This document shows positions 1 to 64,000 of a stretch of DNA of 64,000 nt, in pieces (the stretch's first letter is position 1; the number at the start of each line of letters is the position of its first letter). The notes beneath the pieces are model-generated. The model searched no databases. It was not told the origin of the DNA and worked only from the letters and a program-made list of their open reading frames with translations. Source of the DNA: Treponema socranskii subsp. paredis ATCC 35535 (GTDB lineage Bacteria; Spirochaetota; Spirochaetia; Treponematales; Treponemataceae); contig KE332516.1 in assembly GCA_000413015.1 (NCBI GenBank), forward strand, positions 186,001 to 250,000. Reading direction: 5' to 3'. Both the position numbers and the translations under genes were made by a program.

Positions 1-472
1 CAGCATCAAGAATCAGAGCTAAATTATGGTCATTACATATTTTTACAATTTCACCGTACTTCCCCGTATTGCCGCCAAATGCAACATAACAAACAGCACG
101 CGTCTTCGGGGTAATTTTTTTCAAAACATCTTGCGGATCCAGGCATAATGTATCATCGACATCAGCAAAAACAGCATGTAAACCGGCTTTGAGGATCGCA
201 TGATTTGATGAGACGAATGTTAAAGGTGTGGAAATTACTTCATCGCCTTCATCCCACTTCCTTTCTGTTTTCAGAATATCAAACGAAAGATTTAAAGCTG
301 CGGTCGCACTATTTAGATAATGAGCATTTGACAATCCCGTATATTTTTTCCATTCTTCTTCAAATTGCACTGTCTTGAATCCCATTCCTGTCCATCCGCA
401 CTCAAGACATTCCTTAATATGAGTTAAACATGCATCAACATCAAAAACGGGTCTGAATACTTGTATCGCCAT
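1..472 (-). CDS. DegT/DnrJ/EryC1-type aminotransferase, N-terminal part (cut by window edge)
   Basis: The first 157 residues of a PLP-dependent sugar aminotransferase are visible; the C-terminus lies beyond base 1. The family transfers an amino group to a nucleotide-linked keto sugar during O-antigen or capsule synthesis. Visible family features are the substrate/PLP-binding segment LNSATAALNLSF and the block DEVISTPLTFVSSNHAILKA followed by FADVDDTLCLDP, near residues 45-100. The PLP lysine would be further downstream and is not seen. The ATG at 472 follows a GGAGGT Shine-Dalgarno. It is the most downstream gene seen in the minus-strand polysaccharide operon, 20 bases after the flippase gene. 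The sugar substrate cannot be told from this fragment. Confidence 0.85.
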   Translation of the reverse strand, partial: MAIQVFRPVFDVDACLTHIKECLECGWTGMGFKTVQFEEEWKKYTGLSNAHYLNSATAALNLSFDILKTERKWDEGDEVISTPLTFVSSNHAILKAGLHAVFADVDDTLCLDPQDVLKKITPKTRAVCYVAFGGNTGKYGEIVKICNDHNLALILDA

Positions 473-492
473 ATAATACCTCCAAAAACAAT

Positions 493-2019
493 CTATCGTT
501 TATGTAACAATCTATTTTTGATAGCCTTTTCCAAAATTATAAAATCCGTACGAAAAATCAACCTGTAAAAAAATACGCTTATCAAGACGGAAACGCAAAA
601 AACCGCAATGGCGACAATAAGCCACTCCGATAAATTCGATATAACAAAAGGTACCAGCGCGAATACCAATTTAGCGCAAAAAACAATTGTCAGCAATATC
701 GTCACTCCTGCAATCAATGTCGTCAGTTTTATAAATCCTTTAACTTTGCGACAAATTTCCAGCGAATAAAAAATCAGTAACCCTAGGTAAAAGAATGCAA
801 TAGCAAACGGTACATATCCGATACCGCAATATTTACATAATACCGACATAACGCCGATTGCAACAAGACCGATAACGATAACACCTCGATATATATCCTT
901 ATACAAACCGAATATATCTACAACAAGGTTGAGTTGCAAATACAGAGTATAAAAAATGAAATCAAATACAAGCGAGAAAGAAAATATCGGAATTGCGTAT
1001 TGTATATCTGTAATTTTGGCAGTATATATTTGTATAAAACTGAAATTCAGACATATTAAACACGAAGCAAGGACAGTTGTTATAAATAAAATTCCCAATT
1101 GAACTTTCCTAAATAATGTGGAACTTTCTTTTATCGTATGCATGGCATTGTAATTTCCGAAAGGCTCCGTAACAGAATGAAAGAAAGAAAGCATCAGCAT
1201 CTTTAATATATTTACAATCATGTAGTTTATTGAATATACACTCGTAAAAGTCAAATCATATTGACTTGAAATCAATATATACGGTAAAGATGTAACCAAC
1301 TGAAAGACGATAGAATTGCTTAATAAATACCAGCGATTCTTTAGCTTAAAATTTATTTTTTCTCTAATCGGCCGGTACCAATCTTTTGTAAGTTTTTTAT
1401 ATGTAAAGCGCAATATCAATAAATAAACGCATTTTGCTACCAGGCTTGATACATACATTAAAACGAAGTGTTTTTTAAACAAGATGACAAGGATGACAAG
1501 GATATAATAAATACACTTATTTACAATACGCGACAATGAAAATATATACCGTTTCTGATATGAGGAAATTATTATATCATACCGTGCATCAAAAAAGAAC
1601 GTAAGAGTTCCGTTAAGCCCCATAATTACCGTTGCACATATAATTTCCCATTGCCGAAACACGGAGTCGGTTTCCCTATACAAGATAAAGGGTATAACCA
1701 TTAAAACCAAAAAAGCAAATATCGAACCAACCCTATAGAAAAACTTCGTGGTAGCATTGACAATCTCGTTAATGCGGTCATAAGCCTTTTCAGCAATCGG
1801 CTTGTAGAGTTCAAAGATAGCAGCACCTATCATACCGGCCTGCAATAGTTGGAAAACATTCAAAATTTGCTGTATAAAAGAGGTCAACCCGTTCACTTCC
1901 GGACCGTACGTTTTAATTACAAGTCTCGGGACAACCAACCCAAATGCCATAGCAATCAATTGCTCGAATATATTAGAGAACGTACTAAGAAGAGTATTTT
2001 TTGTACGGGAATTAGACAT
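493..2019 (-). CDS. Wzx-type polysaccharide flippase (MATE/MOP superfamily)
   Basis: A 508-residue, strongly hydrophobic protein with roughly 12-14 predicted membrane segments. It opens with a charged N-terminus and the segment FEQLIAMAFGLVVPRLVI, typical of lipopolysaccharide/O-antigen unit translocases. The family flips undecaprenyl-linked oligosaccharide units across the inner membrane. Its place between a glycosyltransferase-like gene and an aminotransferase gene fits surface polysaccharide export. Several conserved-looking polar residues lie in the first two helices. No strong Shine-Dalgarno is visible before the ATG (only AAGAAA), which fits translation coupled to the gene upstream that ends 4 bases away. 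The substrate is not predictable. Confidence 0.8.
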   Translation of the reverse strand: MSNSRTKNTLLSTFSNIFEQLIAMAFGLVVPRLVIKTYGPEVNGLTSFIQQILNVFQLLQAGMIGAAIFELYKPIAEKAYDRINEIVNATTKFFYRVGSIFAFLVLMVIPFILYRETDSVFRQWEIICATVIMGLNGTLTFFFDARYDIIISSYQKRYIFSLSRIVNKCIYYILVILVILFKKHFVLMYVSSLVAKCVYLLILRFTYKKLTKDWYRPIREKINFKLKNRWYLLSNSIVFQLVTSLPYILISSQYDLTFTSVYSINYMIVNILKMLMLSFFHSVTEPFGNYNAMHTIKESSTLFRKVQLGILFITTVLASCLICLNFSFIQIYTAKITDIQYAIPIFSFSLVFDFIFYTLYLQLNLVVDIFGLYKDIYRGVIVIGLVAIGVMSVLCKYCGIGYVPFAIAFFYLGLLIFYSLEICRKVKGFIKLTTLIAGVTILLTIVFCAKLVFALVPFVISNLSEWLIVAIAVFCVSVLISVFFYRLIFRTDFIILEKAIKNRLLHKR

Positions 2020-2023
2020 TTTC

Positions 2024-3055
2024 TTAAAGGCTACTATCTATTGTCTCAAGCATTCTATCTGTTGAAAACATTTCTATATATTTCTGATTGTCGTATTCGC
2101 AATCTTTTTTTATCCAGTTAAAATCTATGGAATCAATATCCCTATAAACTTGAATATTACCAGTTGCTATTGCATCTACCCATTCTAAGTCCATAAGCTC
2201 TGTACAATTTGTAAGCAGTTTTCGTTTATACAACATACACATAGAAAAACGTGTCGTTGGAGAAGAACCGTTCTTTTGCAAAGCTTCAAATGTACATCTG
2301 GCATTTAGCGTATGCTTATTAAAATCATCAAAAGAAAGATACTCGTTATAATGTATTTCATCTTTATATTTTTGATTTTCTTCCTTTACACCAAATATCC
2401 AAAAATCCAGTTTTAAGTTATGAGCTTTAAGTTTTTCATAAACAGACAAAATATCTTTTAATCGATCTTTAGCTGTACCTATGAAAGTAACATCATATTC
2501 CGTTTCTTCCAAAGTATTTTCAAGCAGATGATAAGTAAAGGGTTCAAGACAATAAGTGAACCCATACTTTTTGCATTCACCTTTATCAAAAGAAAAAATC
2601 TTATTAAATGAAGAATAACATACGGAAACTGGTATTTTAAATGATGTCACAACATCCACGAAATATATTGTATAGTGTGCACCTGAATAACATTTTTTTA
2701 AATATTTTATAAGAACATCTCCATATTCTTCAAATACCCGAGCCATTATAATAAAACAATATTCTTTTTTGTTAGATGCCTTTAATGCATCTATTTTTAT
2801 TTTATCATCAAAATAATTACAAAAATCCTCTTTATACAACTTCTGCATTTTTTTTCTAATTATAAATTGTATTTTTTTTGTAAAAACAAAACTAAGCTTT
2901 TTTGAATATAAAAAATGCGCAATTATCTTAAATAGCTTTTTCTCATAAAGTTTATGTTCCAATAAGAATAATTGAGAAACTTGATTATTTACACCACTGT
3001 ACATAAAAGCAACATCATCAACACTCGTCGCAATCATAACATAGTTATATTTCAT
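2024..3055 (-). CDS. Glycosyltransferase-like protein of the polysaccharide operon
   Basis: A 343-residue soluble protein. It lacks a DXD motif. The middle section has YDVTFIGTAKDRLKDILSVY, and the C-terminal half has ARCTFEALQKNGSSPTTRFS, which resembles the nucleotide-sugar-binding half of GT-B/CgeB-like transferases, where a conserved E and downstream serines bind the donor phosphate. It overlaps the acyltransferase gene by 11 bases and has a good AAGGA site before its ATG. Context (epimerase, Ugd, flippase) supports a role in building a repeat unit. The family assignment is tentative; it could also be a capsule-linked protein without transferase activity. Base composition is among the most AT-rich in the window. 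Confidence 0.5.
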   Translation of the reverse strand: MKYNYVMIATSVDDVAFMYSGVNNQVSQLFLLEHKLYEKKLFKIIAHFLYSKKLSFVFTKKIQFIIRKKMQKLYKEDFCNYFDDKIKIDALKASNKKEYCFIIMARVFEEYGDVLIKYLKKCYSGAHYTIYFVDVVTSFKIPVSVCYSSFNKIFSFDKGECKKYGFTYCLEPFTYHLLENTLEETEYDVTFIGTAKDRLKDILSVYEKLKAHNLKLDFWIFGVKEENQKYKDEIHYNEYLSFDDFNKHTLNARCTFEALQKNGSSPTTRFSMCMLYKRKLLTNCTELMDLEWVDAIATGNIQVYRDIDSIDFNWIKKDCEYDNQKYIEMFSTDRMLETIDSSL

Positions 3056-3617
3056 TTTTTTCCTTTATATTAAAATAGTCTTGAATCTTCTTTTTCTTCT
3101 CTAAATATGATAACCCTTTAGTCATAATTATCTTTTCTTTATTTTTTTTATAATAACAATCTATCGATTCAACAATCCTAGCAGGAATACCCGCAACCAC
3201 TGTATTATCAGGAACATCTTTGGTTACTATAGAACCACAACCTACAATCGAATTCTTACCAATTGTAACTCCTGGCATAATCATAACATTCCAACCGATA
3301 TGAACATTATCACATATTTTTATTTTTCCAAATTTATCAGCTTTTTGCATTTCAGGATATAAATTTCGAATAACCCACAATGCTCCATCATGAGTAAAAA
3401 ACTTCACAGAATCTGTAAGACGAACTTTATTCCCAATTTCAATTAGATAAGGTTCTGAACCAAAATCTACATTTGGAAAAACCTCACAATCTTTTCCAAT
3501 TAGCCCACCATTTTTTACAAACTCAAAAATATTGCGCGACACTATTGCCTTTCGTAGTATACGATTTCTGATACGATAAATAATATAAATTACCTTAGTG
3601 ATAAGCGCTTTTTTCAT
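3045..3617 (-). CDS. Hexapeptide-repeat (left-handed beta-helix) O-acyltransferase
   Basis: 190 residues of the WbbJ/maltose-acetyltransferase type. The C-terminal two thirds contain imperfect hexapeptide repeats, for example KICDNVHIGWNVMIMPGVTI, then GKNSIVGCGSIVTKDVPDNT and VVAGIPARIV, the usual ending of this family. A histidine in FFTHDG (near residue 75) matches the catalytic-histidine position of the group. Such enzymes acetylate a sugar hydroxyl using acetyl-CoA. The upstream GAGG is about 12 bases from the ATG, longer than ideal. The gene lies in the operon between the UDP-sugar epimerase and the glycosyltransferase-like gene, so the acceptor is probably a residue of the surface polysaccharide. 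Confidence 0.85.
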   Translation of the reverse strand: MKKALITKVIYIIYRIRNRILRKAIVSRNIFEFVKNGGLIGKDCEVFPNVDFGSEPYLIEIGNKVRLTDSVKFFTHDGALWVIRNLYPEMQKADKFGKIKICDNVHIGWNVMIMPGVTIGKNSIVGCGSIVTKDVPDNTVVAGIPARIVESIDCYYKKNKEKIIMTKGLSYLEKKKKIQDYFNIKEKNEI

Positions 3618-3687
3618 AATAATTTATAACCTCATCTTTATAGTAAAATATACTTCTGCTGTAAATTAATCATCTTGTAAAAAAATA

Positions 3688-4725
3688 CTATAAATAAAAT
3701 TCTTTATACCATTTTGCAAAAGCGGTCAGACCTTCTTTTATAGTTGTCTCAGGCTTAAAATCAAAGTTCTGTTCAAATTCCGTCGTATCGGCGTATGTCT
3801 GATATACGTCACCCGGCTGCATAGGCAACATTTCTTTTTTTACAGGTCTTTGTATTATACCTTCTTTTTGCAGACATTCCTCCAACGTAGTAACATATTT
3901 TAACAGATCTTCGGGCTGACCGTTACCGATATTATAAATTTTGTATTTTACACCGTCAATCGTCGCATCGGGTATTTTTTGCATAACGGCAACAATGCCT
4001 TTTACAATATCATCGATATAGGTAAAATCTCTTTTCATGTTACCGTTATTATAAATTTGAATTTTTTCACCTTTGACGATTTTATTTGTAAATTTAAAAT
4101 ATGCCATATCCGGCCTTCCGGCAGGACCGTAAACGGTAAAAAATCTTAAGCCTGTTGAGGGAATGTCATACAATTTACTGTAGGCATGAGCAAAAAGTTC
4201 ATTCGATTTTTTTGTAGCTGCATATAACGAAACGGGATTATCAACTTTATCGTCGGTAGAATACGGAACTTTTTTATTTGAACCGTACACGGAGGAACTC
4301 GACGCATATACAAGATGTTCAACACCTTTTTTGCCGTTATCATAAGAATGACGGCACGCTTCCAAAATATAAAAAAAACCGATCACATTGGTTTGAATAT
4401 ATGCGTCGGGATTTGTAATCGAATATCGTACACCTGCCTGCGCGGCAAGATTTACGACAACGGAAGGTTGATATTTTTCGAAGATTTCGGTAATAAATTT
4501 TTTATTCGAAATATCACCCCTAAAAAAATAATAATTTTTATTTTTTTTCACTTGTTGCAAGCGATATTCTTTCAGAGCGACATCATAATAATCGTTCATA
4601 TTATCTATGCCGACAATTCTGATATTTTTAAAACATGCAAACAATTCTTTACATAGATTTGCGCCGATAAAGCCGCTTGACCCCGTAACTAAAACAGTCT
4701 TCCCGTCCAATTCTATTCTACTCAT
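3688..4725 (-). CDS. NAD-dependent UDP-sugar epimerase, probably UDP-glucuronate 4-epimerase
   Basis: A 345-residue extended short-chain dehydrogenase. The NAD-binding motif TGSSGFIGANL lies at residues 14-24, the segment AAQAGVRYS at about 94-102, and the catalytic Tyr168/Lys172 pair in SLYAATKKSNE. The AGVRYS signature and a neighbouring UDP-glucose dehydrogenase fit the CapI/LpsL branch, which converts UDP-glucuronate to UDP-galacturonate; a GalE-like function is the alternative. The gene starts one base after the end of ugd (AAAGAGATTAAAATG), so the two are translationally coupled. The pair would supply uronic-acid donors for the surface polysaccharide. Confidence 0.85.
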   Translation of the reverse strand: MSRIELDGKTVLVTGSSGFIGANLCKELFACFKNIRIVGIDNMNDYYDVALKEYRLQQVKKNKNYYFFRGDISNKKFITEIFEKYQPSVVVNLAAQAGVRYSITNPDAYIQTNVIGFFYILEACRHSYDNGKKGVEHLVYASSSSVYGSNKKVPYSTDDKVDNPVSLYAATKKSNELFAHAYSKLYDIPSTGLRFFTVYGPAGRPDMAYFKFTNKIVKGEKIQIYNNGNMKRDFTYIDDIVKGIVAVMQKIPDATIDGVKYKIYNIGNGQPEDLLKYVTTLEECLQKEGIIQRPVKKEMLPMQPGDVYQTYADTTEFEQNFDFKPETTIKEGLTAFAKWYKEFYL

Positions 4726-4726
4726 T

Positions 4727-5971
4727 TTAATCTCTTTGAAATAAATCCCGCGTATAAACTTTATCCTTTACATCACCAAGACAAGTATCATACCGATTGG
4801 TAACAATCACATCGGACTTGGATTTGAATATATCTAAATTATTTACAACCGTACTGCCAAAAAAAGTTTCTCCGTCGTTTAATATCGGTTCATAAATAAT
4901 AACATTCGCTCCTTTCGCTTTAATTCTTTTCATTACCCCTTGAATGGAACTTTGCCGAAAATTATCGCTGTTGCTTTTCATCGTTAACCGAAATAATCCG
5001 ACGGTAATCGGTTCCGCACTAGCTGCATAATCTCTTCCATCGGAATAATTGTAATACCCCGCCTTTTGTAAAACCCTATCCGCAATAAATTCCTTCCGTG
5101 TTCTGTTTGATTCCACAATTGCCTGTATAAGATTTTGAGGCACGTCGCGGTAATTTGCCAAAAGCTGCTTGGTATCTTTCGGAAGGCAATAGCCGCCGTA
5201 TCCGAAACTCGGATTATTGTAAAAATCTCCGATCCTCGGATCAAGCGAAACACCTTGAATAATCTGTTTTGCATTCAAGCCTTTAAGCTCCGCATAGGTA
5301 TCCAATTCATTAAAATAACTTACACGCAAAGCAAGATACGTATTTGCAAAAAGTTTAACCGCCTCGGCTTCGGTAGATCCCATAAAAAGCGTGTCGATAT
5401 TTTTTTTGCTCGCTCCGTCTGCAAGTAAATCGGCAAATGTATGAGCGGCGTCAACAAGCCATTCATCTTGTAAATCAGTACCGACAATAATACGGCTTGG
5501 ATACAGATTATCATATAAAGCTTTACTTTCACGGAGAAATTCAGGACTAAAAATAATATTTTTACAATTATATTTTTTACGGACAGATTCGGTAAATCCA
5601 ACGGGAACAGTCGACTTTATTACCATGAAGGCATTCGGATTATACTGCAATACCAGCTCAATCACATTCTCTACACATCGCGTATCAAAAAAATTAAGCT
5701 TTGTATCATAATTTGTCGGAGCGGCAATTATAACAATATCGGCATCGGAATAAGCAACTTTCGCATCCAGCGTCGCTGTAAGATGCAACGGCTTTGTTAG
5801 CAAATATTTTTCGATTTCTGCATCTTGAATCGGCGATTTTTTACTATTGATGAGATCGACTTTTTGCGGAATCACATCTACCGCCCAAACTTCATTGTGC
5901 TGACTCAAAAGAACGGCGACGCTAAGGCCGACATAACCGGTACCGGCTACAGCAATTTTAGTTATTTTCAC
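4727..5971 (-). CDS. ugd: UDP-glucose 6-dehydrogenase
   Basis: The enzyme oxidises UDP-glucose to UDP-glucuronate with two NAD. From the GTG at 5971 it is 414 residues. The Rossmann motif [10 protein letters not shown] begins at residue 10, the segment [10 protein letters not shown] follows near 120, and the catalytic cysteine sits in [14 protein letters not shown] (Cys262). The frame is open further upstream to an ATG at 6064, but that would add an unrelated 31-residue leader. The GTG is preceded by AAGG at an 8-base spacing and gives the normal family N-terminus, so I chose it. It is the first gene of the minus-strand polysaccharide operon and feeds the epimerase directly downstream. Confidence 0.92.
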
Positions 5972-6411
5972 AAGACTTACCTTAATACTGATAGATTTTA
6001 TTTTAACTAAAAAAACCAATTTATTCCAGTCGTCGGTATTTTCTCCTGCTGCAATAGCTTCCAAACTCTTTCCTAAGACTCTTTGATTTTATTCTAACGC
6101 GCAGCGCACGAAAATCAATTTTTACCGAGCAAGTAAAGCGTTAAGTGCAGAAGATATGCTCCATCATACAAGAACGGAACGGTCGGTAGAATCAATGCAT
6201 TATACATAAGCGTAATTCACAATCGAAGCTGCCGCAGTGCTACACTCCCTTTATCCGCCGTTTCGGTAAAATAAAGCTAGCCGTTATTTTACTTTAATCG
6301 CACAAAGTAAAATAACGGCTTTTACACACATCGCCTCATTTCAACCGCAAACTCGCCTGCGGTGACTTCGTCCGCCGCCCGCAATGGAACCGCTCCGCAC
6401 ACACGCTTCCG
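5972..6411. other. Intergenic region between ugd and clpB
   Basis: 440 bases with no convincing gene. It holds the clpB terminator hairpin (6279-6320). Reading the minus strand, a segment near 6232-6265 contains GGGAGTGTAGCAC, weakly like the GGGAGTGCAGCCG repeat seen at 9.1 and 18.5 kb. No promoter for ugd could be fixed with confidence. Confidence 0.6.
6279..6320 (-). terminator. Intrinsic (probably bidirectional) terminator after clpB
   Basis: A perfect 17-base inverted repeat (AGCCGTTATTTTACTTT at 6279-6295 and its complement at 6304-6320) with an 8-base loop. Its AT-rich lower arm provides the U-rich part in both directions. It lies 92 bases past the clpB stop codon. Confidence 0.75.
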
Positions 6412-8997
6412 TCACTCAAACGAAAGTCCGTCCGCCCCCGGTTTCGCCGTCACTTTGATCGCAGCTCCGTCGGAAAATTTTCCCTCAAGCAACTCTTTTG
6501 CAAGGGGATTTTCCACGTACGTTTGAATCGCGCGCTTTACCGGCCGCGCGCCGAACGCGGGATCGTAGCCCTTATCGGCGAGGAAGGCTACGGCTTTGTC
6601 GTCGAACATGATTTTAATTCGTCTGTCGTCGAGCCTGTGCGATACGCGTTCGAGCTGATTTTTGACAATGCCCGAAATGCAGCTTTGGTCGAGACGGCCG
6701 AACATGACGATTTCATCGATGCGGTTTAAGAATTCGGGGCGGAACGTCGATTTAAGCAGTTCGCTCACTTTTATTCGCGCGTCGTGCATTTTTTCCGGCG
6801 TATCGGCATCAAGGATCACGTCGCTTCCGAGATTGCTCGTCATGATGATGATCGTATTTTTAAAATCGACGAGGCGTCCCTGTCCGTCAGTCAAGCGTCC
6901 GTCGTCGAGCACTTGGAGCAGCACGTTGAATACGTCGGGATGCGCTTTTTCGATTTCGTCGAAGAGCACGACGCTGTATGGACGGCGGCGCACCGCTTCG
7001 GTAAGCTGTCCGCCTTCATCGTAGCCGACATATCCCGGAGGAGCGCCGATCAGACGCGAAACGGAAAACTTTTCCATATATTCGCTCATGTCGATTCGCG
7101 TAAGCGATTTTTCATCGTTGAACAAAAAGTCCGCAAGCGTTTTCGCAAGTTCGGTTTTACCGACACCGGTCGGGCCGATAAACAAAAAGCTTCCGAGCGG
7201 ACGATTCGGATCGCTCAAGCCGGAACGGTTTCTGCGGATCGCGTCCGAGACGACTTGTACCGCATCGTTTTGTCCGATAACGCGCTTGTGCAGCACGGAT
7301 TCGAGCTGCAGATATTTTTGCTTTTCGCTCGACAGCATCTTTGTAACGGGGATTCCCGTCCATTCGCTGACGACGCGCGCGATGTCTTCTTCGGTCACTT
7401 CCTGCCGCAAAAGCGATTCGCGTCCGCCGTCGTTTTTACTTCTGGCTTCCGCCGCGGCGGAAAGTTCCTTTTGCAGTTCGGGGATAATGCTGTACTTCAA
7501 TTCGGCGGCTTTCGCCAGGTTTCCTTCGCGCGTATATTTTTCTTCGTTGAAGCGCGCCTGTTCGAGCTTTTCTTTGACGTCGCGGCTCTTGTTGATATCC
7601 GCTTTTTCATTTTGCCACTGCAGCTTCATCGCATCGCGTTTTACCGAAAGATCGGCGAGTTCTTTTTCAAGTTTTGCGAGGCGCTCTTTCGACGCTTCGT
7701 CGTCTTCTTTTGCGAGCGACTGTTTTTCGATGGAAAGCTGCATGATCTTCCGTTCGATTTGATCGAGTTCGGTCGGCTGGCTTTCGATTTCCATTTTGAG
7801 GCGGCTCATCGCTTCGTCTACAAGGTCGATCGCTTTGTCGGGCATAAAACGGTTCGTGATATAGCGGTTGCTGAGGACTGCCGCCGCGACGAGCGCTTCG
7901 TCGTCGATCCGCACGCCGTGGTGAATTTCGTATTTTTCGCGCAGGCCGCGGAGGATCGCGATCGTATCTTCGACCGACGGTTCCGAACAATAAACCGGCT
8001 GAAAGCGCCGTTCGAGCGCCGCATCCTTTTCGATGTATTTCCGATATTCGTCGAGCGTCGTCGCTCCGATCGCGCGAAGCTCTCCGCGGGCGAGTACCGG
8101 TTTTAATAAATTCGAAGCGTCCATAGAACCTTCGGACGCGCCCGCACCGACGATGGTATGCAGCTCGTCGATAAAAAGCACGATCTGTCCTTGGCTTTTT
8201 TGCACTTCCGTGATGACGGCTTTGAGCCGCTCTTCGAATTCTCCGCGGAATTTCGCGCCTGCGACAAGAGAACCCAAATCGAGGGCGAGGAGGCGCTTGT
8301 TTTTCAAGCTTTCGGGAACGTCGCCCGATGCGATGCGGCGGGCAAGTCCTTCGACGATGGCGGTTTTTCCGACGCCGGGTTCGCCGATGAGTACGGGATT
8401 GTTTTTCGTGCGGCGGCAAAGCACTTGCATGACGCGCCTTATCTCTTCGTCGCGCCCGATAACCGGATCGATTTTATCCTGACGTGCAAGAGAGGTCAAA
8501 TCGCGGCAAAATTTTTCGAGCGAGCGCATCGAAGATTCGGGATCGTTGCCGGTTACCTGCTGATTGCCGCGAAGCGCTTTCAGCGCTTCCAAAATCGCTT
8601 TGCGCTCAATGCCGTGTTTTCGAAGCATATCGCCCGTACGCCCGTCCGATTCGCTCATCGCAAGGAAAATATGCTCGGTCGAAAGGTATTCGTCGTGCAT
8701 ATCCGCCATCGCTTTTTCGGCTTTTGCAAGCGTTTTTTGCGCTTCCGATGAAAGCGTCATCTGCACGTTGCCCCTCACCGTCGGGTAAGAAGCAAGCAAT
8801 GCGTCGTTTTCCCGAAGCAGCGTTTCGACAGGCACGCCGATACGCTCGACAAGGGGCGGAACGATACCGTCCTTTTGCTTTAAAAGCGCGTCGAGTATAT
8901 GTTCGAGTCCTATTTCACTGTGATCTTTTTGCTGCGCAAGAGCGCTCGCCTGCTGCAGCGCGTCCTGCGTTTTAAGTGTAAAATGTTCGTAATCCAT
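6412..8997 (-). CDS. clpB: ATP-dependent disaggregase chaperone ClpB
   Basis: 861 residues, the normal ClpB length. ClpB rescues aggregated proteins together with DnaK by threading them through a hexameric ring in the cytoplasm. Domains in order: Clp N-domain (1-145); first AAA+ module with Walker A GEPGVGKT (205-212) and Walker B/DELH (277-280); coiled-coil middle domain (about 400-530, rich in Lys/Glu heptads), which separates ClpB from ClpA/ClpC; second AAA+ with GPTGVGKT (608-615); and the C-terminal D2 small domain. There is no Shine-Dalgarno. A -10-like TATGTT lies 6 bases before the ATG, so the mRNA may be leaderless. No CIRCE operator was found. It is monocistronic with its own terminator. 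Confidence 0.97.
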
Positions 8998-9003
8998 GAT
9001 TTA

Positions 9004-9032
9004 AACATACTCACGAATTGCGAATAAAGCAA
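9004..9032 (-). promoter_or_regulatory. clpB promoter placing the start site at the ATG (leaderless)
   Basis: Reading the minus strand: TTGCTT (9027-9032), 17 bases, TATGTT (9004-9009), 6 bases, ATG (8997). The spacing puts the transcription start at about the A of the ATG. The -35 matches the consensus at only three positions, so this is a moderate call. Confidence 0.5.
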
Positions 9033-9102
9033 GAATTTATTTATGGCAACGAAAACTATATTTGCTAAAAAAATAATACTCACGTAAAAAATAGAGTGCA
9101 CG

Positions 9103-9133
9103 TAAAAAATCGGCTGCACTCCCTGCAACAGCC
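9103..9133 (-). terminator. Intrinsic terminator after the tocopherol-cyclase-like gene
   Basis: On the minus strand a GGCTG...CAGCC stem (9112-9133) is followed by GATTTTTT (9104-9111). The sequence is about 90% identical to a plus-strand copy at 18.47-18.53 kb, so the terminator is part of a dispersed repeat. A second overlapping inverted repeat, GAGTGCA...TGCACTC, lies at 9094-9121. Confidence 0.65.
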
Positions 9134-9177
9134 CTGCCGTTTGCCGCGAATGTATTTTCACCTATAATCTAAGCGGC

Positions 9178-10347
9178 TCAGATTTCGCCTTCTTCGACTT
9201 GCCCGAATTCGCAAAGCGAAAAAGCGACGTGCGCGTCTTCGATGATTTCGAGGCTTTTGCCGATGCGGCGGTACAATTTGATTTCTCCCGTTCCGCTTCC
9301 GCCCGAAAGCAATTTCATTACTTTTCGGTTTCCTTCGGGAAGTTCGATATTACGTACAAAGAGCTTCGACGTGTGACACACGATATCGATATCGATAACC
9401 CATTTTTTCGTATCGGCGCTCACCGACCAATGCAGCCGCTCGCCTTCTTCGTCGGCGGGCATTTCGGTGCAGTCCCACAAAATTTTTTCCGACGCACCTC
9501 TTTTTTTCGCTTCAAGCGCAATGTCCGTATCTTCGAGTTCGAGCGCGAGGGAGAGACTGTCTTCAAAAATTCCCTGCACGGTAAAGCTTGAATTGAACAA
9601 TGCCTTTCCGCTGATTCGGCTCGTCAAATTCGACGACGAAATATGAAAATAAGGAGCCGGAAACGTACGGAGAAAATGAGCGTCGATATAGCCGTAGGAT
9701 TTTTTCGGAAGCACGCTGAACTCGCGGCCGTCGAGCGTAATGCTTCCCGAAAATGCAGCACGCACTCCTGCGGGAATCCATTGCTCCGTGCTTTTTTTAT
9801 AACCTGCTGAAAATTGTTTTTGAATTTCACAGCGGAGCTCCCACGAAATCTCTCCCGCATCGCAAAAGTATTCGGGGTGAGACGCACGCTCTTTTGCCGT
9901 ACATGAAAGAGAGCCGGAAAGTCTACCGTCGTCGAAAGAACAATTTCCGACGGTGATCGGAGAAAGCCGAAATCCACCCGCAGTATCTTTCAGCGAATAA
10001 TAGCCGCAAATCTGTTTCGGCTTTGCACCGAAAGTTCCCGCGCGAACGGCGACGTACGACGGAGTTACGATCGATTCGGCGCGCAGATTGAGCGCCGCTT
10101 CCGTTCCCGCAAGCGCATACTGCAGATCGTCTTCGGAGATGGCGGTGCGCGATTTAAAACCGAGTACGCTTTCATCTTGAGAGAGAGAGGCATTGAGCAT
10201 TTCCAATTCGATAAAAAAAAGCTGTTCCGTACCGGAAATCGCATCGATAGCGGTAAAGACATAACGAGCCCACACAATGCCGTTTTTTTTGATCGCCGAA
10301 TGCGGTTTAAATTTGTTGAAATTAATAATTTTTTTCGGAGCTGTCAT
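9178..10347 (-). CDS. Tocopherol-cyclase-like / lipocalin-fold protein of unknown function
   Basis: 389 residues, no signal peptide, beta-rich. The stretch KKSYGYIDAHFLRTFPAPYF followed by HISSSNL near the middle resembles the GYxEKxWGxxFP...W...N signature of bacterial tocopherol-cyclase-like proteins. The tryptophans are replaced by Phe and Tyr here, so the match is distant. The substrate is unknown. The ATG has a GGAG seven bases upstream. A small acidic/basic protein gene (10368-10589) lies just upstream on the same strand, 20 bases away, and the two are probably co-transcribed. Calling it a hydrophobic-ligand-binding protein is inference from fold resemblance only. Confidence 0.4.
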   Translation of the reverse strand: MTAPKKIINFNKFKPHSAIKKNGIVWARYVFTAIDAISGTEQLFFIELEMLNASLSQDESVLGFKSRTAISEDDLQYALAGTEAALNLRAESIVTPSYVAVRAGTFGAKPKQICGYYSLKDTAGGFRLSPITVGNCSFDDGRLSGSLSCTAKERASHPEYFCDAGEISWELRCEIQKQFSAGYKKSTEQWIPAGVRAAFSGSITLDGREFSVLPKKSYGYIDAHFLRTFPAPYFHISSSNLTSRISGKALFNSSFTVQGIFEDSLSLALELEDTDIALEAKKRGASEKILWDCTEMPADEEGERLHWSVSADTKKWVIDIDIVCHTSKLFVRNIELPEGNRKVMKLLSGGSGTGEIKLYRRIGKSLEIIEDAHVAFSLCEFGQVEEGEI

Positions 10348-10367
10348 GGCAAATCTCCGGCCTTACA

Positions 10368-10589
10368 TTATCCGAGAATTTTTTCGATACTCTTGGTAAT
10401 CGCTTTTTTATCGCGCGGAAAATTGGCGTCGAGGAATTCAAAGCATTCGACGGCTGCGCGCTGTGCGTGTTCGTACCATATAGTATACAATTCCGATTTT
10501 ATATCTTCACCGGGATACGGCGCACCCTGCACGTCGGAGACGAGATTGCGCAGCATCCGTATACATTCTTTTGTTTTTTTGTCCATCAT
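10368..10589 (-). CDS. Small conserved-looking hypothetical protein
   Basis: 73 residues from the ATG at 10589, which has GAGG eight bases upstream; an in-frame GTG at 10598 is less well placed. The protein is charged and probably helical, with Asp/Lys/Glu-rich ends, one Trp and several Cys, and no membrane segment. I do not recognise a family. It sits between the M16C peptidase gene and the tocopherol-cyclase-like gene on the same strand (22 and 20 bases apart), so it belongs to that operon. Confidence 0.55.
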   Translation of the reverse strand: MMDKKTKECIRMLRNLVSDVQGAPYPGEDIKSELYTIWYEHAQRAAVECFEFLDANFPRDKKAITKSIEKILG

Positions 10590-10611
10590 ACACGACACCT
10601 CGTTTTGAGTA

Positions 10612-13600
10612 TTATAGCGACAAATCGATAATAAAGCCAGTGCCCTTTACCGATTTATCGCAGATTACCGCAGTATTTCCTTCGGCGATCGAGCGGGCGT
10701 TTTCAGCCGCCGTATGTAAAGAAGCGGCATCGACCGAAAGGATCGCTTCTATATACTCGCTCCATTCTTCATGAGTCATCGCGTAAAGCTTCCGCAAAAA
10801 CCCGCGCGCACCGCGCGACTGAGGAGACTGGGGTTTCGTCACGTCTCCGTATGTTCCCGTCACTGCACGGGAAACATCGGTATCGCTGAAACGCATAGCG
10901 CACACGTCGTCAAGACAGCTTTTAAATGTTTTTATAGATTCGAGCGGAGACGGATCGCGGTAGGTAGTCATCGAAAAGATTTCGGTTGAAATGTCAAAAC
11001 CCGCCGATGCACCGTATGCGCCGCCTGTCGTCCGTATGCGCTCCCAAAGGATATTGCCGCGCATCCAGTGGCAGAGCACCGTAAGAGCCGCTTTTTCCCG
11101 CATCGTCAATCCGCCGAGATACACCGATTGCGCCGCATAACCGACTTGTGACGAAAGTGCGCACATTTCAAAGCGTTCGCCGTCTTCTTCTCCATGGGCT
11201 TTTGTAAGCGCATAGTATTCGCCGTTTTCAGGCCGGACAAAAGGCGAAAGCGCGTGCAAGCCCGCCTTCCGTGCGAATTCGGGAATGCGCGGAAGCACGG
11301 TTTTAAGCGATGCTTCGTCGGCCGTAATGTGAATAAGACCTCCCGCATTTCGAATCGATTGGGCCATATCGGAAAAACGATTCCCGACCGAAGCGGGATT
11401 TTCTTTGCAAATCTTTTCGATCGCCAAAACCTGCGCGACGCCTCCCCACGCTTCTTCGACGGCGGAAGACCTTCCGAGATTTCGCGACGCTCTGAGTTTT
11501 GCGTAGCGCGAACCGGAAGGAATGACGGACGAACGGATATCATTTTTCATTTCGTCCAAAATCGTTTTGACTCGCTTTTCATCCGAAAATTCCGGAAACG
11601 CGATAGCTTCTCCGAAAAGCGCGAGTGCTTCATCCGTTTTTTCGACGGGCAGCTTGATGCTGAACGAAAGCCAATCGCGCCCGATATAGTGTTTGTCGCG
11701 AACCGAAAAAGCCGCCTTTTGCGCATACGCGCTTTTATACGAGTCGCCCGTCAGCGTGCGCACCCCCATATCGCCCGAGCACAGGGAAGCGGCGGCGGCA
11801 CACTCGTCCCATTTTTTCCCGTTCCAGCCGGTATTCGTCGCACAGGCGGCAAAGGCCGGAATATAGGGATATGCACCTATAGGAAGCGCATCGGCAGGAT
11901 AACACACATCGATATAGACGATACCGCCCGTCGCTTCGCGGTTTACAAAAAGCGCTACTTCGCTTCCGTCCGCGCCTAAACATGACGACACGTCGGTTAC
12001 GATCGGCTCGACTTTCTTTTTCAAATCCGACGGAAGAATATGCGGTATGCACGCAGTCTCTTTTTCCGTCTCTTTCCGCTTTTGATAGGCGTGCAGCGCT
12101 TCGGTGTTCCGCCGCACTTCACCGGCATCGGCGCTTTTTGTAAGAGATGCGATAAGCTCGCTTTCTTTTTTCGCACGTTGTTTTAAAAACGAAGCTTCGG
12201 GCGTTACGACGACGAAAGAGCGGGCGGTGTTGTCCAAAAAAACGCGCCGTATCAGAGACGCGATATAGTTTTTATCGGCGGCGATTTTTCGTTTGACCTT
12301 ATCGAAAGCTGAGCGGTAGCCGAGCGTCGATGCGGGAGATGCGCCGTAGTTCCAGCCGTTCAGTGCACGATCGGCGAGTTCGAGAGAAAAGGGATCGCCC
12401 CGCACGCGCACGACTTCGCGGTTTGCAAAATCGACGGCGAGAACTGCCGCATCGATATCGTTTTGCGGAATACCGTTTTCACACAAATCGACAAGCGTAG
12501 AAATTATTAATTTTCTTACCGCATCGGCATTTTTTTTATCGACGCCGCTCAAACCGAAATAGAGCATTTGACAAAACGCTTCGGCCCCTCCGCCTGCGGC
12601 GAGCCTTTCGCCCAAACGCGAATCGGTCAAGGCTTTTGCGATCGGAGAGCTGTCGTTTCCAGCGAGAAGCTGGAGCAAAAAAATCACTTCCATCGTATCG
12701 TCGATATTCGATGAAAGACCGTATCGCCAGTTGAGCGTTACGTTCGATTTTTTCGCATCCGATGCCGGGCCGGCCGCATAGACGACAGCTTCTTCACTCA
12801 TCGCTTTCGGCTCTTCAAGCTTTCGGAACTTTTCTCCGAAGGCGGGAAAACTTTTCGGCACATCGGGGATCGGATAGATTTTTTCAAGACGATCGAAAAA
12901 GCTTTGCTGCATAAAATCAAGCTGCGTTTCCGTCTTTATATTTCCGTATAAAAACAAAAGACAATTCGCCGGACTGTAATACGAGCGATGAAAATCTTTA
13001 AAGCGCTCATAGGTAAATGACGGGATGACGAGAGGGTCGCCGCCGGAATCGTTTGCATAGCAGGTGCCGGAAAACAGGCTTTTAAATTGTTCATCGAAAG
13101 CGACCGAATTGAACGACGAATAATTTCCTTTCATTTCGTTGTACACGACGCCCTGAATCGAATAGCCGCCCTTCCCGTCTTCTTCAAGGCGGTGCCCTTC
13201 CTGATAAAAGGTTTCTTTTTTTAACAAGGGAAAAAACACCGCGTCGGCATATACGTCCATCAAATGAAAATAATCTTTTTCGTTTGCCGAACTCGCGGGA
13301 TACACCGTCTTATCGGGATAGGTCATCGCATTTAAAAACGTGTACACGCTTTGATTCATCAAATTGACAAAAGGTTCTTTGACCGGAAATTTTTCCGAAC
13401 CGCAAAAAACCGAGTGTTCGAGTATGTGCGGAGCTCCCGTCGAATCGGCGACGGGAGTGCGGAACGCAAATGCAAAGAGATTTTCTTCATCGTTATTTAC
13501 TAAGTGAAAAATTTCGAGTCCCGTCTTTTTATGGCGGAGATACAATCCCTTCGATTCGCAGTCGAGGATATCGGAAATCGATATGAGGTCGAAGCCTTTA

Positions 13601-13614
13601 TAAAATTGTTTCAA
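10612..13614 (-). CDS. M16C-family zinc metallopeptidase (presequence-protease / insulinase type)
   Basis: 1000 residues, matching the long single-chain M16C class. The inverted zinc site HILEH is at His63-Glu66-His67, and the third zinc ligand is expected in the VVYNEMKG segment near residue 168. Two N-terminal and two C-terminal M16 domains would form a clamshell chamber that degrades peptides. No signal peptide is seen, so it is probably cytoplasmic. Translation starts at a TTG (13614) with GGAG six bases upstream, three bases after the fliG1 stop, so it is translationally coupled to fliG1. No second gene copy is visible in the window. The enzyme class is firm; physiological substrates are unknown. 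Confidence 0.92.
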   Translation of the reverse strand: MKQFYKGFDLISISDILDCESKGLYLRHKKTGLEIFHLVNNDEENLFAFAFRTPVADSTGAPHILEHSVFCGSEKFPVKEPFVNLMNQSVYTFLNAMTYPDKTVYPASSANEKDYFHLMDVYADAVFFPLLKKETFYQEGHRLEEDGKGGYSIQGVVYNEMKGNYSSFNSVAFDEQFKSLFSGTCYANDSGGDPLVIPSFTYERFKDFHRSYYSPANCLLFLYGNIKTETQLDFMQQSFFDRLEKIYPIPDVPKSFPAFGEKFRKLEEPKAMSEEAVVYAAGPASDAKKSNVTLNWRYGLSSNIDDTMEVIFLLQLLAGNDSSPIAKALTDSRLGERLAAGGGAEAFCQMLYFGLSGVDKKNADAVRKLIISTLVDLCENGIPQNDIDAAVLAVDFANREVVRVRGDPFSLELADRALNGWNYGASPASTLGYRSAFDKVKRKIAADKNYIASLIRRVFLDNTARSFVVVTPEASFLKQRAKKESELIASLTKSADAGEVRRNTEALHAYQKRKETEKETACIPHILPSDLKKKVEPIVTDVSSCLGADGSEVALFVNREATGGIVYIDVCYPADALPIGAYPYIPAFAACATNTGWNGKKWDECAAAASLCSGDMGVRTLTGDSYKSAYAQKAAFSVRDKHYIGRDWLSFSIKLPVEKTDEALALFGEAIAFPEFSDEKRVKTILDEMKNDIRSSVIPSGSRYAKLRASRNLGRSSAVEEAWGGVAQVLAIEKICKENPASVGNRFSDMAQSIRNAGGLIHITADEASLKTVLPRIPEFARKAGLHALSPFVRPENGEYYALTKAHGEEDGERFEMCALSSQVGYAAQSVYLGGLTMREKAALTVLCHWMRGNILWERIRTTGGAYGASAGFDISTEIFSMTTYRDPSPLESIKTFKSCLDDVCAMRFSDTDVSRAVTGTYGDVTKPQSPQSRGARGFLRKLYAMTHEEWSEYIEAILSVDAASLHTAAENARSIAEGNTAVICDKSVKGTGFIIDLSL

Positions 13615-13617
13615 CTG

Positions 13618-14952
13618 TCACTCCACGTATTCGCCGTCGTCACGGCCGTCGATTTTAAATTTGCCTTGTTCATACGCGCTCCGCATCGCACCCAAAAATT
13701 TTCCGGTTACGTCGTCGCAGTCGCGCTTGGACATGGGCTTTGCAAGCTGTTCTTCTTCGAGAACGGTATCTCCCCTGCCCTTCGAAACGTTGTATAAAAT
13801 TTTTTTTCGAAACGGTTCGGGTTTTCCCGCGATGAGATAGGCGACCTCTTTTTCGCTCATCGATCTCAAGAGTTCTTGGATAAAACGGTCGTCCGATTTT
13901 TCGACGTCTTCGAGCGTAAAGAGCCGCTTCCGTATGTCGTTTGCCAAATCGGCATCTTCTCCGGAAATCGTTTCGATGATTTCGTCTTCCGATGCGAGCG
14001 GCATGCGCCTAAGGATTTCGGCAAGCGCGCTCCGCCCGTCGATCGATTCCGCTTTTTCCGCAGCAATCGAAAGCGATTTTTCGTATATCGCTTTGTCCGT
14101 GCGGGCCAGTACGTCGGGAGAAACCGGCTGCATTTTCGCAAGACGTGAAATCACATCGCGCTTTACTTCGACGTCCATCTTCCCGATAACGGCAGCCGCT
14201 TTTTCAGGCTTTATGCGAGAGAGCACGAGCGCCTGTACCGCGGGCGATTCGTCTTTTAATAAAAAATACACGCGCTCGCCGTCCGCCGTGTTGAGATATT
14301 CGAAGGGCTTACCGCCCGAAAGCGAAACCGCCTTATGCAGCATCGCTTCGGCCTTTTCGGCGCCGTAGGCTTTTTCGAGCATTTCCCGCGCGATGTCCGC
14401 GCCTCCGCTCTGCCGCGCCTGTTTTAACAAACCTTCGAATTCGGAAAGTATTTCGGAAGCTTCTTTCGGATCGACGCTCCTGATCGACGCGATTTCCGGA
14501 ATGATTTTTTCAGTCTGCTCTTCGGTCAAGTGCCGCATCACTTTTGCAGCTTCATCGACGCCGATTATTAAAAGAAATTTTGCAACGCGGCGGTAGACGC
14601 TGTCGCCGGATGAGCTTTCCGGTATTTTTAACAAGCCGCCTTTTTTCAGCGTGTCCGCCGCACGGGAAAGTCCTTCGTTTCCGCCGGAGTTTCCGTTACG
14701 CGCATTCTGCAAAGCCGCCTGTTTCGACAAGGTTTTGCTTTCGGAAAAAATATTTGCAATTTTTCGATTGACGCCTTCAAAGGGCTTGTTCGATCCGCTG
14801 CCGGTCGGCGATTGTGAAAGCCGTACCCGTACGCCGTCTTCTTCGTTCGGCACCTGCCCCCCCGCAGCTTTCATCGCACTCCCATCTGCGGGACGCTCTC
14901 CCTTTCGCGCGCCGTTTTTATATGCGTTCGCCCGAATGTCGTTCAGATTCAT
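13618..14952 (-). CDS. fliG1: FliG-like flagellar switch protein FliG1
   Basis: 444 residues from the ATG at 14952. The N-terminal ~110 residues are Gly/Asn/Ser-rich and look disordered. From about residue 120 the protein has FliG-type armadillo helices, for example FLLIIGVDEAAKVMRHLTEE, then IIPEIASIRSVDPKEASEIL, with a later block around LSRIKPEKAAAVIGKMD. Spirochaetes encode two FliG proteins; the one outside the main flagellar operon (FliG1) is longer and in Borrelia localises to one pole. This copy has no flagellar neighbours, which fits FliG1. The ATG lacks a Shine-Dalgarno and has a -10 box 7 bases upstream. An in-frame TTG at 14988 would lie inside that promoter, so I rejected it. Confidence 0.75.
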   Translation of the reverse strand: MNLNDIRANAYKNGARKGERPADGSAMKAAGGQVPNEEDGVRVRLSQSPTGSGSNKPFEGVNRKIANIFSESKTLSKQAALQNARNGNSGGNEGLSRAADTLKKGGLLKIPESSSGDSVYRRVAKFLLIIGVDEAAKVMRHLTEEQTEKIIPEIASIRSVDPKEASEILSEFEGLLKQARQSGGADIAREMLEKAYGAEKAEAMLHKAVSLSGGKPFEYLNTADGERVYFLLKDESPAVQALVLSRIKPEKAAAVIGKMDVEVKRDVISRLAKMQPVSPDVLARTDKAIYEKSLSIAAEKAESIDGRSALAEILRRMPLASEDEIIETISGEDADLANDIRKRLFTLEDVEKSDDRFIQELLRSMSEKEVAYLIAGKPEPFRKKILYNVSKGRGDTVLEEEQLAKPMSKRDCDDVTGKFLGAMRSAYEQGKFKIDGRDDGEYVE

Positions 14953-14959
14953 AGCGTCT

Positions 14960-14988
14960 ATAATATAGTGAAATAAAATATCGGGCAA
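14960..14988 (-). promoter_or_regulatory. fliG1 promoter, leaderless arrangement
   Basis: Minus strand: TTGCCC (14983-14988), 17 bases, TATTAT (14960-14965), 7 bases, ATG (14952). Optimal spacing and a good -10. The predicted RNA would begin at or next to the start codon. Confidence 0.6.
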
Positions 14989-15040
14989 GGCTGTCGCTTA
15001 ACGGAAAAGGGGATTCCGCAAAAATAAAGGCGGAAGTAGC

Positions 15041-15074
15041 CCGGATATGTTTTCGTTTATAAAAACATATCCGG
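15041..15074. repeat. Perfect 13-bp hairpin between fliG1 and the next gene
   Basis: CCGGATATGTTTT (15041-15053) pairs with its complement (15062-15074) around an 8-base loop. Neither strand has a good U-tract, so it may be an RNA-processing or stability hairpin rather than a strong terminator. It lies 37 bases past the end of the minus-strand secreted-protein gene. Confidence 0.5.
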
Positions 15075-15111
15075 TTGGGGTCGGTGCTTACAATGCAGCT
15101 GTCTTAAATTT

Positions 15112-16353
15112 TTACTTTATATCTTTTATCTTTTCCGCTAAAAACAAGTAATTTTCGTATGCTTCTTTTATATGCGGCATATCAAGTTTTAAAGCATTAA
15201 CGGGGAAGTCGATCAGGGATTGCGAACGCAAAGTTTCTCGACGAAGCGTATTCACAAAGGTTCTGAAACTCTTATTTGTCATACGATTGTACTCGATCGA
15301 TTCAAGTTTACTTTGGCGATAAAATTCCTGTAAAACAGTATTTTTTACGGCTTCTTTATCATCGGCAAAGATTTCATCGTATCGTAAATCGACTATTTGA
15401 CCTTTTTCATATATGACTTCAAGTCTTGTGCTTATACCGCAATCATAGGGTTGAGTGATTCCCACATATCTTTTATCGGTAGATTTTTCTTTAACTTCTT
15501 TTGCCATCTCTTTGAGCAAGGGGACAAAACCGTTTCTCGCACTGTTGGATGAACCGAATAAGGTTTTGTATTCGAAATCCAATTTTTGATTCTTTAAAAC
15601 CTGCCATTCCAAATAACTCATTCCGTTTATAAGCGTAACCAGCGTATAGTCGGTTCTCGGACTTTTCGCCTGAAAAAATCCGTAACCCGAACGGCGTTTT
15701 GTTTCTCCCGCCCATTCGGAAGCATAGTATGTAGCCGGCGGTCTTTCATTCAGCTCTATGTGTACGATCTCGTTATTATTAACCACAACCTCCGCATACG
15801 CTTCATAGCCGCCGTCAAACACTTTTTTGCCGGAATAATAATCGCCTGTGATGATTCCCTTGGGAGGTTGAACCGACCAGTACATAGCATTAATTTTTTC
15901 CTGACCCTTTTTGGTTTTTTTCTTCGCTATTTCCATAGCTTCCAAAACTTTAGGATCGGTTTCCACTTCTTTGGACACTCCCTTTTTGCCGTCATACTTC
16001 AATGTCTGGGAGTGATTTATCATGTCCGCAACGGTTCTGGACGCTCCGCTCGATGCATCGTAATCATACACTCTGCCGTTGATAACGATTTCGTTTGAGT
16101 TCGGATCGATATATTTATAATAATTCGGCGTGTAATTTATTTTTTCCCGTTTTTTATTTTTAAATACATAATCATCCAGATTAATAAGCGTTTTCCATTT
16201 ATCAATCTGACTCACGGTAGGAGCCGACACGGCATCAACTTTCTTTGATGCTCCCGCTTTGGCATCCGTCTTGGAAGGAGTTTTGGCATTAGCTTGTAAT
16301 GCAAAGACTCCCGACAATAAAAGAATCTTTAAAAGATTGTTTCCTTTTTTCAT
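15112..16353 (-). CDS. Secreted protein with two FMN-binding-like repeats (tentative)
   Basis: 413 residues with a clear signal peptide (KKGNNLLKILLLSGVFALQA, cleavage near residue 23) followed by a Lys/Ala/Ser-rich linker. Two internal repeats are visible. One is around AYAEVVVNNNEIVHIELNER, the other around STRLEVIYEKGQIVDLRYDE, and each is followed by a helical segment ending in LKNQKL or LRSQSL. The pattern of a beta-strand, 'xGxIvxlxYdE' and a helix recalls FMN_bind-type periplasmic domains in spirochaetes and Firmicutes, but the Ser/Thr attachment motif is not evident. GGGGAT precedes the ATG at a workable spacing. It is a single-gene unit; function unknown. Confidence 0.5.
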   Translation of the reverse strand: MKKGNNLLKILLLSGVFALQANAKTPSKTDAKAGASKKVDAVSAPTVSQIDKWKTLINLDDYVFKNKKREKINYTPNYYKYIDPNSNEIVINGRVYDYDASSGASRTVADMINHSQTLKYDGKKGVSKEVETDPKVLEAMEIAKKKTKKGQEKINAMYWSVQPPKGIITGDYYSGKKVFDGGYEAYAEVVVNNNEIVHIELNERPPATYYASEWAGETKRRSGYGFFQAKSPRTDYTLVTLINGMSYLEWQVLKNQKLDFEYKTLFGSSNSARNGFVPLLKEMAKEVKEKSTDKRYVGITQPYDCGISTRLEVIYEKGQIVDLRYDEIFADDKEAVKNTVLQEFYRQSKLESIEYNRMTNKSFRTFVNTLRRETLRSQSLIDFPVNALKLDMPHIKEAYENYLFLAEKIKDIK

Positions 16354-16561
16354 AATGTATCATCCCCTATCAGTAATGAAGTTGTGGGATTCTAACAAAT
16401 TTTATTAACTTTGCATAGGATACAGGTGCGGATTTGAAAAAAACAACTGCCCCGAAACGGCTTCGACGACAACCGAAGATACCGGCATACGGTGAGGTAA
16501 GCGAAAGAAAAAGGCTGCACAGCACGGGAAACAGATACTTCATTACACACCTCGCTTCACC

Positions 16562-17152
16562 TTAAAAGCCCAAACCTTTGAGCCATGCTTTTACGGCGGC
16601 TTCGCTAAAACTGCTCGGGAAGCGTTCGCCTGCGATCCAATTGCCGGTTTTTGCAAGTCTTTCAAGCCGCTTTCGGCTTTCGCCCGTTCCGGTCGATATC
16701 GACGTGCAAAACGCAATCACGTTTTTGCCCGTAAAATTGTTATTTTTAACAAAGCCGTCCACAACCCACGAAGCTTCGCTCCACCAAATCGGATAGCCGA
16801 TAAAGACGGTGTCGTAGGATTCAAATTTCGGAACCTTTGTGGTTTCAAGTTCTACTGAAACATTGTTTACACCCAGTTCGTGTTCCTTAACGACACGGCT
16901 GTTTTTATTGTTCCAATTCAAGTCCGCCGACGTATAAGGCTTTTTCGGCTTTAACGCAAACAAATCCGCTCCGGTTTCTTTTGCGATTATGTTCGCCAAG
17001 CGCCCGGTTGTGCCGGTCGCCGAATAATAAACGACCAGTACTTTTTTAGCGTTTCGCGTATTGCCGTCCGCCGCAAAGACGGAAACACCCGCCGTAAAAA
17101 ACATTGCCGCAACGGCAAAAACCACCGCACATTTTTTCATCGATTTCATCAT
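16562..17152 (-). CDS. Exported flavodoxin-like protein
   Basis: 196 residues with an N-terminal signal peptide (KKCAVVFAVAAMFFTAGVSV, cut near FAADG). Flavodoxin fold: VLVVYYSATGTTGRLANII gives the FMN-phosphate loop (SATGTTG), IGYPIWWSEASW binds the isoalloxazine face, and FCTSISTGTG is the third loop. It is probably a periplasmic FMN redox carrier. The start (ATG 17152, 17149 or 17140) follows GGGGG and overlaps the stop of the upstream esterase gene, so the two are coupled. Together with the nearby aldo/keto reductase and LysR regulator it makes a small redox cluster of a kind often seen in anaerobes. The physiological partner is unknown. Confidence 0.85.
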   Translation of the reverse strand: MMKSMKKCAVVFAVAAMFFTAGVSVFAADGNTRNAKKVLVVYYSATGTTGRLANIIAKETGADLFALKPKKPYTSADLNWNNKNSRVVKEHELGVNNVSVELETTKVPKFESYDTVFIGYPIWWSEASWVVDGFVKNNNFTGKNVIAFCTSISTGTGESRKRLERLAKTGNWIAGERFPSSFSEAAVKAWLKGLGF

Positions 17153-18285
17153 TATAACCCCCTTGTTTTAAGCCACGCTTCCACATGGTCAGCGATTTCT
17201 TTATTGTTTAATTCCTGAAACAAAAAGTGACTATTACCGGTGATACCTGCTTTCGGCAAGTCGATAACCGTCGCATCTCCGTCTTGCGCACGATAATTTT
17301 CGGCAAACGAATAGCACATCCCGCGCATCATGCGCCACATTCCGGTCGCCTGAATGCGGGTATCGCCGTTATCGATATAATCGCCGAAATAAAACGTTAC
17401 CGGAATCTTTTTTGAAAGCACGGTTTTAAAATCTTCGGTATCCGCTCCCGGCGCTCCGCCCGGCTCAACGGCTACAATCGCCGCAATATGGTCGGTATAT
17501 TTTGCCGCAGTCCACCCCGGTCCGCCTCCTTGGGAATGAGTTACCAAAACGGACTTTTTGCCCGTCATCGCGAATACGCGGTCGATCGTTGCCGCAACGG
17601 CCTTTGCAACCGTTTCGTTGTCAAAATCCGCACCCATATCCGATTTCATTCCGGTGTCGGGTGTCATTTGGCGGAAAAACTGATCGACCGACGCATCGTC
17701 GTTCGGAAATTGAGAGCCCGCATTCACTGTCGAACGCCCATTTTCCCAACGTCCGATCCGAAACTGCGTATACCACCGCTGATCCAGCGTCTTTGTGCCG
17801 ATTGTCCCGCTTACGGAAGTTTGCCCCGCTTCGCCGCGGCGCGGTTCGTCGATTAAAAAGATACTGTGTCCTTTTTTCAAAAAGATGTCGCTCCAGCCTT
17901 CCCGCCCGTCCGGCGTCGTCATCCAGCCCATGCGCGATTGCCCGTAGCCGTGCAAAAACACCATCGGCAGTCCCTTTTCTGCCGCCGGAATCTGGTACAA
18001 CACGTTTGCATGATCCGCATGCATCGTTTGTCCGGCGCCGCTTTCTTCCCATTGGTTTTCGGGATTGAACGTTCCCCGCGACGTTACGACAATTCCTCCT
18101 GCGGAAAATATTCCCTGCTTTGCAATCGAAAGAGGGGCACCCTTTACAGCTGCGCCTTCCTTTGTCGTCGCACATCCGGCCAATAAAGCCGCCGCTAAGC
18201 CCGCCGACAATACAGCCGCTCGAACTGCCTGGCCTACAATCGGTCTGACAGCCTTTTTTTCGATCGTTTTTTTTATCACATTCAT
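17152..18285 (-). CDS. Lipoprotein alpha/beta-hydrolase (esterase)
   Basis: 377 residues from the ATG at 18285, which has GGAG nine bases upstream; a further in-frame ATG at 18300 overlaps that Shine-Dalgarno. The N-terminus is a lipoprotein signal with LAAALLAGC as lipobox. The hydrolase fold shows VFLHGYGQSRMGW (oxyanion region), LIDEPRRGEAG, and the nucleophile elbow VTHSQGGGPGW with Ser as nucleophile. A His near the C-terminus (GNSHFLFQELNN) is the likely catalytic histidine. Close relatives often sit beside flavodoxin and aldo/keto reductase genes, as here. It would be anchored in the envelope; the substrate is unknown. Confidence 0.85.
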   Translation of the reverse strand: MNVIKKTIEKKAVRPIVGQAVRAAVLSAGLAAALLAGCATTKEGAAVKGAPLSIAKQGIFSAGGIVVTSRGTFNPENQWEESGAGQTMHADHANVLYQIPAAEKGLPMVFLHGYGQSRMGWMTTPDGREGWSDIFLKKGHSIFLIDEPRRGEAGQTSVSGTIGTKTLDQRWYTQFRIGRWENGRSTVNAGSQFPNDDASVDQFFRQMTPDTGMKSDMGADFDNETVAKAVAATIDRVFAMTGKKSVLVTHSQGGGPGWTAAKYTDHIAAIVAVEPGGAPGADTEDFKTVLSKKIPVTFYFGDYIDNGDTRIQATGMWRMMRGMCYSFAENYRAQDGDATVIDLPKAGITGNSHFLFQELNNKEIADHVEAWLKTRGL

Positions 18286-18384
18286 TCTTAAAATCTCCAT
18301 AATATATTATTTATTTTGGGGAGGATACCGGAAATGTATACACGGAAAAAGAGCGTATACTAAAATAAAAAAGGCGGAACGCAA

Positions 18385-18501
18385 GGCAGCGGTACTGCCG
18401 CCGAGCCGCTCAGACCGATGGCAAGCAATCTCTTTGTAAAAAGAGATTGCGCAGTCCGATTCCGATCACGGTCTGCCGCGGTGAACGGCAGGGCTGCTGC
18501 C
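18385..18501. repeat. ~117-bp imperfect palindrome (MITE/REP-like)
   Basis: The outer arms GGCAGCGGTACTGCCG (18385-18400) and CGGCAGGGCTGCTGCC (18486-18501) match at 13 of 16 positions when inverted. Inside are CAGACCG/CGGTCTG and a perfect inner hairpin GCAATCTCTTT...AAAGAGATTGC (18425-18450). The right arm continues into a terminator shared with 9.1 kb. The region lies between the aldo/keto reductase and the lipoprotein esterase genes. Confidence 0.6.
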
Positions 18502-18526
18502 GGGAGTGCAGCCGATTTTATTTTTC
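18492..18526 (+). terminator. Terminator-like hairpin in the dispersed repeat
   Basis: GGCTGC (18492-18497) pairs with GCAGCC (18508-18513), followed by GATTTTATTTTT on the plus strand. No plus-strand gene ends here, so it is either inert or acts on antisense RNA; it is a sibling of the minus-strand terminator at 9103-9133. Confidence 0.45.
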
Positions 18527-18570
18527 ACGCTATTTTTTTTAAGTATATATTTCCGGTATCCTTACACTGA

Positions 18571-19428
18571 TTATTTATTTTTCCGCTCTTCAACCGTCTT
18601 AACAAACCATTCCACCATGTTCGGATCGGAATGCGAAAAAAACGAACTTTGCCCCTTATCCAGCGCGGCAATGCGCTGCATATCATCATCGCTTAAACGA
18701 AAATCGAACACGGCGATATTTTCCGCCATACGCTCCGAGCGCGTCGATTTGGCAAGTGTAACGATGTTCCGCTGCAAAAGCCAGCGAAGCATTACCTGCG
18801 CACTACTTTTGCCGTACGCTTCTCCGATTTCTTTGAGCACGGGATTATCGAAAAGACCGCCGCGCCCCTCGCCGAACGGCGCCCACGCTTCGTGTACGAC
18901 ACCGTATTTTTCCATCCACTTATGTGCTTCAACCTGCTGATTCAGCGGGTGCGTTTCCACCTGATTCACCATAGGGCGGATGCGTGCAAACGAAGCGATA
19001 TCTACCAAGCGGTCGGGGTAAAAATTCGACACGCCGATCGCCCTGATTTTCCCTTCGTCGTACAAATCCTCAAGCGCGCGCCATGCGCCGTAATAGTCGT
19101 TAAACGGCTGATGCAAAAGCATAAGGTCGACATACTCGAGCTGCAGTTTTTTAAGCGATTCAAGCACCGACTCGCGGCAGGCGTCGTAGCCGTAATGTTC
19201 TATCCACACCTTACTCGTAATAAACAATTCCTCGCGACCAATGCCCGATTTTTTCAGCGCGGAACCGACGCCTTCTTCATTAAAGTACGATTGCGCCGTA
19301 TCGATCGAACGGTAGCCCGCCTTTATCGCGTCGAGTACGCATCGCTCCGTTTCTTTCGCGTCGATTTGAAACACGCCGAATCCCAGCATCGGCATTTTCA
19401 CGCCGTTCGATAAAGTTGCATATTCCAT
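18571..19428 (-). CDS. Aldo/keto reductase
   Basis: 285 residues, a standard (beta/alpha)8 NADPH-dependent carbonyl reductase of the 2,5-diketo-gluconate reductase type. Family residues: GYRSIDTAQSYFNEEGVG holds the catalytic Asp and Tyr, ITSKVWIEHYG the Lys, LMLLHQPFNDYYGAW the His; IGVSNFYPDRL and LAKSTRSERMAEN form the cofactor site. The ATG follows AAGGAGG. It heads a cluster with the lipoprotein esterase and flavodoxin downstream and the LysR regulator divergent upstream, which suggests LysR control. The physiological substrate is not known. Confidence 0.93.
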   Translation of the reverse strand: MEYATLSNGVKMPMLGFGVFQIDAKETERCVLDAIKAGYRSIDTAQSYFNEEGVGSALKKSGIGREELFITSKVWIEHYGYDACRESVLESLKKLQLEYVDLMLLHQPFNDYYGAWRALEDLYDEGKIRAIGVSNFYPDRLVDIASFARIRPMVNQVETHPLNQQVEAHKWMEKYGVVHEAWAPFGEGRGGLFDNPVLKEIGEAYGKSSAQVMLRWLLQRNIVTLAKSTRSERMAENIAVFDFRLSDDDMQRIAALDKGQSSFFSHSDPNMVEWFVKTVEERKNK

Positions 19429-19535
19429 CGTTTTCCTCCTTAGGTTTTATTTCGTACACCTTTTAGGGCGACCCGGTTTCCGCTCCGCGAAAACCGTCGG
19501 GCTTTTCGGGGTTCCGCCTTTCGGCTCCATTCGAC

Positions 19536-19675
19536 GGGGCTGTCCGAAAACTGCAGTTTTTGGACAGCTTCCTTGATTTTATGTGCGACGTTTAAAATTA
19601 AGTCATTATAATATAAAGACTTAATTTTAAACTCGACAGGCTGTCGAGAAAGTAACCGACTTTTGAGACAGCCCC
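19536..19675. repeat. Full copy of the 140-bp multi-hairpin element
   Basis: Bounded by 9-bp inverted ends GGGGCTGTC and GACAGCCCC. Inside are three stems: GCTGTCCGAAAACTG.. (19539-19568), a perfect 15-bp arm GTTTAAAATTAAGTC (19590-19604) with its partner (19618-19632), and CTCGACAG-G-CTGTCGAG (19632-19648). Related copies lie at 40417-40554 (full), 24040-24083 (right half, inverted) and 47476-47530 (left half). No coding capacity. Confidence 0.75.
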
Positions 19676-19820
19676 CTTACGAACGGCTTCGCCGCCCCTC
19701 CAATCCCTGTCGCTCGCAGTACTTTTGCCGCAACAGCCTCTGTCATACAAATTAGCAAACAAACGAAAATATGTACAATAGAAGTTTTGCACGGCGCTAT
19801 ATCAAAAACGCATAGCATGA

Positions 19821-19826
19821 TATACT
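19821..19826 (+). promoter_or_regulatory. lysR -10 box, 6 bases before the ATG
   Basis: TATACT at 19821-19826, then GTATGT, then the ATG at 19833. There is no Shine-Dalgarno. The -35 region is poor, as for many activator-dependent or autoregulated LysR genes. The spacing implies a leaderless mRNA. Confidence 0.45.
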
Positions 19827-19832
19827 GTATGT

Positions 19833-20699
19833 ATGGAATTGTATCAGCTGCGCGGGCTTATCGCGTTTGCAGAATGCGGAAATCTTTCCAAAGCGGCAGA
19901 AGCGGTACACACGTCGCAAAGCGCGTTAAGCCGCTCGATGAAAAATCTGGAAGATGAACTCGGCGTACCGCTGTTTTCTCGCACCAAAAACAGTATCGCT
20001 CTTACCGAAACGGGGACGCTTGCCGTGCGCCATGCACAGATTATCGTTTCGGCACACAACGATATGATCCGCACGGTCCGCGAAGAAGAGCGCAGGCGGC
20101 ATACTTTTTCTTTCGGCTCGATTGCGCCCGCTCCGATGTGGGAATTGACATCGATTGCGCGAAAACTTTTCGAAGGCAAAACCGTGAGTGCCGATTTACA
20201 GGAAACCGAAGCCCCTCTCATCCGCGGACTTACCGAGGGCTCGTATAATTTGGTTATCCTGCTCCGCCCGCTTGGAGAAACTGACTCCGGCGGCAAGCCG
20301 CGCTATCGAAACATTCCTTTTATACGCGAAAACCTTTTTGTGCTTTTGCCTTCAACACACCGTCTTGCAAAGCGGAAAGCACTGCAGCTCAAAGACCTTG
20401 CAGGCGAAAAAATTCTCATACACAACAAAATCGGCTTTTGGTATTCGGTATGCAAAGAAAAAATTCCCGATGCGGTATTTTTGGAACAAAGCGAACTTTC
20501 CGCTCTGCGCGAAATCGTGAGTGCAAGCGATTTGCCGTCATTCAGAACAAACGTTACGAACAGTCTTGATTCGATTCCCTCCGATAAAACCGCGATTCGC
20601 CTGTCGGATCCGGAGGTGAACGTGCGGTTTTGGTGCATATGCCTGACTGAAAAAGAAGCCGAATACGCACCCTTGTTTGACGCGATGGAAAAAAGATAA
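19833..20699 (+). CDS. LysR-family transcriptional regulator
   Basis: 288 residues. The N-terminal winged HTH is typical: LRGLIAFAECGNLSKAAEAV, then HTSQSALSRSMKNLEDELGV and PLFSRTKNSIALTETG. A co-inducer-binding domain covers the rest and contains the usual LAGEKILIHNK-like strand near residue 190. It is divergent from the aldo/keto reductase gene, the classic arrangement for a LysR regulator of the neighbouring operon, so the redox cluster at 16.5-19.4 kb is the likely target. The effector is unknown. The start codon has no ribosome-binding site. Confidence 0.93.
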   Translation: MELYQLRGLIAFAECGNLSKAAEAVHTSQSALSRSMKNLEDELGVPLFSRTKNSIALTETGTLAVRHAQIIVSAHNDMIRTVREEERRRHTFSFGSIAPAPMWELTSIARKLFEGKTVSADLQETEAPLIRGLTEGSYNLVILLRPLGETDSGGKPRYRNIPFIRENLFVLLPSTHRLAKRKALQLKDLAGEKILIHNKIGFWYSVCKEKIPDAVFLEQSELSALREIVSASDLPSFRTNVTNSLDSIPSDKTAIRLSDPEVNVRFWCICLTEKEAEYAPLFDAMEKR

Positions 20700-20880
20700 A
20701 AAATATGAGAAAATAAAAACGATTCAAAGAAGGAGAGCGGAGACACGGCTAAAAAAAATTGTTGTGCACGCTTTTATTGCCGGAAATCCGTTCGCTCTTT
20801 TATGCGGGATCGGCGCGGGATTATTACGATAAACCGGCAATAAAAAATTAAAACACGGAACAACGGGTACGGGAGAAATT

Positions 20881-21864
20881 ATGAAACGATTCGACGTTAC
20901 GGCGCTCGGTGAAATACTTATCGACTTTACGCCCGCAGGCAAATCGAAAAACGGCAGAACGCTGTTCGAAGAAAATCCGGGAGGCGCTCCGGCAAATGCC
21001 GCAGCAGCTGCCGCAAAGCTCGGCGCACGAGCCGCTTTTATCGGAAAGACAGGGGATGACCAATTCGGCCGCGATGCGAAAGCGGCGCTCGAAAACTGCG
21101 GTGTCTATACGGGAGCAATGAAAACGGACAAGCGTCATACGACCCTCGCTTTCGTAACGCTTGCACACTCAGGCGAGAGAGCGTTTTCGTTCGCGCGCTC
21201 GGACGGCGCCGACATCAATCTGTCGGCCGATGACATCGATGAAAAATTAATAAACGAGAGCACGTTTTTGCATATCGGCTCTCTTTCGTGTACCGACGAA
21301 CCTTCTCTTTCGGCGACGCGCAAAGCGATCGGAGCCGCGAAAAACGGGGAGACATTCATCTCGTACGATCCGAACTGGAGAGAACCGCTGTGGCGCGACA
21401 AAGAAGAGGGTATTGAAACGATGCGCTCGCTTTTTAAATATGCCGATTTTGTTAAAATCGCCGACAACGAACTCGCGCTCATGTACGGAGAAAACACGCC
21501 GATCGCCGCACGGGAGATCCTCGACGAGGGCGCAAAGCTCGTCTGCGTAACACTCGGCAAAGACGGCGTCTTCTATAAAACGCAAGGGTACGAAGGCATC
21601 GTATCGATCCCGCAATACAATATCGAAGTGCGCGATACGACAGGCGCGGGCGACGCGTTTACCGGTGCGCTTCTCTATCGGCTGACTCGGCGCGAAAATC
21701 CGTTTTCGTTTACCGAAGACGAACTCAAATGCGATCTGCACTTTGCAAACGCCGCCGCAACGCTCTGCGTGTCGCGATACGGCGCGATCCCCGCATTGGC
21801 TTCTCTTTCCGAAACGGAAAAGCTCCTCGCTTCTTTTCCCTGCATCAGCGGCAAACAGCCGTGA
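20881..21864 (+). CDS. PfkB-family carbohydrate kinase, probably fructokinase
   Basis: 327 residues of the ribokinase/PfkB fold. Motif 1 is ENPGGAPANAAAAAAKLGAR (residues about 38-57); motif 2, with the catalytic Asp in the anion hole, is VRDTTGAGDAFTGALLY near 252. The N-terminus VTALGEILIDFTPAG and overall spacing are those of bacterial fructokinases (ScrK type), which phosphorylate fructose at C6. GGGAG lies six bases before the ATG. It is convergent with the tannase-like gene; the two ends overlap by 20 bases. No sugar transporter is adjacent, so 2-keto-3-deoxygluconate kinase remains a possible alternative. Confidence 0.85.
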   Translation: MKRFDVTALGEILIDFTPAGKSKNGRTLFEENPGGAPANAAAAAAKLGARAAFIGKTGDDQFGRDAKAALENCGVYTGAMKTDKRHTTLAFVTLAHSGERAFSFARSDGADINLSADDIDEKLINESTFLHIGSLSCTDEPSLSATRKAIGAAKNGETFISYDPNWREPLWRDKEEGIETMRSLFKYADFVKIADNELALMYGENTPIAAREILDEGAKLVCVTLGKDGVFYKTQGYEGIVSIPQYNIEVRDTTGAGDAFTGALLYRLTRRENPFSFTEDELKCDLHFANAAATLCVSRYGAIPALASLSETEKLLASFPCISGKQP

Positions 21865-23293
21865 TCCACGCAAAGAGTTCGTCGAGATCGTAATCGCCCG
21901 AATGCACTTTATCCCACGGATACGTAAAGTCTACGGAAAATCCGGCGGCTTCAAGTTTTGACGCAAGTATAAACGGAACGGCAAGCGCCGTGTCGCTGTC
22001 TTTTGTGCCGTGCCTGATACGCCAATGCTTTGCCGAAACGGCAACGGACGAATCGATATAATTGAGCGGGTTCATCATTTTAATAACGGAAGTTTCCGCC
22101 GTCTCAATGCCTGCTTTTCCGTGCTCCGTGCCGTACTTCGTAAAGTGACGGAACTCGAGCGTCTTATTGCCGAAGAGATTGTTTTCTCCGGAACTTCCGT
22201 CGAGCGCATCGAAAGCCGGAGGCAGTTTTTGCCGCCCGCGGTACGCAATATACGCGTCGAAGTCGACGGCGGTAACTTTGCCTTTTTCGATCGTCAAAAA
22301 ATCGTACCGTGACATATCGGTACCCGAAGCGAGCGCTTTGTTTGCAGAATCGATGACGAGGAGCGCGATCGCGTCTTTAAATGTACCGTTTCCGTCGGCA
22401 TTGAGCAAAAGCGGCGTTCCGTTCGATACAAGTTTTAAATTATTAATATATAACGGAAAGAGCCGTTTCAAATCGGATGAAACGCTTTGCTCGTCTTCGG
22501 TGAGCGTTCCCGTAACATAGGTGCGCTGCACTTTATAGTCGAGCATCGTAATATCCATTTTACGGTAATTGTTGCAGCCGTTGAACTCCCACTCGTATGC
22601 AGCATCCGCATGTTCAAGATCGGTGATCGGACAATATACGGAAACGGCAAAGATGTCGTCCCGTGCGCGGGCAGCGCCGAGCGCGCGCAGATACGGCTCG
22701 TAATCACTGCTGTTGCCGCTTGCGCCGAGCAAAGCCGAAAGCCCGCCTCCGGCACTCGTACCGTTCGAAACGATTTTTTCGGCATCGCCCGGCATAATAC
22801 GGTCGTTATACCGGAGATAGCGCACCGCAGCTTTTAAATCGACGATGCATGAAGGAGCTCTTCCCACATCCGACGTGCGCCCGCGCGCACCGGGAGAAGC
22901 GACGACAAATCCTTGCAGCAGCGCATACGCCGAAGCGTTTACGTTTTTACCGTCACCGTCTGCAAGCGTTATCGGTTTTCCCGGCATATAGCCGCCGACC
23001 GCATTCGGGGAAAAAATCGGAGCCGTTCGTTCATTATAGCCTGCGACCTGCCCTCCCGAAAAATACGCCGAAGGAATATAGATATTCATGATTTGATAAT
23101 CCGTATCGACGGGATTTTTTACGTACACGATATTTTCGTACGCGCGGTATCGCACCGACTTTTCTCCCGCCGAAAACGTACGCTCTTCATATGTATTCGG
23201 ATCGAAGACAATACCGTACTTAGCTTTACCGCCGGATACACAGGCGCAAAACAACAGGGCGATTGAAAAAATCAATATTAATAATTTTTGCAT
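21845..23293 (-). CDS. Lipoprotein tannase/feruloyl-esterase-like alpha/beta-hydrolase
   Basis: 482 residues from the ATG at 23293, which has GAGG five bases upstream; an in-frame start at 23311 lacks one. The N-terminus LLILIFSIALLFCACVSGG is a lipoprotein signal with acylated Cys. The nucleophile elbow is GTSAGGGLSALLGASG, preceded by VDLKAAVRYLRYNDRIMPG. Features such as VVASPGARGRTSD and the late HWRIRHGTKDSDTALAVPF with catalytic His agree with subtype-B tannases, which hydrolyse gallate or ferulate esters. The substrate cannot be confirmed; a general carboxylesterase is the alternative. Single-gene unit. Confidence 0.75.
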   Translation of the reverse strand: MQKLLILIFSIALLFCACVSGGKAKYGIVFDPNTYEERTFSAGEKSVRYRAYENIVYVKNPVDTDYQIMNIYIPSAYFSGGQVAGYNERTAPIFSPNAVGGYMPGKPITLADGDGKNVNASAYALLQGFVVASPGARGRTSDVGRAPSCIVDLKAAVRYLRYNDRIMPGDAEKIVSNGTSAGGGLSALLGASGNSSDYEPYLRALGAARARDDIFAVSVYCPITDLEHADAAYEWEFNGCNNYRKMDITMLDYKVQRTYVTGTLTEDEQSVSSDLKRLFPLYINNLKLVSNGTPLLLNADGNGTFKDAIALLVIDSANKALASGTDMSRYDFLTIEKGKVTAVDFDAYIAYRGRQKLPPAFDALDGSSGENNLFGNKTLEFRHFTKYGTEHGKAGIETAETSVIKMMNPLNYIDSSVAVSAKHWRIRHGTKDSDTALAVPFILASKLEAAGFSVDFTYPWDKVHSGDYDLDELFAWITAVCR

Positions 23294-23405
23294 ATAAACC
23301 TCGCACAGCATTCTCGCACAGCATTATAGTACCGATATTGCAATCGGATTGGAAGCAGTTTAGCGGAACGCCGAAAAGCACATTTCATTATACCGTGCAG
23401 TATGC

Positions 23406-23411
23406 TATAAT
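23406..23411 (+). promoter_or_regulatory. TATAAT box 8 bases before the ligT-like start
   Basis: A perfect TATAAT (23406-23411) followed by eight T residues and the ATG at 23420. No Shine-Dalgarno and only a weak -35. It predicts a leader of zero to two bases. Confidence 0.5.
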
Positions 23412-23419
23412 TTTTTTTT

Positions 23420-23998
23420 ATGCAAAAAAAATCTTTTACGTCCCCGATTCGGCAAACCCATTTTATCGGCGTACTCGTTCCCGAAAATCTCATCGTTCCG
23501 CTTGAAGCGTGCCGCGCTTGGATGAGAGCGCGCTTCGGCTGCAAAAGCGGACAGGGCACTCCCCTTCACATAACGCTTGTGCCGCCTTTTTGCCTCGACG
23601 AAAAATTTTCCGAACGCACATTATTCGAAGCGCTCGCCGAGGCGGCATCCGCGTGGAATACAAAAAGCAAAACGCTTTGCTGCGCGGTAAACGGTTTCGG
23701 CGCTTTTTCTTCGCGGACGATCTTTGCACACGTCGAACCTTCAAGCGAATGGACGGCTCTCCGCACTCTCGTCTACGATTCCCTTCTAACAAAATGCCCG
23801 GGAACGGCAAAGCGCGATACGCGAACTTTTGTACCGCATATCACCGTCGCAAACCGCGACATACCGTCCGGCGCGATCGAAGATGCGCTTTCGTATTTCG
23901 ATTCGCTCGATCTGCACGAAAGTTTCGACGTACAATCGATAACGCTCTTTGCCATGAGAGACGGAACATGGACGGAACGCGAAACGTTTGAATGGTAA
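23420..23998 (+). CDS. 2'-5' RNA ligase / cyclic phosphodiesterase-like protein
   Basis: 192 residues of the 2H phosphoesterase superfamily. Both HxT motifs are present: PLHITLVPPF near residue 50 and FVPHITVANRD near 140, with the usual spacing of about 90 residues. Family members (LigT/ThpR) hydrolyse 2',3'-cyclic phosphates or join tRNA half molecules in vitro; the cellular role is unclear. It lies just upstream of polA but is separated from it by a half copy of the multi-hairpin element (24040-24083), and polA has its own promoter, so co-transcription is doubtful. Confidence 0.85.
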   Translation: MQKKSFTSPIRQTHFIGVLVPENLIVPLEACRAWMRARFGCKSGQGTPLHITLVPPFCLDEKFSERTLFEALAEAASAWNTKSKTLCCAVNGFGAFSSRTIFAHVEPSSEWTALRTLVYDSLLTKCPGTAKRDTRTFVPHITVANRDIPSGAIEDALSYFDSLDLHESFDVQSITLFAMRDGTWTERETFEW

Positions 23999-24039
23999 AA
24001 ATTAATAAAAATCAACGGCGAAATCGTACCGCACAGAAA

Positions 24040-24083
24040 GGGGCTGTCTCAAAAGCCGGTTACTTTTTCGACAGCCTGTCGAA
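24040..24083 (-). repeat. Right-half copy of the multi-hairpin element, inverted
   Basis: GGGGCTGTCTCAAAAGCCGG and the following 24 bases match the reverse complement of 19633-19675 with only about three differences, including the CGACAG/CTGTCG palindrome. It lies between the ligT-like gene and polA. Confidence 0.7.
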
Positions 24084-24111
24084 CTGCACAAATCTTCCCG
24101 AAGCAAGCGAG

Positions 24112-24140
24112 TTGAAAACCGTTTTCCGCCGTGCTAAAAT
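24112..24140 (+). promoter_or_regulatory. polA promoter, leaderless arrangement
   Basis: TTGAAA (24112-24117), 17 bases, TAAAAT (24135-24140), then GGGGCT and the ATG at 24147. Both hexamers are near consensus with ideal spacing, and the predicted start site is the ATG itself. The best-matched of the leaderless-type promoters in the window. Confidence 0.7.
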
Positions 24141-24146
24141 GGGGCT

Positions 24147-27053
24147 ATGCAGGAATCCAACGACGACACCATCTATATCCTCGATTCGTACGGGCTCATC
24201 TACCGTTGTTATTTTGCCTTTATTTCGCGGCCGCTGACAAACAGCCGCGGGGAAAACATTTCCGCGCTTTTCGGTTTTTTCAGAAATCTGCACGCAGTGT
24301 TTACACACTATAAACCGCGTTACATCGCCGCGGCTTTCGATTCGCGCACGCCCACGTTCCGCCACGAAATGTACGATGAATACAAAGCCACACGCGCAAA
24401 AACGCCCGACGACCTGCACGCTCAGATCCCGTGGATCGAAGACATTCTCGCATCGCTCGGTATTCCGATCCTGCAGTGCGACGGCTACGAAGCCGACGAT
24501 ATCATCGCAACTGTTGCGGCAAAGGCGGCGGCAAGCGGTCGTACATGCCGCATCCTTTCGGGCGACAAAGATTTGATGCAGCTCGTAAACGATACGACGC
24601 AGATTTTAAAACCCGATACCGCCCTTGTTTGGAAAGCGATCGATTCGAACGGCGTTAAAGCCGAATGGGGTGTCCTTCCCGAACAAATGCTCGATCTGCT
24701 TTCGCTCATCGGAGATGCATCGGACAACGTGCCGGGCGTAAAAGGCGTCGGACCGAAAACCGCGTGCAAATACATCGACGCGTACGGAAACCTCGATAAC
24801 ATTTTCGCACATGCGGATGAAATAAAGGGAGCCGCGGGTGAAAAGCTGAGAGCGGGAAAAGACGACGCGTATTTTTCACAAAAATTAATAAAATTGTGTT
24901 ACGACGTGCCGTGCGTAAAAAACCTCGAAGATGCACTTCCTCCCGTTTCGTTCGACTTCAATGCCGCAGCCGAAAAGCTTTCATTTTACGAAGCGCCTAC
25001 CGTCGCAAAAACCTATGCCGTTCTCGCAGCGGAAAACGGAAGCGCAGGCGTCGAAACGGACGAAGTGCGGAAAGCCTCTGCGGCGGAAAAAGGCGCTCAT
25101 CCGGCGCGAAAAAATGTCATAAACGCTGAAGAAAACGGAAAGACAAAATACGAATCTTCCGAACAGGGACCCGATACGGAAGACCTTCCGATTCTCAAGC
25201 CGCTTACAAAAAACAAGGGCGAATACCGCGCCGTAACCGACATCGAAGAACTCAAAAAAATCGTCGACGGCATTATCGCATCGAAAGAAAAATGTGCCGC
25301 TTTCGACTGCGAAACCGACAGTCTCGACACGATGAGCGCTTCTCTCGTCGGCTTTTCGTTGTGCACGGAATCCAGCAAAGCAGTCTACGTTCCGCTTGTA
25401 CTCACCGATGCGCTTTTTTCAGATCCGCTCATTTCAAAGCAGGATGCGCTCGCACAGATTGCACGGCTCTTTACCGACAAAGACATCACCGTCGTCATGC
25501 ACAACGGCAAATTCGATTACGAAGTGCTTCGCACGAACGGCATCGCGCTGGGAGGCGGGGAGTATCCCTCCCCTTCATGCAAAATCGCCGACACGATGGT
25601 CGCCGCGTGGCTGCTCGATCCGGATAAAACGGGAGGCGCTTCATACGCGCTCGAATATCTTGCGGAGAAAAATCTCTTGCTTTCGGGAATCGAATACGAC
25701 GATATCGTCCCCAAAGGAGGAAGCTTTGCCAATGTGCCGCTCGATAAAGCCGCCGACTACGGTGCCGAAGATGCCGATTTTACGCTGCAGCTTTGGCATC
25801 TTTTCCGCGAACGGCTTGAAAAAAATAAATTGTTAAATTTATTTACCGACGTCGAAATGAAGCTGCTTCCTATCCTCGCGGAAATGGAACTGCGCGGCAT
25901 CCACGTAAACACAAAAGCGCTCGACAAATACGACGCCGAACTCACCGGTGAAATCGAAACGGTGCAAAAAGAAATATACGAAATCGTCGGACACGAATTC
26001 AATATCGCTTCTCCGAAACAGCTGCAGGAAATTTTATTCGAAGAATTGAAATTGCCGCACGGCAAAAAGACGAAAACCGGTTATTCGACGGACACGACAG
26101 TGCTCGAAGAACTTTCGGCTTATCATCCGGTGCCGCAAAAAATTCTCACATACCGCGAAAAGACAAAGCTGCAGTCGACCTACGTCGAAGCGCTGCCGAA
26201 ACTCTGCGATAAAAACAAACGCTTGCACACGAACTATATGCAGACGGGAACGGCGACCGGACGGCTTTCATCGCGTGATCCGAACTTGCAGAACATTCCG
26301 GTGCGGAACGAAGACGGCAGGAGAATTCGTTCAGCCTTTACGGCTTTGCCGAATACGCATCTCATTTCGGCCGATTATTCGCAAATCGAACTCGTCGTCC
26401 TCGCGCACCTCTCGGGCGACAAAAACATGTGCAAAGCGTTCAGCGAGGGCGTCGATATCCACCGCGCAACGGCATCCCTTTTATTTTCGACACCTCAGGA
26501 AAAAGTTACGGCGGACGAAAGGAGAGTCGCAAAGACGATCAATTTCGGCATCATCTACGGCATGAGCGCATTCCGCCTCGCACGCGATTTGGGTATTCCA
26601 CGGACGCAAGCCGCTTCGTTTATAGAAAATTATTTTACGCAGTATTCGTCGATCAGACGTTTTATCGATTCGACGATTTCCTTTGCCGAAACGCACGGAT
26701 ATGTCGAAACGATTTTCGGACGCCGCAGAAAAATTATTAATATTAATTCCAGAAACCGCGTGGAAAAAGCTGCCGCCGAACGCGTCGCGGTAAATACGCC
26801 GGTACAGGGAAGTGCGGCGGACATCGTAAAACAGGCGATGCTCGACGTGGACTCGTCGCTCCGAAAAGAAAAAAACGGCGCACGCCTTTTGCTCCAAGTG
26901 CACGACGAACTCATCTTCGAATGTCCGTCCGAAAAATCCGTCCTCGATGCGACGATCGACATGATACGCAATAAAATGGAAAGCGCGGTAAAACTTTCGG
27001 TTCCGCTCCGCGTTTCGATCGAAGCGGGCAAAAATTGGGGAGCCTTTCATTGA
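24147..27053 (+). CDS. polA: DNA polymerase I
   Basis: 968 residues. Domains: 5' nuclease (1 to about 295; SGDKDLMQLVND, GVKGVGPKTACKYID), a variable linker, 3'-5' exonuclease (about 370-560), polymerase (about 570-968). Proofreading residues are present: AAFDCETDSLD (Exo I), HNGKFDYEVL (Exo II), YGAEDADFTL (Exo III). Polymerase motif A reads DYSQIELVVLAHLSGD, with Val where most Pol I enzymes have Arg; motif B is RRVAKTINFGIIYGMSAF; motif C is LLQVHDELIFE. It repairs gaps and matures Okazaki fragments. No Shine-Dalgarno; the promoter suggests a leaderless mRNA. Its stop overlaps the coaE start. Confidence 0.97.
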   Translation: MQESNDDTIYILDSYGLIYRCYFAFISRPLTNSRGENISALFGFFRNLHAVFTHYKPRYIAAAFDSRTPTFRHEMYDEYKATRAKTPDDLHAQIPWIEDILASLGIPILQCDGYEADDIIATVAAKAAASGRTCRILSGDKDLMQLVNDTTQILKPDTALVWKAIDSNGVKAEWGVLPEQMLDLLSLIGDASDNVPGVKGVGPKTACKYIDAYGNLDNIFAHADEIKGAAGEKLRAGKDDAYFSQKLIKLCYDVPCVKNLEDALPPVSFDFNAAAEKLSFYEAPTVAKTYAVLAAENGSAGVETDEVRKASAAEKGAHPARKNVINAEENGKTKYESSEQGPDTEDLPILKPLTKNKGEYRAVTDIEELKKIVDGIIASKEKCAAFDCETDSLDTMSASLVGFSLCTESSKAVYVPLVLTDALFSDPLISKQDALAQIARLFTDKDITVVMHNGKFDYEVLRTNGIALGGGEYPSPSCKIADTMVAAWLLDPDKTGGASYALEYLAEKNLLLSGIEYDDIVPKGGSFANVPLDKAADYGAEDADFTLQLWHLFRERLEKNKLLNLFTDVEMKLLPILAEMELRGIHVNTKALDKYDAELTGEIETVQKEIYEIVGHEFNIASPKQLQEILFEELKLPHGKKTKTGYSTDTTVLEELSAYHPVPQKILTYREKTKLQSTYVEALPKLCDKNKRLHTNYMQTGTATGRLSSRDPNLQNIPVRNEDGRRIRSAFTALPNTHLISADYSQIELVVLAHLSGDKNMCKAFSEGVDIHRATASLLFSTPQEKVTADERRVAKTINFGIIYGMSAFRLARDLGIPRTQAASFIENYFTQYSSIRRFIDSTISFAETHGYVETIFGRRRKIININSRNRVEKAAAERVAVNTPVQGSAADIVKQAMLDVDSSLRKEKNGARLLLQVHDELIFECPSEKSVLDATIDMIRNKMESAVKLSVPLRVSIEAGKNWGAFH

Positions 27054-27658
27054 TCATCTGCATTACGGGCCCCATGGCGGCGGGAAAAAATGCGGCGGCA
27101 AAGCTGCTTGAAAAGCGCGGCTGGTTCTGCATTGACGCGGACACTCTCGTCCACGAGGCGATAGAGAGCGAAGCCGATAAAATCATCCGAACCTTTTCGC
27201 AGGATGCGAAAAAACGCGGTATCGATATCGTGAGGCAGGACGGAAGCATCGACAGGCGCTCGCTCGGGAAGCTCGTCTTTTCCGATGCGTCGCTGCTTGC
27301 AAAACAGGAAGCTATCGTCTATCCCGCAATCGAAAAACACGCGATGCAAAAAATCGATTCGCATGAGGCGAAAAACATCGCGCTCAATGCGGCCGTACTC
27401 TACAAAACGCCGACTCTCATGCGCATGTGCCGCGCGATCCTCTACGTCGAAGCGCCCTTTTTGGTACGCCTTTTTCGTGCAAAAAAACGCGACGGAGAAG
27501 TGATTTGCGCGATCTGCAAACGTTTCCGTGCACAGCGCGGCTTATATCGAAATTATAAACAAAGCGGCATACCGATCGTCAAAGTACGCAATGTATCATC
27601 CCTTTCCGCTCTCGAACGGAATACGGAAAAAGCGCTGCGGCGTATCGAAGGGTTTTAG
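27050..27658 (+). CDS. coaE: Dephospho-CoA kinase
   Basis: 202 residues from a TTG at 27050, which lies in a TTGA overlap with the polA stop and has GGGGAG seven bases upstream. CoaE phosphorylates dephospho-CoA, the last step of CoA synthesis. The P-loop is ITGPMAAGKNAA; the residue after Lys is Asn rather than the usual Ser/Thr. CIDADTLVHE is the substrate-binding Asp-containing segment, and LNAAVLYKTP matches the hydrophobic 'PLLFE' strand of the family. The C-terminal helices have the lid Arg residues (KRFRAQRGLYRN). It is translationally coupled to polA. Confidence 0.85.
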   Translation: MIICITGPMAAGKNAAAKLLEKRGWFCIDADTLVHEAIESEADKIIRTFSQDAKKRGIDIVRQDGSIDRRSLGKLVFSDASLLAKQEAIVYPAIEKHAMQKIDSHEAKNIALNAAVLYKTPTLMRMCRAILYVEAPFLVRLFRAKKRDGEVICAICKRFRAQRGLYRNYKQSGIPIVKVRNVSSLSALERNTEKALRRIEGF

Positions 27659-27964
27659 TATCGGGGCAAACTCGATAGTGAGCGCAGCGAACGACGTTCT
27701 CGTCAAAAAGATAATTTTATTCGGCTAATACTTTCAAAACTCGACATTCGTTCTATGAAACAAATCGCTTAATTATATTTTCCGCGTGCCGATATTTACA
27801 GTAGAGCAGTATACGGCATCTCGAAAAATTCGCCTTGAGCGATTTTTTCGAGATTTCGACGAGTTGTAACTCACTGTAGTATCGCGAGTTACAACATCGA
27901 ATTTTCAAAGTTACTTCTAAAAACGGCAGTTTTTGGAAGTTCCCGATACTCACAGGGGAAAATC
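27659..27964. other. Intergenic region with three consecutive hairpins, coaE - SPOR gene
   Basis: 306 bases without a gene. Three inverted repeats follow one another: ATCTCGAAAAA.../TTTTTCGAGAT (27818-27854), GTTGTAACTC.../GAGTTACAAC (27863-27895), and CTTCTAAAAAC.GGCA.GTTTTTGGAAG (about 27916-27941). The last shares its AAAAAC/GTTTTTGG core with the multi-hairpin element at 19.54 kb. None has a clean U-tract. Confidence 0.6.
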
Positions 27965-28927
27965 ATGGAACAAAAAGGTACTTTATGGATCATCGCTGCA
28001 GTCGGCATATTTTTGCTTGCCGTCCTTTTACCTGCGATCATCCTCTTTAAACCCGATACGCACAAAGTACAGACAACGGCACCGATCGCCAAACCCGCAT
28101 CGGGCGGCTGGATAGCGGCAGGAACGTCTTCTCCTGCCGGCAGCGCTTCCGAAAATGAAGCGGCTAAAGGCGATGTACCTGCAGATAAAATCGATTCCGA
28201 AAATCAGGCGAAACCGGAAGCCGTCGGAACGCAAAATACGGAACGGAGCACGACGCAAGTCGGAGATATGACCGTATTTGCGCAAAATGCGACCGTGTAC
28301 GGTTTCGAAGCTCCGCGAAATACGCAAAGCGCTCCGGACGGTTCCACGCTGATCGATTTGAATGCGCTCCGATCGGACAACGCTTTTCCGAGCGATACCG
28401 TTACACCGAAAAATGAAACGAGCGCCAAATCGATGGAGACGACGCGGCAAACAGCCCGCGCCCCGCAGACCGAACAAGCGCAATATTCCGCAGCGGAATC
28501 TCGAAGCGCAGCGGTAAAAACTCCTGCGAAAAAACCGTCATCCGAACCGAAAGCGGCTTCATCGAAAAGCGATGCGGCAAAAACTCCCGCATCGAAAAAT
28601 ACCGCTTCTCCGAAAACGGCACAGAAAAATACCGCGGCAAAACCGAAAGCAAAAACGAGCGCGGGAAAAACCCAATATTGGGTGCAGGCCGCTTCTTTCG
28701 CAAATAAAAACGGCGCCGATGCGGCACGGAGCGTTCTCGACGAAAACAAAATTCCCGCCGATGTTTTTACGTACAAAGACGGTAAAGGAAAAGTGTTTTA
28801 CCGCGTGAGGATAGGTCCCTACGTGACGAAAAGCGAAGCCGAATACTGGCGGACGCGGGTCGCCCAGATAAACGATTTTAAATCGGGAGAAAGCTATATC
28901 ACGCAAACTTCTTCAGCGACGGATTGA
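27965..28927 (+). CDS. SPOR-domain membrane-anchored protein
   Basis: 320 residues with one N-terminal membrane segment (LWIIAAVGIFLLAVLLPAII), a long low-complexity Ala/Lys/Ser/Thr linker (about residues 40-235), and a C-terminal SPOR domain: TQYWVQAASFANKNGADAAR then KVFYRVRIGPYVTKSEAEYW. SPOR domains bind denuded glycan strands at septal peptidoglycan, so the protein probably acts in division or wall remodelling with the linker crossing the periplasm. AGGGG precedes the ATG. An Rhs C-terminal tip begins directly after its TGA in the same reading frame, marking the left edge of the accessory block. Confidence 0.88.
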   Translation: MEQKGTLWIIAAVGIFLLAVLLPAIILFKPDTHKVQTTAPIAKPASGGWIAAGTSSPAGSASENEAAKGDVPADKIDSENQAKPEAVGTQNTERSTTQVGDMTVFAQNATVYGFEAPRNTQSAPDGSTLIDLNALRSDNAFPSDTVTPKNETSAKSMETTRQTARAPQTEQAQYSAAESRSAAVKTPAKKPSSEPKAASSKSDAAKTPASKNTASPKTAQKNTAAKPKAKTSAGKTQYWVQAASFANKNGADAARSVLDENKIPADVFTYKDGKGKVFYRVRIGPYVTKSEAEYWRTRVAQINDFKSGESYITQTSSATD

Positions 28928-29575
28928 AAGAAGCTTCCGAAAAATTGCAATTTGTATGCCTACGCAGCCAATCCCCCGGTACGCTATATAGACCCGGATG
29001 GAAGGTTTAATGCTAATACTTTTTATCAATTTGCAAGTGAAACTTCTAATAAGGCACAAACAGTAGCCCTTGCTGATAGCCCAGCGCTCGGACCTTGTGA
29101 TGTTGTTGCGGTCGGCATGTTGATTGTTGCATTAGGTGCCGTGGCAATTGGAGGCGGAATAAATTTATATAATTATTTAGCTGACAAAATAGGATCACGT
29201 TCAAATGTTAAGGTTTCTTCATCAACCATAGCAGAGAAACAAACCCCAGAGTCAAATGCAATCCGGTTTCAACTTCAAACGGGTTCAGATACCCCAGCCT
29301 CTTCTGTAAGAATTAGTAATGATAAACTTGGTGTAAAGAAACGGGATGCTTATGGAGCATTAGCAGAACTTTATAGTACAGCTATTGCAAAAGAACCAGG
29401 TCTTGCAAGGTGCAAAGATTTTACATCAGCTATTATTAGAATGAGTGAACATGTCAAGACTACGCAAGGTGAATATAAGCAAGGAGCAAATGTTTGGCGA
29501 GAAACATTTTACTATCAAGGAAAAGAATATCGAATTGATTTAGAAAATATTCGTGGAATAAATCTTGTGGAGTAA
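28928..29575 (+). CDS. Orphan Rhs C-terminal tip 1 (junction, membrane segment, unknown toxin)
   Basis: The frame opens right after the SPOR stop and has no start with a ribosome-binding site, so this is a displaced tip rather than a free-standing gene. It begins with the Rhs core end NLYAYAANPPVRYIDPDGRF, then a hydrophobic segment (VVAVGMLIVALGAVAIGGGI), then about 110 residues of toxin-like sequence ending in ETFYYQGKEYRIDLENIRGI and NLVE. The toxin family is not recognised. The stop is followed by an immunity gene five bases later. In Rhs systems such tips are released from the secreted cage; silent copies can be recombined onto an intact core, which is not present in this window. Confidence 0.7.
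   Translation, partial: KKLPKNCNLYAYAANPPVRYIDPDGRFNANTFYQFASETSNKAQTVALADSPALGPCDVVAVGMLIVALGAVAIGGGINLYNYLADKIGSRSNVKVSSSTIAEKQTPESNAIRFQLQTGSDTPASSVRISNDKLGVKKRDAYGALAELYSTAIAKEPGLARCKDFTSAIIRMSEHVKTTQGEYKQGANVWRETFYYQGKEYRIDLENIRGINLVE
28944..29003 (+). repeat. Rhs junction repeat, copy 1
   Basis: About 60 bases encoding NLYAYAANPPVRYIDPDG, nearly identical in DNA to copies at 30250-30315 and 31625-31689. Shared blocks include TATGCCTACG and GGTACGCTATATAGACCC. These are the homology segments through which Rhs tips exchange. Confidence 0.85.
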
Positions 29576-29579
29576 AAAG

Positions 29580-30014
29580 ATGAATATAGAATTGCAAAAA
29601 TATTTACAAAGTCTTAGTAATAAAAACAATACCGACAAAGCCGATATGATTACAAATATTGGACTTTTGCTTGAAAAAAACAATGGCTATAATAATCCTA
29701 CAGATTATTCTCTTTTGTTACCAGAAGAATTACTATGTTTGTCTATTACTACAGATGACAGGGAGAAAATAATCGATTGCTTACTAGTGCTCCTTAAACA
29801 GGAACCAGTTTATTCCAGTCGAATTGTTTGGGCTATCGGAAAAACTTTTAATGAAAACTATATAGAATCTATGCTTTCAACTATTTTACAAATTAACACT
29901 CTCGACAATGATACCTTTGAACAGATTGATTACATTGTAGAGGTAACCAAAAATGAACGAATTATTAAATTGTTTGAAAAAATCAATTCACTAAGAGATA
30001 GAAACTTAAGTTGA
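29580..30014 (+). CDS. Immunity protein paired with Rhs tip 1 (helical, HEAT-like)
   Basis: 144 residues from the ATG at 29580; an in-frame TTG at 29565 overlaps the tip stop codon. All-helical, acidic, no membrane segment. Characteristic blocks are NIGLLLEKNN, NPTDYSLLLPEELL and YSSRIVWAIGKTF. A second, diverged copy lies at 34884-35309, also after the same toxin ending. Position directly behind a toxin tip is the hallmark of a polymorphic-toxin immunity gene. It resembles the Imm30-type helical proteins in general character, but I would not assign a family from this alone. Confidence 0.75.
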   Translation: MNIELQKYLQSLSNKNNTDKADMITNIGLLLEKNNGYNNPTDYSLLLPEELLCLSITTDDREKIIDCLLVLLKQEPVYSSRIVWAIGKTFNENYIESMLSTILQINTLDNDTFEQIDYIVEVTKNERIIKLFEKINSLRDRNLS

Positions 30015-30248
30015 TAATTGTATTTACAATTTTGTATAGTCCTTTCCGCCATGCCGTGTATAGCGGAATTTCCGTTCGCCGTAAGTCCCACAAATAGCGA
30101 TTTGAGAGAAAAGAGCCAAAAAACCGCCAAATTTCGGGAGAATTCATGCTGAGAAAATCAGATTCTTCCGAAATTTAAAAAATAAAACACCGATTTCTCG
30201 TTTTTCATGCTATAATCAGTCAGAAGGAGGCTTAAAAAAGGGCTTTAG
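30015..30248. other. Spacer between immunity gene 1 and Rhs tip 2
   Basis: 234 bases with stops in all frames. It contains a TATAAT (about 30211) and an AGAAGGAGG ribosome-binding site (about 30223) with no start codon behind them, so it looks like the leader of a gene whose body was deleted. The motif GTAAGTCCCACAAATAGCGA (30090 region) recurs in altered form before tip 3 (about 31438). Confidence 0.5.
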
Positions 30249-30902
30249 CAACCATATTGCAATTTATATGCCTACGCAGCCAATAACCCGGTACGCTATA
30301 TAGACCCGGATGGAAGAGCTGTTCCGATAGCAGCTACGCTTTTTTGGGTTGGACTTTTTACTGTAGCAACTATAGAGGCGTATTTGCAAATGCCCCTAGG
30401 GAAACAGGGCTCACAAGCTTTAGCTGATGCAATATCTTATGGAGCACAATCGGCCAATCAGGCTGTTTCAAATGCGATAACAGCAATAAAGACTGCTGTA
30501 AAAGAAAAACAGGAAACAAAACTTTATATGACATATACAATGACTGATGCTGATGGGCTTGTATATTCGGGGCGTACCAGTGGATATGGTACTCCCTCTG
30601 AAGTTTTGGAAAACCGACAGAATAATCATCATACGGCAAAGCAGGGGTTTGGGAATGTACAAATTGATAAAATTGCGTATGGAGAACAAGGTAAACTTGC
30701 AATAAGAGGTCGTGAGCAACAACTTATTGATAAAAATGGAACAACTCAATCAGATACGATTAATGGTCATAAAGGGACATCTGGTAATGCAATTAGAGGT
30801 GTAAGCAAATTTAATCCGCGAGTTCCAATATATCATGAGGCTGCAAATAAAGCATTTGGCAATATTGCCCCTTATACAGGATTTGGAGCAGTTCAGGAGT
30901 AA
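30249..30902 (+). CDS. Orphan Rhs C-terminal tip 2 with GIY-YIG/URI-like nuclease domain
   Basis: Open from just after a TAG at 30246; an internal ATG lies at 30384. It starts with YCNLYAYAANNPVRYIDPDG, then a short hydrophobic segment (AATLFWVGLFTVATIEAYL). The C-terminal ~130 residues look like a URI/GIY-YIG polymorphic-toxin nuclease: YMTYTMTDADGLVYSGRTSG (GIY-YIG-like strands with the catalytic Arg), followed by NRQNNHHTAKQGFGN and IRGREQQLIDKNG with the expected Glu. The ending SGNAIRGVSKFNP is typical of such tips. Followed two bases later by a putative Imm26 gene. No ribosome-binding site, so probably silent unless recombined onto an Rhs core. Confidence 0.75.
   Translation, partial: QPYCNLYAYAANNPVRYIDPDGRAVPIAATLFWVGLFTVATIEAYLQMPLGKQGSQALADAISYGAQSANQAVSNAITAIKTAVKEKQETKLYMTYTMTDADGLVYSGRTSGYGTPSEVLENRQNNHHTAKQGFGNVQIDKIAYGEQGKLAIRGREQQLIDKNGTTQSDTINGHKGTSGNAIRGVSKFNPRVPIYHEAANKAFGNIAPYTGFGAVQE
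30250..30315 (+). repeat. Rhs junction repeat, copy 2
   Basis: Encodes PYCNLYAYAANNPVRYIDPD. Shares the CAACCATATTGCAATTT lead-in with copy 3 and the downstream 45 bases with copy 1. Confidence 0.85.
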
Positions 30903-30904
30903 AA

Positions 30905-31372
30905 ATGGCAAAAAGAAAAAAAATCGGTGATGTATACAGATTTGATTTTGATAAAAAATTCCATTGTTATTGTCAGATATTAGAAGCAAGTGATGTAGTT
31001 TTTTTCAATTTTTATTCTGATTCTGAAAATGACAATATAGATGAAGTAATCGAAAAGGACGAATTATTTCGGATTTGGCTTGACCGTGATTGCTTGAAAA
31101 GTGATAAATGGCAATTTATTTGTCATAAAGAACTTTCTGCTGAAAGAAAAAGTGTTTTTGATAAATATAATAACCCTGCAGGAGGAACTGATTTTTTTAT
31201 TCTTAGGAATGAAAAAAATGCTGAGTTTATTAAGGTTGCTCGCGAACAATGTTTTGGTTTGGAATTAGCTGCAGCATGGACAGAGTTAGGAATAATTGAC
31301 AGGTTGAATTATTCTTTTTTGGGAATTCCTCTTCCTATGCATATAAAAAAGGATATCCCTTTTTATGAATAG
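30905..31372 (+). CDS. Putative immunity protein (Imm26-like) for tip 2
   Basis: 155 residues starting two bases after the tip 2 stop (shared GGAGTAAAAATG, GGAG as ribosome-binding site). The N-terminus KKIGDVYRFDFDKKFHCYCQ followed by IL has the beta-strand pattern 'iGDvf.f.l..g.y.ygqil' of Imm26-type immunity proteins; later blocks are DKWQFICHKELSAE and ELGIIDRLNYSFLGIPLPMH. Soluble, acidic. Its position fits neutralisation of the GIY-YIG-like tip. The family assignment is by pattern only. Confidence 0.65.
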   Translation: MAKRKKIGDVYRFDFDKKFHCYCQILEASDVVFFNFYSDSENDNIDEVIEKDELFRIWLDRDCLKSDKWQFICHKELSAERKSVFDKYNNPAGGTDFFILRNEKNAEFIKVAREQCFGLELAAAWTELGIIDRLNYSFLGIPLPMHIKKDIPFYE

Positions 31373-31612
31373 TTTTATTCTTTATCCCAATTCACACTAC
31401 ATTCAGCGTTTTCAACCAGTCTGAAAAACACGGATGTTAGTCCTACAAATAGGGATATGTATGAGTGCTCCGGAAAATGCTCGAATTCCGCTCGGTTTCC
31501 GGAGTAAAAACCGGATTTCGGAGCGGGAATGAGCTGTTGCGTTACGAAAAATTATTATTCGCCGCAGAAAAAACAGATTTTGTTGTTGAATACGGCGGAA
31601 ATTCGACGTAAA

Positions 31613-31767
31613 ACGCAGGTTCGGCAACCATATTGCAATTTGTATGCCTACGGTGCCAATAACCTGGTACGCTATATAGACCCGGATAGGGAATTTTTAT
31701 AGCCAATATGCTTCTTGGAGCTGTTACAGGGGCTAGAATAGGTTTTATTTTAAATATTGTAGTCTAA
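31613..31767 (+). pseudogene. Rhs tip 3 remnant with frameshift
   Basis: After a TAA at 31610 the frame reads YCNLYAYGANNLVRYIDPDR and stops at 31700-31702. Shifting frame near 31685-31699 restores a plausible Rhs continuation (IFIANMLLGAVTGARIGFIL), which then ends at 31765-31767. A junction plus its hydrophobic segment is therefore left, broken by a small deletion and lacking any toxin domain. Confidence 0.75.
31625..31689 (+). repeat. Rhs junction repeat, copy 3
   Basis: Encodes PYCNLYAYGANNLVRYIDPD; about 90% identical to copies 1 and 2 at the DNA level, with the DPDG glycine changed to Arg. Confidence 0.85.
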
Positions 31768-31889
31768 AGCGAGGTATTGAAAATACAGCTATAAGGTAGT
31801 ACATTTTATTTACTAAAATATTGTATTTACAAATATTATGTAAATAGATTACAAGAGACTTATCAAGCGAAACACTCTACTTTAACAAA

Positions 31890-32084
31890 ATGTCGATCCT
31901 GCATACGGACACCGACAACAGCATTCACAGCGGACAGTACGCTAAGAACGTGTATTTGGGAGAGACGAGAATAGTAACGAAGCTTTGCCTCAGAAACGAT
32001 CCTCGTGCGGATGCGGAAGAATTACAGCAGTATTTCTACCATTCCGATCATTTAGGCTCTGCAAGTCTCATTTCCGACTATTAA
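31890..32084 (+). pseudogene. Rhs core fragment
   Basis: 64 residues, GC-richer than its surroundings. The sequence KNVYLGETRIVTKLC and LQQYFYHSDHLGSASLISDY is the Rhs/YD-repeat core just upstream of the DPDG junction in complete proteins (the YYHxDHLGSxxxITD block). The frame ends at a TAA immediately after ISDY, where an intact protein would continue, and nothing upstream encodes YD repeats. This is the only piece of Rhs shell left in the window. Confidence 0.8.
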
Positions 32085-32093
32085 GGTGGATGA

Positions 32094-32690
32094 ATGATGA
32101 AAAAAATTATTTTATTTTTTATTTTTTCTATAACTATTTTTCTTTATTCTGCTGAAAAGGATATTCCGTGTGTTTATATTATTCAGGATAATCCTTCGAA
32201 GTATTGTTTAAGTGTGTATAAAAAGCAAGGTTCGATGTTGAAATTAATTAGGAATATATCTTATGATGATTTTCAAGAACGTTACAGCTATATTCAGACA
32301 GATAATTATTTGTATTATGTTAATTATGATGAACACTTAATACGCTTATCTTTCCTTACTGCCGAAATTGAAGACACAAAAATAAAGACGGGGCTTGGTT
32401 TTTCAATATCAAAGGATGATGAGTTCGTATGTGTTTCTGAAAAATCTCCGATTTTAAATAATTCATCTGAAACATTAATTCCTGCTATTTATAATTTAAA
32501 GAATAACAAAAGAGTTTTTATAAAGAATTTTTCTCCCGATTTTCTTTTAGATGATATAGGTATATCTCTTGATACTCAATACAATGAAAAAGAAAATGGT
32601 TTTGATATCGAATATAATTGGGATACTCCTGTTCCAAAATTTAAAGGATTCATTGCGTTGAATAGTTTTAGCTATATACAAAGAAAATAA
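32094..32690 (+). CDS. Secreted hypothetical protein in the Rhs region
   Basis: 198 residues with a signal peptide (KKIILFFIFSITIFLYSAEK, cleavage after YSA). The remainder is a beta-rich domain with repeated Tyr/Asp pairs, perhaps beta-propeller-like (YIQTDNYLYYVNYDEHLIRL; GLGFSISKDDEFVCVSEKSP). No family recognised. The ATG is preceded by GGTGG. AT-rich like the whole block. Periplasmic immunity proteins occur behind some Rhs tips, so this may be one, but that is inference from position only. Confidence 0.5.
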   Translation: MMKKIILFFIFSITIFLYSAEKDIPCVYIIQDNPSKYCLSVYKKQGSMLKLIRNISYDDFQERYSYIQTDNYLYYVNYDEHLIRLSFLTAEIEDTKIKTGLGFSISKDDEFVCVSEKSPILNNSSETLIPAIYNLKNNKRVFIKNFSPDFLLDDIGISLDTQYNEKENGFDIEYNWDTPVPKFKGFIALNSFSYIQRK

Positions 32691-32797
32691 GCTGTTGAAT
32701 ACTTTAAATGATTTAGGTTTTCAAGATTTATCGAAGAACTTGAAAAATATATTTATTCCAATGAGAGACAGTGCAGTTTCGGAAATAGAAATGACAA
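32691..32797 (+). other. Coding remnant before the small lipoprotein
   Basis: An open frame without a start reads LLNTLNDLGFQDLSKNLKNI then PMRDSAVSEIEMTNEVLF and runs into the lipoprotein start in another frame. It looks like the C-terminal piece of a helical protein, possibly an immunity protein, cut by deletion. Confidence 0.35.
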
Positions 32798-33178
32798 ATG
32801 AAGTATTATTTGATTTTTTTATGCTCAGTAATGTTTTTTACTGCTTGTGATACATCGAAGTTTTATTGCGAAGATGAAAAACTAAAAATTGAAGTTGAAA
32901 TTAAGAAAATTAAAGAAATTGAGCGAAATACATATAAATTAAGCTGTTGTGTAAGGGTTCAGAATTTAACAGATGAAGTTTGTTTGTTTGATTTGAAGAA
33001 AATTCAATTGCAAATTGAAAATAAAGCTGAATATGGGGTTTATATTGATTCAATTGCAAGTAGATTAATTGAAGTTCAAAAGATAAAGCCGCGTATGATA
33101 TATAGCGAAAATGTATATTGGATAGTTCATTCAAATAATAAGATAGTACTTCATGGAATAAATTATTCAGAGGTATGA
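32798..33178 (+). CDS. Small lipoprotein in the Rhs region
   Basis: 126 residues; MKYYLIFLCSVMFFTACDTS is a lipoprotein signal with the acylated Cys in FFTAC. The mature part is a probable small beta-sandwich (LKIEVEIKKIKEIERNTYKL; VRVQNLTDEVCLFDLKKIQL; MIYSENVYWIVHS), a pattern seen in immunity-type lipoproteins and bacterial DUF4625-like folds. No family assigned. A lipoprotein immunity protein for a lost tip is possible. No strong ribosome-binding site. Confidence 0.5.
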   Translation: MKYYLIFLCSVMFFTACDTSKFYCEDEKLKIEVEIKKIKEIERNTYKLSCCVRVQNLTDEVCLFDLKKIQLQIENKAEYGVYIDSIASRLIEVQKIKPRMIYSENVYWIVHSNNKIVLHGINYSEV

Positions 33179-33319
33179 TACAAAGGTTCTTGGTTCGGAA
33201 TGCTGAAAGATATATCATATTTTTCTCGGATAAAAACAATCGGTTTTAATATAGAATGGCTTGACGGCCAGGATATATGCCCGGATGATTTGTATGTTAA
33301 TAGTGTCGCAATCAATTAA
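33179..33319 (+). pseudogene. DUF2442-like C-terminal fragment
   Basis: An open frame of 46 codons beginning at the stop of the preceding gene reads YKGSWFGMLKDISYFSRIKT then IGFNIEWLDGQDICPDDLYV. The ending with W.(D/N)G.D.CPD.LY is the signature of DUF2442 proteins. The N-terminal half and start codon are missing. Confidence 0.6.
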
Positions 33320-33349
33320 AAATATTATTCTTCAAATACTGATGTTCTA

Positions 33350-33439
33350 ATGCAATCTGATATGCCATTCGACCCGAAAGATCCTACCGGATTAAATAAA
33401 AATGATGCGCATGCTGATAGTTACAAAGATTATCCTTAA
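33350..33439 (+). other. Very short ORF, possible tip remnant
   Basis: 29 codons (MQSDMPFDPKDPTGLNKNDA then HADSYKDYP). No ribosome-binding site. The PFDPKDPTG stretch looks like the end of a larger polymorphic-toxin tip. Low confidence. Confidence 0.25.
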
Positions 33440-33470
33440 TAATGAATAACTCAATAAAAGGAAGATATTA

Positions 33471-33815
33471 ATGGTTGCTAAGAAGATATTGTTTGTTTTT
33501 ATTATTTTTATTGTAAATGTATTATACGTAAATGCGGAAAACAAAATGGAATATGATAAATACCTTGAATCACAAATGTTTGTTGAAACAGAAAATGGTT
33601 TTGTTTCAACAAAAGAGATGGCTATTAAACTTGCAGAAATTTATCTAATCGATATTTCTGTATTTGTATATTTTTCTTTTTCTTTATTTTTCAATAAAAG
33701 GGGTTGCAGAGATTACTTCTTCCGCTTCGGAAGGAAAGATAATTTTGGATGTTGCAAAAGAGACAGAAGCGACATTGTCTGAAATTCGGGAGAGAGAGAA
33801 TGGGGATAAAGAATG
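33471..33815 (+). pseudogene. Frame-disrupted secreted immunity-like gene
   Basis: Starts well (GGAAG before the ATG, signal peptide KKILFVFIIFIVNVLYVNAE) and continues with GFVSTKEMAIKLAEIYLIDI, which resembles the beginning of NTF2-fold immunity proteins (ETAIKIAEaiwlpIYG). The frame then degenerates into Phe/Tyr-rich sequence. Another frame carries KGVAEITSSASEGKIILDVA and ends in a TGA at 33813-33815 that overlaps the next ATG. A frameshift or small deletion near 33650-33690 is the simplest explanation. Confidence 0.5.
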
Positions 33816-34445
33816 AATAAGATTGAAATACTACAGTATTTTGGTACAGCGCTGTCATTTGTTGTGTGTGGAATTCTCGGTTTGACGAAAGTGATACGTG
33901 ATATTAATGGATCTCAAAATATTTATCCGCAACAAAAAATTAAAAAATGTCTGATTATAAGAATATGTGCGGTTTTATTATTTATATCTGCGGTAGGGAT
34001 TATTACCTTATATTTTATAAATTATCATAATACATATAAAGATTTGAATTGGCGACGAACAGAAAGCGGTAATTATATTTCAGAGATTAATACTGATCAA
34101 AATTGTACTGTTATCTCAATATCAGAGAAAATGTTCCAAAATGCTGATAGCATCTTTGAATAAGAAAAAAAACGATATGAAAATAAAGGATTTGATGTTT
34201 ACTATAATAAATTTTCAAGAAGAAATGAACGACAGCTAAAAAAAATAATGCAGAGCTTTACTCAAAAAGTACCTATTAATTATGATGTGAAAGATTTTTT
34301 CTCTGTTATTATCACAAATACACAGCCTAAGTATGCCGGTATAGAGTTGTATATTTTTGCATATACGGCTACAGCTGATATTAAGGTGTCAATTATTCCT
34401 GCAGAAAATAAATATGTATGGTGCCGTATACAAAAATCGCAGTGA
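33813..34445 (+). pseudogene. Two-TM protein gene interrupted by an in-frame stop
   Basis: The first part (116 codons) has two membrane segments (LSFVVCGILGLTKVI; IRICAVLLFISAVGIITLYF) and ends at TAA 34161-34163. The same frame continues without a break as EKKRYENKGFDVYYNKFSRR and through DFFSVIITNTQPKYAGIELY to a TGA at 34443. A single nonsense change therefore splits one 210-codon gene. The ATG overlaps the preceding stop (ATGA). Function unknown; a membrane immunity protein is possible. Confidence 0.6.
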
Positions 34446-34470
34446 TTTTATCCTTTGCGGGAGAACTAAT

Positions 34471-34587
34471 ATGAAAGTAATATATGCACCTAAAACATAT
34501 TTTAAATTAGCAAAAATAGACTATCTTGTTCCTTATTATCAGCAACTGCAAGAAGCACTACAAGATGATTTAGCAACCGAAAAATAG
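34471..34587 (+). CDS. Short hypothetical ORF
   Basis: 38 codons from the ATG at 34471 (MKVIYAPKTYFKLAKIDYLV then PYYQQLQEALQDDLATEK), with GGGAG upstream at acceptable spacing. It may be a fragment of a helical protein. No family recognised. Confidence 0.3.
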   Translation: MKVIYAPKTYFKLAKIDYLVPYYQQLQEALQDDLATEK

Positions 34588-34597
34588 AGGTAAAAAA

Positions 34598-34789
34598 ATG
34601 TTTACTACAAGATATGATGTTATAATGATTTTGGTAAGTATAGTTATACTGCTTTACTCTGTATTTTATATTTCGCGAACGGGGAAGAAAGATTCTAAAA
34701 TATGGAGTAAACGGATGAATATAATTTCTATTGCCGTGCTTATCGGATTTACAATTGACTTTATAATGAATTTTTTCAAACTGTGGTAG
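34598..34789 (+). CDS. Small two-TM protein
   Basis: 63 residues with GAGG before the ATG and two membrane segments (VIMILVSIVILLYSVFYISR; IISIAVLIGFTIDFIMNFF) joined by a basic loop. The short genes in this region look like leftovers of immunity cassettes; this one seems intact but its role is unknown. Confidence 0.45.
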   Translation: MFTTRYDVIMILVSIVILLYSVFYISRTGKKDSKIWSKRMNIISIAVLIGFTIDFIMNFFKLW

Positions 34790-34846
34790 AATTATTTATA
34801 ACTCGATCGTAAAAACAACTGTACATTTTTTTTGTATAGCTGTCCG

Positions 34847-34879
34847 GAAAACTTGCGCGGTATAAATCTTGTGGAATAG
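34847..34879 (+). pseudogene. Last ten codons of a tip-1-type toxin
   Basis: The frame reads ENLRGINLVE and stops; tip 1 (29546-29575) ends ENIRGINLVE. The surrounding DNA also matches (GGTATAAATCTTGTGGAATAG versus GGAATAAATCTTGTGGAGTAA, 19 of 21 bases by eye). Everything upstream of these codons has been lost. Confidence 0.8.
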
Positions 34880-34883
34880 AAAA

Positions 34884-35309
34884 ATGACTTTGTTCTTGAA
34901 AAATTATTTGAAAATGCTTAACGACACCGGTGTAAATAATAAAGACAATATGATTATAAATATCGGTCTTTTGCTTGAGAAAAATATTTCAAAAGATAAT
35001 CCGACGGATTATTCTCTCTTACTGCCTCCTGAATTAGTAGATTTATCGGTTTCACATGAGGATATTGATGAAATAATTAACTCTTTATTAATACTTTTGA
35101 AAAACGAACCGAGTTATTCAAGTCGTGTTGTATGGGCTATAGGAAAAACATTCGATGAAAAAAAAATTGAAGCATTACTCTTTACCCTTTCTCAAATAAA
35201 GTATTGTGATGACGAAACATTCAAACAAATAACTTTTCTGACTGATGTTGTAAAAAATAAACAAATAAATCGATTGGTTCATGAAATAGAATTATTCAGA
35301 CTATCCTAA
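34884..35309 (+). CDS. Second copy of the tip-1 immunity protein
   Basis: 141 residues from the ATG at 34884, a clear paralogue of the protein at 29580-30014. Shared blocks include NIGLLLEKN, NPTDYSLLLPPELV and EPSYSSRVVWAIGKTF (versus EPVYSSRIVWAIGKTF). By eye roughly half the residues are identical. The reading frame is intact even though its toxin has been reduced to ten codons, so it is an orphan immunity gene, consistent with continued selection for protection against kin carrying the toxin. Confidence 0.75.
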   Translation: MTLFLKNYLKMLNDTGVNNKDNMIINIGLLLEKNISKDNPTDYSLLLPPELVDLSVSHEDIDEIINSLLILLKNEPSYSSRVVWAIGKTFDEKKIEALLFTLSQIKYCDDETFKQITFLTDVVKNKQINRLVHEIELFRLS

Positions 35310-35549
35310 GTATGTTAGGAAGGTTTTCAAAATATGTAGAGGAAATGCGCAAGGAGTTTTCAAAAGCAGCTGTATTTCCTCGCCGTTTTCAAACCGGATG
35401 CAAAGCGCGTCCGTTTTTTTTATCTTCGCGCATAACGCCACCTCCAACTCAACGCACGCTCCAATCAAAGCGCTCCCGTGCATCGCTTTTTTTTGAATTT
35501 ACCGAGCAAAAAAACTCCGAAACCGAAAGTTTACGGCGAATATTAGTGT
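35310..35549. other. Right edge of the accessory block
   Basis: 240 bases without a supported gene. A short ATG-led frame at 35312 (LGRFSKYVEEMRKEFSKAA) is preceded by no good ribosome-binding site and degenerates. Base composition returns to the chromosomal average here. Confidence 0.45.
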
Positions 35550-37142
35550 ATGAATCATCGCTGTATATTGATCGCCGCAGTTTTGGCCGTCTTTTCATTC
35601 GCATATCGATTATCCGCTGCCGAAAAACCGGAAGCTGAACAAAAAACACACTTGAATGCGGAACCGAAAACGGAGCGAAAATCGGAAGCGCAAACAGAGC
35701 AAAGCACTGCATCGGAAACGAAAAACCGAAAAAATGCGAATCGAAATTCCGAACCGAAAACGGAGCAAAAGTCAGGAACGAAGCCGAAAGCGGAAGCGCT
35801 CTTTAAACGAATCGATATAAGTTCCTCTTCTTCATTTCGATTCAATGCCGCGGATTTCGATCAAGCGGCGGCCGGTACGGCTTGCGCTATGCGCGCGCTT
35901 TTCCGCGACGCCGATCTGCGCTTTTATGAGGCGCTATCGGATATCGCCTTACCGAATTTCAGAAGAGCTTCCGTTCGTCTGCCGCAATACGGGGCGGCTT
36001 TATCGCTTACACGGGTGCTGCCGTTTCCGCTGACGGTAAAAGCCGGCACGCTTTCTCCGGGCGGAAGTTTTTCGCGTCTTGTCTCCCCCGCACTTTCTTT
36101 TTCGGCATCTCCGTTTGCAAAATCGTTTTCGACAAAAACGGGCGTCGCATCATCGCTTCCGTCATCCGGCGGCGAAGAAAAAGAATTTGCGCTTGCGGCC
36201 GACATCCGTTTTCCCGAAAAAATGGGGCGCTTTGCGGGATCCGGTGCTTCTTTTTTTTATCGAAAGGACGGAATCTTTGCCGCATCGGCGGATATGCGCA
36301 TCAATTTGCCGCACATGATGAGCGCGGCCGTTTCATTTACCGGAGGATGTTTTTTTCTCGAAAACAACTCGTCGTCGTGGTTTTCCGAAATCGCATTTTT
36401 CAAACCGGCAAAGTATTCTGTTTTCGCATTGCAGGCGCTCTTTTCGGCGCCGAATCTTACATCGATTTTTACGGCAAATTTATACGATCAGCCGTCGGGA
36501 AAACCAAGACTTATATATAGAAGCGAAAATGCGGTTTTTTTCGGCGGATTTACGCTGCTCGCATCCGCATTCGTTTCGGACGGGCGCGGCATCATCGTCC
36601 CGAACGGTACGGCATTGAATACGCTTTACCAATTCCGCATCGCTCCGCAGTATACACACCGCTTTTCTTCTCCCCGCTTTCCCGCACTCACCGTCGGGGC
36701 GTCAGGCGTCATTCGGCAAAAATACGTCCCTTCGGATAATACCGAACAAACGAGCGTCAAATGCGGATGCGGTTTGCAATATTCGGATAAAAAAATATCA
36801 TCACGCCTTATATTTGAAACGGACGGTATCGAATTTCCGAAAACGAAAAAAAACGATTCCGTACGATGTGCGTTTTCCGGAAAATTTTCACAAAAGACGG
36901 AAAAAATCGGCTTAGGAATACAGCTATCGTGTTCGTTTTCAAAAAAAGAGACGGAAGAATCATGCAAAATTTCGATTGCACATTCGAAAAAAAACCTTAC
37001 GGTTTCAGGCAATGCCGGATTTTCATTTAAACAAAAAAACGGCGAATACGGCGGAGGCGCCGCATCGCTCGGATTTTCCGCTTCTCATACGAGGAAATTT
37101 ATTAAATATACGTTCCGGTTATCGGCCGCCGGAAAATATTGA
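35550..37142 (+). CDS. Secreted, probably outer-membrane beta-barrel-like protein
   Basis: 530 residues. Signal peptide CILIAAVLAVFSFAYRLSAA, then a Glu/Lys/Asn repeat-rich stretch (about 25-75, many EPKTE/KSE units), then a long region of alternating strands rich in Phe/Ser/Ala ending in aromatic-rich beta segments (KYTFRLSAAGKY at the end), typical of an outer-membrane barrel. No family recognised. No clear Shine-Dalgarno lies before the ATG and no promoter with good spacing was found. It lies between the Rhs block and fusA on the same strand. Confidence 0.55.
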   Translation: MNHRCILIAAVLAVFSFAYRLSAAEKPEAEQKTHLNAEPKTERKSEAQTEQSTASETKNRKNANRNSEPKTEQKSGTKPKAEALFKRIDISSSSSFRFNAADFDQAAAGTACAMRALFRDADLRFYEALSDIALPNFRRASVRLPQYGAALSLTRVLPFPLTVKAGTLSPGGSFSRLVSPALSFSASPFAKSFSTKTGVASSLPSSGGEEKEFALAADIRFPEKMGRFAGSGASFFYRKDGIFAASADMRINLPHMMSAAVSFTGGCFFLENNSSSWFSEIAFFKPAKYSVFALQALFSAPNLTSIFTANLYDQPSGKPRLIYRSENAVFFGGFTLLASAFVSDGRGIIVPNGTALNTLYQFRIAPQYTHRFSSPRFPALTVGASGVIRQKYVPSDNTEQTSVKCGCGLQYSDKKISSRLIFETDGIEFPKTKKNDSVRCAFSGKFSQKTEKIGLGIQLSCSFSKKETEESCKISIAHSKKNLTVSGNAGFSFKQKNGEYGGGAASLGFSASHTRKFIKYTFRLSAAGKY

Positions 37143-37166
37143 TAATTTTTGCGCTATTCTGCGGTA

Positions 37167-37195
37167 TTGAATAAAGCTCCGTAATCGGTTATATT
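37167..37195 (+). promoter_or_regulatory. fusA promoter
   Basis: TTGAAT (37167-37172), 17 bases, TATATT (37190-37195). The leader of about 40 bases contains a small CCTTA..TAAGG hairpin and the AGAGG ribosome-binding site. Confidence 0.65.
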
Positions 37196-37243
37196 TATCC
37201 CTTACTGTAAGGTGGAATTTTTTTTTATAAAGAGGTAATTAAT

Positions 37244-39331
37244 ATGGACTTTGATATTTCCAAAATACGAAATATCGGTATCAGCGCTCACATCGACTCA
37301 GGAAAAACGACTTTGTCGGAACGCATTTTGTTTTACTGCAACAGGATTCATCAAATTCACGAAGTTCACGGTAAAGACGGCGTCGGCGCGACAATGGACA
37401 GCATGGAATTGGAACGCGAGCGCGGCATTACGATTCAATCTGCGGCAACGCAGGTTCAATGGAAAGATTACACAATCAACTTGATCGATACGCCCGGACA
37501 CGTCGACTTTACGATCGAAGTTGAACGGAGTTTGCGCGTTCTCGACGGCGCCATCCTCGTTTTGTGTGCGGTTGCAGGCGTTCAGTCGCAGTCGATCACC
37601 GTCGACCGCCAGCTTAAACGCTACCACGTACCCCGCATCGCATTCGTCAACAAATGCGACCGTCAGGGCGCGAATCCCATCCGCGTATGCAAACAGCTGC
37701 GCGACAAACTCGGTCTCAATGCCCACATGATGGCGCTCCCGATCGGACTTGAAGACAAACTCGAAGGCGTCGTCGACCTTGTCACGATGAAAGCGCTCTA
37801 TTTCGAAGGACCCGACGGACAGGAAGTTCGTGTCGCCGAAATTCCCGTTCACATGGTCGATGAAGCGAAAAAATACCGCGCGGATTTGGTCGATGCGGTA
37901 TCCATGTTCGACGATCAGCTCATGGAAGACGCGCTCGAAGGCAAAGAAACGGAAGAAGAGATCATCTCGGCCGTCCGTAAAGCGACGCTGGCGGAGCAGT
38001 TCGTCGGCGTATTCTGCGGTTCGGCACACATGAACAAGGGCGTACAGCTCGTGCTTGACGGCGTTACGCGATATCTTCCCGATCCGACCGAGGTGCATAA
38101 CTATGCATTCGACCTCGACAACAACGAATCTCAGGTTGAGCTCTTCAATGTCGCGGATAAGCCGACCGTCGCGATCGCGTTCAAACTCGACGACGGACAA
38201 TACGGTCAGCTTACCTACGTCCGCGTATATCAGGGCACTATTCCGAAAGGCTGTGAACTGTACAATACGCGCGCGCGTAAAAAGTTCAAAGTCGGACGCC
38301 TCGTGCGCATGAATGCGGACAAAATGGAAGACATCAACGAAGCGACGCCGGGAGACATCATTGCCCTGTTCGGCATCGACTGCGCATCCGGCGATACGTT
38401 CTGCGGCGGCGGACTCAATTATTCCATGGCGTCGATGTACGTTCCGAATCCCGTCATCTCCGAATCGATCACGCCGAAAGAAAAAAAAGATGCCGCTCAG
38501 ATGGCGAAAGCGCTCAACCGCTTTACCAAAGAGGATCCGACGTTCCAAACCTACGTCGATCCCGAATCGAACGAAACGATCATCAAAGGTATGGGCGAAC
38601 TGCACCTCGCCGTTTACGTCGAACGCATGAAGCGCGAATACAAGTGCGAAGTCGTCGTCGGTCAGCCGCAAGTCGCTTACCGCGAATCGATCACGCAGAG
38701 CGCGCCGTTCAACTATACGCATAAAAAGCAAACCGGAGGTTCCGGTCAATACGGACGTGTCGCCGGTATTATGGAGCCGCTCGCCGACAAAGATTACGAG
38801 TTCGTCGATGCGATCAAGGGAGGCGCCATCCCGAACGAATACATTCCGTCCTGCGATAAGGGTTTCCGCAAAGCGATGGAAAAAGGTACGCTCATCGGCT
38901 TCCCCATCGTCGGCGTAAAGATGACGATCAACGACGGTCAGTACCATCCGGTCGACTCGTCCGACATCGCCTTCCAACAGGCTGCGATCGGAGCTTTCCG
39001 CGAAGGTTACGAAAAAGCGAAGCCTGTTATCCTCGAACCGATTATGAAAGTGTCCATTTCGGGACCGACCGAATTCCAGGGCAATATGTTCGGCCTCATC
39101 AACCAGAGACGCGGCGTCATCATCGATACGACCGATGAAAACAATACGTCGACCGTAAACGCGGAAGTGCCGCTTTCGGAGATGTTCGGCTTTTCGACTA
39201 TCCTCCGTTCTTCGACACAGGGCAAAGCGGAGTTTACGATGGAATTCCTCAAATACGGACGCGTACCGAACGCCGTAGGCGAAGAACTGATGAAAAAATA
39301 TCAAGAAGAGCGCAAAGCAGCGCAAAAATAA
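37244..39331 (+). CDS. fusA: Translation elongation factor G
   Basis: 695 residues, the usual EF-G length. GTPase motifs: [17 protein letters not shown] (G1), RGITIQSAA (switch I/G2), DTPGHVDF (G3), NKCDRQGA (G4). Domains II-V follow, with IEPLADK-type domain IV sequence and the C-terminal [20 protein letters not shown]. It drives tRNA-mRNA translocation on the ribosome, or ribosome recycling in spirochaetes with two EF-G genes; which paralogue this is cannot be told here. The good promoter and AGAGG site suggest strong expression. It has its own terminator. Not in a str operon. Confidence 0.96.
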
Positions 39332-39346
39332 CGAGATGCGATAAAA

Positions 39347-39376
39347 GCGGTGCCGGCGTTACGGCATCGCTTTTTT
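39347..39376 (+). terminator. fusA intrinsic terminator
   Basis: GCGGTGCCG / CGGCATCGC stem (39347-39370, one G:U) followed by TTTTTT. A second hairpin of the AAAAA/TTTTT type (ATCTCGAAAAA...TTTTTCGAGAT) follows within 45 bases. Confidence 0.85.
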
Positions 39377-39454
39377 GCAATCTCGAAAAAATCGCTGCAG
39401 ACGAGTTTTTCGAGATGACCCATACTTTCTGCAAAAGTTTTATAGGAGGCAGCT

Positions 39455-40135
39455 ATGGATAAAAAAGATCTTATCAACTACAGCCCGGTGCGCAGCTTTG
39501 ACAATATTGCCGACGGAGGACTGAAAGCGGGCGAGATCGGACTCGTCACCGCAAAAAAGGGCGTCGGTAAAACGGCGATCCTCGTGCAGTTCGGTCTCGA
39601 CGCGCTGCTCAAAGACGAACAGCTCGTTCACGTTTCGTTCGACCAGCACTCTTCGAACGTCATTTCGTGGTACGACAGCATCTTTACGGAAATAGCGAAG
39701 AAAAAAAATATCGCCGACAATCCGGAATTGAAAGACAGCATTATGCGCGACCGTATGATTTTGAATTTCAGTCAGGAAACCTTTTCACTCACAAAAGTGA
39801 TAAATACGCTGAAAGCGCTGAAAGCCGGCGGCATCGCCGTTTCCGCGATCGTCATCGACGGTATGAACATGGATAAAGTGAGCAAAGAAGACATCGAAAC
39901 CGTATCCGAGTTCGTTAAAGAAGAAAAGATGACCGCATGGTTCAGCGATACGAAGGCGAACACGGATTTGGCGGGTTCCTGCCGTCCGGAACTGCTTCCC
40001 TTTTTCGATGCGGTGTGCCATCTCGCCGCTTCGCAAAACGGCGTTGCGATGAGCGTGCTGAAGCTCCGCGAAAAAAGGGCCGTCGCGGGCACGGTAAACC
40101 TCGATCCGAAAACGCTGCTTATGTCGGCAAAGTAA
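39455..40135 (+). CDS. RecA/KaiC-like P-loop ATPase
   Basis: 226 residues. Walker A AKKGVGKTAILVQFGL near residue 33, a LVHVSFDQHS segment, and a Walker-B-like strand ISAIVIDGMNMDK near 130. The layout resembles single-domain KaiC/RadA-type ATPases without further domains, and many bacterial regulators or recombination accessory proteins have this form. Good AGGAGG before the ATG. The gene sits between fusA and tRNA-Gln with its own promoter not evident; it ends in a strong terminator. Function unknown; I would call it a RecA-superfamily ATPase. Confidence 0.65.
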   Translation: MDKKDLINYSPVRSFDNIADGGLKAGEIGLVTAKKGVGKTAILVQFGLDALLKDEQLVHVSFDQHSSNVISWYDSIFTEIAKKKNIADNPELKDSIMRDRMILNFSQETFSLTKVINTLKALKAGGIAVSAIVIDGMNMDKVSKEDIETVSEFVKEEKMTAWFSDTKANTDLAGSCRPELLPFFDAVCHLAASQNGVAMSVLKLREKRAVAGTVNLDPKTLLMSAK

Positions 40136-40159
40136 GATTTACTTTTTACTTTCGATTAT

Positions 40160-40219
40160 CCGATCGGAAAACCGCGGCGGAATTCGATTTCGCCGCCGAA
40201 AGCCGATCGGTATTTTTTT
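40160..40219 (+). terminator. Intrinsic terminator after the RecA-like ATPase gene
   Basis: Outer arms CCGATCGG at 40160-40167 and 40203-40210, inner CGGCGG/CCGCCG arms, then a run of Ts (40212-40218). Confidence 0.8.
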
Positions 40220-40294
40220 ATATGCATATGTGCAAAATCTACGCACTGCGATGTATACGAACGGTATATGCAATGCGCAACAGCACTCACCGTA

Positions 40295-40323
40295 TTGACA
40301 AATATCCGTCAAATACGTATATT
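40295..40323 (+). promoter_or_regulatory. tRNA-Gln promoter
   Basis: TTGACA (40295-40300), 17 bases, TATATT (40318-40323). A full-consensus -35 with ideal spacing. Confidence 0.75.
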
Positions 40324-40338
40324 GAATAAACAATATAT

Positions 40339-40409
40339 TCCCCGATTGTGTAATGGTAGCACCGCAGATTCTGGTTCTGCTTGTGGGGGTTCGAATCCTC
40401 CTTGGGGAA
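40339..40409 (+). tRNA. tRNA-Gln (anticodon CTG)
   Basis: A 71-base cloverleaf. Acceptor TCCCCGA pairs with TTGGGGA (one G:U), D-arm GTG..CAC, anticodon stem GCAGA-TTCTGGT-TCTGC with CTG at positions 34-36, T-arm GGGGGTTCGAATCCTCC. CCA is not encoded. Confidence 0.9.
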
Positions 40410-40416
40410 CGCAAAA

Positions 40417-40554
40417 AGACTTTTCGAAAATTTCGATTTTTGAAAAGTTTCCTTGATTTATTATGCGATGTTTGTGATTAAGTTATTAACAGTATAAAGC
40501 TTAATTTCAAACTCGACAGGCTGTCGAAAAAGTAACCGACTTTTGAGACAGCCC
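40417..40554. repeat. Second full-length copy of the multi-hairpin element, between two tRNAs
   Basis: 138 bases aligning end to end with 19536-19675. The left stem is changed to ACTTTTCGAAAAT/ATTTTTGAAAAGT, still fully paired, while the right part CTCGACAGGCTGTCGA and TGAGACAGCCC is nearly identical. The middle stem has two mismatches. It occupies nearly the whole space between tRNA-Gln and tRNA-Glu. Confidence 0.7.
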
Positions 40555-40569
40555 TTTTTGTCAGTATCG

Positions 40570-40641
40570 GGTCCCTTCGTCTATCGGTTAGGACGAAAGA
40601 TTCTCAATCTTTAAAGACGAGTTCGACTCTCGTAGGGACCG
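40570..40641 (+). tRNA. tRNA-Glu (anticodon CTC)
   Basis: 72-base cloverleaf. Acceptor GGTCCCT/AGGGACC with discriminator G, anticodon stem AAAGA-TTCTCAA-TCTTT with CTC, T-arm GACGAGTTCGACTCTCGT. CCA not encoded. Confidence 0.9.
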
Positions 40642-40700
40642 AAAATGTGATTTTTTTAATTTATTTTTTTAATTTATTATCGAACAAAAAATTATAAGCA

Positions 40701-40751
40701 CCGCCCGAAGAGCTGTAAACAAATCTGTAAACAGTTCGGACGGCTTTTTTT
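40701..40751 (+). terminator. Terminator after the tRNA pair
   Basis: CCGCCCGAA pairs with TTCGGACGG (one mismatch) with an inner CTGTAAAC..GTAAACAG region, followed by TTTTTTT (40745-40751). Confidence 0.8.
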
Positions 40752-40869
40752 GTTTGCACACCCGGCTCCGAACTTTACGAACGGATCTGCCGTGTGAATT
40801 ACCGCTTTATAAAGTTGCAGATATGTTTTTACATTACCTCAATTCAAACACATTACCATTACAATACAC

Positions 40870-40897
40870 TTGCAAAAATATTACTTTGTAGTATAAT
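40870..40897 (+). promoter_or_regulatory. Promoter of the RelB/PIN pair
   Basis: TTGCAA (40870-40875), 16 bases, TATAAT (40892-40897). The ATG is 19 bases beyond the -10. Confidence 0.65.
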
Positions 40898-40916
40898 ACT
40901 GCGATAGAGGTTGAGT

Positions 40917-41225
40917 ATGGCAAGCACTTTGGTTCAAATCCGCGTTGATGAAAAACTGAAGAACGATGCGGCTGCCGTCTATGAAGATCTCGGTTTGGAT
41001 TTATCGACAGCGGTACGTATCTTTTTTAAGCGCAGCGTTGCCGAAAACGGTATTCCGTTCAGTATGAGATTGGAAAATTCCGATCGGGACACTGTAAAAG
41101 CACGGATTCCGCAAAATGTACTCTCGGCAATGCAGGCGATGTCGCAAAGCGCAGCTTCAAACGGTATTTCCGATATGAGCCTTGAAGAAATCAATACCGA
41201 AATCAATGCCGCCCGCAAGCGGTAA
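40917..41225 (+). CDS. RelB/DinJ-family antitoxin
   Basis: 102 residues from the ATG at 40917, with AGAGG upstream. The N-terminal ribbon-helix-helix is clear: LVQIRVDEKLKNDAAAVYED then LGLDLSTAVRIFFKRSVAEN, the classic RelB/DinJ block. The C-terminal tail is a helical toxin-binding segment. It would repress its own promoter and neutralise the downstream PIN protein. RelB/DinJ antitoxins more often pair with RelE/YafQ, so the PIN partner is notable. The gap to the toxin start is four bases, so the two are translated together. Confidence 0.9.
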   Translation: MASTLVQIRVDEKLKNDAAAVYEDLGLDLSTAVRIFFKRSVAENGIPFSMRLENSDRDTVKARIPQNVLSAMQAMSQSAASNGISDMSLEEINTEINAARKR

Positions 41226-41229
41226 TGGG

Positions 41230-41637
41230 ATGCCTTTGTACGCCGTCATCGATACGAATGTTCTCGTTTCCGCATTTTTAAAAGAAAATTCCGTACCCCG
41301 CTATATTATTAATTATATGTACGCAGGAAAAATTATCCCTGTCTACAATGAGGAAATCATCACCGAATATTCCGCCGTACTGCATCGTCCGAAATTTTAT
41401 TTTCCGACGGAATCAGTCGATATTGCAGTGAATGCGATACAACAAATAGGCTTAAAAATAGACGGCACAAGTATAACAGATCCCATACCCGATCCGAAAG
41501 ATATTGTTTTTTATGCGGTTGCATTGAATGCGAGGAAGCAATTCAAGACCTATTTAATTACGGGTAATATAAAACATTTTCCTGCTAAATCTTTTGTCGT
41601 AACGCCGCGGCAATTTTTGGATATATTTATACAATAA
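41230..41637 (+). CDS. PIN-domain toxin (COG1569-type)
   Basis: 135 residues. PIN-fold acidic residues are seen in YAVIDTNVLVSAFLK (first Asp), NEEIITEYSAVL (Glu), DPIPDPKDIVFYAVAL (Asp) and TYLITGNIKHFP (the TGN.KHF motif that normally carries a late acidic or polar residue). The family are RNases of toxin-antitoxin systems. The ATG at 41230 lies four bases after the antitoxin stop; its ribosome-binding site is inside the antitoxin end. Probably functional. Target RNA unknown. Confidence 0.85.
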   Translation: MPLYAVIDTNVLVSAFLKENSVPRYIINYMYAGKIIPVYNEEIITEYSAVLHRPKFYFPTESVDIAVNAIQQIGLKIDGTSITDPIPDPKDIVFYAVALNARKQFKTYLITGNIKHFPAKSFVVTPRQFLDIFIQ

Positions 41638-41738
41638 TCGGTATAATTATTTTTTGACCTGCTGAAGTATTACAGATATAATTGTAGCCAAAAAAGCAGC
41701 CGATTCGAAAATAATAATAACCTCGCTTTGATTCATAC

Positions 41739-41767
41739 GGGACATTCCATTGATTTTGTGATAGAAT
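41739..41767 (+). promoter_or_regulatory. DUF368 gene promoter, leaderless arrangement
   Basis: GGGACA (41739-41744), 17 bases, TAGAAT (41762-41767), six bases, ATG (41774). No Shine-Dalgarno before the ATG. Confidence 0.5.
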
Positions 41768-41773
41768 TGCGCT

Positions 41774-42715
41774 ATGAATATTTTTCGGACTCTTGCAATC
41801 GGAATTATAATCGGTATGGCAAACGTGATCCCCGGCGTTTCGGGAAGCACGATCGCAGTGGTTTTCGGAATTTACGATAAATTTATCAACGCGATAACCC
41901 TGAATATAAAAAAAATTTGGCTTAACAAAAAATTCGTTCTGCCGATTATTGCGGGTATGGCATCGGGCGTGCTGATTTTCAGCAAAGTCATAACCGTACT
42001 TTATGAAAAATTTCCGGTACAGACAAATTTTTTCTTTACGGGTTTGATTATCGGAAGCATTCCGATGCTTGCCGCTCTCGCGACAAAACCGAAAGAGGGT
42101 GTAAAAATCGAAAGAGCGAAAATCGTTTCCATTATAGTCTGCACGCTTATCGGAATCGCCGTTATGATTTTGTTTTCCGTACTTGAATCATCGTTCGGCA
42201 CTTCGCAAGACATGGCGGGACCGCTCCCTTCTTTTTCGGTAAAACTCGCCTTAAAAATTTTTGTCGCAGGACTTTTGGGTGCGGTAGCGATGATTGTGCC
42301 GGGAATTTCCGGATCGCTTTTGATGCTCATTATGGGCGTTTACCCGATCGTAATAAAAAGCATACCCGCACTTTTTTTGCCTGAAAGTTTTTTTACCGCA
42401 TTGATCCTTCTTCTTCCGAACGGATTCGGCGTGCTTGCGGGACTTTTAATCGGAGCGAAACTCGTAAAAAATCTTTTGGAAAAAGCGCCGAATTACGCAT
42501 ATGCCGTAATACTCGGACTTTTGTGCGGGTCGGCTTTGAATATCTGCCCGCTCACAAAAAATCTTTTTCAAGGCGATTTTCTAAAATCCCTTTCCGAGTT
42601 TAAGGGTATTTCGCTCATTTTATCTTCGGCGGCGGCGTTGATCCTCGGCGGTGCCATGTCGTTTTTAAGCTCGAAGTTTTCGCCCTCGGAAGAGCCTTCC
42701 GAGCAGCTTATTTAA
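41774..42715 (+). CDS. DUF368 membrane protein (PopT-type undecaprenyl-phosphate transporter family)
   Basis: 313 residues, about 8-9 membrane segments. The family hallmark is two inverted GxxxxxPGVSGS-type motifs: GMANVIPGVSGSTIAVVFGI near residue 14 and MIVPGISGSLLMLIMGVYPI near 175. DUF368 (PopT) proteins are reported to move the lipid carrier undecaprenyl phosphate back across the membrane for reuse. That agrees with its place beside a convergent lipid and glycosyl-transfer operon; the 3' ends overlap by 8 bases. Leaderless-type start. Alternatives within the same superfamily are not expected. Confidence 0.88.
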   Translation: MNIFRTLAIGIIIGMANVIPGVSGSTIAVVFGIYDKFINAITLNIKKIWLNKKFVLPIIAGMASGVLIFSKVITVLYEKFPVQTNFFFTGLIIGSIPMLAALATKPKEGVKIERAKIVSIIVCTLIGIAVMILFSVLESSFGTSQDMAGPLPSFSVKLALKIFVAGLLGAVAMIVPGISGSLLMLIMGVYPIVIKSIPALFLPESFFTALILLLPNGFGVLAGLLIGAKLVKNLLEKAPNYAYAVILGLLCGSALNICPLTKNLFQGDFLKSLSEFKGISLILSSAAALILGGAMSFLSSKFSPSEEPSEQLI

Positions 42716-43541
42716 AATCCCTCTCAAACCTTGTTTTTTGATATACGTATTCATAAAGAATATCGTCGAAATTTTCATAGCCGAATTTTTTATGGATTTT
42801 TGTGATTTTCCACTGCTTTATATTTTCGACGTGGGGATACGGAAGCCAAAAAAGGCGCCTTGAAAAATGCCGGATTACGGTATTTTTATAAAGAAATTTT
42901 TGATCGTTGAAGCGCTGCGACAGTATCTTTTTTCTGACGGTGCTGCGGATAATCGCGCTTTCATCGGCGAATGTCAGTTTTTTCGTCTTTATAAGTTTTC
43001 GGCTTTTTTCAAAAAGTCCGGTTTCGCGGCATTTTTTCATATTGAACAGCAGCACGCCCGCGTTTATAAAATTCGGATGTATAAGAAACTTTCCGTAGTG
43101 GTCCCTTGACGCCGCATATTCGTAACCTTCAATATCCGTGTTCCAAAGGAGATCTATGTCTCTGTTGAAAAGCAAGTCGATGTCAAGGTAAAGGATTTTT
43201 TCAGGGATCTGCGGCTCCATGTCCGCAAAAAGCCTTATAAGCGTATAAGGCGAACAGTAGCATCCTTCGTTCGGGCATAAGGCAAACTCTTTTTCGTATG
43301 TTTCGGTAACGTCGATTTTTACGACGGAATGCTCGGGGTTATACGACTTTGCAAGTTCGTCAAGAAACCCGATTTGCCTATCGCTGATCGCCATATAGTC
43401 GGCTTTGAGCCTTGTAAGATCCATCGTGAATATGTAAAACTTTATTCCTTCCTTCGAAATACTTCTTTTAAATATTGAAAGCATTGTCGTAATCATGCCG
43501 TCGAACACTTTATCGTTTCCGCAAAAAAGGATGCTTTTCAT
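42708..43541 (-). CDS. GT8-family glycosyltransferase
   Basis: 277 residues, GT-A fold. The metal-binding DXD is in ILYLDIDLLFNRDIDLLW; FINAGVLLFNMKKCRET and LTFADESAIIR are the acceptor and catalytic-side blocks of GT8 (LgtC-like galactosyl/glucosyl transferases using UDP-sugars with retention). It is the last gene of a four-gene minus-strand operon with two acyltransferases and another GT8, 8 bases after the first acyltransferase. AGGAG precedes the ATG. Probably a glycolipid or LPS-like glycan enzyme. Confidence 0.88.
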   Translation of the reverse strand: MKSILFCGNDKVFDGMITTMLSIFKRSISKEGIKFYIFTMDLTRLKADYMAISDRQIGFLDELAKSYNPEHSVVKIDVTETYEKEFALCPNEGCYCSPYTLIRLFADMEPQIPEKILYLDIDLLFNRDIDLLWNTDIEGYEYAASRDHYGKFLIHPNFINAGVLLFNMKKCRETGLFEKSRKLIKTKKLTFADESAIIRSTVRKKILSQRFNDQKFLYKNTVIRHFSRRLFWLPYPHVENIKQWKITKIHKKFGYENFDDILYEYVYQKTRFERDFK

Positions 43542-43549
43542 GATTGCTC

Positions 43550-44347
43550 CTACTCGCCTGAAAGTTCAGGCCCCTCTTTTTTGATATATGTAACGATTTC
43601 AACATCGTTCAGTGCGCTTCTACGGCACATCGCATTGTACACTTCGTCTCTCAACTTGTGCCGTCTTTCCTTCGGAGAAAGTTTTTCATCGGCAAAAAAA
43701 GGACCGTCGACATAGGTAAGCATTTTCGGATTTTTGGAAAAGCGGCGTTTTTTATAAACGTTTGTAAAGCAAAATACGGGACAGCCGTAGTCGACGGGAT
43801 ATTTAAATGAAACGTCCGGAAAAGGTCTGATCTTTGTATAGAACGGCCAAATATGAGCTTCCGGATATATGTAAATGCTTTTATTGTGATCGACGTGGTA
43901 TTTTACGGTTCCGATAAAATTCTTCATCGCGGAAAAATTATCGGGCAAAGGGAGTGCTCCGAGATAAGGCATTATTTTGCCCCATACGGGCATTGAAACG
44001 TTGTTCGGGTGAACTATCACAAAAGCCTGCTGCGGAAAACTCACAAAGGTCGGAACGAGAGGGTCGGCAAAAACATTCGTGTGGTTTCCGTATACGAACA
44101 TCGGCCCTTTTTTGTATTTTTTCAGGACGGAGCGGTTCATTATCCTGTGGCGGAATACGAGTTTAAGATAGAGAACGGCAATGGGCTGGGCAAAAATTCT
44201 GTGAAGGAAAAATCGTTTTACCTTCCACGAAAAAGTCTTTCCGCCGTAGTCGTAGTTTTCGTCAATCGGACGAGGTTTTATGACAGCGGTTGAAAATTCA
44301 TCTCGGAGTTCGTCGGAATAATAGACGATCTTTTTTATCTCTGCCAT
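43550..44347 (-). CDS. PlsC-like acyltransferase with unusual HX5D spacing
   Basis: 265 residues. The acyltransferase core reads FVYGNHTNVFADPLVPTFVS; here His and Asp are separated by five residues rather than the usual four. The glycerophosphate-binding block is IYIYPEAHIWPFYTKIRPF (PEAH in place of EGTR), followed by FKYPVDYGCPVFCF. Hydrophobic but without an obvious transmembrane segment. It is a paralogue of the next gene upstream. Its ATG has no visible ribosome-binding site. It may transfer an acyl chain to a glycolipid precursor rather than lysophosphatidate. Confidence 0.75.
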   Translation of the reverse strand: MAEIKKIVYYSDELRDEFSTAVIKPRPIDENYDYGGKTFSWKVKRFFLHRIFAQPIAVLYLKLVFRHRIMNRSVLKKYKKGPMFVYGNHTNVFADPLVPTFVSFPQQAFVIVHPNNVSMPVWGKIMPYLGALPLPDNFSAMKNFIGTVKYHVDHNKSIYIYPEAHIWPFYTKIRPFPDVSFKYPVDYGCPVFCFTNVYKKRRFSKNPKMLTYVDGPFFADEKLSPKERRHKLRDEVYNAMCRRSALNDVEIVTYIKKEGPELSGE

Positions 44348-44366
44348 AAGTCAAAAAACACAGGTA

Positions 44367-45248
44367 TCATTCCGAATAGGAAAGCAGTTTTCCGTATACG
44401 GATTCATACACTTCCTTCCAAACTTCATAATTCCTGTCCTTCATATACTCGGCGTTCTTTTTTACGGAAAGATCCGCTTTCGGATAAATCGGTTCGAGGA
44501 TGTGGACTGTGTATTCCTGCACCGGAAAACCGAATCCGTCCGAACGGTCGGAATCTTCCATGGTTATGAACATCGGAATTACGGGAACATTGTTTTCGGC
44601 GGCGAAACGGTATGCGCCGGGCGTAAGAGGACGCGGCTTTCTGTAGTTCCACCACATCGCCTGTTCGGGATAGATGAGAATATGCCTGCCCCGTGAAAGA
44701 TATATTTTTACCGCATCCATAAAATTTTTCATCGTGGAGGGTAAGCTGCTCAAAGGCATGGTATTGCAGTGCTTAAACAAAAAACCGTAAAATCCCGGAA
44801 AATTCGTATAGTTTCCCTCACGGCAGACTTTCAAAAGTTCCCTGTGATAGACGTGCTTTTCTATAGCTTTGTACACCGCAAAATTGTCCATGGGATTGAA
44901 GTGATTGCAAGTGATTATTGCGCCTGTCCTTTTTAACGGAATATAGTTTTCAAGACCGCGTACTTCTTTTATAATCATCTGTCCCGATTTCATAAGACCG
45001 AGAATATGGCGGCGTGCGAGCATATTCGCAAACTTCATCCATATTTTGCTTGAAATCTTTTTATTCAGATAGTCGACCATTTCGGGACGGAGCGGAACGG
45101 TCGGAGGATCCGGTTCGACATCTTCCGAAAAACGCCCTTCCCTTTCGTAGGCTTTTATCTTTTCTACGATCGCAAGGCGCTCGGGATTCCGTCCGGTAAA
45201 AGATTCCGAGTCTCTATTGTTTTTTTCAATGACCGTTTTTTCCGACAT
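44367..45248 (-). CDS. PlsC-like acyltransferase
   Basis: 293 residues. The canonical HX4D is in ITCNHFNPMDNFAVYKA; the second motif is HILIYPEQAMWWNYRKPRP, then PVIPMFITMED. A charged N-terminal extension of about 70 residues precedes the core. It sits in the operon GT8-PlsC-PlsC-GT8, with AGAGGAG before its ATG. A glycerolipid or glycosyl-acceptor acyltransferase is likely; a specific reaction cannot be assigned. Confidence 0.8.
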   Translation of the reverse strand: MSEKTVIEKNNRDSESFTGRNPERLAIVEKIKAYEREGRFSEDVEPDPPTVPLRPEMVDYLNKKISSKIWMKFANMLARRHILGLMKSGQMIIKEVRGLENYIPLKRTGAIITCNHFNPMDNFAVYKAIEKHVYHRELLKVCREGNYTNFPGFYGFLFKHCNTMPLSSLPSTMKNFMDAVKIYLSRGRHILIYPEQAMWWNYRKPRPLTPGAYRFAAENNVPVIPMFITMEDSDRSDGFGFPVQEYTVHILEPIYPKADLSVKKNAEYMKDRNYEVWKEVYESVYGKLLSYSE

Positions 45249-45279
45249 AAAAAGCTCCTCTCCTGACTTTCCGATATGA

Positions 45280-46242
45280 TTATTTCGTCCTGTTTACCGT
45301 GTTCCAATAATTATCGGGATCGTTCGTATCTTCAATCGCCATCCGCTTGAGTCTTTCAAAAGCTTCGGCATCGCTTTTCTTTTGCTCAACGCCGTATGAA
45401 TCTTTGATTTTCAAAATATTTTCGTAGAGTGGTGTCTTTTCGGCGCATTCCCAAAAATATTCTTCGTAAAGAACGCGGTTGTAATGCCAAGGCTTCCAGT
45501 TTATCTTATAGTGGATTATCTTTAAGTCCTTTTCGTCAAAACCTTCGGTTTTGTAAGCGGACTTGTTCCAACCCACATCGAGCCATTTTACTTTGTCTTT
45601 GCACAGAACATTCAGATAGTCTTCGTCCTGGGTGATCCTGAACTTGAATCGGTTCATAAGAGCGATGAATTTTTCCTCAATGTTTTCTTCCCGATATTTT
45701 TTTGCATTTATAAGAAGGACTCCCGCGCTGAAGTATTTTTCACGAGGAACGCCGAGAGCCTTTTCCACATAAGTTCCGAATACATCGAAAGACTGCATAA
45801 CCTCTTCGATTGCGGCTCCGACAAGATTATCGCCTATATCAATATCGTAGAGTTCGGAAATATCGCCCGTCACGACGATATCGCTGTCAAGGTAAATTAC
45901 CTTATCGTACTGAGGAAAAAATCTCGGAATGAATATTCGACAGTACGTTTCCCGCGAATAATAATCGCGCAGATGAAAAGTACCGGAAGTTTTTTCCATC
46001 TCCTCGCGCAGGGAAACAAATTCAACGGATGCATTGCCGGGCATTGCATTTTGACAGATGGTTTCCAACTGTTCGATATATTCACGGTAAAGATCCGTCG
46101 TTAAAACACAGACCTTATAAAAGTAATTTTTTGACGCCTTTTCCAACATAGATGCCAAAGCGACCGCCATAAAAGGCGCATAGTTGTTGTCCGTAGCAAA
46201 GAACACCGGTATTTCTTTTTTATCGGCTGAGTTTATACGCAT
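45280..46242 (-). CDS. GT8-family glycosyltransferase (LgtC-like)
   Basis: 320 residues. Nucleotide-sugar site: VFFATDNNYAPFMAVALASM at the N-terminus, DXD in KVIYLDSDIVVTGDISELYD, then FSAGVLLINAKKYREENIEE, DEDYLNVLCKDKVKWLD, and the terminal HYKINWKPWHY block, all typical of retaining GT8 enzymes. It is the first gene of the acyltransferase operon. A TAGACT box lies 9 bases before the ATG with TTGCAC at an 18-base spacing, giving a leader of only two or three bases. Confidence 0.9.
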   Translation of the reverse strand: MRINSADKKEIPVFFATDNNYAPFMAVALASMLEKASKNYFYKVCVLTTDLYREYIEQLETICQNAMPGNASVEFVSLREEMEKTSGTFHLRDYYSRETYCRIFIPRFFPQYDKVIYLDSDIVVTGDISELYDIDIGDNLVGAAIEEVMQSFDVFGTYVEKALGVPREKYFSAGVLLINAKKYREENIEEKFIALMNRFKFRITQDEDYLNVLCKDKVKWLDVGWNKSAYKTEGFDEKDLKIIHYKINWKPWHYNRVLYEEYFWECAEKTPLYENILKIKDSYGVEQKKSDAEAFERLKRMAIEDTNDPDNYWNTVNRTK

Positions 46243-46251
46243 AATTTGCTC

Positions 46252-46281
46252 AGTCTATCACGAATCGAGAAATCTGTGCAA
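46252..46281 (-). promoter_or_regulatory. Promoter of the GT8/acyltransferase operon (near-leaderless)
   Basis: Minus strand: TTGCAC (46276-46281), 18 bases, TAGACT (46252-46257), nine bases, ATG (46242). Divergent from the promoter at 46294-46322. Confidence 0.45.
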
Positions 46282-46293
46282 TATCGATTTTTC

Positions 46294-46322
46294 TTGTAAT
46301 AAATCCCGATTTTTTGTATCCT
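46294..46322 (+). promoter_or_regulatory. Promoter with GTG six bases downstream (leaderless)
   Basis: TTGTAA (46294-46299), 17 bases, TATCCT (46317-46322), then GTAAGG and the GTG at 46329. Confidence 0.55.
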
Positions 46323-46328
46323 GTAAGG

Positions 46329-47168
46329 GTGAAAAAATCGGCAAAAAAAATAGCGGTATTGTTTTCCGCCTTGGTTTTATTTCAGGCGTCCGCAAAAGAA
46401 TTCAGCCCCGAAGAAAACTCTCTCATTCAAAAAATATTCGATTTCAGACTCAAGCTCAGAACATTCGACACCGAAGACGAATGCATCGAAAAAATCATCG
46501 AATACCGCGATTCAATCTCCGACGAAATAAAATCCTTTTCCGAAGAAGCGCAGATCACGTGTACCAATATGCTTTCAACGGCGCAATACAACTGCGAATA
46601 CGCCAAAGACATGAAATCCCCGAACATGGAAAAAATTCTGCGTCCTCAGTACGAAAAAATTATGAAATTCACCCGCACAAACGACGCCGACGATCCGAAC
46701 CCGTGGTTTATCCTCACTTCGGCGGACATACTGAACTCAATGATGCAATTTTTACCGCAATCGGAATCCATAAAAATCGGACTTCAGGAAAAAAAGGACT
46801 ACGCCGACGTTATTAAAAAAAATCCGACCATGAGTTTCGCCTATACTCTTTCCGGCTGGTGGTATTATTACGCGCCCGCAATCGGAGGAGGAAGCAAAAA
46901 GCTTTCAAAGGATTTTTTCATTTCGTCGCTCAAGTACGCAAAAAGCGACTACGACAAGTTCTACGGAAACATAAATCTGGCCCAGTTTTATTTTGAAGAA
47001 AAAAATACGGCGGAATGCGAAAAGCTCATGGAAGAAGCGGAAAAAATTCTTTCGGGAACACGATATGTAAAATTCCTAAAAAGCATAAATGCGATCGGCT
47101 ATTCGCTTTTTGACTACAACATGAATTCGCGGCGGGATAAAATAAATCAAAAATTGGCAAACCGCTAA
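46329..47168 (+). CDS. Secreted helical (TPR-like) protein
   Basis: 279 residues from GTG 46329, chosen because it yields a clean signal peptide (VKKSAKKIAVLFSALVLFQA, cut before KEFSP) and lies at the expected leaderless position; a TTG at 46314 would sit in the -10 region. The mature protein is a series of helix pairs (CIEKIIEYRDSISDEIKSFS; NINLAQFYFEEKNTAECEKL; MEEAEKILSGTRYVKFLK), probably TPR-like. No family recognised. It is divergent from the GT8/acyltransferase operon; role unknown. Confidence 0.6.
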   Translation: MKKSAKKIAVLFSALVLFQASAKEFSPEENSLIQKIFDFRLKLRTFDTEDECIEKIIEYRDSISDEIKSFSEEAQITCTNMLSTAQYNCEYAKDMKSPNMEKILRPQYEKIMKFTRTNDADDPNPWFILTSADILNSMMQFLPQSESIKIGLQEKKDYADVIKKNPTMSFAYTLSGWWYYYAPAIGGGSKKLSKDFFISSLKYAKSDYDKFYGNINLAQFYFEEKNTAECEKLMEEAEKILSGTRYVKFLKSINAIGYSLFDYNMNSRRDKINQKLANR

Positions 47169-47200
47169 AACGGAACAAAGTTCAAATACCGCACGGAATC

Positions 47201-47229
47201 TTGCATACATTCCGTTTCCGCTATATACT
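47201..47229 (+). promoter_or_regulatory. Promoter of the small antitoxin-like gene
   Basis: TTGCAT (47201-47206), 17 bases, TATACT (47224-47229). Leader of about 50 bases with GGGAG before the ATG. Confidence 0.65.
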
Positions 47230-47284
47230 TAAACCGTGTACGAAACTTTGCTGTAAGTGTCTGTATTTTTTATGGGAGTCCGCT

Positions 47285-47449
47285 ATGACAATCGAAGGAT
47301 ATTTTGACGGAAAAACCTTTGTGCCGCTTGAAAAACTTTCTTTGAAACCGAATCAAAAAGTGCAGATTACGGTTCTCGACGAATTCCTTACGTCCGAAAA
47401 GCAAAAACAAATTTCCCGAAAACACGGCAAAGACGACAATAAAAAATAA
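47285..47449 (+). CDS. Small AF2212-like antitoxin-type protein, no partner visible
   Basis: 54 residues from the ATG at 47285 (GGGAG upstream). TIEGYFDGKTFVPLEKLSLK then PNQKVQITVLDE is the beta-hairpin layout of DUF104/AF2212-type antitoxins ('yeDGvFkPLe...lpeGtrV.v.v'). A basic tail (KQKQISRKHGKDDNKK) follows. Such proteins usually precede a PIN or other toxin gene, but the next gene downstream is a convergent permease, so this is an orphan. Confidence 0.55.
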   Translation: MTIEGYFDGKTFVPLEKLSLKPNQKVQITVLDEFLTSEKQKQISRKHGKDDNKK

Positions 47450-47475
47450 ACCGTATGCCGGAGAAACCTGCAAAC

Positions 47476-47530
47476 GGGGACTGTCCGAAAACTTCCGTTT
47501 TCGGACAGCTTCATCGATTTACTGTGCGAT
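47476..47530. repeat. Left-half copy of the multi-hairpin element
   Basis: GGGGACTGTCCGAAAACTTC and the hairpin partner GTTTTCGGACAG, followed by GCTTCATCGATTTACTGTGC, match the left half of 19536-19675. It lies between the ends of two convergent genes. Confidence 0.7.
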
Positions 47531-47532
47531 CA

Positions 47533-48924
47533 TCAATGCAGGAAAAGAGACAAGATAAATATTTCTACAACACCTGCTATACCGAGCACAAGCGTACCGA
47601 GCGTCTGCGTTTTATAGCCGCGTTCGGGCGACATAGCACCGAAATTCGTAACGACCCAAAAATACGAATCGTTCGCGTGACTTACGGTCATAGCGCCGGC
47701 ACCGATCGCCATACATGCGAGCGCCGCACGTACCGGAGAATCGAGACCGAGAACCGGAAGCAGCGGAGCAATGATGCCTGCAGAAGTCACAAGCGCAACG
47801 GTTGAAGAACCTTGGGCCGTTTTCAAAATCGCGGAAAGGATAAACGGAAAGAGGATACCCATCGTCTGAAGCACCGTCGCGTGCATTTTGATATAGTTTA
47901 CCATATCCGAAGACGCGATAACTTTTCCGAGAACGCCGCCTGCCGCCGTGATAAACAGAATCGGGCCGGTAACCTTGAGCGTTTCTTCCACGATCATATA
48001 AAAATCCTTTATTTTATCGGCAAACTTGAGCTGCAGCACTGCAAATGCTGTACCGACGCTGAGTGCGATAACCGGAGTTCCGAGGAATTTAATAATATTG
48101 ACTCCGAGTCCTTGCATCTTTGCCATAGCAACGACGGAAGATGCCGCCATAAGGATAACGGGAACGACAATCGGTGCAAGCGCGTTAAAGCCGTTCGGAA
48201 GTTTTTTAAATTCGGCAACGAGCTGTTCGTAGCTTTTCGTCACCTGACCCGCATCGGCTTCATCATCCGCACGGACACGGGAGCCGATATATTTTGCAAA
48301 AAAATAACCTGCGATAAGCGGTAAAACGGAACAAAGCGCGCCCATGCCCATAACGAGCAAAAGATTGTCGCCGATACCGAGCGTATTCGCAGCGGCAATC
48401 GGACCAGGCGTCGGCGGAATAAATACGTGTGAAATATACAAACCGAATGAAAGTCCGGTCGTCATCGCAACGGAAGAAGCGGCGGTTCTGTTGACGAGCG
48501 CTTTACGGATGGGATTCAAAATGACGAAACCCGAATCGCAAAACACGGGAATGGAAACGACCCAGCCCATAAGCTCTATGGCGAGGACGGGATGATTTTT
48601 TCCGACAAGATGAATGATCATGTCCGCAAGTTTCAGCGCCGCGCCCGTTTTTTCAAGTATGGAACCGATGAGCGCACCGAGGATGATAACGATACCGATA
48701 CTGGTAAAAGTACCGGCAAAGCCCGCACCGATAACGTTTGCAAGTCCCTGCACCGTTTTTCCGTCGGCGGTTTTCATGTCGACGAGCGGAATACCGGCAA
48801 TCAAACCGAGCAGCAACGAAATGCACATTATCGAAATAAAGGGATGGATTTTGAATTTTGAAATTGCAAAAACCATGACGATAATCGCAATGACAAAAAC
48901 AAAAATAAACGGTAAGCCTGTCAT
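47533..48924 (-). CDS. GntP-family permease (gluconate/organic-acid:H+ symporter)
   Basis: 463 residues, about 12-14 membrane segments. Family blocks: FISIMCISLLLGLIAGIPLV, then GAGFAGTFTSIGIVIILGAL, IPVFCDSGFVILNPIRKAL, HVFIPPTPGPIAAANTLGI and GVLGKVIASSDM. GntP proteins import gluconate, idonate, fructuronate, glycerate or related acids with protons. GGAGG precedes the ATG and a TATAAT (48949-48954) about 20 bases further up. No metabolic partner gene is adjacent. Confidence 0.93.
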   Translation of the reverse strand: MTGLPFIFVFVIAIIVMVFAISKFKIHPFISIMCISLLLGLIAGIPLVDMKTADGKTVQGLANVIGAGFAGTFTSIGIVIILGALIGSILEKTGAALKLADMIIHLVGKNHPVLAIELMGWVVSIPVFCDSGFVILNPIRKALVNRTAASSVAMTTGLSFGLYISHVFIPPTPGPIAAANTLGIGDNLLLVMGMGALCSVLPLIAGYFFAKYIGSRVRADDEADAGQVTKSYEQLVAEFKKLPNGFNALAPIVVPVILMAASSVVAMAKMQGLGVNIIKFLGTPVIALSVGTAFAVLQLKFADKIKDFYMIVEETLKVTGPILFITAAGGVLGKVIASSDMVNYIKMHATVLQTMGILFPFILSAILKTAQGSSTVALVTSAGIIAPLLPVLGLDSPVRAALACMAIGAGAMTVSHANDSYFWVVTNFGAMSPERGYKTQTLGTLVLGIAGVVEIFILSLFLH

Positions 48925-49087
48925 ATATAATGACCTCCTTTTTTGTCAATTATAGTAACACGAGTTTTTAAATTCTGCAAGAATTTTTTTTTATGAAATA
49001 CGGATATGCGGATTGTAAAAGATATAACGCTGTACGGACAAAATATAAAACGGAAAAGCGGCACGGCGGTTTTGTGCAGCTTCGGAT

Positions 49088-49161
49088 TGACGCATGGCGG
49101 ATTCGAACCGCCTACCTACTGCTTAGAAGGCAGTTGCTCTATCCAGATGAGCTAAAGCGTC
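49088..49161 (-). tRNA. tRNA-Arg (anticodon TCT)
   Basis: A 74-base cloverleaf on the minus strand. Acceptor GACGCTT/ATGCGTC (one G:U and one mismatch pair at the bottom), anticodon stem ACTGC-CTTCTAA-GCAGT with TCT, T-arm GGCGGTTCGAATCCGCC, discriminator A. CCA not encoded. Confidence 0.9.
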
Positions 49162-49170
49162 GTAGAGTTT

Positions 49171-49199
49171 ATAGTACAGTAAACGCGCAATTCTTGCAA
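49171..49199 (-). promoter_or_regulatory. tRNA-Arg promoter
   Basis: Minus strand: TTGCAA (49194-49199), 17 bases, TACTAT (49171-49176), ten bases before the tRNA 5' end. Confidence 0.55.
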
Positions 49200-49380
49200 T
49201 ACGCAACATAACGGCTTACGGCAAACAATATTAAAGAAACGAAAAGCGATCCGAACACCGAACGGGCTTTATTTACATAATGTAAAGCGATAAATCACAT
49301 AAAGCTTTCGGCATTTTTTCGGATGAAAAAGTTCGATACGAAAAGATTTTTTTCATTCGATCCGTTCGGTAAAAAATCGA

Positions 49381-49806
49381 TCAGCGGGCGGCAGCGCTTT
49401 TGCCGCCGTATTTTACATAGCCGATACCGTTGAAATTAAAGGTGTCGCCCGATATTTTTCCGCGTTCGTCATACGTCGAAGAAACGGAAAGCCACACGCC
49501 CTTGAGCGCGTTAAACGTCGACGTAACGGTAAGCGTGATTTCTCCGTCGGATTGAGCATTGCCGGAATAAGTTCCTCTTTCGGTTTCGATTTCGCCCGAC
49601 CTTGCTCCGTCCCTTCCGTAGGCGCCGCGTGAAAACGTTTTGTTTGCGTAAAAGCGATAAAACGTATAACCCGATTTATCGCCGGCACTCATGCCGTAAC
49701 GGTACTCGGCAAGTCCGCTTCCCTTCTTCGTCGATTTACACGAAGCGAAAACACCGAGCGCGGCAAAAATCGCGAAAACGACAATCCATTTTCCAACGTG
49801 TCTCAT
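49381..49806 (-). CDS. Small lipoprotein
   Basis: 141 residues from the ATG at 49806 (AGGAG eight bases upstream; longer in-frame starts lack a ribosome-binding site). Lipoprotein signal KWIVVFAIFAALGVFASC with Cys acylation. The mature region is a beta-rich domain with Tyr/Gly repeats (YRYGMSAGDKSGYTFYRFYA; RGTYSGNAQSDGEITLTVTS), a lipocalin-like pattern seen in many treponemal lipoproteins. No family name assigned. Confidence 0.7.
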   Translation of the reverse strand: MRHVGKWIVVFAIFAALGVFASCKSTKKGSGLAEYRYGMSAGDKSGYTFYRFYANKTFSRGAYGRDGARSGEIETERGTYSGNAQSDGEITLTVTSTFNALKGVWLSVSSTYDERGKISGDTFNFNGIGYVKYGGKSAAAR

Positions 49807-50175
49807 ACGACATCTCCTGCAAGCGATTATACGGCAAAGGCGGCGTTCCGCCATCGCCTTTTTAAATCAGGCCGATTCTTTTAACGCTTTATTGTAGCCC
49901 GAATACCGACTTTTGTAAATCGCCGTTCGAAGATCGTTGTTCGAATATGCAGAAAACTTCGTTCCGCCCGTTTACAACCTCGCTCGTACGGCGGCACCTA
50001 CGAAGTCTGCGCCGGCAAAGCGGGAAATCTCTATCTTCGTATCCGCCGGCTCTACGAAAAAGAGCAGATGTATGTTATTACGATTTTGAATACTTTGCAA
50101 TTATATTTTGCAATTCAAAAAGTGCCGATTTACGCAAACAGAGGACAGTCGATTTTCGATCTTTCATTTCATCCG
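49807..50175. other. Region with a startless open frame
   Basis: 369 bases. One plus-strand frame without a start codon stays open from before 49930 to a TAA at 50189, reading YGGTYEVCAGKAGNLYLRIR then RLYEKEQMYVITILNTLQLY. It might be a decayed gene end, but no family was recognised and no ribosome-binding site exists. Confidence 0.3.
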
Positions 50176-50469
50176 TCAAAGCATCGATAAAGTATCCGTC
50201 ATATATATATATGCGTCTTTTAAATACACCGAAAGAAAATTATCTTCGCCCTTATCGGTTTTATAACAAAAAACAATATCCGGACGATCGGAAACGCAAA
50301 TTCTTTTCGTTTTCGCAGATGAGACAATACGCCAAACCGTTCGCACTTCTTCATCCGAAAGACGTCTGTCATATATTTTCAATTCTGTGTACATCGGGTA
50401 TTTTTTATCACAACCGATAAATGCAAAACAAACAAGCGATAAACATAAAAAACGTATAATCTTATTCAT
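50176..50469 (-). CDS. Small lipoprotein
   Basis: 97 residues; the lipoprotein signal KIIRFLCLSLVCFAFIGCDK has its acylation Cys in FIGC. The mature region (YTELKIYDRRLSDEEVRTVW; RICVSDRPDIVFCYKTDKGE) suggests a small alpha/beta domain. No family recognised. The ATG at 50469 has only weak purines upstream. Confidence 0.55.
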   Translation of the reverse strand: MNKIIRFLCLSLVCFAFIGCDKKYPMYTELKIYDRRLSDEEVRTVWRIVSSAKTKRICVSDRPDIVFCYKTDKGEDNFLSVYLKDAYIYMTDTLSML

Positions 50470-50678
50470 TTTTATTATTATTCACCGGAACCTCGCCGAC
50501 AGTCGGCATTAAGCGATATCTTATGCATAACTTTTCGTACATATTAACAATCCCGTTTTAAAATTTGGAGTGCAAAAGCCAAGAGTCACACTTACTGCAA
50601 AGATCGTTATCGTATTTTTGCAAACGTTGCAAGGACACGCAGTTTTTGCAAAAACTGCCGAATCTCACGGTATAATAA

Positions 50679-51434
50679 TTATTTACCGTCAGGAATATTT
50701 TTTTCTTCAATCACAAAGGCTTGTTCATATTTTGTAGTATATGAATAGTTAATAAAATACGGTTTTCCGTTTTCATCGTACAACTCTTTTAATAAATCTC
50801 CGTCAATAAAGTAAGGACTTAATTTATATTGTCCGTTCCATTCAAAACGTCTTGTTGAAAAGAAAAAATAAAGCTTATTTTGATATAAACCGAAAAACTT
50901 TTTATTGAAATCGGCTTCGATAAATCTTTTTTCCGGCGGATAAAAAACAATATGTTCGGGATCCGTTATATCAAAAATAAAACATATACAGTCATTATAT
51001 TTACCTATATTCCCTAGAAGCATCAAAAAAGTCTTATCTTCAAAATTTGCAGAACACAATTTTAAGCTATGTAAATCGAAATCCGATTCATTATAAACGA
51101 ATTCCTGACCATTGATTTCAAACTTACCTTTTCTACACTCTTTATTATTACCCATCGGGTAATACAGAAAAGTCTCGACGCCTTTTATATTTTCAATTGA
51201 AAAAATCCAGCATGTAGAATAATCGGAATCTTTTATATACTGAGATTCAAGCGTACCGCGGTCTTTGATTTGAATTTCTTTATACGGATATTCTTTAAAA
51301 TCAAATAACGAGCGTAAACTTGTATCCGCAAAAAGCAGAGTACTTGACAGTGCCAAATATAAGAGCATAAATACTTGCAGAACCCCTGCTCTTATCCCCT
51401 GAACGAGCACGTTGTCTTTTTTTCTTCGCCTCAT
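50679..51434 (-). CDS. Exported hypothetical protein
   Basis: 251 residues with a basic N-terminus and one signal segment (VLQVFMLLYLALSSTLLFAD, cleavage before DTSL). The rest is a beta-rich domain with many Asp and Tyr (YPYKEIQIKDRGTLESQYIK; DCICFIFDITDPEHIVFYPP; FFGLYQNKLYFFFSTRRFEW). No family recognised. GAGG precedes the ATG. A single-gene unit between the lipoprotein gene and the RluA-type gene. Confidence 0.55.
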   Translation of the reverse strand: MRRRKKDNVLVQGIRAGVLQVFMLLYLALSSTLLFADTSLRSLFDFKEYPYKEIQIKDRGTLESQYIKDSDYSTCWIFSIENIKGVETFLYYPMGNNKECRKGKFEINGQEFVYNESDFDLHSLKLCSANFEDKTFLMLLGNIGKYNDCICFIFDITDPEHIVFYPPEKRFIEADFNKKFFGLYQNKLYFFFSTRRFEWNGQYKLSPYFIDGDLLKELYDENGKPYFINYSYTTKYEQAFVIEEKNIPDGK

Positions 51435-51545
51435 AAAACACCTCGGCCGCTTTTCAAAAGCCGTTTCAAGTCAGCCTTTATCTCTAAAAACCTGTAATCG
51501 CACTCTGTAAGCGCCGGTGAAAGAGTTAAGGATTATTCTCACCAA

Positions 51546-52883
51546 TTAAAAATCGGGTTCGCATTCAAAGGCGATCCGCTCGCCCGTTACAGGATGGATA
51601 AACGACAGATACGAAGCGTGAAGCATGAGACGCTCTCCCACATCGCACGTTCCGTACAAAGAATCGCCGACGATCGGAAGACCGAAGCCGTGCATATCGC
51701 TTGACGCGACGCGGAGCTGGTGCGTACGCCCCGTGTGCGGAATAAACAAAATGCGCGTCACCTTTCTGTTTTTTCCGTCGGTCCCGCGGTACCAGTTGTA
51801 GCCGAGTTTTTTCCATTCGGTGATGCCGAGTTTGCCGTTTGCTTCGTCGTAGATGCGTTTCGGGCGATTCGGCCAGTCAAGCGAAAACTTCAATTCCATG
51901 CGCCCTTCGACGACGCTTGGGAGAGGTGCGCATCGGCCGGAAGCCTTTTCGAGAGATCCGTCAAGCAGTGCGATATAGCGCTTATGCACATCGCCTTTTT
52001 CGAACTGCATCGAAAGCGAGCGCTGCGCGTCCTGCGTAAAGGCGAGCACCATGAGCCCCGACGTTTCCATATCGAGCCGATGTACCGACGGATACGGAAT
52101 CGTTTTCGGAAAGAGGCGCTTCATGCGGTTTACGATGCAGTCCTGTTTTTCAGGTCCCCGACCCGGAACGGAAAGGAGGCCGCTCGGCTTATTGACGACA
52201 AGGATCGCGTCGTCGCGGTAGACGATTTCAAGGCCGAGCATCGAAGGCAAAACGAGCGCACAGCGTTCGTCGCACGGCGGATAGGATGTGCCGCTCTCTT
52301 TGCTTTGCGTCGCCTTACCCCAATACATTTCATCCATACTCACGGGAAAAAGCGAGTGCGAAAACGCATAGTCGAGCAGCTTCGGCGCACAGCAATCGCC
52401 GGTGCCTGTCGGCGGCAATTTCGTTTTACAGATATCGACGAGGTGCCGAACGTTTCCGTCTATGCAGTGAAATCGATACAGTTCATGTACTTTTCGAAGC
52501 GACTCCGTCGTTAATATTTCACGCTCTTGGGCGATGCGGCGAAGATCGTTTTCGGGAGCGCTTTTCAATTCCGCGGTCAATTCGTGAATGCGCTTGTCGT
52601 TCGGTAAAAGCGCATCGGCAATAAGCTTTGCATTCACGATCGGCGGCACCCATATTCCCTCGGACTCGCCTTCGGCGACGAGACTGTTGCCCGAAACCGC
52701 GTTGAGAATTATTTTATTGCCTTCGGCATCGGCACAGACGAGACATCCGATCATAACGCCGTGCCCGTCACGCTCTTCACTCGGAAGCGACACCTGTTTT
52801 AAAACGAGGGAGCCCTTTTGAAGCCGCTCGAAAATCTTTTTCAGATAGAGGTGTGCGCGTTTTGTCGGGAGAGGCGGAAACAT
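51546..52883 (-). CDS. RluA-family pseudouridine synthase with long N-terminal extension
   Basis: 445 residues. The RluA catalytic block PSVHRLDMETSGLMVLA (Asp in HRLDxxTSG) is near residue 285, preceded by RDDAILVVNKPSGLLSVPG. The C-terminal part has the GRTHQLR-like HTGRTHQLRVASSDMHGFGL. The first ~210 residues form an extra domain found in the tRNA-U32/23S-U746-type branch; here it includes a helical segment around LRRIAQEREILTTESLRKVH. It modifies uridine in RNA. The start lies just after the aroDE stop region, with a GAGG 12 bases upstream, longer than ideal. Confidence 0.88.
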   Translation of the reverse strand: MFPPLPTKRAHLYLKKIFERLQKGSLVLKQVSLPSEERDGHGVMIGCLVCADAEGNKIILNAVSGNSLVAEGESEGIWVPPIVNAKLIADALLPNDKRIHELTAELKSAPENDLRRIAQEREILTTESLRKVHELYRFHCIDGNVRHLVDICKTKLPPTGTGDCCAPKLLDYAFSHSLFPVSMDEMYWGKATQSKESGTSYPPCDERCALVLPSMLGLEIVYRDDAILVVNKPSGLLSVPGRGPEKQDCIVNRMKRLFPKTIPYPSVHRLDMETSGLMVLAFTQDAQRSLSMQFEKGDVHKRYIALLDGSLEKASGRCAPLPSVVEGRMELKFSLDWPNRPKRIYDEANGKLGITEWKKLGYNWYRGTDGKNRKVTRILFIPHTGRTHQLRVASSDMHGFGLPIVGDSLYGTCDVGERLMLHASYLSFIHPVTGERIAFECEPDF

Positions 52884-52886
52884 CGG

Positions 52887-54404
52887 CTAACAAAGCCTCG
52901 CGCACTCGGCACCGTAATCGATTCCCGTAAAAATTTTAAACTGTTTATAGCCCTGATATTTGAGCATTTCTTCGCCGTTGCACGTTTTGCAGCCCGCTTC
53001 CGCAGCGCGTGCCATAATCGGCGTAACTTGAGGCACGTACACCAAATCGAATACCGTTTCCGTTCCGGTGAATTGATAAAAATACAGCGGGTCACCGTCT
53101 TTCGACGCTTGCCCGTCCGAGCTCATACCTTTCGACGTAGTCTGAATTATGATGTCGGCGTACTTTTCGATTTTTTTTGCAGCTTCCGGTCCGAGCGGCG
53201 CATAGTCGAAGCCGTACCGTTCGGCGAGCGCTTTCGCATGAGAAAGCGTTCTGTTGAAGATGCACGCTTTAGCGCCGAGAGACTTGACGGCGTACGCGAC
53301 TGCTTTTGCCGCACCTCCGGCACCGATGACGGCAACACGGCGGCCGCGGAGTTTTTTTACGCCGAGAAAGCGCAAAAGCGCCGTTCGAAATCCGTACGCA
53401 TCGGTATTGCTGCCGGTCCATCCCTCCTCCGTGCGCACGACGGTATTGCACGCACCGATCGCCTGCGCTTCTCCGTCAAGCTTTATCAATTCGGGGATCA
53501 CGGCTTCTTTATGAGGGACGGTTACCGCAAGTCCCCGCACGCCGAGAAAAGATGCACAGTCGAGTACATCGGAAACGGACGGCGAGCGCAGAGGTAAAAG
53601 AAGCGCATCGATATTATTAATTTTATATCCTGCGTTGTGAAGTGCGGGACTCGACGTTTTCGGAAGCGGCCATCCGGTCACCGCATAAAGCGCAGTCCGA
53701 TCGCTTAAAGCGCGGAAACGGTATACGTCGTTCAGCGTAATCGGATCGATGTGACCGATACTTGCGATATTGTCTTCGGTTTCTTCGGGCGACACGTAAG
53801 TCAAATACGAATGAAGCTTATATGCCAAAATGCGGGTTACCTGTCCCATCGGTCCCATCGCGCACAGTATGTGCTCATAATCCGTCATCGACTCCGCTTC
53901 GCGGAACATATCGACGACATCGGAAAGCGTTTTCGGCATGCATGCGATCTTAGGAATTTCATAGCCCGTCGTGCGCATCGCTTCGCACTTGGCTTTGAGA
54001 TTTTTTATCGGCTTTTCCATGTCGTGACAGCTTCTGATGATGCGGACGCCGAACGCAAGGCATGCATCCTGTAAACTCGGAACCCGGAAATCCTCTTCAA
54101 AATCGACGTATGCGAAATTCTTTTGCGGATTTTGATCGGCAAACGCAAGCGCGCGTCCGAAAAGCATCGTCCGCGACATTTCGTTGCTCGCAAATCGTCC
54201 GCCGTCCGCCGTCCGCCGGATCGTCAGTATGCACGGAACATTGACCATAGCCGGAAAACGGCGCACCGAAAGCTGTTCGTCGGGAGCAAGGAAATCGACG
54301 CGGAGTTCCGCGACATCGATATAACGGTTATACTTCCGCACGAGAGCCGCGTTCTCTTCGAGCGTCAAAGCGGTGAGCGTCAAACAGACAAGCGGCTGAC
54401 TCAT
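52887..54404 (-). CDS. aroDE: Bifunctional 3-dehydroquinate dehydratase / shikimate dehydrogenase
   Basis: 505 residues from the ATG at 54404, chosen because GAGG lies eight bases upstream; the ATG at 54410 is too close. N-terminal type I dehydroquinase: AELRVDFL with Glu, RSCHDM with His, PKIACMPKTL with the Schiff-base Lys. C-terminal shikimate dehydrogenase: KTSSPALHNAGY, VPHKEAVIPE (Lys), NTDAYGF (Asp), and NADP site VIGAGGAAKAVAYAV. The fused layout catalyses two successive steps of the shikimate pathway. It follows the PASTA gene by 28 bases and probably shares its mRNA. Confidence 0.93.
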   Translation of the reverse strand: MSQPLVCLTLTALTLEENAALVRKYNRYIDVAELRVDFLAPDEQLSVRRFPAMVNVPCILTIRRTADGGRFASNEMSRTMLFGRALAFADQNPQKNFAYVDFEEDFRVPSLQDACLAFGVRIIRSCHDMEKPIKNLKAKCEAMRTTGYEIPKIACMPKTLSDVVDMFREAESMTDYEHILCAMGPMGQVTRILAYKLHSYLTYVSPEETEDNIASIGHIDPITLNDVYRFRALSDRTALYAVTGWPLPKTSSPALHNAGYKINNIDALLLPLRSPSVSDVLDCASFLGVRGLAVTVPHKEAVIPELIKLDGEAQAIGACNTVVRTEEGWTGSNTDAYGFRTALLRFLGVKKLRGRRVAVIGAGGAAKAVAYAVKSLGAKACIFNRTLSHAKALAERYGFDYAPLGPEAAKKIEKYADIIIQTTSKGMSSDGQASKDGDPLYFYQFTGTETVFDLVYVPQVTPIMARAAEAGCKTCNGEEMLKYQGYKQFKIFTGIDYGAECARLC

Positions 54405-54432
54405 CGGCATATCCTCATCGATAATTATTGAT

Positions 54433-55485
54433 TTATCTGACGGTGATCCGCTTGCGTTCCGTTTCTCCGGCAGACGACACGACCGAAAGGATGAGATCCG
54501 TACCTTTCGGAACGGCGTACGGAATCGTAACGGCACCTCCCGGATGCGAAAAAGTCACGATCGTATAGGCATCTCCGTCTTCCGGTTTCGCCGCCAGCTT
54601 TACCTGTACGGAATACGGATAAGCGGGCAGCACGGCATCGAATATACCGTACACGTTTCCGCCCAGTGTTTGGCGCGGAAATGCGAATTCGACGGCGACG
54701 TGCGTATAGTTCGGAACGAGTTCTTCCTCAAAAGTCTGCTCGCGCACCACCGTTCCCGCGTTTTCGCCGGGACCCGCTTCGTGCGAAGTAAAATCGAAAA
54801 CGAGGCGCGTGCGGGCCATCTGCTGGAGTACGTCGTTTACGGAATTGCCGAGCAAATCGGGAACTCGCGTATTTTCGAAATTCGGTCCGCGGCTGACGAC
54901 AAAATGCACGGTTACGGGATCGGTTATACTCGTACCTTCCGGCGGATCCTGTTCGAGAATGGTGCCGGCTTCGGCGGTATCGGCTTTGTACTGCGGAGAA
55001 GCGATGACGATAAGCGGCTTCGCCGTTCCCGCAAAGAGCGTCTGAAGTTTCATGCGCACCGCGTCGATATTTTCTCCGATATAATTTTCCACGTGATCGA
55101 TGACGACGCCTCGGCTTACTACGAGCGAAATGTGACTGAAGCCTTTTCTGATTGCCCCTCCCGAAGGACTCTGTTCGAGGATCGTCCCTTCGTCGCCCGG
55201 CGTTTCCGAATAGCGCAGCTGGATTTCAGGGTACAATTTTTTCGCCTGCATTTCGATAAGCGCCGCGGTCAGTTTTTTTCCCGTAACATCGGGAACGAGC
55301 ACTTGTTCGGGGCCCTTTACGTTTACGCTAAAGACGGCAAGACATGCAAGCGACATCACGGCAAATGATGCGATGACGGTCATCAAAAGCAATTTGCCGT
55401 TCGATTGAAGCTTTTCAAATGCAGCGTGAAAATCGATCCGTAAAAATTTTTCTTTCAATTTTAATAATATATCTTTGAGCTTCAT
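54433..55485 (-). CDS. PASTA-domain membrane protein
   Basis: 350 residues from ATG 55485 (an ATG at 55494 is only two bases from the GAGG and less likely). A short cytoplasmic part, one membrane segment (KLLLMTVIASFAVMSLACLA, about residues 31-50), then three PASTA repeats with the family starts VLVPDVTGKKLTAALIEM, VIDHVENYIGENIDAVRMK and TRVPDLLGNSVNDVLQQM, and a final beta domain. PASTA domains bind peptidoglycan fragments; without a kinase domain this is probably a wall-linked structural or regulatory protein. The pairing with aroDE is of unclear meaning. Confidence 0.88.
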   Translation of the reverse strand: MKLKDILLKLKEKFLRIDFHAAFEKLQSNGKLLLMTVIASFAVMSLACLAVFSVNVKGPEQVLVPDVTGKKLTAALIEMQAKKLYPEIQLRYSETPGDEGTILEQSPSGGAIRKGFSHISLVVSRGVVIDHVENYIGENIDAVRMKLQTLFAGTAKPLIVIASPQYKADTAEAGTILEQDPPEGTSITDPVTVHFVVSRGPNFENTRVPDLLGNSVNDVLQQMARTRLVFDFTSHEAGPGENAGTVVREQTFEEELVPNYTHVAVEFAFPRQTLGGNVYGIFDAVLPAYPYSVQVKLAAKPEDGDAYTIVTFSHPGGAVTIPYAVPKGTDLILSVVSSAGETERKRITVR

Positions 55486-55613
55486 ATCAATCATATCCTC
55501 GACGTTTTTTTATCGTATCATTTTCCGCACACATAATCAATGTTTATAAAACGGCGAAAACGAAATGCTCCCCAGCAAAAAATTATTAAAAAGCGATAAA
55601 CGCATTTTTTCAT

Positions 55614-56006
55614 CTAGCGTACCGTCGCATCGACGGACGACGATCTGCCGCCTTCTATCCGCAAAAACACTTGATTCGGAAGACAGGCCGACCATTCGCC
55701 GCTTTCGCTTATCGGCATGGACTGCACGCAGGTTTTATTCGGACAGGGAGAATCGAGAAAACGAACCGTACCGTCCGAGATTTCGATGCGCGACGTACCG
55801 ATCGCCCCTTCAATATCGATAATTCTGTCTTTCGACATATCGTACGCAAAAGTACCGCGGGGAGTATGCACGAGCAGTTCTTTTCGATCCATACCGCCGC
55901 TGTACGCGTATGAAAATGCATATACCGTAACGGCCGCAAAAACGGCAAAAACGGCGATATCGATCAATTTAATTCTTCGAAAGAAATTTAAAAAAAAGCT
56001 TGACAT
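55614..56006 (-). CDS. NusG domain II (KOW-like) membrane-anchored protein
   Basis: 130 residues from the ATG at 56006 (GGTGG upstream). One N-terminal membrane segment (LIDIAVFAVFAAVTVYAFSY), then a NusG_II-like beta domain. Conserved features are the DSPCPNKTCVQSM cysteines and the downstream ACLPNQVFLRIEG. Such domain-II-only proteins occur widely in Firmicutes and spirochaetes with unknown function. A candidate sRNA promoter (56000-56028) overlaps its start region on the opposite strand. Confidence 0.8.
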   Translation of the reverse strand: MSSFFLNFFRRIKLIDIAVFAVFAAVTVYAFSYAYSGGMDRKELLVHTPRGTFAYDMSKDRIIDIEGAIGTSRIEISDGTVRFLDSPCPNKTCVQSMPISESGEWSACLPNQVFLRIEGGRSSSVDATVR

Positions 56007-56028
56007 TACGCCACCACTATAGTATATT
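56000..56028 (+). promoter_or_regulatory. Near-consensus promoter of the candidate sRNA
   Basis: TTGACA (56000-56005), 17 bases, TATATT (56023-56028). It faces away from the NusG_II gene and toward an intrinsic terminator 60 bases on. Confidence 0.7.
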
Positions 56029-56034
56029 TTAAGC

Positions 56035-56132
56035 AAGCTTGTAAATAAGCTGATAAACTCTCTCCGATGTCCAACTATGTTGGACGGTAGAGGCTCCGGG
56101 TGGCGTTGTCGTTCGGAGCCTCTATTTTTTAT
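56035..56132 (+). ncRNA. Candidate ~98-nt small RNA
   Basis: Bounded by the promoter at 56000-56028 and the terminator at 56089-56130. The predicted RNA has a GTCCAAC-TAT-GTTGGAC hairpin (56069-56085) and the strong terminal stem. No start codon with a ribosome-binding site lies inside, and both flanking genes are on the other strand. It has no visible match to tRNA, SRP, tmRNA or 6S features. Function unknown. Confidence 0.55.
56089..56130 (+). terminator. Terminator of the candidate sRNA
   Basis: A perfect 10-base stem AGAGGCTCCG/CGGAGCCTCT (56089-56098, 56114-56123), 15-base loop, then ATTTTTT. It works on the plus strand only. Confidence 0.85.
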
Positions 56133-56138
56133 TTACAC

Positions 56139-57056
56139 CTACCGCAATCCGAGACGGATCGACTGCGCGTTTTTAAGAGCGCAATCCATACCGAAGCGAA
56201 CCGCATCGGCAAGCGATTTTCCCGCAAGCAGGCTGTGCATCATACCGGCGGTAAGCGCGTCTCCGCAGCCTATCGTATTGACGACGGGTACTTCTTTATT
56301 CGGAACGGCGGAAAAATCATTTCCGTCATACACCCACGTATCGAATTTGCCTCGGCTTATGACGCTTTTCGTTCCGTAATCGTCGAATATCTTTTTTGTA
56401 ACGGAATAAACGGTTTCACGGAGAGCATCGGAATTTTCATTTTCGAAAACGACGCGCCCCTTTTCCACGGTTGCCACAAGCTCGGAAAGATTCGGTTTAA
56501 TAACATCGGGACGAAAAAGGAGCGAGCGCCGTAAATCTTCACCCTTTAAGTCGAGTACGACAAGCTTTCCCAGCTCTTTCGCCCTCGCCGTCATGCGGGA
56601 ATAGAGATCGGCTTCATAGCCTTGGGCGCGAGTGCCGGTGATAACGAGCGCATCGAATTGTCCGATAAGCGAATCGAATAAATCGAACGCGCGTTTTCCG
56701 GCGCCTTTTTCAACGGCGAGCGGCTCCTGCACGATTTCCGTACTCGTCTTTTTTTCACCGTTGACGATATTGATACACGTTCGTACGGGACTCGTTGACG
56801 GAAAAGATTCGAGGATGATATTTTCAGCTTTACAAAGATCGAGAAATTCACCTGCACGGCTTCCGCCGAGATGGGTCAATACATGCGCTTCGGTTCCGAG
56901 CTGCGTCAAAACTCGAGCGACGTTTACCCCCTTACCCGAAGGAAGCGTAAAATAATTTGCGGTACGGTTCACTTCATTTTCATAAAAAGAATCGAGTACG
57001 ACCGTAAGCTCAAACGTCGGATTCAAACAAACCGCAAGCACTTTTCCGGATTTCAT
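56139..57056 (-). CDS. PfkB-family 1-phosphofructokinase / tagatose-6-phosphate kinase
   Basis: 305 residues. Motif 1 is LPSGKGVNVARVLTQLG; motif 2 is VVNTIGCGDALTAGMMHS, with Cys where most members have Ala next to the catalytic Asp. SGKGVNVA marks the phosphosugar-kinase branch (FruK/LacC), not ribokinase. It lies downstream of a class II ketose-bisphosphate aldolase on the same strand, so together they could phosphorylate a ketose phosphate and cleave the bisphosphate. AGGAG before the ATG. Substrate (fructose-1-P or tagatose-6-P) undecided. Confidence 0.87.
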   Translation of the reverse strand: MKSGKVLAVCLNPTFELTVVLDSFYENEVNRTANYFTLPSGKGVNVARVLTQLGTEAHVLTHLGGSRAGEFLDLCKAENIILESFPSTSPVRTCINIVNGEKKTSTEIVQEPLAVEKGAGKRAFDLFDSLIGQFDALVITGTRAQGYEADLYSRMTARAKELGKLVVLDLKGEDLRRSLLFRPDVIKPNLSELVATVEKGRVVFENENSDALRETVYSVTKKIFDDYGTKSVISRGKFDTWVYDGNDFSAVPNKEVPVVNTIGCGDALTAGMMHSLLAGKSLADAVRFGMDCALKNAQSIRLGLR

Positions 57057-57184
57057 TTCGCAGCTCCTAAAAAAATATTATTTAAAAATTATTATACGGA
57101 TCGAATTTCATTTTTTTTAAATTCGAAATTATTGTCCGAAGCGAAAGGCGGCGAATTTTTTACAGACAGTCGAAGCATTTCTTT

Positions 57185-58045
57185 TCAATCAGCTTTACCT
57201 GCGCTTCCGACGACGTCGATCAGCTCTTCCGCAATGACGGCACAGCTTTCAATCACCGAGCGGCAAACGTTTCGGGGATCGGCATCGGGCGATTTTGCGT
57301 ATTCGTTTTTTACGGTATCGGAAATGCCGTGTACGCGGAATTCGGTTCCGACATTGATTTTACGTATGCCGCAGGAGATCGCCTTTCGCAAATCTTCGTA
57401 TGATACCCCCGTACCGCCGTGCAGCACAAGCGGGATGTCGGGAATCAGCGTATGAATCTTTGCGATGCGCGCAAAATCGATTTTGGGTTCGGCTTTATAA
57501 AACCCGTGTACCGTACCTGCCGCAACGGCAAGGCAGTCGACATGCGTATCGCGGACAAAGCGAACGGCTTCTTCCGGCTGCGTAAATAAAGCCGACATAT
57601 CATCGACTTCGATATCGTCTTCTTTACCGCCGATGTTTCCGAGTTCCGCTTCGACCGTGACGCCGTACTTTGCGGCGTATTCGACGACGCGTGAAGTAAT
57701 GTCGACGTTTTCGTCGTAGCTTTTCGAAGACGCATCGATCATAACGGACGTGAAGCCGTCGTCTATACAGCGGCGGATCATATCGTAATCGCGGCAGTGA
57801 TCAAGGTGTACTACCATATCGATTCCGTAATCTTCGCTTACGCCTTCGCACATTTTTACACTCGCGTTTTCTCCCATAATCTTCGTACCGCTTACGGTCG
57901 CCATAGCGATGACGGGACTGCGTTTGTTTTTTGCCGCCTGCGCTATGCCTGCAAGATTTGAAAACGTAAAAAAATTAAACGCGGGAACGGCATAGTTTCC
58001 TTTTTCCGCTTTTGCAAGTTCATACTTCATCGTCACCAGTGCCAT
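57185..58045 (-). CDS. Class II ketose-bisphosphate aldolase
   Basis: 286 residues. Zinc-site block VVHLDHCRDYDMIRRCIDDG (HLDH), catalytic and second His in VTVEAELGNIGGKEDDIEV, and C-terminal LVLHGGTGVSYEDLRKAI with INVGTEFR. This is the GatY/KbaY/FbaA class that cleaves fructose- or tagatose-1,6-bisphosphate. It is the first gene of an operon with a PfkB-type kinase 128 bases on. A promoter with two palindromic operators lies upstream. GGGAG precedes the ATG. Confidence 0.9.
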   Translation of the reverse strand: MALVTMKYELAKAEKGNYAVPAFNFFTFSNLAGIAQAAKNKRSPVIAMATVSGTKIMGENASVKMCEGVSEDYGIDMVVHLDHCRDYDMIRRCIDDGFTSVMIDASSKSYDENVDITSRVVEYAAKYGVTVEAELGNIGGKEDDIEVDDMSALFTQPEEAVRFVRDTHVDCLAVAAGTVHGFYKAEPKIDFARIAKIHTLIPDIPLVLHGGTGVSYEDLRKAISCGIRKINVGTEFRVHGISDTVKNEYAKSPDADPRNVCRSVIESCAVIAEELIDVVGSAGKAD

Positions 58046-58096
58046 ATTCGCTTCTCCCGAAATTACAGACGTAAAAATACGGTGCGCCGTTTCGGT

Positions 58097-58125
58097 ATTT
58101 TAAAGTGCATTGCATATTTTTGCAA
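58097..58125 (-). promoter_or_regulatory. Aldolase operon promoter
   Basis: Minus strand: TTGCAA (58120-58125), 17 bases, TAAAAT (58097-58102). About 45 bases of leader before the ATG. Confidence 0.65.
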
Positions 58126-58144
58126 TGCGTAACAGTATTGTTAC
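58107..58144. promoter_or_regulatory. Two adjacent palindromes over the aldolase promoter
   Basis: GCATTGCA-N6-TGCAATGC (58107-58128) overlaps the -35 and spacer; GTAACA-N4-TGTTAC (58129-58144) lies immediately upstream. Both are perfect. They look like binding sites for one or two regulators, probably sugar-responsive. Confidence 0.5.
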
Positions 58145-58345
58145 ATAGAAGGTTTAAACGAGCCGCTGAAATAGCGCGTCTCGTTTAATATCGAGTTTTC
58201 TTTTGAAAACTCGCGGATATACGTATGCGCCGCTCGAAACTTCGCGCTTACGCGCTCGTTGCGAGGCTCGCGCACCAATGCGTCATTTTCGAAAATTGAC
58301 ATTTTCTGCAATGCCGCATTTTAAGGAACGGCAGCCGGTGCGTTT

Positions 58346-60253
58346 TTACACATTGTTTACGATGCGTATGATCGCGCTGCCGAAGCGATCGGCTTTTACC
58401 GAACCGATGCCGTATACGCGGGAAAGTTCCGTTTCGTTTGTCGGTTTTTTTGCCGCAATGTCGGCAATCGTCCGGTCTCCGAATATGACGTACGGCGGCA
58501 CGTTTTCTTCTTCGGCGATTTTTTTGCGCCACGTTTTGAGTTCCCGTGCGATGCGGAGCGCATCCCCGTCGCTTTGATCGACGATTTTTGACGGAAGCGA
58601 TTTTTTTGCAGCTTTACGCGGAAAGCCGAATGAAGCGGATCCGAAAGACGACGGTGCGGATTTTACGGCAATATGCCTCTCTTCTTCCGCTTCGAAAACT
58701 CCGAGAGAAATCGGCAGTTCGATTTTTTCACGCGCAGCCAAAGCTCGCTTTGCTTTTTGAGAGAGAGAAAGCACTCGGTAGTCTTCGGATTTATGAAGAT
58801 AATCCGCATCGACAAGCGCTTCGGTAAGCGCAAACCAATCGCTCTTCGGAAAGTTTTTTCCGATGCCCCACGTCGAAATCGAATCGTGTCCGTTTTCCGC
58901 AATACGCTTGGCACGAGAGCCCGTAAGCACATCGATGACGTAGGAAGCTCCGAAACGCTCCCGCGTACGGAGAATGCACGAAAGAAGCATTTGAGAGGGA
59001 AGCGTCACATCGACTGGCGGAAGCTCTCCGGCTGCGCAGACGCTGCAGCATAAAGAAGCATCCTGACTCACGCCTTTTTCGCCGAAATAGGAAAGCAAAA
59101 ACCGTCGGAGACATGTCTTTGACGACGTATAAGAAATCATGCTTTGCAAAAGCCTCTCCGATTTTTTCCGATCGCCGCTCTCGTCGAAAAACCAGCGGAT
59201 TTTCCGTACGTCTTCCGCGCCGTATAAGAGCAGCGCGTGAGCAGGAAGTCCGTCACGCCCCGCCCTGCCGATCTCCTGATAATATTGTTCGACGGATTTC
59301 GGAACGGAATAATGGACGACAAAACGCACATTCGGCTTATCGATCCCCATACCGAATGCGACGGTTGCAACCATGATGAGCGCTTTGTCGCGGATAAACG
59401 ATTGCTGATGCGATGCGCGCTCGGCGTCGCTTAATCCCGCGTGATAATTCAACGCGGAAAATCCCATATCGCAAAGAGAACGCGTAAGATCGTCGACTTC
59501 GCGCCTCGAAAAACAATAGACTATACCGCTTTCATCCGGATGATTTTTAATGAAATGTACGACTTGACCGAGCGCGTTCCGCTTGGGCTGCACTTCGAGA
59601 AAAATATTTTCGCGGTTAAAACTCGCGACAAAAACTTCGCATCGTTTCATACCGAGATTTTTAATAATATCGGATCGCACGGAAGCCGTTGCGGTCGCCG
59701 TCAGAGCAAGGCACACGGCATCGGAAAAGAGACGGCGCACGGAAGCGAGTTCGAGATAATCGGGGCGAAAATCGTGTCCCCACTCGCTGATGCAGTGCGC
59801 TTCATCGATCGTAACGCAGCTCACTTTGACGCCGTTCGAACAAAACAAATCTCTTAAGCGTTCCGTCGCAAGACCTTCTGGCGAAACGTAGACGAGCTTT
59901 ATCTTTCCCGAACGGATATCGTCCGAAGCTTTTCTATAGTCGTCCCATTCGAGCGTGCTGTTTAAAAACACGGCGCTGACGCCGTCTTCGGCAAGGGCGG
60001 ACACTTGATCCTGCATGAGCGCAATGAGCGGAGAAACGACGATCGTAAGCCCTGCGAAGATGAGAGCGGGAATTTGGCAGCACAGGGATTTACCGCCGCC
60101 GGTAGGCATAACGGCGAGCGTATCCTTTCCGGCAAGCACCGATGCGATAATCTCTTTTTGAAAGGGCCGAAAAGAGTCGTAACCGAAAACGGCTTTCAGC
60201 ACCCGCTCCGGTTTTGCACCGACAAAGGCACCCGCATCCGCTTTATGTACCAT
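58346..60253 (-). CDS. recQ: ATP-dependent DNA helicase RecQ
   Basis: 635 residues from the ATG at 60253; a GTG at 60274 would lie within the promoter. Helicase motifs: VMPTGGGKSLCCQIPAL (Walker A), VTIDEAHCISEWGHDFRPDY (DEAH), SGIVYCFSRREVDDLTRSL and IGRAGRDGLPA (motif VI). Zinc-binding CLRRFLLSYFGE...CCSVC follows, then the winged helix and an HRDC-like end (VPPYVIFGDRTIADIA). It unwinds DNA at repair and recombination intermediates. No Shine-Dalgarno; the TATAAT is six bases before the ATG. Confidence 0.95.
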   Translation of the reverse strand: MVHKADAGAFVGAKPERVLKAVFGYDSFRPFQKEIIASVLAGKDTLAVMPTGGGKSLCCQIPALIFAGLTIVVSPLIALMQDQVSALAEDGVSAVFLNSTLEWDDYRKASDDIRSGKIKLVYVSPEGLATERLRDLFCSNGVKVSCVTIDEAHCISEWGHDFRPDYLELASVRRLFSDAVCLALTATATASVRSDIIKNLGMKRCEVFVASFNRENIFLEVQPKRNALGQVVHFIKNHPDESGIVYCFSRREVDDLTRSLCDMGFSALNYHAGLSDAERASHQQSFIRDKALIMVATVAFGMGIDKPNVRFVVHYSVPKSVEQYYQEIGRAGRDGLPAHALLLYGAEDVRKIRWFFDESGDRKKSERLLQSMISYTSSKTCLRRFLLSYFGEKGVSQDASLCCSVCAAGELPPVDVTLPSQMLLSCILRTRERFGASYVIDVLTGSRAKRIAENGHDSISTWGIGKNFPKSDWFALTEALVDADYLHKSEDYRVLSLSQKAKRALAAREKIELPISLGVFEAEEERHIAVKSAPSSFGSASFGFPRKAAKKSLPSKIVDQSDGDALRIARELKTWRKKIAEEENVPPYVIFGDRTIADIAAKKPTNETELSRVYGIGSVKADRFGSAIIRIVNNV

Positions 60254-60259
60254 AGGGCA

Positions 60260-60287
60260 ATTATAGCGTTTCACCGAGTACTTGCAA
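60260..60287 (-). promoter_or_regulatory. recQ promoter (leaderless) sharing its -35 with tRNA-Leu
   Basis: Minus strand: TTGCAA (60282-60287), 16 bases, TATAAT (60260-60265), six bases, ATG (60253). Confidence 0.65.
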
Positions 60288-60310
60288 ATATACCGCTATT
60301 GCGGTATATT
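60282..60310 (+). promoter_or_regulatory. tRNA-Leu promoter
   Basis: TTGCAA (60282-60287), 17 bases including the palindrome ATACCGC..GCGGTAT, TATATT (60305-60310), 12 bases before the tRNA. Confidence 0.65.
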
Positions 60311-60322
60311 GACATCTACCCT

Positions 60323-60405
60323 GCCGGCATGGTGGAATGGTAGACACGAGGGACTCAAAATCCCTTGGCCGCAAGGCCGTAAGAGTTCAAGTCTCTTTGC
60401 CGGCA
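60323..60405 (+). tRNA. tRNA-Leu (anticodon CAA)
   Basis: An 83-base class II tRNA. Acceptor GCCGGCA/TGCCGGC, anticodon stem AGGGA-CTCAAAA-TCCCT with CAA, long variable arm TTGGCCGCAAGGCCGTAA, T-arm AAGAGTTCAAGTCTCTT, discriminator A. CCA not encoded. Confidence 0.9.
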
Positions 60406-60458
60406 ACAAGAAATTTTACATCAGCAAATAAATCAATCATAAAAAATATAGTCGTTAT

Positions 60459-60481
60459 ATTGCCGAAGGAGACTTGAACTC
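60459..60481 (-). repeat. Inverted fragment of a tRNA 3' end
   Basis: On the minus strand GAGTTCAAGTCTC-CTT-CGGCAA matches the tRNA-Leu T-arm and acceptor end (GAGTTCAAGTCTC-TTTGC-CGGCAA, 60383-60406): 13 and 6 exact bases. No body of a tRNA lies upstream on that strand. Confidence 0.55.
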
Positions 60482-60502
60482 CGAAGCTCGTATATGCTCG
60501 AT

Positions 60503-62149
60503 TTATTTTCCCTCGTGAGCTTTTATCTTCGCTTCGATCGCCGCGATCAATTCATCCATCGGCATTTGACTGCGCTCGCTCATCATAGAAACGGTCGCTT
60601 TCGGGATCATGATGCGGGCGAGCGGAGTCTGAAGCATTTTAAATGCGGGATTGATCGACGGAAGTTCGGCTTTCAGCCACGGGTAAACCACAAGCAAATC
60701 CGAAAGCTTCGTTTCGCCTTTGAGCGGCAAAACCTTTGTGCCGTTCGCACTTTCCGAAAAATGTTCCGGCAGAGCCGCTTCCGCTCCGGCGTTTTCTTTT
60801 TTCGGAGAGCTTTCCGCGTCCGCAGTATTGCTTCCCGAAGAAGTATCATCGGCATAGACTTTTTCTTTTTTGCCGCTGCTCCACGTTAAAAGCGTCTGCG
60901 AGCCTTCAAGACTTCTGATATGGGTGCAGTCCTGCATCATCTCCAAAACGCCGCGGAAACGCCCGTCGGCATCGCGCACCGCAATATACGTGATATAGAT
61001 AAAAAGGCCGGGCTTATTTATCCAAAACTCCGCTTCGCTCTCTTCGCCGCTTCTGAATTTTTTAATAATTTCTTCGACGATGTGAACGCTCGCTTTCGGA
61101 TGACAATTTTTTACATCGCGTCCGATAACGTTTTTGCTGCGCGGAAACACGCGGTGTTCAGTATCGGTGTAAAAGCGGACGATTTCATTTTCGTCGACGT
61201 AGGAAATATCGACCGGCATGTGTTTATAAATCAAATTGATTTGATCGAGCGTCAATTGTCCCGTCGTAACCTCGAGCTTTTCACCGGAAGAAGCTGCGTA
61301 GCCGTGTTTTTGCAAAATCTTTGCAAGGTCGCTTGCAAAATCGCCGCTTGCACCCGACGCAGCTTTCGTATCCGCACAGCTGCAGTTCGAAGAAACGGCC
61401 GCTCCGCTTTTTGCGGAACTTGAATTTACATCGATCCACGCAAAACCGATTTCTCTGTCGCCGATTTTCATATCTTCGAATTCTTCAGGAGTGAGCATCG
61501 CAAGAGAAGTCGGATACAAAATCGTGTTTTCTTTGGAAATCAAATCGCGGACGTCGGCAACGATCGTCGGCTGCATAGCGAGAAAGGCGTCGTCTTTGCC
61601 TTCATCCAAAAGCGTGCGCGCGTCTTTTATCTCGTCGCGGATAAAATCGTCGAGCGTCCACATCGTCGTCGTCGGGCGGTCGAAGCCTTTGCGCTCGAGC
61701 ATGGAATACAGTTGATTTTGCTTGCGGGAAAAGTGCAGACGATACTGCGCAAGCTTATCGTAGATTTCGAGCCACTGATTTTTGATGAGCGGGTACTGAA
61801 CCAAATCTTCGATTTCAAGCATGATTTTTAAAAGCGCATCGTTTTCGCGGTAATAACACATGATCGGATGATCGGCCGGCAGATCGGGACGGGATGTGTC
61901 CATGATATCTTCAAAGAGAACGAGCATGCCTTGAATGTTTTCTTTGCGGCATTCGTCGTCTTCGAATTCTTTGAGTTCCTGCTCGGCAACGGCGATTTCC
62001 TGAGGCGTAAGTTTTTTTACTTTTTCCTTTAAAATCCGCTTCGCCTCTTCAAGGCTCATACGCCCGCCGTTGTACGCGTCTTTTATTTCCAAAACCGTTT
62101 TCAGTTTTTCCGTATCGATATCTTTAAGATAGTGCATCATATTTTCCAT
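60503..62149 (-). CDS. DUF438 / hemerythrin-like / PAS / DUF1858 multidomain protein
   Basis: 548 residues. N-terminal DUF438 (about 1-75; VLEIKDAYNGGRMSLEEAKR), then a hemerythrin-like helical block (HPIMCYYRENDALLKIMLEI; HFSRKQNQLYSMLERKG; ENTILYP), where some usual iron ligands are altered (Gln for Glu in KQNQLY). A PAS domain follows near 300-420 (DISYVDENEIVRFYTDTEHR; VFPRSKNVIGRDVKNCHP), and a DUF1858 end (LSDLLVVYPWLKAELPSINP). Such proteins are thought to sense redox, oxygen or metal state; no output domain is seen. GAGGT before the ATG. Confidence 0.88.
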   Translation of the reverse strand: MENMMHYLKDIDTEKLKTVLEIKDAYNGGRMSLEEAKRILKEKVKKLTPQEIAVAEQELKEFEDDECRKENIQGMLVLFEDIMDTSRPDLPADHPIMCYYRENDALLKIMLEIEDLVQYPLIKNQWLEIYDKLAQYRLHFSRKQNQLYSMLERKGFDRPTTTMWTLDDFIRDEIKDARTLLDEGKDDAFLAMQPTIVADVRDLISKENTILYPTSLAMLTPEEFEDMKIGDREIGFAWIDVNSSSAKSGAAVSSNCSCADTKAASGASGDFASDLAKILQKHGYAASSGEKLEVTTGQLTLDQINLIYKHMPVDISYVDENEIVRFYTDTEHRVFPRSKNVIGRDVKNCHPKASVHIVEEIIKKFRSGEESEAEFWINKPGLFIYITYIAVRDADGRFRGVLEMMQDCTHIRSLEGSQTLLTWSSGKKEKVYADDTSSGSNTADAESSPKKENAGAEAALPEHFSESANGTKVLPLKGETKLSDLLVVYPWLKAELPSINPAFKMLQTPLARIMIPKATVSMMSERSQMPMDELIAAIEAKIKAHEGK

Positions 62150-62335
62150 AAAATAACCTCGTGCGTGTTTTTAGCATTTTTACGCCACTTTGTCAATTTG
62201 TTATAGTACGCTAACCACAACAACCGCAGCGAAAAATATATTTTCTAAAACCGGTATATAACGACTGTACTCCCGCGGGAGCCCTCCAGCATAACCGCGC
62301 AACCGGCACGGTATATGCGTTCAAAAAAGCGCAGC

Positions 62336-63901
62336 CTATCCGACCGCAGTTTCCGCTAAAAAACCCGTACACGCTTTTCGGTATTGTATCGCTTCTTTTA
62401 CATGCGCTTCCTGTATGACGGTACAGCCTGCCATATCGGCTATCGTGCGCGCGAGTTTTACGGAACTTGAAACGGCGCGCGGAGAAAATCCGTATCGTAT
62501 CGCAGCATTATCGAGCAGCTTTCGCCCGGCGGCGCTCATCGGACAGTATCCGGCAATCTCTTCGGGCAAAAGTTTTGCATTTTTTTTACCCTGCCTTTTC
62601 CGCTGCACTTTTACCGCACGCGCAATTTCAGGACGCAATTCGGCAGTCGTCGTCCGTACCGCATCCTGCCCCGCTCCTTCGTTGTCGACGAAAACGCGCA
62701 TATCGATGCGGTCTAAAAGCGGAGCTGAAAATTTATTCCAATAGGTTTCGACGGCGCGGGCGCTGCACAAACAGATTTTCGATTTCGATCCGAAGTTTCC
62801 GCAGGGACAGGGATTTGCCGCCATAAGCAGCTGGAAGGATGCGGGATAAACCGTCGATCGGCCGGCGCGAGCGAGCGTGATGCGTCCGCTTTCGATGGGT
62901 ACGCGAAGCATCTGCAGCACCGACGAACGGAACTCGGCGGCTTCATCGAGAAAGAGAACCCCGTTGTGTGCAAGCGATATTTCTCCGGGAATACAGCGTA
63001 CGCCGCCTCCGCACATGCCTTCGATCGTCGCAGTTTGATGCGGTTCGCGGAACGGAGCGATCCTGACAAGGGGTTCGCTTCCCCGCATAAGTCCCGCAAT
63101 CGAATAGATGCGCGTAACCGGCTGAGCTTCTCCGACATCGAGGAGAGGAAGCAGTGCTTGAAATTTCCTCATCGCCATCGTTTTGCCGCAGCCGGGAGCG
63201 CCGACTGCAATGAGGTTGTGACCGCCGGCAGCGGCAATCTGCAAGCCCCGCACAAAAAAACTTTGCCCCGCCACATCGGCAAATTCAAAACCTTCTCCAA
63301 CGGGAGGAAAAAGAACGCCCTCCGTTTCAATGCAGTTTTCCGGTATAAAGGCGCTTTGTTCCGATCGGCTCCGCTCGGTAAAAACTTCGTCCGAGTCGAG
63401 AGCGGAAAACGCATCTTCGAGAGATGCCGCTCCGTACACTTTCATACCGTTCACTTCACGCGCTTCGTCTTCGTTCGCAAGCGGCACGATACATTTAAAA
63501 ATTCCCGAAGCTGCGGCAGTGGAAGCGGCAGCGTGGACGGCGCGCACGCCTCGCACATTTCCCGAAAGTTCGAGTTCTCCCATGACGAGGACGGAAGACG
63601 AATCGGAAAGCGAATCTTTTCCGCTTCGAGCTTGGAGGACGGCAAGCGCAATCGCCAAATCGAAGCCTGCGCCTTCTTTACGCATATCCGCAGGCGATAA
63701 ACTGACAAGCACGCGCTCCGGCGGAAAGTCGAAGCCGGAATTCTGTACGGCAGCTCTCATGCGCTCACGCGATTCTTTTACGGCGCCGTCCGCAAGACCT
63801 ACGATATCGACCGCGGGAATGCCGCGGCGTATATCCACTTCAACCGTAACGAGCGCGCCTTCGTACCCGAACGGCGAAAACGAAAAAATCTGCATACGCA
63901 T
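62336..63901 (-). CDS. YifB/ComM-type Mg-chelatase-like AAA+ ATPase
   Basis: 521 residues from the ATG at 63901 (GGGAG upstream; ATG 63895 is an alternative). N-terminal Lon-S5-like domain (VEVDIRRGIPAVDIVGLADG; VLVSLSPADMRKEGAGFDLA), Walker A VGAPGCGKTMAM near residue 230, Walker B GVLFLDEAAEF, sensor block, and a Cys-rich ANPCPCGNFGSKSKICLCS that fits metal binding. ComM in Vibrio is a branch-migration helicase in natural transformation; the YifB name covers the wider family. Function here is not proven. It is a single-gene unit at the window edge. Confidence 0.92.
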   Translation of the reverse strand: MRMQIFSFSPFGYEGALVTVEVDIRRGIPAVDIVGLADGAVKESRERMRAAVQNSGFDFPPERVLVSLSPADMRKEGAGFDLAIALAVLQARSGKDSLSDSSSVLVMGELELSGNVRGVRAVHAAASTAAASGIFKCIVPLANEDEAREVNGMKVYGAASLEDAFSALDSDEVFTERSRSEQSAFIPENCIETEGVLFPPVGEGFEFADVAGQSFFVRGLQIAAAGGHNLIAVGAPGCGKTMAMRKFQALLPLLDVGEAQPVTRIYSIAGLMRGSEPLVRIAPFREPHQTATIEGMCGGGVRCIPGEISLAHNGVLFLDEAAEFRSSVLQMLRVPIESGRITLARAGRSTVYPASFQLLMAANPCPCGNFGSKSKICLCSARAVETYWNKFSAPLLDRIDMRVFVDNEGAGQDAVRTTTAELRPEIARAVKVQRKRQGKKNAKLLPEEIAGYCPMSAAGRKLLDNAAIRYGFSPRAVSSSVKLARTIADMAGCTVIQEAHVKEAIQYRKACTGFLAETAVG

Positions 63902-64000
63902 TATGCTCCCTGCACGCAAAATCTCTCCGTATAAGGATCGTCCGTAAGCGTGCAGTTTCGGAGCATGTATGTAAAAATTTTTTAAAAAAATATGCGGTAC

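Follow-up and report, generated by a model that had tools for sequence, protein, structure and literature searches.

A predicted small RNA gene of the Treponemataceae with an invariant unpaired core and complementary sites in host and phage leaders

The RsaE/RoxS RNAs of the Firmicutes are trans-acting, base-pairing small RNAs (sRNAs) that carry a C/U-rich, anti-Shine-Dalgarno seed. For the Spirochaetes very few sRNA families have been catalogued—six in a 2022 survey (PMC9029176). In enterohaemorrhagic E. coli, the phage-derived ‘anti-sRNA’ AgvB mimics an mRNA substrate of GcvB and blocks the seed of that sRNA (PMC4104026).

The predicted RNA described here lies in the genome of Treponema socranskii, within a stretch of 64,000 nt (‘the window’) that was analysed as a whole. 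It resembles RsaE/RoxS in being a free-standing gene with its own promoter and intrinsic terminator, and in having a short, invariant, unpaired C/U-rich proposed seed with flanking hairpins that fits G/A-rich sites near ribosome-binding sites; it differs from them in sequence, structure and phylum, in having a host without detected Hfq, and in being confined to the Treponemataceae. In an Rfam search of the window and 19 further loci no family matches at the RNA, and we found no description of it in the open-access literature searched or in Rfam itself. An initial sequence-only reading had judged it unlike tRNA, SRP, tmRNA or 6S RNA; in agreement with this, no Rfam model reaches its gathering threshold at the RNA. 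The best-scoring model over the full length is that of McaS (RF00115; 17 bits, E 1.3), but its gathering score, 42 bits, is far above this and the likeness rests mainly on the terminator. The Hfq model (PF17209) matches none of 10 genomes tested, versus 5 of 14 controls.

Architecture and fold of the RNA gene

Following the plus strand from the promoter downstream (Table 1), we see a TTGACA box (56000-56005), a 17-nt spacer and a TATATT box (56023-56028), with the +1 of the RNA predicted at 56035/56036, its 5' end as AGCUUGUAAAU, and its 3' end within the T-tract. The promoter, claimed at the outset to be the best of the region, tops a scan of 54-58 kb, and the strong terminator that had been proposed is found at the position given for it (hairpin 56086-56126, then T-tract), its 19 stem pairs (9 G-C) being the most among the eight terminator-like sites in that interval. 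Lone sites of either kind arise by chance—54-58 kb holds 8 promoter-like sites (shuffle mean 4.7) and 8 terminator-like sites (shuffle mean 6.7)—and our certainty about the feature comes instead from conservation of the unit across the genus. A promoter and an intrinsic terminator of its own are what one looks for in a trans-acting sRNA, and this RNA has both.

Table 1. Features of the RNA locus in the window, and complementary sites in phage contigs and host leaders
Feature	Position	Strand	Sequence or basis
Sigma-70-type promoter, TTGACA-17-TATATT	56000..56028	+	11/12 consensus matches
Small RNA gene, ~97 nt	56036..56132	+	Covariance-model match; fold z = -5.6; covariation
5' hairpin AGCUU-GUAAAU-AAGCU, begins at +1	56036..56051	+	Predicted fold
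Unpaired core, proposed seed	56052..56068	+	GAUAAACUCUCUCCGAU; unpaired in MFE fold; invariance; complements elsewhere
Second hairpin GUCCAAC-UAU-GUUGGAC	56069..56085	+	Covariation
Intrinsic terminator, hairpin and U-tract	56086..56132	+	Terminator scan; all 10 lower-stem pairs covary
Divergent NusG_II-domain gene (context, outside the RNA)	55614..56006	-	PF07009, E 1.2e-19
Convergent pfkB-family sugar kinase gene (context)	56139..57056	-	PF00294
L372, three core complements	9373-9389, 9912-9928, 11201-11217	+	Coding strand, between small genes
L416 (related 21-kb contig), two complements	0-based offsets 314, 1983	-	One with 2 mismatches
L458, one complement	5598-5614		Third related phage, other metagenome, 62% protein identity
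ABC-permease leader sites, L428 and L431			GUCGGAGGGAGUUUUUC / GUCGGAGGGAGUUUUAUC
ABC-permease leader site, L432			AUCGGAGAGAGUUUAUU
ABC-permease leader site, L435			UUCGGAGAGGGCUUAUC

Both flanking genes lie on the minus strand. An overlap of the promoter with the start of the NusG_II gene had been suggested, and the ATG of that gene, at about 56006, does adjoin the -35 box; the overlap is a local one, not conserved in relatives. A further promoter-like site, TTTACA-18-TATAGT (10/12; 56006-56045), is present on the minus strand; a NusG_II message begun there would have its 5' end almost at the ATG, and this gene may therefore be leaderless and may compete with the sRNA promoter. On the other side, the pfkB-family gene scores below cut-off against models for hexose kinase and 1-phosphofructokinase.

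The 97-nt RNA folds at -40.9 kcal/mol, none of 200 shuffles being equally stable, and gives a full-length covariance-model match (G000:C2:242036-242132, E 4.4e-17). Two of its parts were missed by the sequence-only reading: the 5' hairpin (AGCTT/AAGCT in the DNA; AGCUUGUAAAUAAGCU) and, directly after it, the most conserved part of the whole molecule, GATAAACTCTCTCCGAT (56052-56068). Within the genus the 5' hairpin is nearly fixed, with 4 of 5 pairs invariant in alignment A1; in divergent members three pairs are changed on both sides, and outside the genus other 5' hairpins stand in for it (AGAUU/AAUCU, AGUCA/UGACU, GGCCA/UGGCU). The adjoining AACUCUCUCC is identical in 45 of 45 diverse members, including those where the 5' hairpin sequence was exchanged. 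The second hairpin, GTCCAAC/GTTGGAC, is present as had been claimed, with both-side changes at 6 of its 7 pairs in A1 and at all 7 in A2; like the terminator, it varies freely in sequence.

Covariation of the hairpins in relatives, which had been named as a check on the proposal, is strong in all three helices. In A1, a sequence-only alignment not fitted to structure, we count 149 double-changed cells where shuffles give 42, a signal that disappears once the partners are slid; in A2, wider and fitted to structure, the count is 283 against 71; in each case none of 500 shuffles reaches the observed value. Helices free in sequence around an unpaired stretch that is fixed are the signature of either a base-pairing seed or a sequence-specific protein site.

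Occurrence within the Treponemataceae

Queried by blastn, a 231-nt region recovers the RNA from 31 of 35 further species in the GTDB genus of T. socranskii, and covariance model R1 places it in 129 of 146 genus genomes (62 of the 64 good-quality ones). Order- and phylum-wide searches with covariance models add seven sister genera of the same family (g23, g24, g25, g26, g28, g31 and g32) and give no match in any other family at E <= 0.001; genera g21 (2.8 Mb genomes, putatively T. denticola-like) and g22 (putatively T. pallidum-like, and including a 1.14 Mb genome) yield no significant match, absence calls being affected by the incompleteness of metagenome-assembled genomes and the E-values being rough. 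Matches to a core 11-mer in T. denticola-like, T. pallidum-like and other-family genomes come without promoter or hairpins, and were rejected as instances of the RNA. Named records carrying a 22-nt core are, among the matches listed, all Treponema or Spirochaetes; T. bryantii, T. socranskii, T. porcinum, T. berlinense, T. ruminis and T. zioleckii are among them. Many genomes hold two copies of the RNA and some three; several possess a paralogous form with GATAAAACTCTCTCCTTTAG, one of these having a chromosome of 2,731,853 bp, and a shorter form lacking the second hairpin also occurs.

The proposal had been staked on promoter and terminator being conserved together in relatives, and both are kept in 165 distinct homologous loci (those that a loose filter for promoters let through). 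The -35 box matches at 6/6 positions in 120 of these and at 5/6 in a further 30; the spacer is 17 nt long in 119, its sequence not being conserved.

Complementary sites in host and phage leaders

Across 116 genus genomes, the sole outstanding place outside the sRNA itself to combine GGAGAGAGTTTATC with supporting context is L379, the leader of a binding-protein-dependent permease (PF00528) whose best NCBIfam models—SaoP, NtrB, TauC and SsuC—all score below cut-off. A search of orthologues located a site in the same leader in four more species, making five in total among the 29 examined; the leaders of the other 24 hold nothing comparable. The five TauC/SsuC-like ABC permease leaders carry a near-perfect complement of the 17-nt core, some 15-40 nt upstream of the start codon; their differences are mostly wobble-compatible (GGAGGGAG), with A-to-G changes remaining pairable as G-U. 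Core/leader duplexes range from -22.6 to -28.3 kcal/mol, values that 200 shuffles of each leader failed to reach even once, and the RNA is present in all five species. Different inverted repeats flank the site in at least L379, L428 and L432.

Palindromes such as TAACATACTAAGTTAGTAGGTAA or ATATACCTAGTTAGTTAATAGGTA are also seen in the permease leaders (L379, L428, L431, L432, L435) and in those of orthologues L424-L448; these probably represent a repressor operator. The likeness of the permease to sulfonate/taurine transporters (TauC/SsuC), together with the frequent serine acetyltransferase neighbour of the RNA (see below), offers only a hint of sulphur metabolism.

Our target search was pattern-based and sampled. 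The exact 11-nt core complement, GGAGAGAGTTT, was set aside as a target finder: in most genomes it picks out nothing but the sRNA locus or coding sequence, and no conserved target at a start codon. No target was found in the genome to which the window belongs, where two extra core-complement matches fall inside coding sequence. Nor was GGAGAGAG before ATG clearly enriched over a reversed control (13 genomes). The combination GGAGAGAGT plus ATG, in 116 genomes, marks many real gene starts (lipoproteins, ABC/TRAP substrate-binding proteins and others) with no recurrent orthologue; because such sites are ordinary Shine-Dalgarno sequences too, it gives no decision on targets. Start codons in L392, L393, L395, L396, L397 and L225, from different species, bear GGAGAGAGTTTATG, and the genes concerned are of envelope/transport type (lipoprotein, TAXI-type and NMT1 substrate-binding proteins, C39 peptidase transporter); these may be direct targets or ordinary Shine-Dalgarno sites. 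The substrate-binding protein of L397 was considered as partner of the L379 permease operon and rejected, showing no similarity to the L379 neighbour.

Further complements are found in phages. L372, a 54-kb viral contig with terminase and portal genes, has three, of which one reads UCGGAGAGAGUUUAUCAGCUUAUUUACAAGCU-AAGGAGG: 32 nt that are antisense to almost all of the RNA's 5' part, directly before a ribosome-binding site. With L416 and L458 (Table 1) this makes six complements over three related phages, most of them immediately 5' of a ribosome-binding site. A 15-nt CGGAGAGAGUUUAUC is common to all but one, with diverging flanks; the element has the form (AU)CGGAGAGAGUUUAUC, and in most cases a hairpin comes next, then AAGGAG immediately ahead of the start codon, whilst the exact L416 site and L458 keep only CGGAGAGAGUUUAUC, with a different hairpin after it. 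There is no sRNA promoter or terminator on the opposite strand, and hence these sites cannot be further sRNA gene copies. A long match points to a Treponema host for the L372 group. At module ends, the phage sites precede tiny reading frames ending AP-stop: MRMPQAP and MYWPTAP (L372 11247-11270; L416 minus strand, ATG at 2073).

In genome G026, L040, a mobile region that encodes a D5-type phage/plasmid primase, holds a site that agrees over 21 nt with the complement of the window-type RNA. On this primase-bearing region the antisense site (L028 and L040) adjoins IS66-like genes. It also runs into GUUGGAC, and so fits the second hairpin of the T. socranskii-type RNA better than that of G026's own, a fit that suggests transfer between hosts. 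Viral contigs L413-L415 and L417 contain the 17-mer within one coding-like sequence, which we took as chance; L418-L423 match hairpin sequence only, without the core, and plasmids and INPHARED phages gave no match.

AgvB is an experimentally established parallel to the phage sites: those of L372, L416 and L458, which are Treponema-like phages, are complementary to the proposed seed of a host sRNA and so mimic its putative target. They differ from it in lying within intergenic leaders of phage mRNA, in up to three copies, whereas AgvB is a separate sRNA gene. They may act as decoys (‘anti-sRNAs’) that titrate the RNA, or belong to phage messages that make use of it; both presuppose pairing. That the repeated antisense elements are decoys, and the sRNA a point of spirochaete/phage conflict or hijacking that operates without Hfq, is a tentative reading to which we give somewhat less than even weight.

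Competing readings and a candidate mode of action

The RNA usually sits between two opposite-strand genes, and the gene downstream is convergent at most loci; the gene most often found beside it is serine acetyltransferase (58 loci), then RadA (42 loci), with NusG_II in the place of RadA in 14, the window included. Such a setting would suit a cis-antisense RNA silencing the opposite-strand operon (serine acetyltransferase-RadA, or PfkB-NusG_II here), yet we regard this as very unlikely: neighbours change (NusG_II, PfkB, others), serine acetyltransferase flips its orientation relative to the RNA between loci, and the conserved core is unrelated to the neighbours, whose leaders, considered as targets, are not consistently complementary to the RNA apart from the DNA overlap as such. 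Harder still to credit is a cis-acting, riboswitch-like leader or attenuator whose downstream gene has been lost or missed; it would account for the intrinsic terminator and for the same-strand downstream neighbour of some species, but not for the convergent gene, nor for a terminator that is always the 3' end, with no antiterminator alternative seen and with copies in one genome differing in context. No conserved downstream gene was found across homologous loci and, since both the neighbours and their orientation vary, the RNA is not the leader of one given gene.

Titration of protein deserves more weight, though we still think it unlikely. CsrB titrates CsrA, and CrcZ titrates Hfq/Crc; here, the invariant pyrimidine-rich stretch would likewise sequester an RNA-binding protein, with pairing incidental. 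A single short invariant motif, a constitutive-looking promoter, the failure to find a broad conserved set of mRNA targets, and the lack of detectable Hfq are all in keeping with this. Titrating RNAs usually have many copies of their motif, however, where this one has a single copy, and titration does not predict complements conserved in ABC and phage leaders with mostly wobble-compatible changes. A core that stays invariant as the surrounding helices change sequence is also the pattern expected of a seed.

The existence of an unannotated sRNA gene, as originally claimed, gains support from the conserved promoter/RNA/terminator unit, the covariation and the absence of an Rfam match; its architecture, conservation and covariation, and the sites complementary to it, are established by genome comparison. 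Judged on the same comparison, it is likely an independent gene for a trans-acting, base-pairing sRNA, specific to the Treponemataceae and with natural targets, which probably works by pairing with messenger RNAs, and which phages may also exploit. The trans-acting sRNA would be transcribed from its strong housekeeping-type promoter, its start protected by the 5' hairpin and its end set by its own intrinsic terminator, so as to expose a fixed, single-stranded seed of 11-17 nt between two structural hairpins. In the cell, the partners of this seed would be G/A-rich sequences (AUCGGAGAGAGUUUAUC) that lie at a ribosome-binding site or upstream of it. Rumen-type species have one of these in the leader of the TauC/SsuC-like ABC-transporter permease, where pairing would alter translation or stability of the message, more likely by repression. 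Other targets presumably exist.

The RNA is nearly universal in the large group of gut, rumen and oral Treponema, and its cultivable carriers include T. bryantii and T. socranskii. Its clear seed, the candidate target with complementary sites in five species and the complements borne by phages open post-transcriptional control to direct tests in a spirochaete that apparently has no Hfq.
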